Source of the DNA: Sulfurospirillum sp. UBA6790
GTDB lineage: Bacteria; Campylobacterota; Campylobacteria; Campylobacterales; Sulfurospirillaceae
Reading direction: 5' to 3'
DNA: 9,898 bases
Assembly: GCA_002452855.1 (NCBI GenBank)
Contig: DKFS01000094.1
Location: 1 to 9,898 of the forward strand
Positions 1 through 9,898 of this stretch are shown piece after piece. Both the position numbers and the translations under genes were made by a program. Within the stretch, counting starts at the first letter, position 1. Every line of letters begins with the position of its first letter. Below the pieces are notes generated by a model. The model had not been told where the DNA came from and ran no database searches. It was given only the letters and a program-made list of their open reading frames with translations.

Positions 1-292
1 GTAAAAAAGCACTTTTTTTACCAATAGGCTCAAATAACGTAAACTGAACATGCGGTAAAGCCAATGCGAGTAAAAAACCAGGAAATCCAGCTCCTGTTCC
101 AACGTCAATGGCATTGTGAAGATGTTCGACCTCTAAATATTCGATAGGATAGATACTATCCTCAACATTCTTCATAACGGCTTCTTTTGTCTTTGCGCCT
201 GTGATATTGTGCGTTTGGTTGTATTGTAGCAAGAGTGTTGTAAAAACATCCACTTGCTGCCAAAAAGAAGAGGGTAATTCAAATGCTGCCAT
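1..292 (-). CDS. rsmG: 16S rRNA (guanine-527-N7)-methyltransferase RsmG (GidB), 5' part only
   Basis: The first 97 codons of rsmG are visible; the rest lies beyond position 1. RsmG uses S-adenosylmethionine to methylate N7 of G527 in 16S rRNA, in the 530 loop. The visible protein starts MAAFELPSSFWQQVD, has the family's N-terminal helical part (LLQYNQTHNITGAKT, residues about 20-34) and then the SAM-binding glycine loop DVGTGAGFPG (about residues 65-74), followed by LFEPIGKK, the usual acidic end of strand 2. The ATG at 292 was chosen because I see no in-frame ATG in the ~45 bp just upstream, and AAAAGG lies about 10 bases upstream as a weak ribosome binding site. In C. jejuni, as I recall, this gene directly follows ribA; here several genes separate them. 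Function is firm; the exact start is moderately sure. Confidence 0.93.
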   Translation of the reverse strand, partial: MAAFELPSSFWQQVDVFTTLLLQYNQTHNITGAKTKEAVMKNVEDSIYPIEYLEVEHLHNAIDVGTGAGFPGFLLALALPHVQFTLFEPIGKKSAFL

Positions 293-412
293 ACCTACAG
301 ACCTTTTCTGTGCTAAATAAAGAATATATCCTATCGAAAGAGGGATTAATGATGTATTAATATTTTCTACAAAATGTGCAGAACGCCTCTTTTTCTAGGT
401 GGACATCTTTAT
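293..412 (-). promoter_or_regulatory. Spacer between chemoreceptor remnant and rsmG; possible rsmG promoter
   Basis: This 120-bp AT-rich spacer separates the restored stop of the chemoreceptor (413-415) from the rsmG start. On the minus strand a TATATT hexamer (plus-strand 323-328) would place a transcript start about 25 bases upstream of the rsmG ATG, so it is a plausible -10 element. There is no convincing -35, which is normal for campylobacterial sigma-70 promoters. An inverted repeat ATTAAT-N5-ATTAAT (345-361) lies just upstream of it. I see no convincing terminator hairpin for the chemoreceptor here. The promoter call is weak. Confidence 0.25.
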
Positions 413-597
413 TTAATGGATGCGAAATTGTTTTAACTCGATATTGGCACTTTCAGCTTTTAGGGAAAGATGTTTTGATATCTCTTCAACATTTTCGCCT
501 AAGGTGTTATTTTGTTCTGAAAGAAGCGTTACTTCATCAATATGCTGTTGAAATGTCTCAACGGTTTGCGGATTATATGATGTTGAGACGTTTGTTG
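413..597 (-). pseudogene. Out-of-frame C-terminal tail of the chemoreceptor
   Basis: Read one base back from the receptor frame, the minus strand from about 595 to the TAA at 413-415 encodes [20 protein letters not shown], then [20 protein letters not shown] and KHLSLKAESANIELKQFRIH. It has the regular hydrophobic spacing of the descending coiled-coil helix of MCP signalling domains and continues smoothly from ISEQ in the main frame. In this frame a TGA at 599-601 blocks reading from upstream, so the frame change must lie below 599 and above the main-frame stop at 529. The most natural join is in the GAGCAACAAACG stretch (600-589), where one missing A would restore SEQTNVS. No long homopolymer or classical -1 slippery heptamer is present. 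It could be a real mutation or a sequencing error. Confidence 0.85.
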
Positions 598-2397
598 CTC
601 AGAAATCTGTACGGTATGGCTTAGTTTATTAGACGTGTGATTGGATTGGTCGATGAGTGTCGTTGCTTCTTGCGAGAGATGATAAAACGATTGTGAAATT
701 GTTTCCGTTTCGGTTGTAACCGTATGAATCGTTTGTACGATCACATTGGTCATAGCGCTAATTTCAAGCAGCGAGCTTTGTGTCCGTTCGGCCAATTTTC
801 GTACTTCATCCGCAACCACGGCAAACCCTCGTCCATGCTCTCCCGCGCGTGCTGCTTCTATGGCCGCATTGAGCGCTAAAAGATTGGTTTGGTCGGCAAT
901 ATCGCCAATGATTTCGAGAACACCTTTTATTTGTATGGCTTGCTTTGATAATGAATCGACTTGCTCTCCTAAATCATGCTGTTTTTGCGCTCCTTGTGAA
1001 ATCATCGAGACAACTTTACTCATATTGGCAACAAAGGATTCAAGTGTTTTTTTTGTTTCTTGTAAGTCAAGCGTTGTTGTAGAAGACATCTGTTGCATGG
1101 TATTTTCTTTCTCTTTCAGTGATGCCATCTCGTGTTGGATTGAATGAATAAAATGATTTTGTTTGGTGATGTTTTGGGCTAAATTGGATGAGACGTTTCC
1201 TAAACTAGCACTGGCTTCCACGCTTTGATTGGAAGAATCAATGGCTTTGGTAATCGCCATACGAAAGTTATGAATGAGTTTTTGAACTTGCCCTAAGGTG
1301 TCTGAAATCTCGTTGTCTCGGTTGAGTTCGAGTGAAAGTGTCAAATCAAGATTTGAGGCGATGGTTTCTAGTTTCTTTTGTGATAATTGAATAGTTTGAA
1401 TAATATCTTTAAACGTGGCATACAATAAAATCATCACAAACAACGTTACAAGAAATAAGCCACCGCTGTGAAGGGTCATATTGTATTTTGTGTCGTTATG
1501 CAGAGTATCTAACGCTGCTAAAACCTCTTTGGAAAGGGCATCATCCACCTCTTTTAAAAGATTGATTTTTTGAGTGATTGTGTCAAACCAATAGGTGGCA
1601 TCAACACCAAAATCACCGCTTTGCGCTTTTTCAATAGCAATATTGCGCATTTTTTCTACGTCGGCAACAATAGGGGATTGCATAGTTTTTTCATATAAAT
1701 TTGTAGCCGTAAGAGATGCTGTTCCTATAAAAGAGTCAATATAGGAGCTTTGTTCCGATATGAGTGTAATAAGTTTTTCAAACATATGCGGTGCAAATTT
1801 TCCTGCGGCAAAAGTATTGGATAGTACGGCTCTTTCGATCCCTGAACGCTCTTTTGCTTTTAAAAAATTGGCATAGGCGGAGAGTTGTTTAACGATTTCA
1901 TGGTTAGAGGAAAGAACGGCGGTTGATGCCACAATGTCTAAGAGGTGTTTATTAAGGAGTGTGTAATAGTTCACTTCATCTTGGGCACTGATTTGCAAGG
2001 TATCGACGCGTTTACGTATGGAAGGCAATTCTTTTAATAGGGTATCGATTTTTGCGATTTTATCAAGAAGGGACTTAGAATAATTTGCTTTTTCTAGGGA
2101 AATGAGTGCATTTTGATAGCCGCGTTGGTATTGGTCAGTCAATGCACGCTGCGGTGGAAGTTTATCGGCAAATTTTTTACCCGAAGAGCCTAAAAAGCCA
2201 GCACTTGCACCTCTTTCTTTTTGTGTCTCATGAACAAAAAGGCTGATACTGGTTGAGAGTTGAACCAGTGATTGGAGTTGATCGAGTTCATTAAGTTGCT
2301 CTTTCCCATCATAAAGTGATTTGAACCCTAAAGCGAGTGCTGCAGTAATAACAATAAAAGAGACTAAAGCTAATTGTAGTTTAATGGTGCGTCGCAT
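529..2397 (-). CDS. Methyl-accepting chemotaxis protein with NIT sensor domain, C-terminus frameshifted
   Basis: This is a membrane chemoreceptor that would signal through CheW/CheA. Counting from the ATG at 2397, residues 7-26 form membrane helix 1. The sensor follows, with a NIT-domain signature ([16 protein letters not shown], about 56-71); NIT domains sense nitrate or nitrite in known cases. Membrane helix 2 is at about 312-329, then a HAMP-like linker, then the signalling hairpin with [20 protein letters not shown] (about 502-521). The last ~21 residues of the open frame ([10 protein letters not shown]..., stop at 529-531) do not resemble a receptor tail; the expected tail lies in the next frame down to 413. 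A one-base loss near 592-597 would explain this, giving about 661 residues when restored. The start at 2397 is preferred over the in-frame ATG at 2460: it has AAAGGGA upstream, begins MRRTIKLQ directly before helix 1, and a promoter lies between the two. Confidence 0.9.
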
Positions 2398-2424
2398 CTG
2401 TATTCCCTTTTGGTAATTTTCTAT

Positions 2425-2454
2425 ATTATCCCAAGGATAGAAGGCAAAATGCAA
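2425..2454 (-). promoter_or_regulatory. Candidate sigma-70 promoter for the chemoreceptor
   Basis: On the minus strand TTGCAT (plus 2449-2454) is followed after 18 bases by GATAAT (plus 2425-2430). A start about 7 bases further on would give a leader of about 20 bases containing AAAGGGA before the ATG at 2397. The position lies between the upstream gene's terminator and the receptor gene, so the receptor is probably its own transcription unit. It is a match by eye only. Confidence 0.45.
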
Positions 2455-2471
2455 TGACATAAGTCAAAGAA

Positions 2472-2496
2472 ATCAAGAGCAGTGATTGCTCTTGAT
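2472..2496 (-). terminator. Rho-independent terminator of the superoxide reductase gene
   Basis: A perfect 10-bp stem ATCAAGAGCA / TGCTCTTGAT flanks a 5-base loop (2482-2486), 18 bases past the stop codon of the superoxide reductase gene. On the minus strand the stem is followed by TTTCTTTGACTT, an interrupted T tract. The plus-strand side lacks a T tract (GGTGAGATAG), so it should act on minus-strand transcripts. It separates this gene from the downstream chemoreceptor. Confidence 0.75.
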
Positions 2497-2514
2497 GGTG
2501 AGATAGAATGCGAT

Positions 2515-2943
2515 TTAAGAAAGTTTGGCGGTTGTGGTGTATTCTCCGTGAATATTACATTTAGAGATAGCCGTTACCATTTTGACCTCTTTAGCATTGA
2601 CTCTAGCGGCCAGATACCCACGTGAAATGACGGGCTCTAACGCAACACTGGCGATTTTTTTACCATCAGCTAAAAGGTCAATTTCGTAAATCCAATGCTT
2701 CTCCTCGCTTGGGTGGAGAATACCTTTTTGTCCAATATTGACTTCTACTAACGCATATCCTTTTGCGTCTGTTGCACCAATAGTGATTTCAGGAGAGTGT
2801 TTGAGTTCTGCTTCTGTGGGATTTGCAGGATCTTTGATCGAGACCATTTGTTTATTGACGATGAGTTTTGAGTCGTATGCTGATGCATAGGTGGTAGCTA
2901 AAGCTGCAAGCGCAGCAACTTTTAAGGCGTCTCTTCGTTTCAT
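2515..2943 (-). CDS. Tat-type exported class II superoxide reductase (neelaredoxin/desulfoferrodoxin iron domain)
   Basis: This 142-residue protein matches the mononuclear-iron domain of superoxide reductases, which reduce superoxide to peroxide without making oxygen. All five expected iron ligands can be assigned: His49 (KHSPEI), His77 and His83 (LHPSEEKHWI, spacing 6), Cys129 and His132 (CNIHGEY). Lys48 before His49 matches the conserved Lys that helps draw in superoxide. There is no N-terminal rubredoxin-like Cys4 centre, so it is class II, not desulfoferrodoxin. The N-terminus MKRRDALK plus a hydrophobic Ala-rich stretch and AxA site (Ala20-Ser21-Ala22) looks like a short twin-arginine signal, implying a periplasmic, pre-folded protein; this is inferred. 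AAGGAG six bases before the ATG supports the start. It is divergent from the NiSOD gene, and the two may share control. A SoxY-like role was considered but the SoxY GGC tail is absent. Confidence 0.88.
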   Translation of the reverse strand: MKRRDALKVAALAALATTYASAYDSKLIVNKQMVSIKDPANPTEAELKHSPEITIGATDAKGYALVEVNIGQKGILHPSEEKHWIYEIDLLADGKKIASVALEPVISRGYLAARVNAKEVKMVTAISKCNIHGEYTTTAKLS

Positions 2944-3057
2944 GTTGTCTCCTTAGAATCAAAAGATAAAATTAATTGTATATTAAAATGTTAAATATTT
3001 GTTTAATAATAAAGAGTAAAATGAAAGCCATAAAACCAACAATCATAAGGAGGAGAA
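2944..3057. promoter_or_regulatory. Divergent control region between superoxide reductase and NiSOD genes
   Basis: This 114-bp, very AT-rich spacer must hold the promoters of both genes. On the minus strand TACAAT (plus 2975-2980) is a fair -10 giving a leader of about 24 bases. On the plus strand TAATAA (3004-3009) or TAAAAT (3017-3022) could be the NiSOD -10; I cannot choose. An inverted repeat TTAAT-N5-ATTAA (2972-2986) overlaps the minus-strand -10, and TTAAA-N6-TTTAA (2991-3006) lies next to it. These could be operator sites for a stress or metal regulator, but short AT-rich repeats arise readily by chance. The NiSOD start is preceded by a near-ideal AAGGAGGAG (3048-3056). Confidence 0.5.
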
Positions 3058-3534
3058 ATGAAACAGTTATCCCAGTTTTTTACCCCTGAAATAGCACATG
3101 CGCATTGTGATATTCCGTGTGGTATTTATGATCCTATTGTTGCTCAAATTGCAGCGCTAAGTGTGGTTCGTATGGTCGATCAGATTACAGCTTTACCTGT
3201 GAGCAATGATGCTCAATATTTTAATACACTAAGCCGCTATATCGCCGTTAAAGAGAGCGAAGCCGTAAAGTGTAAAGAAGAAATCCGTGTGATTTGGGGT
3301 GATTTTATTAAGCCAGCCCATGTTGAAAAATACCCAAATATTCATACCCTCGTACATACGATTATGGGGTTGGGTGGGGCAGCTAAACAACATGTTTCTC
3401 GTGAAAAAGCGATGGCTTTATTGGATGCGGTGAATGAATTTGCGGCTATTTTCTGGGAAATTAAAGGTGTTGCAACCAAAAAGGCAAAAGCGCCTTACTT
3501 ACCGAATGAGGAGTTGGTGTATCCTATCCTATGA
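3058..3534 (+). CDS. sodN: Nickel superoxide dismutase precursor (NiSOD)
   Basis: NiSOD converts two superoxide to oxygen and peroxide in the cytoplasm, as a hexamer of four-helix bundles in known cases. The diagnostic nickel hook HCDIPCGIYDP starts at His16; after removal of the 15-residue leader (MKQLSQFFTPEIAHA) His16 becomes His1, Cys17 Cys2 and Cys21 Cys6, the nickel ligands. Family landmarks follow: SRYIAVKESEA (59-69), IWGDFIKPAHVEKYPNIH (79-96) and IFWEIKG (131-137). The precursor is 158 residues, mature 143, longer than the ~117 of Streptomyces and closer to the cyanobacterial and marine bacterial type, with a C-terminal extension of about 20 residues after IFWEIKG. The leader is not a Sec or Tat signal, so the enzyme should stay in the cytosol. 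Start is fixed by a strong AAGGAGGAG. The stop overlaps the start of the peptidase gene, so the two are translationally coupled. Confidence 0.96.
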   Translation: MKQLSQFFTPEIAHAHCDIPCGIYDPIVAQIAALSVVRMVDQITALPVSNDAQYFNTLSRYIAVKESEAVKCKEEIRVIWGDFIKPAHVEKYPNIHTLVHTIMGLGGAAKQHVSREKAMALLDAVNEFAAIFWEIKGVATKKAKAPYLPNEELVYPIL

Positions 3535-3800
3535 TGAAGATTTTTAAAGTTGAGGGTGATTCCATGTACCCTCTTGCAAAGGAAGGCGATTGGATAATCG
3601 CCTTTCGACCACTGTCATTAAAGCTAGGTGATTTGGTCCTGTTTTATTATGAGGGTGTGGGTATGATGCTTAAACAGATTACTCGCATTGAAAAAAAAGG
3701 TATTTTTGTCGAAGGCAAAGATGCCATGAGTGTTGATAGTCGAGTGTTTGGCTTGATAGACGCTCGCAAAATTGATTATAAAGTTTGGAAGATTTTTTAA
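3531..3800 (+). CDS. sodX: NiSOD maturation peptidase SodX (S24/S26-type signal-peptidase fold)
   Basis: This 89-residue protein is a minimal Ser/Lys peptidase of the signal peptidase/LexA class. Ser11 in EGDSMYP is the expected nucleophile, Lys48 in MLKQITRI the general base, and EGKDAMSVDSRVFGLI (61-76) matches the conserved box E of signal peptidases (D-S-R-x-x-G). No membrane helix is present, unlike LepB, so it should act in the cytosol. Its placement right after sodN, overlapping by ATGA, identifies it as the peptidase that removes the 15-residue leader to expose His1 of NiSOD. The start could be either of two adjacent ATGs (3531 or 3534); the nearest purine-rich sequence (GAGGAG, 3508-3513) is too far away, so translation probably depends on coupling. 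Confidence 0.93.
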   Translation: MMKIFKVEGDSMYPLAKEGDWIIAFRPLSLKLGDLVLFYYEGVGMMLKQITRIEKKGIFVEGKDAMSVDSRVFGLIDARKIDYKVWKIF

Positions 3801-3801
3801 A

Positions 3802-3833
3802 TTACATGTAAAGCTTTGAGACTTTACATGTAA
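3802..3833. terminator. 32-bp inverted repeat between convergent genes, likely bidirectional terminator
   Basis: TTACATGTAAAG (3802-3813) and its exact complement CTTTACATGTAA (3822-3833) form a perfect 12-bp stem with an 8-base loop, placed in the 39-bp gap between the stops of sodX (plus) and mscL (minus). The position argues for a shared terminator. The tails are poor: AAGATTTTA on the plus strand and TTTAAAAAATC on the minus strand. Each arm also contains the self-complementary decamer TTACATGTAA, with centres 22 bp apart, so a protein-binding function is also possible. Confidence 0.6.
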
Positions 3834-3839
3834 AAGATT

Positions 3840-4268
3840 TTATGCTTGCTCAATGCCACAATAAGGACATTTTTTAGCGGCAACTGGAATGCTCATCGCA
3901 CACTCTGGGCATGCTTTTGTCGTAGGTGCTGCTACCTCTTTTGGCATGATTTTTGTGTATGCTTTTATCATCATAAACATCACAAATCCCAAAATAATAA
4001 ACGAGGTTAAATCATTAAAAAAGACACCGAGTTTAATGGCGGGCGCTCCTGCTTTTTCCAAATCGGCTAAGGATGCATACGTTTTGCCATCAAGCGCGAT
4101 AAACAAAGAAGAAAAATCAACATTTCCCAGTAATAATCCAATAGGAGGCATAATGACATTGGAAACAAGGGATTTTACGATGGTCGCAAATGCCGCACCA
4201 AAAATAAAACCAACCGCCATATCAACAACATTGCCTTTAATCAAAAAATTGCGAAACTCTTTTAACAT
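3840..4268 (-). CDS. mscL: Large-conductance mechanosensitive channel MscL with C-terminal zinc ribbon
   Basis: MscL is a homopentameric inner-membrane pore that opens under membrane tension to release solutes during osmotic downshock. The N-terminus KEFRNFLIKGNVVDMAVGFI (3-22) is the family signature, leading into the pore helix (about 13-43, with the PPIG end). A periplasmic loop of about 35 residues follows, then helix 2 (about 80-106, GVFFNDLTSFIILGF). At 142 residues the length is normal, but the usual C-terminal amphipathic helix bundle is replaced by a likely zinc ribbon with Cys120, Cys123, Cys134 and Cys137 (ACPECAMSIPVAAKKCPYCG). The start has AAGGAG six bases upstream. It is the last gene of the ribA-GNAT-mscL run, 12 bp after the acetyltransferase stop, with the ribosome binding site in that gap. 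Function is firm; the role of the tail is unknown. Confidence 0.96.
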   Translation of the reverse strand: MLKEFRNFLIKGNVVDMAVGFIFGAAFATIVKSLVSNVIMPPIGLLLGNVDFSSLFIALDGKTYASLADLEKAGAPAIKLGVFFNDLTSFIILGFVMFMMIKAYTKIMPKEVAAPTTKACPECAMSIPVAAKKCPYCGIEQA

Positions 4269-4280
4269 CTCAACTCCTTT

Positions 4281-4709
4281 TTAGTCATTTTGAATCTCTT
4301 TCACATAATAGCGGGGTGATTGTAAATAGCCTTGTCGTTCATAAAAACGGTGTGCATCAATACGTCTGCTATGGCAATGCACTTCAATGCGATCACAGTT
4401 GTTTTCTTTGGCAATCTGCGTTGCGTATGCTTCCAGTTCTGAACCGATGCGCAAGTTGCGTGCGGATTCGTCCACAACAAAATAACTGATGCGCAAAAAA
4501 GCGCCCAAAAGGGCAATTTGTGGAATGATATGTAAAGAAAGCAGCGCTAAGACTTTTCTTTCTTTTTCATAAACGAAGAGCATTGCATCGGGGTGGGTTA
4601 GTAATGTCTCGATGCGTTCACCCAGAAAAGAAGCGGTATTGGCATATCCCAATTGAGTGAGAAGTGCTTGGATGGCGTCACAGTCTTGTATCGTAGCACT
4701 TCGTATCAT
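4281..4709 (-). CDS. GNAT-family N-acetyltransferase, substrate unknown
   Basis: This is a 142-residue single-domain GNAT protein. It begins MIRSATIQDCDAIQALLTQLGY, the usual first strand and helix. Motif A is RISYFVVDESARNLRIGSEL (about 91-110), where RNLRIG takes the place of the acetyl-CoA pyrophosphate loop Q/R-x-x-G-x-G/A. Motif B is AHRFYERQGY near residue 120-130. The family moves an acetyl group from acetyl-CoA to an amine; nothing in the sequence gives the substrate. The ATG at 4709 has a clear AGGAG, part of which is the ribA stop codon TAG; an in-frame ATG at 4808 would run 89 bases into ribA and is rejected. Gaps of 10 bp to ribA and 12 bp to mscL make co-transcription likely. It has no evident functional link to either neighbour. 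Confidence 0.88.
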   Translation of the reverse strand: MIRSATIQDCDAIQALLTQLGYANTASFLGERIETLLTHPDAMLFVYEKERKVLALLSLHIIPQIALLGAFLRISYFVVDESARNLRIGSELEAYATQIAKENNCDRIEVHCHSRRIDAHRFYERQGYLQSPRYYVKEIQND

Positions 4710-4719
4710 AAGATTTCTC

Positions 4720-5283
4720 CTAAAATAGGTGTCCCATTTGATCTTTTTTGGTTTTAAGATAGCCTGCGTTGTACTTATTGGGTTCGATGATAACAGGAAC
4801 GCGCTCAACTATGTCGATTCCCTTGAGGCTCTCTAGTTTTCGAGGATTGTTGGTTAAAAGTTTGATGCGAGGGATGGCATAGTAGTTCAAAATAAACTCC
4901 ACCACTTCATACGTTCGCTCATCGGCTTTAAAGCCTAATTGATGATTGGCCTCAATGGTATCGTAGCCTTTATCTTGAAGTGCATAGGCATTGACTTTAT
5001 TGAGTAGTCCAATGTTACGACCTTCTTGACGTAAATAAATCACCATACCTCCCTCTTTTTCAATCATTTTGAGAGCATATTCAAGCTGATCTCGGCAGTC
5101 ACATTTAAGACTACCGATGGTATCTCCGGTTAAACATTCGCTGTGAATTCTGACTAAAGGAATCTCGCCTAATGGCTCTTTTAAGATAACTAAATGCTCT
5201 TTGATACCTTCTTTGAATGACTGAATTTTGAAGGTTCCAAAGCGAGAAGGGAGGTTTGCAACCTCGGAAATTTCTATTTTCAT
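4720..5283 (-). CDS. ribA: GTP cyclohydrolase II
   Basis: RibA opens the imidazole ring of GTP, releasing formate and pyrophosphate, the first step of the pyrimidine branch of riboflavin synthesis. The 187-residue protein has the zinc ligands Cys50, Cys61 and Cys63 (HSECLTGDTIGSLKCDC), the catalytic YLRQEGRNIGL block (83-93) and LLTNNPRK (142-149), all in the normal order. It is a stand-alone enzyme with no fused RibB domain. A TAA stop lies in frame nine bases upstream of the ATG at 5283, so no longer start exists. The region before the ATG (TATAAAAAAAG) lacks a good ribosome binding site, and the likely transcript start is close, so the leader may be very short. It heads the minus-strand ribA-GNAT-mscL unit and is divergent from hemB, the same arrangement I recall for C. 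jejuni Cj0996/Cj0995c. Confidence 0.97.
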   Translation of the reverse strand: MKIEISEVANLPSRFGTFKIQSFKEGIKEHLVILKEPLGEIPLVRIHSECLTGDTIGSLKCDCRDQLEYALKMIEKEGGMVIYLRQEGRNIGLLNKVNAYALQDKGYDTIEANHQLGFKADERTYEVVEFILNYYAIPRIKLLTNNPRKLESLKGIDIVERVPVIIEPNKYNAGYLKTKKDQMGHLF

Positions 5284-5360
5284 CTTTTTTTATATCCAAT
5301 TATGCTAAAATCGTATCTTTTTATAAGAAGACATAATTTTAACAAAGATAAGGCAAAAGA
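5284..5360. promoter_or_regulatory. Back-to-back promoters of ribA (-) and hemB (+)
   Basis: In the 77-bp spacer, plus-strand TGCTAAAAT (5303-5311) is an extended -10 with T-rich DNA upstream, typical for campylobacterial sigma-70 promoters, and would start hemB near 5318. On the minus strand CATAAT (plus 5299-5304) is a -10 candidate for ribA, giving a leader of only about 10 bases. The two elements nearly touch and share bases 5303-5304. hemB has TAAGG (5349-5353) as its ribosome binding site. Confidence 0.5.
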
Positions 5361-6335
5361 ATGTTTAAGAGATTTAGAAGACTTAGAATGAACGCGACCC
5401 TTCGTTCTTTGGTTCGCGAAACCACTCTTAGTTTGGACGATTTTATCTATCCGTTGTTCGTAAAAAGTGGTGAAAACATTAAAAAAGAGATTGGCTCAAT
5501 GCCGGGTGTTTACCAGATGAGCATCGATGAAATTCTCAAAGAGTGCCAAACACTCCAAGACTTAGGTCTTAACTCAATTATTCTTTTTGGTATTCCAGAA
5601 GTAAAAGACAGTATCGGAAGCGATGCATTGTGTGAGCATGGAATCATTGCAAGTGCTATTCGTGCCATTAAAAAGAGTTTTCCGCAGATGTTTATTGTGA
5701 CAGACCTTTGCTTTTGTGAATTTACAGACCATGGACATTGTGGTATTTTAGATATGGAACATGAAAGCGTTGATAACGATGCAACATTAGAAATTTTAGC
5801 CAAACAAGCATTAGTGCATGCGCATGCAGGTGCCGATATGATAGCCCCTTCAGGCATGATGGATGGTATGATTGAAACATTGCGTGAAGCACTTGATGGC
5901 GAAGGGTTCATTAACCTGCCGATTATGAGTTACTCAACGAAATTTGCCAGCGCGTATTATGGACCATTCCGCGATGTCGCAGAATCAGCTCCCTCTTTTG
6001 GTGACCGAAAAACGTATCAAATGGACCCAGCAAATCGCAGAGAAGCCATTGCTGAATCGGTAGAAGATGAGAAACAAGGTGCCGATATTTTAATGGTAAA
6101 ACCAGCACTTGCTTACTTAGACATTATACGAGATGTGCGTAACGCAACGACCACACCTTTGTGTATTTATAATGTGAGTGGTGAATATGCGCTTTTAAAA
6201 GCCGCTGCCAAAGCAGGCGTGATAGATTATGACCGTGTGATGATGGAAACGATGGTCGCATTCAAACGTGCAGGCGCAGATATTATCATCAGCTACCATG
6301 CTAAAGAAGTGGCTGAAATTTTAAACCGACACTAG
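5361..6335 (+). CDS. hemB: Delta-aminolevulinic acid dehydratase (porphobilinogen synthase)
   Basis: HemB joins two 5-aminolevulinate molecules into porphobilinogen, the shared early step to haem, sirohaem and corrinoids. At 324 residues it is full length. The two Schiff-base lysines are seen as Lys194 ([15 protein letters not shown]) and Lys247 ([11 protein letters not shown]). Cys117, Cys119 and Cys127 ([14 protein letters not shown]) are the active-site zinc triad, so this is a zinc-dependent form rather than the magnesium-only type found for example in Pseudomonas. The substrate-binding segment [15 protein letters not shown] (269-283) is intact. The start has TAAGG seven bases upstream. 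It leads the plus-strand run to argF, with a 67-bp gap that may contain another promoter. Confidence 0.98.
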
Positions 6336-6402
6336 TATTGAAATGCTTTATATATGATTTAAACGCTCATGTATAGAGTAAATGAAAGGGGATAACGAAA
6401 TA

Positions 6403-7329
6403 ATGAGACATTTTTTAACACTCAAAGATTATAGCAAGCAAGAAATTTTAGAGATTATTGATCTAGCACTTGCTATTAAAAAAGAGGCAAAAGTAAAAAA
6501 TTATGTGCCTTATTTAAAAGACCAAACATTGGGTATGATTTTTGAAAAAAGCAGTACCAGAACCAGAGTGAGCTTTGAAGTGGGTATGCATCAATTGGGT
6601 GGCAAAGGATTATTTCTCTCTTCCAACGATTTGCAATTAGGACGAGGTGAGCCGATGAAAGACACTGCGCGTGTGATTAGCCGTATGGTAGATATGGTTA
6701 TGATACGAACGTTCGCTCAAAGTACGCTTGAAGAGTTTGCGGCGTATTCTAAAGTCCCTGTGATTAGCGGTCTGAGTGATTCGTATCATCCAGTGCAATT
6801 GATGGCAGATTATATGACTATGGTTGAATATAAAAAAGATAAAAACCCAATCGTTGCTTATGTCGGAGATGGCAATAACATGACGCATTCATGGTTGATG
6901 ATGGCATCTAAACTTGGGTTTGAGCTTCGTATCGCAACCCCTAAAGGGTATGAGGTTGATGCTAACATTTTAGAAGATGCGCTTGGCTTTGCTAAAGAGA
7001 GTGGTGCGGTTATCACAATTGGTAATGACCCTAAAGAGGCCATTGCAGGCGCAACTGTGGTAACAACGGATACTTGGGTTTCGATGGGACAAGAGAGTGA
7101 AAAAGCAAAACGCGTAAGCGACTTTCAAGGCTATATGGTTGATGATGCCATGATGGCTTTGGCAAAAGAGGATGCGATGTTTTTGCACTGTTTACCAGCC
7201 TACAGAGACTATGAAGTCAGTGAGAGTGTCTTTGAAGCACATGCCGATGAGATTTTTGATGAGGCAGAAAATAGACTTCATGCCCAAAAAGCAGTCATGG
7301 TATGGCTCGATAGGCACAGAAATAACTAA
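6403..7329 (+). CDS. argF: Ornithine carbamoyltransferase
   Basis: ArgF makes citrulline from ornithine and carbamoyl phosphate in arginine synthesis. The 308-residue protein has the carbamoyl-phosphate loop SSTRTR (50-55), HPVQ (129-132), the ornithine-site DTWVSMG (223-229) and HCLPA (262-266), where Cys263 helps bind ornithine. All catalytic motifs are intact, and the DxxxSMG and HCLP motifs separate it from aspartate carbamoyltransferase. Start choice: the ATG at 6403 is preceded by AAAGGGG (6385-6391) at an 11-base spacing and gives the family N-terminus [11 protein letters not shown]. The in-frame ATG at 6382 would add seven residues and lacks a ribosome binding site, but cannot be fully excluded. 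The stop codon shares a base with the next gene's possible ATG (TAATG), suggesting coupling. It lies between hemB and DUF2603, the order I recall in C. jejuni. Confidence 0.97.
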
Positions 7330-7817
7330 TGGATTTTACACGAAAAAAAGAGTTTAAGATGATAGAAAAAATTTCAAAAGGTCTTAACCTAAGCAAACAG
7401 AAAGAGCAAACGGTTTTGGAGATTGTGCCAAGTGAAGAAGAAAATACTAAGCTTCTTCGTCTTAAAAATGGCTCATGGGACAATACCAAGGAGCCATGGC
7501 TAGTGTATGATGAACAGCAAAAGCTGCACGCATTACTCTCCATTGAAACACTCAGTAAAATGATAGAACATTTTAAAAAAGCAGAGCAAGAGACACTTTT
7601 TCTCAAGCTTGAAAAAAGTATTTTGCAACACTTGCCTCTTGATTTCCAAGATGTTTGGACTGTTGCAATGGAAGAGATAAACAAAAGTAAAAAACGTGAG
7701 ATCGACTTTGATAAATTGATTAAAAAAATCAAGAAAGAGCACCCCAATCTCTTTTTAGACCTCAAAGATCTCTATATACCTGAAGGGGCAAGTATTATCA
7801 GTGCTATTGAGCGTTAG
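7329..7817 (+). CDS. DUF2603/UPF0763 family protein, function unknown
   Basis: This 162-residue, charged, probably soluble protein has no signal peptide or membrane helix. I recognise it as the campylobacterial DUF2603 (UPF0763) family by the blocks LKNGSW...EPWLVYDEQ, LPLDFQDVWTVAMEEI and KKIKKEHPNLFLDL, which resemble C. jejuni Cj0993c as I remember it. No enzymatic motif is visible; Lys- and Glu-rich helices dominate the C-terminal half. It always seems to sit with argF and hemN in this phylum, but nothing shows a role in either pathway. Start: the ATG at 7329 overlaps the argF stop (TAATG) and would use coupling; the ATG at 7359 has a weak AAAGAG six bases upstream and would drop ten residues. 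I cannot decide between them. hemN begins nine bases downstream. Confidence 0.85.
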   Translation: MDFTRKKEFKMIEKISKGLNLSKQKEQTVLEIVPSEEENTKLLRLKNGSWDNTKEPWLVYDEQQKLHALLSIETLSKMIEHFKKAEQETLFLKLEKSILQHLPLDFQDVWTVAMEEINKSKKREIDFDKLIKKIKKEHPNLFLDLKDLYIPEGASIISAIER

Positions 7818-7826
7818 GATGCATGT

Positions 7827-9200
7827 ATGATTGATTTTGATAAGTTTGCGAAGTATTCAAAACCAGGGCCTAGGTACACGAGTTATCCTACGGCTCCTGA
7901 GTTTCATGAGGGTTTTACAGCACAGAGTTATGAAAGTATTTTGGCGAAGCAAGATAAAAGTCGCAAACTTTCATTGTATTTTCATCTTCCCTTTTGCCGA
8001 AGTGCCTGTTATTTTTGCGGCTGTAACGTTGTTTACACCAGCAAAGAAGATAAAAAAGAGCGTTATATTGACTATTTAGAGAGAGAATTAGAGCTGCTTT
8101 CTCATCATCTTGATACCTCACGTGAAGTCATTCAAATGCACTTTGGCGGTGGTACACCAACGTTTTTCAACACAACACAATTAGAACGCATTATTGGTGC
8201 GATTAGACGACACTTCAAAAATTTTGCAAACGATGCCGAAATCAGTTGCGAAATTGACCCACGCTTTTTAACCAAAGAGCAGTTAGACGTGCTGACTCGT
8301 AATGGGTTTAACCGCATCAGTTATGGGGTTCAAGACTTTAACGATGAGGTGCAAAAAGCGATTCATCGCATTCAGCCTTATGATGTAACGGGTAACGCCG
8401 TTAAGATAGCCAAAGAGGCAGGAATTAAATCAATTAACATGGATTTGATTTATGGACTTCCGTATCAAACCTTTGAAAGTTTTCAAGAAACGCTTCGCTT
8501 AGCCGTTTCACTTGATCCAACACGTTTGGCTGTTTTTAACTACGCGCATGTGCCATGGATGAAAAAGTCGATGCGTAAAATTGATGAAACCACTCTGCCT
8601 CATCCAAGTGTCAAGCTTGCTATTATGCGTTATACCATTGATTATTTAGCGGCTAATGGCTATCAAATGATTGGTATGGACCATTTTGCCAAACCCGATG
8701 ATGAACTGTTCTTGGCGATTGAAAAAGGAGAGTTGCATCGTAACTTTCAAGGCTATACAACCAAAGGTGGTGCGGACTTAATTGGCATAGGTTTAACCAG
8801 TATCGGTGAAGGATTGACGCATTACGTGCAAAACTTCAAAGAGATGGACGAGTATGAAAAAGCAATTGACGCAGGTATTTTACCGGTACATCGAGGTTTG
8901 ACTCTGAGCGCAGATGATGTGCTGAGAAAAGCGGTTATTATGGAAATGATGAGCAATTTTAAACTTAACATCGCTGGCATTGAAGCACAGTTTGGCATAG
9001 ACTTTTTTGATTATTTTGCCGATGCCATGTCGGCTCTTTCTCCTTTTGTGGAAGAAGAGCTTGTGAACATTGATAAAGAGGGCAAAAAGATTTTGGTAAA
9101 TACAACAGGCACCCTACTGATTCGTAATATCGTAATGCCTTTTGATGCGTACTTGAAAAAAATCCCTGAAGAGCTACGACGCTTCAGTAAAACGGTGTAA
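7827..9200 (+). CDS. hemN: Oxygen-independent coproporphyrinogen III dehydrogenase (radical SAM)
   Basis: HemN decarboxylates two propionates of coproporphyrinogen III to give protoporphyrinogen IX without oxygen. The radical-SAM [4Fe-4S] motif is CRSACYFC (Cys57, Cys61, Cys64), followed by Cys66; GGGTP (107-111) is part of the SAM site. The N-terminal segment PGPRYTSYPTAPEF (13-26) is typical of true HemN and absent from the haem chaperone HemW, and the 457-residue length with a full C-terminal domain (RGLTLSADDVLR...) agrees with HemN. AGGA seven bases before the ATG at 7827 supports the start. It lies nine bases after the DUF2603 gene and three bases before the Fe-S oxidoreductase, so it is almost surely co-transcribed with both. 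The oxygen-labile cluster makes this step suited to anoxic or microoxic growth. Confidence 0.97.
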   Translation: MIDFDKFAKYSKPGPRYTSYPTAPEFHEGFTAQSYESILAKQDKSRKLSLYFHLPFCRSACYFCGCNVVYTSKEDKKERYIDYLERELELLSHHLDTSREVIQMHFGGGTPTFFNTTQLERIIGAIRRHFKNFANDAEISCEIDPRFLTKEQLDVLTRNGFNRISYGVQDFNDEVQKAIHRIQPYDVTGNAVKIAKEAGIKSINMDLIYGLPYQTFESFQETLRLAVSLDPTRLAVFNYAHVPWMKKSMRKIDETTLPHPSVKLAIMRYTIDYLAANGYQMIGMDHFAKPDDELFLAIEKGELHRNFQGYTTKGGADLIGIGLTSIGEGLTHYVQNFKEMDEYEKAIDAGILPVHRGLTLSADDVLRKAVIMEMMSNFKLNIAGIEAQFGIDFFDYFADAMSALSPFVEEELVNIDKEGKKILVNTTGTLLIRNIVMPFDAYLKKIPEELRRFSKTV

Positions 9201-9203
9201 CAG

Positions 9204-9898
9204 ATGTTTAAATTTAATGTAACGAGCGATGCGTGTGTTAAGTGCGGTAAGTGTATTCCTGTGTGTACCATTCATGAGGTCAATCGCGATGAAGTTACCA
9301 GTCCTAGAGGCTTTCTAGACCTTTTGGGTGCTTATCAACGAGGTGAGTTGGAACTCGATAAAAATGCGAAAAGTATCTTTGAGAGCTGTTTTTTATGCAC
9401 GAATTGCGTTGATGTCTGTCCGAACGATTTGCCAGTGGATATGCTTATCGAACAAGCGCGTAATGATATTCGTAAAAAATTTGGACTTGCGTGGTATAAA
9501 AAACTCGCTTTCTTTTTACTGCGCAACCGTAACATCATGGATGTGCTTGCACGCTTTGGTTACATGTTTCAAACCTGTGGTTTTAAGATGGTGGAAAAGC
9601 AAAGTTCCATGTATCTTCGAAACTTCCCTATCATTAAGATGGACAGGCTCTTTCCCAGTTTGAAGAAAAAAACATTTTTGAACGCACACCCTGATGTCAT
9701 TTACAATGGTGGTAAAGGCAAAGTAGGTATTTTTATTGGCTGTTTAGCCAATTACATGTACACCGATATTGGCAAGGCATTACTTGAAATTTTAAACGAG
9801 TTGCAAATAGACGCATATCTTATAAAACAACAAAAATGCTGTGGCGCTCCACAGTACTTTACAGGCGATTTTGACAGTGTCGATTATCTCGCAAAGTT
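9204..9898 (+). CDS. (Fe-S)-binding oxidoreductase, GlcF/HdrD-like, 3' end missing
   Basis: The first 231 codons are visible and the frame is still open at the window edge. Two [4Fe-4S] ferredoxin motifs open the protein: Cys11, 14, 17, 21 (CVKCGKCIPVC) and Cys62, 65, 68, 72 (CFLCTNCVDVC). A linker of about 100 residues follows, then the first CCG-type domain (IGCLANYMYTDIGKAL, then KQQKCCGAP). This is the layout of glycolate oxidase subunit GlcF, HdrD-like and related electron-transfer subunits; a second CCG domain would be expected beyond the window. It is the counterpart, as I recall, of C. jejuni Cj0991c. No flavin subunit (GlcD) is in view, so the electron donor is unknown. It starts three bases after hemN and has no clear ribosome binding site of its own, so coupling is likely. 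A role in supplying or accepting electrons for HemN is possible but unproven. Confidence 0.9.
   Translation, partial: MFKFNVTSDACVKCGKCIPVCTIHEVNRDEVTSPRGFLDLLGAYQRGELELDKNAKSIFESCFLCTNCVDVCPNDLPVDMLIEQARNDIRKKFGLAWYKKLAFFLLRNRNIMDVLARFGYMFQTCGFKMVEKQSSMYLRNFPIIKMDRLFPSLKKKTFLNAHPDVIYNGGKGKVGIFIGCLANYMYTDIGKALLEILNELQIDAYLIKQQKCCGAPQYFTGDFDSVDYLAK

Follow-up and report, generated by a model that had tools for sequence, protein, structure and literature searches.

The window, that is the whole stretch of 9,898 nucleotides analysed here, probably carries a nickel superoxide dismutase gene with a protease gene (sodN-sodX) in place of the iron superoxide dismutase gene sodB, in a Sulfurospirillum slot for superoxide reductase (SOR) and superoxide dismutase (SOD) located between mscL and the chemoreceptor/gidB genes, as read from the sequence of the window. 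The basis for this is the identity of the genes, the conserved ligands and nickel hook, the synteny, the presence of the iron SOD (FeSOD) in the slot of relatives and a SOR promoter block in the spacer. The window belongs to a relative of Sulfurospirillum, since the nearest named relatives found via the flanking genes are of this genus, and its flanking-gene proteins show 88% identity with those of S. diekertiae (locus L008) over 1387 columns. Its gene content is gidB (cut), a NIT-domain chemoreceptor gene, SOR, sodN, sodX, mscL, a GNAT acetyltransferase gene, ribA (GTP cyclohydrolase II), hemB, argF, a DUF2603 gene, hemN and an iron-sulfur protein gene (cut), hemB, argF and hemN being putative names. 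The first-pass annotation had described SOR and a nickel SOD (NiSOD)-SodX cassette on either side of a short divergent spacer, and this layout was confirmed with intact open reading frames, sodX overlapping sodN by 4 bp.

Table 1 Positions in the window of the SOR-SOD locus and of its borders.
Feature	Position	Strand	Basis
NIT-domain chemoreceptor, SOR-side neighbour	529-2460	-	profile match, synteny
SOR, Tat-like leader (TAT-SOR)	2515-2943	-	PF01880, invariant ligands, AlphaFold model
Divergent spacer, 114 bp	2944-3057	.	ORF coordinates
Conserved SOR promoter block	2969-3020 (limits approximate)	-	alignment vs shuffles, core pattern
24-bp core of SOR promoter block	2973-2996	-	
NiSOD precursor (sodN)	3058-3534	+	PF09055, TIGR02753, alignment to solved NiSOD chains
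SodX-like S24/S26 leader peptidase	3531-3800	+	PF00717 and PF10502 above cut-off
Inverted repeat, 12 bp perfect, probable terminator	3802-3833	.	between sodX and mscL
mscL, outer border of SOD slot	3840-4268	-	PF01741, synteny

The SOR protein, which starts with the leader MKRRDALK...ASA, matched PF01880 (2.5e-13, 50.9 bits versus a Pfam cut-off of 22.2) and scored 38.8 under the NCBIfam TIGR00332 domain cut-off of 61.9. In an alignment of 25 rows, the window and 24 relatives, the five candidate iron ligands H49, H77, H83, C129 and H132 were invariant and R3/R4 of the leader were at least 90% conserved, in line with the earlier description of five intact ligands and a Tat-like signal. In alignments with PDB sequences, the HP...H and CN.H residues of desulfoferrodoxins fell on H77, H83, C129 and H132. 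For H49, a weak alignment (i-Evalue 4.1) gave the KH of A. fulgidus neelaredoxin as counterpart and the 1vzg alignment a Leu, and the role of this residue as an iron ligand is suggested mainly by its invariance. As for the Glu-Lys-His loop, K48-H49 are present, L47 aligns with residue 12 of A. fulgidus SOR and the invariant E46 is located one residue before; the aligned chain is a mutant, and from the mutant names we take residue 12 to be Glu12 in the wild type. The AlphaFold model had a pLDDT of 89.4 and its structure matches at ranks 1 to 20 (9.4e-7 to 9.5e-5) were all SORs or putative SORs, one of them titled hypothetical protein PH1083. SoxY/SoxZ chains appeared at ranks 21 and below, from 1.8e-4, and together with the bit score under the NCBIfam cut-off and the Leu facing Glu12 they would suit a SoxY/SoxZ-like periplasmic protein with a similar fold, an iron protein or sulfur carrier and not a SOR; this is highly improbable given the five invariant candidate ligands and the nature of the 20 best structure matches. 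TatC was found in 21/21 relatives carrying SOR, and export via Tat, predicted from the leader and from this co-occurrence, is plausible. Relatives of the SOR were also present in Bacteroidales, Saprospiraceae and Chlorobi MAGs (L040, L043, L045-L048, L050, L051 and others), which suggests transfer between phyla.

The NiSOD matched PF09055 with 157.3 bits (3.6e-46), exceeded the NCBIfam sodN equivalog cut-off (TIGR02753, 157.1 bits versus 90) and aligned to solved NiSOD chains. Its 15-residue leader MKQLSQFFTPEIAHA is followed by the hook HCDIPCGIYDP, of the HCxxPCGxY type. Residues 137-158 form a conserved C-terminal extension of about 20 residues (Y.P.E..V.P) past the part aligned with the solved chains. 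The SodX protein passed the Pfam S24 and S26 cut-offs (PF00717, PF10502) and, with 31.4 bits versus 63.25, missed that of the NCBIfam NiSOD maturation protease TIGR02754. A SodX relative was located directly 3' of NiSOD in all seven other NiSOD loci read (8/8 including the window), and the Ser of G-x-S and one Lys, which we take to be the catalytic Ser-Lys dyad, were conserved in the eight aligned sequences. We call the protein SodX-like, from its position and from these two residues, and make no claim of formal equivalog membership. The hook, the leader and the matching peptidase of the first description were thus all recovered, the peptidase through Pfam and below the TIGR02754 cut-off.

The gene order hemN-DUF2603-argF-hemB-ribA-GNAT-mscL-[SOD]-SOR-MCP-gidB was common to the window, S. 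cavolei UCH003 (L006) and UBA4058 (L005), the latter two also matching the window at the FeS gene before hemN. The bracket contains sodN-sodX in the window and, in L005 and L006, an FeSOD gene (sodB) divergent from SOR. The order is unchanged in S. diekertiae, where FeSOD shares the strand of SOR and two chemoreceptor frames lie on the opposite one. In L003 and L012, FeSOD and SOR follow GNAT or ribA, a match to mscL not being detected there, and L009 shows FeSOD, SOR and gidB. The slot is empty in L001 (G001) and L002 (G002), where mscL is directly followed by SOR. At this place beside SOR, relatives thus carry sodB or nothing and the window carries sodN-sodX. The chemoreceptor that adjoins SOR, with its NIT domain of the nitrate/nitrite-sensing type, is also found in L005 and L006, and the MscL of the window ends in a zinc-ribbon-like extension at its C-terminus (above the cut-off for UPF0547 and under it for DZR).

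We then set this arrangement against the 44 genomes of the S. diekertiae family (strong SOR matches being those with E at most 1e-40), of which 21 have SOR, 4 NiSOD and 23 FeSOD. Ten of the 21 with SOR have FeSOD as its direct neighbour, in divergent orientation in six (G003, G005, G006, G009, G012, G049) and on the same strand with SOR downstream in four (G008, G044, G047, G050); these ten are not independent, some such as G008 and G044 being near-identical at the SOR locus. G007 has both FeSOD and SOR on different contigs. SOR-SOD adjacency therefore recurs in the family, with two unrelated SOD families, iron and nickel. The first-pass annotation had proposed to look for the SOR-NiSOD adjacency in relatives, with rarity counting against its reading of the locus. 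Taken literally this adjacency is rare, as NiSOD was beside SOR at none of the 75 other SOR loci from a scan in which each species was represented by one genome, within the flanking sequence available for each locus (1 kb or more on each side in 52/75), but the place beside SOR is taken by FeSOD in the ten genomes above. A unique SOR-NiSOD module as the main story was dropped, the slot holding FeSOD in relatives.

In the family, the four NiSOD genomes are all without FeSOD and all carry SOR, which lies on a different contig from NiSOD. Among three NiSOD genomes outside the family list, G344 and G364 are without FeSOD and G022 has both enzymes, FeSOD being missing from 6/7 of the NiSOD genomes checked; absences are here absences from assemblies, whose genome completeness was not given. 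A phylum sample of 397 genomes gave four with NiSOD and 32 with SOR (E at most 1e-15), one of the latter with two in-frame stops; this is a partial match at G085:C1:1343603-1343827, with two in-frame TAA codons, and is apparently a decayed copy. NiSOD had been presented as unusual for Campylobacterota, and it is indeed rare by both counts, 4/397 and 4/44; it is nevertheless already in print for S. arcachonense (PMC4794192) and was also found in Arcobacter- and Sulfurovum-labelled proteins among the best 120 of 3631 matches.

The direction of the change was considered on a tree of concatenated flanking-gene proteins with 10 rows, four of which have under half of the columns filled. The window was located at an unresolved fork with the FeSOD-bearing L003, L008 and L009. 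By parsimony on this tree FeSOD is the likeliest ancestral occupant of the slot, and iron to nickel the likeliest direction. The empty slot of L001 and L002, with mscL then SOR and neither FeSOD nor NiSOD matched in either genome, means that the cassette may have entered after the loss of sodB; sodN-sodX would then have been gained by a slot already emptied, with no direct swap and with an accidental closeness to SOR. We consider this unlikely, as L001 and L002 group with the FeSOD-bearing L012 (support 98/95 and 97/99) and not with the window, so that their empty slot would be a separate loss, and as both genomes are MAGs that may be incomplete. The replacement of sodB by sodN-sodX remains the preferred reading.

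The age of the nickel occupant was approached with a quick NiSOD tree of 69 rows (61 of the best 120 of 3631 matches, seven loci and the window). The window NiSOD fell in a six-row clade with P0104-P0108 (SH-aLRT 99). Four of these five proteins are on contigs of exactly the same size as a SOR-match contig (5924, 5110, 10369 and 6618), compared with 0.02 coincidences expected and a maximum of 1 when sizes were jittered up to 10%. Over all pairs of 102 SOR and the best 120 of 3631 NiSOD matches there were eight size coincidences versus a null mean of 0.96 and a maximum of 6, and only the four among the five nearest NiSODs were used. The identical sizes indicate that SOR and NiSOD are probably on one contig in four further lineages; this is drawn from contig sizes and does not imply adjacency. 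The SOR-NiSOD arrangement may be older than the split of those lineages from the window. The other Sulfurospirillaceae NiSODs were scattered, those of S. arcachonense and G016 falling within the larger clade that contains the window (SH-aLRT 93), that of G018 with Poseidonibacter and that of G015 elsewhere on a long branch, a pattern consistent with several acquisitions.

We also compared the spacer with those of relatives. A block of it aligned with the SOR upstream regions of 9/20 relatives above shuffled sequences (at most 2/200 shuffles reaching the score) and, by eye, exhibited in relatives a T-rich stretch, a TTAAA-N3-TTTAA-like inverted repeat and a TATAAT-like -10. The block occurs with FeSOD alongside (L091, L101), in genomes that have NiSOD at another site (L089, L100, L102) and where neither FeSOD nor NiSOD was found (L087, L088, L095, L103). 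Since it is present with or without a neighbouring SOD, it corresponds to the promoter region of SOR itself. Its 24-bp core occurred at the start of SOR in 7 of the 10 genomes scanned, with eight matches in total, one of them elsewhere and none at sodN, the reversed control giving three; as the pattern was taken from one such SOR promoter, the matches at SOR are partly by construction, and the informative outcome is that other sites are lacking. These counts gave no support to a shared SOD/SOR regulon. Scans with promoter patterns were at chance, with 5 found versus 4.0 expected. CosR, whose 21-bp C. jejuni consensus (PMC3139631) is AT-rich, was considered as a candidate regulator, and we make no claim for it. 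When the window spacer was compared with six divergent FeSOD spacers, L091 and L101 were well above shuffles (0/200), whereas for L092, L094, L096 and L099 the score was reached by 137, 40, 54 and 4 of 200 shuffles.

At the other border, the gap between sodX and mscL contains an inverted repeat with the arms TTACATGTAAAG/CTTTACATGTAA, a probable terminator, and a similar ACATGTAA hairpin was seen by eye between sodB and mscL in L005 and L006. Both borders of the slot are thus partly common to the window and some of its relatives, in keeping with an exchange of the coding portion. The 12-mer TTTACATGTAAA was found in the window and in 29/123 loci, some of which overlap each other, and could represent a terminator arm or an operator that is common in Sulfurospirillum. 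The spacer beside the exported SOR could even act as a fixed regulatory socket, in which the cytosolic SOD gene is exchanged between the iron and nickel families or lost while SOR, the promoter block and the outer terminator stay, so that the metal would be swapped under the same control; we put this forward as a tentative and rather doubtful proposal.

The layout would allow SOR and NiSOD to be co-regulated, and a functional two-compartment module, with both genes controlled from the common spacer and their adjacency selected, would be compatible with the slot swap. The close divergent spacing, the recurrence of SOR beside SODs of two unrelated families and the same-contig signal in four further lineages would fit such a module. 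Several results do not: the promoter block is located above SOR genes with no SOD in the flanks examined (L089, L095, L100, L102 and L103, with 657 bp upstream for L095), it was not evident by eye upstream of seven NiSOD genes located elsewhere, the other family genomes with both SOR and NiSOD have them on different contigs (4/4), and 4/10 SOR-FeSOD pairs are on the same strand. We regard this module as a possibility that is somewhat less probable than its absence, and retain the exchange of sodB for sodN-sodX as the main reading.

The SOR would be made as a Tat precursor and exported folded, and in the periplasm it would reduce superoxide to hydrogen peroxide using electrons from a donor. The NiSOD would be synthesised with its 15-residue leader, SodX would trim it and expose the His1-Cys2-Cys6 nickel hook, and the trimmed enzyme would dismutate superoxide in the cytosol, a possible benefit being a cytosolic dismutation that needs no iron. 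Leader processing is known for NiSOD as a family. The reductase outside and dismutase inside of the first-pass annotation are therefore plausible as compartments, in view of the Tat-like leader and of TatC in 21/21 relatives, but this picture is incomplete, since in 16 of these 21 relatives SOR is accompanied by another strong PF01880 gene (over 70 bits; open frames of 130-158 residues), which probably codes for a putative cytosolic desulfoferrodoxin.

TAT-SOR is a named class in SORGOdb, with seven predicted members and examples in Desulfovibrio, Desulfuromonas and Geobacter (PMC3116461). The window SOR likewise has a SOR active site behind a twin-arginine leader, whereas its clade is campylobacterotal. 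Closer to it, Sulfurimonas pluma, also of the Campylobacterota, has a periplasmic SOR labelled TAT-SOR and proposed as a periplasmic superoxide scavenger; this organism has reportedly lost its SODs, in contrast with the SOD next to SOR in the window (PMC10066037). Eleven Sulfurospirillum genomes were described with SOD and superoxide reductase, the SOD being a nickel enzyme in S. arcachonense and an iron enzyme in the others (PMC4794192), and the S. multivorans SOD SMUL_0529 was reported as 3.1-7.4-fold more abundant in PCE samples (PMC4585668). The S. arcachonense NiSOD (L004/G004), from the same genus or family, resembles that of the window by its hook motif, its leader and its adjacent SodX, but it is located on another contig than SOR, whereas the window NiSOD is in the sodB slot. 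The FeSOD-SOR pair of S. cavolei UCH003 shares the slot, the divergent layout and the flanking genes with the window, its slot being occupied by an iron SOD of an unrelated family and that of the window by NiSOD and a protease. Our literature search found no report of SOR-SOD adjacency or of a slot swap, which does not prove the absence of one, and SOD terms had no relevant mention in PMC11406935 and PMC13209400.

The layout given in the first-pass annotation is thus confirmed, and its interpretation holds in part. The enzymes are of known kinds, and what is new is their apparent exchange at a conserved slot. The locus shows a SOR-SOD adjacency that recurs in the family, where the enzymes are ordinary and their arrangement is informative. 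Both kinds occur in named species, the iron SOD next to SOR in S. cavolei and S. diekertiae and the nickel SOD at another genomic site in S. arcachonense, so that metal dependence and co-regulation are directly testable in Sulfurospirillum. An in-place replacement of an iron SOD by a nickel SOD and its protease, beside a conserved partner, represents a natural experiment on the metal used for superoxide defence.
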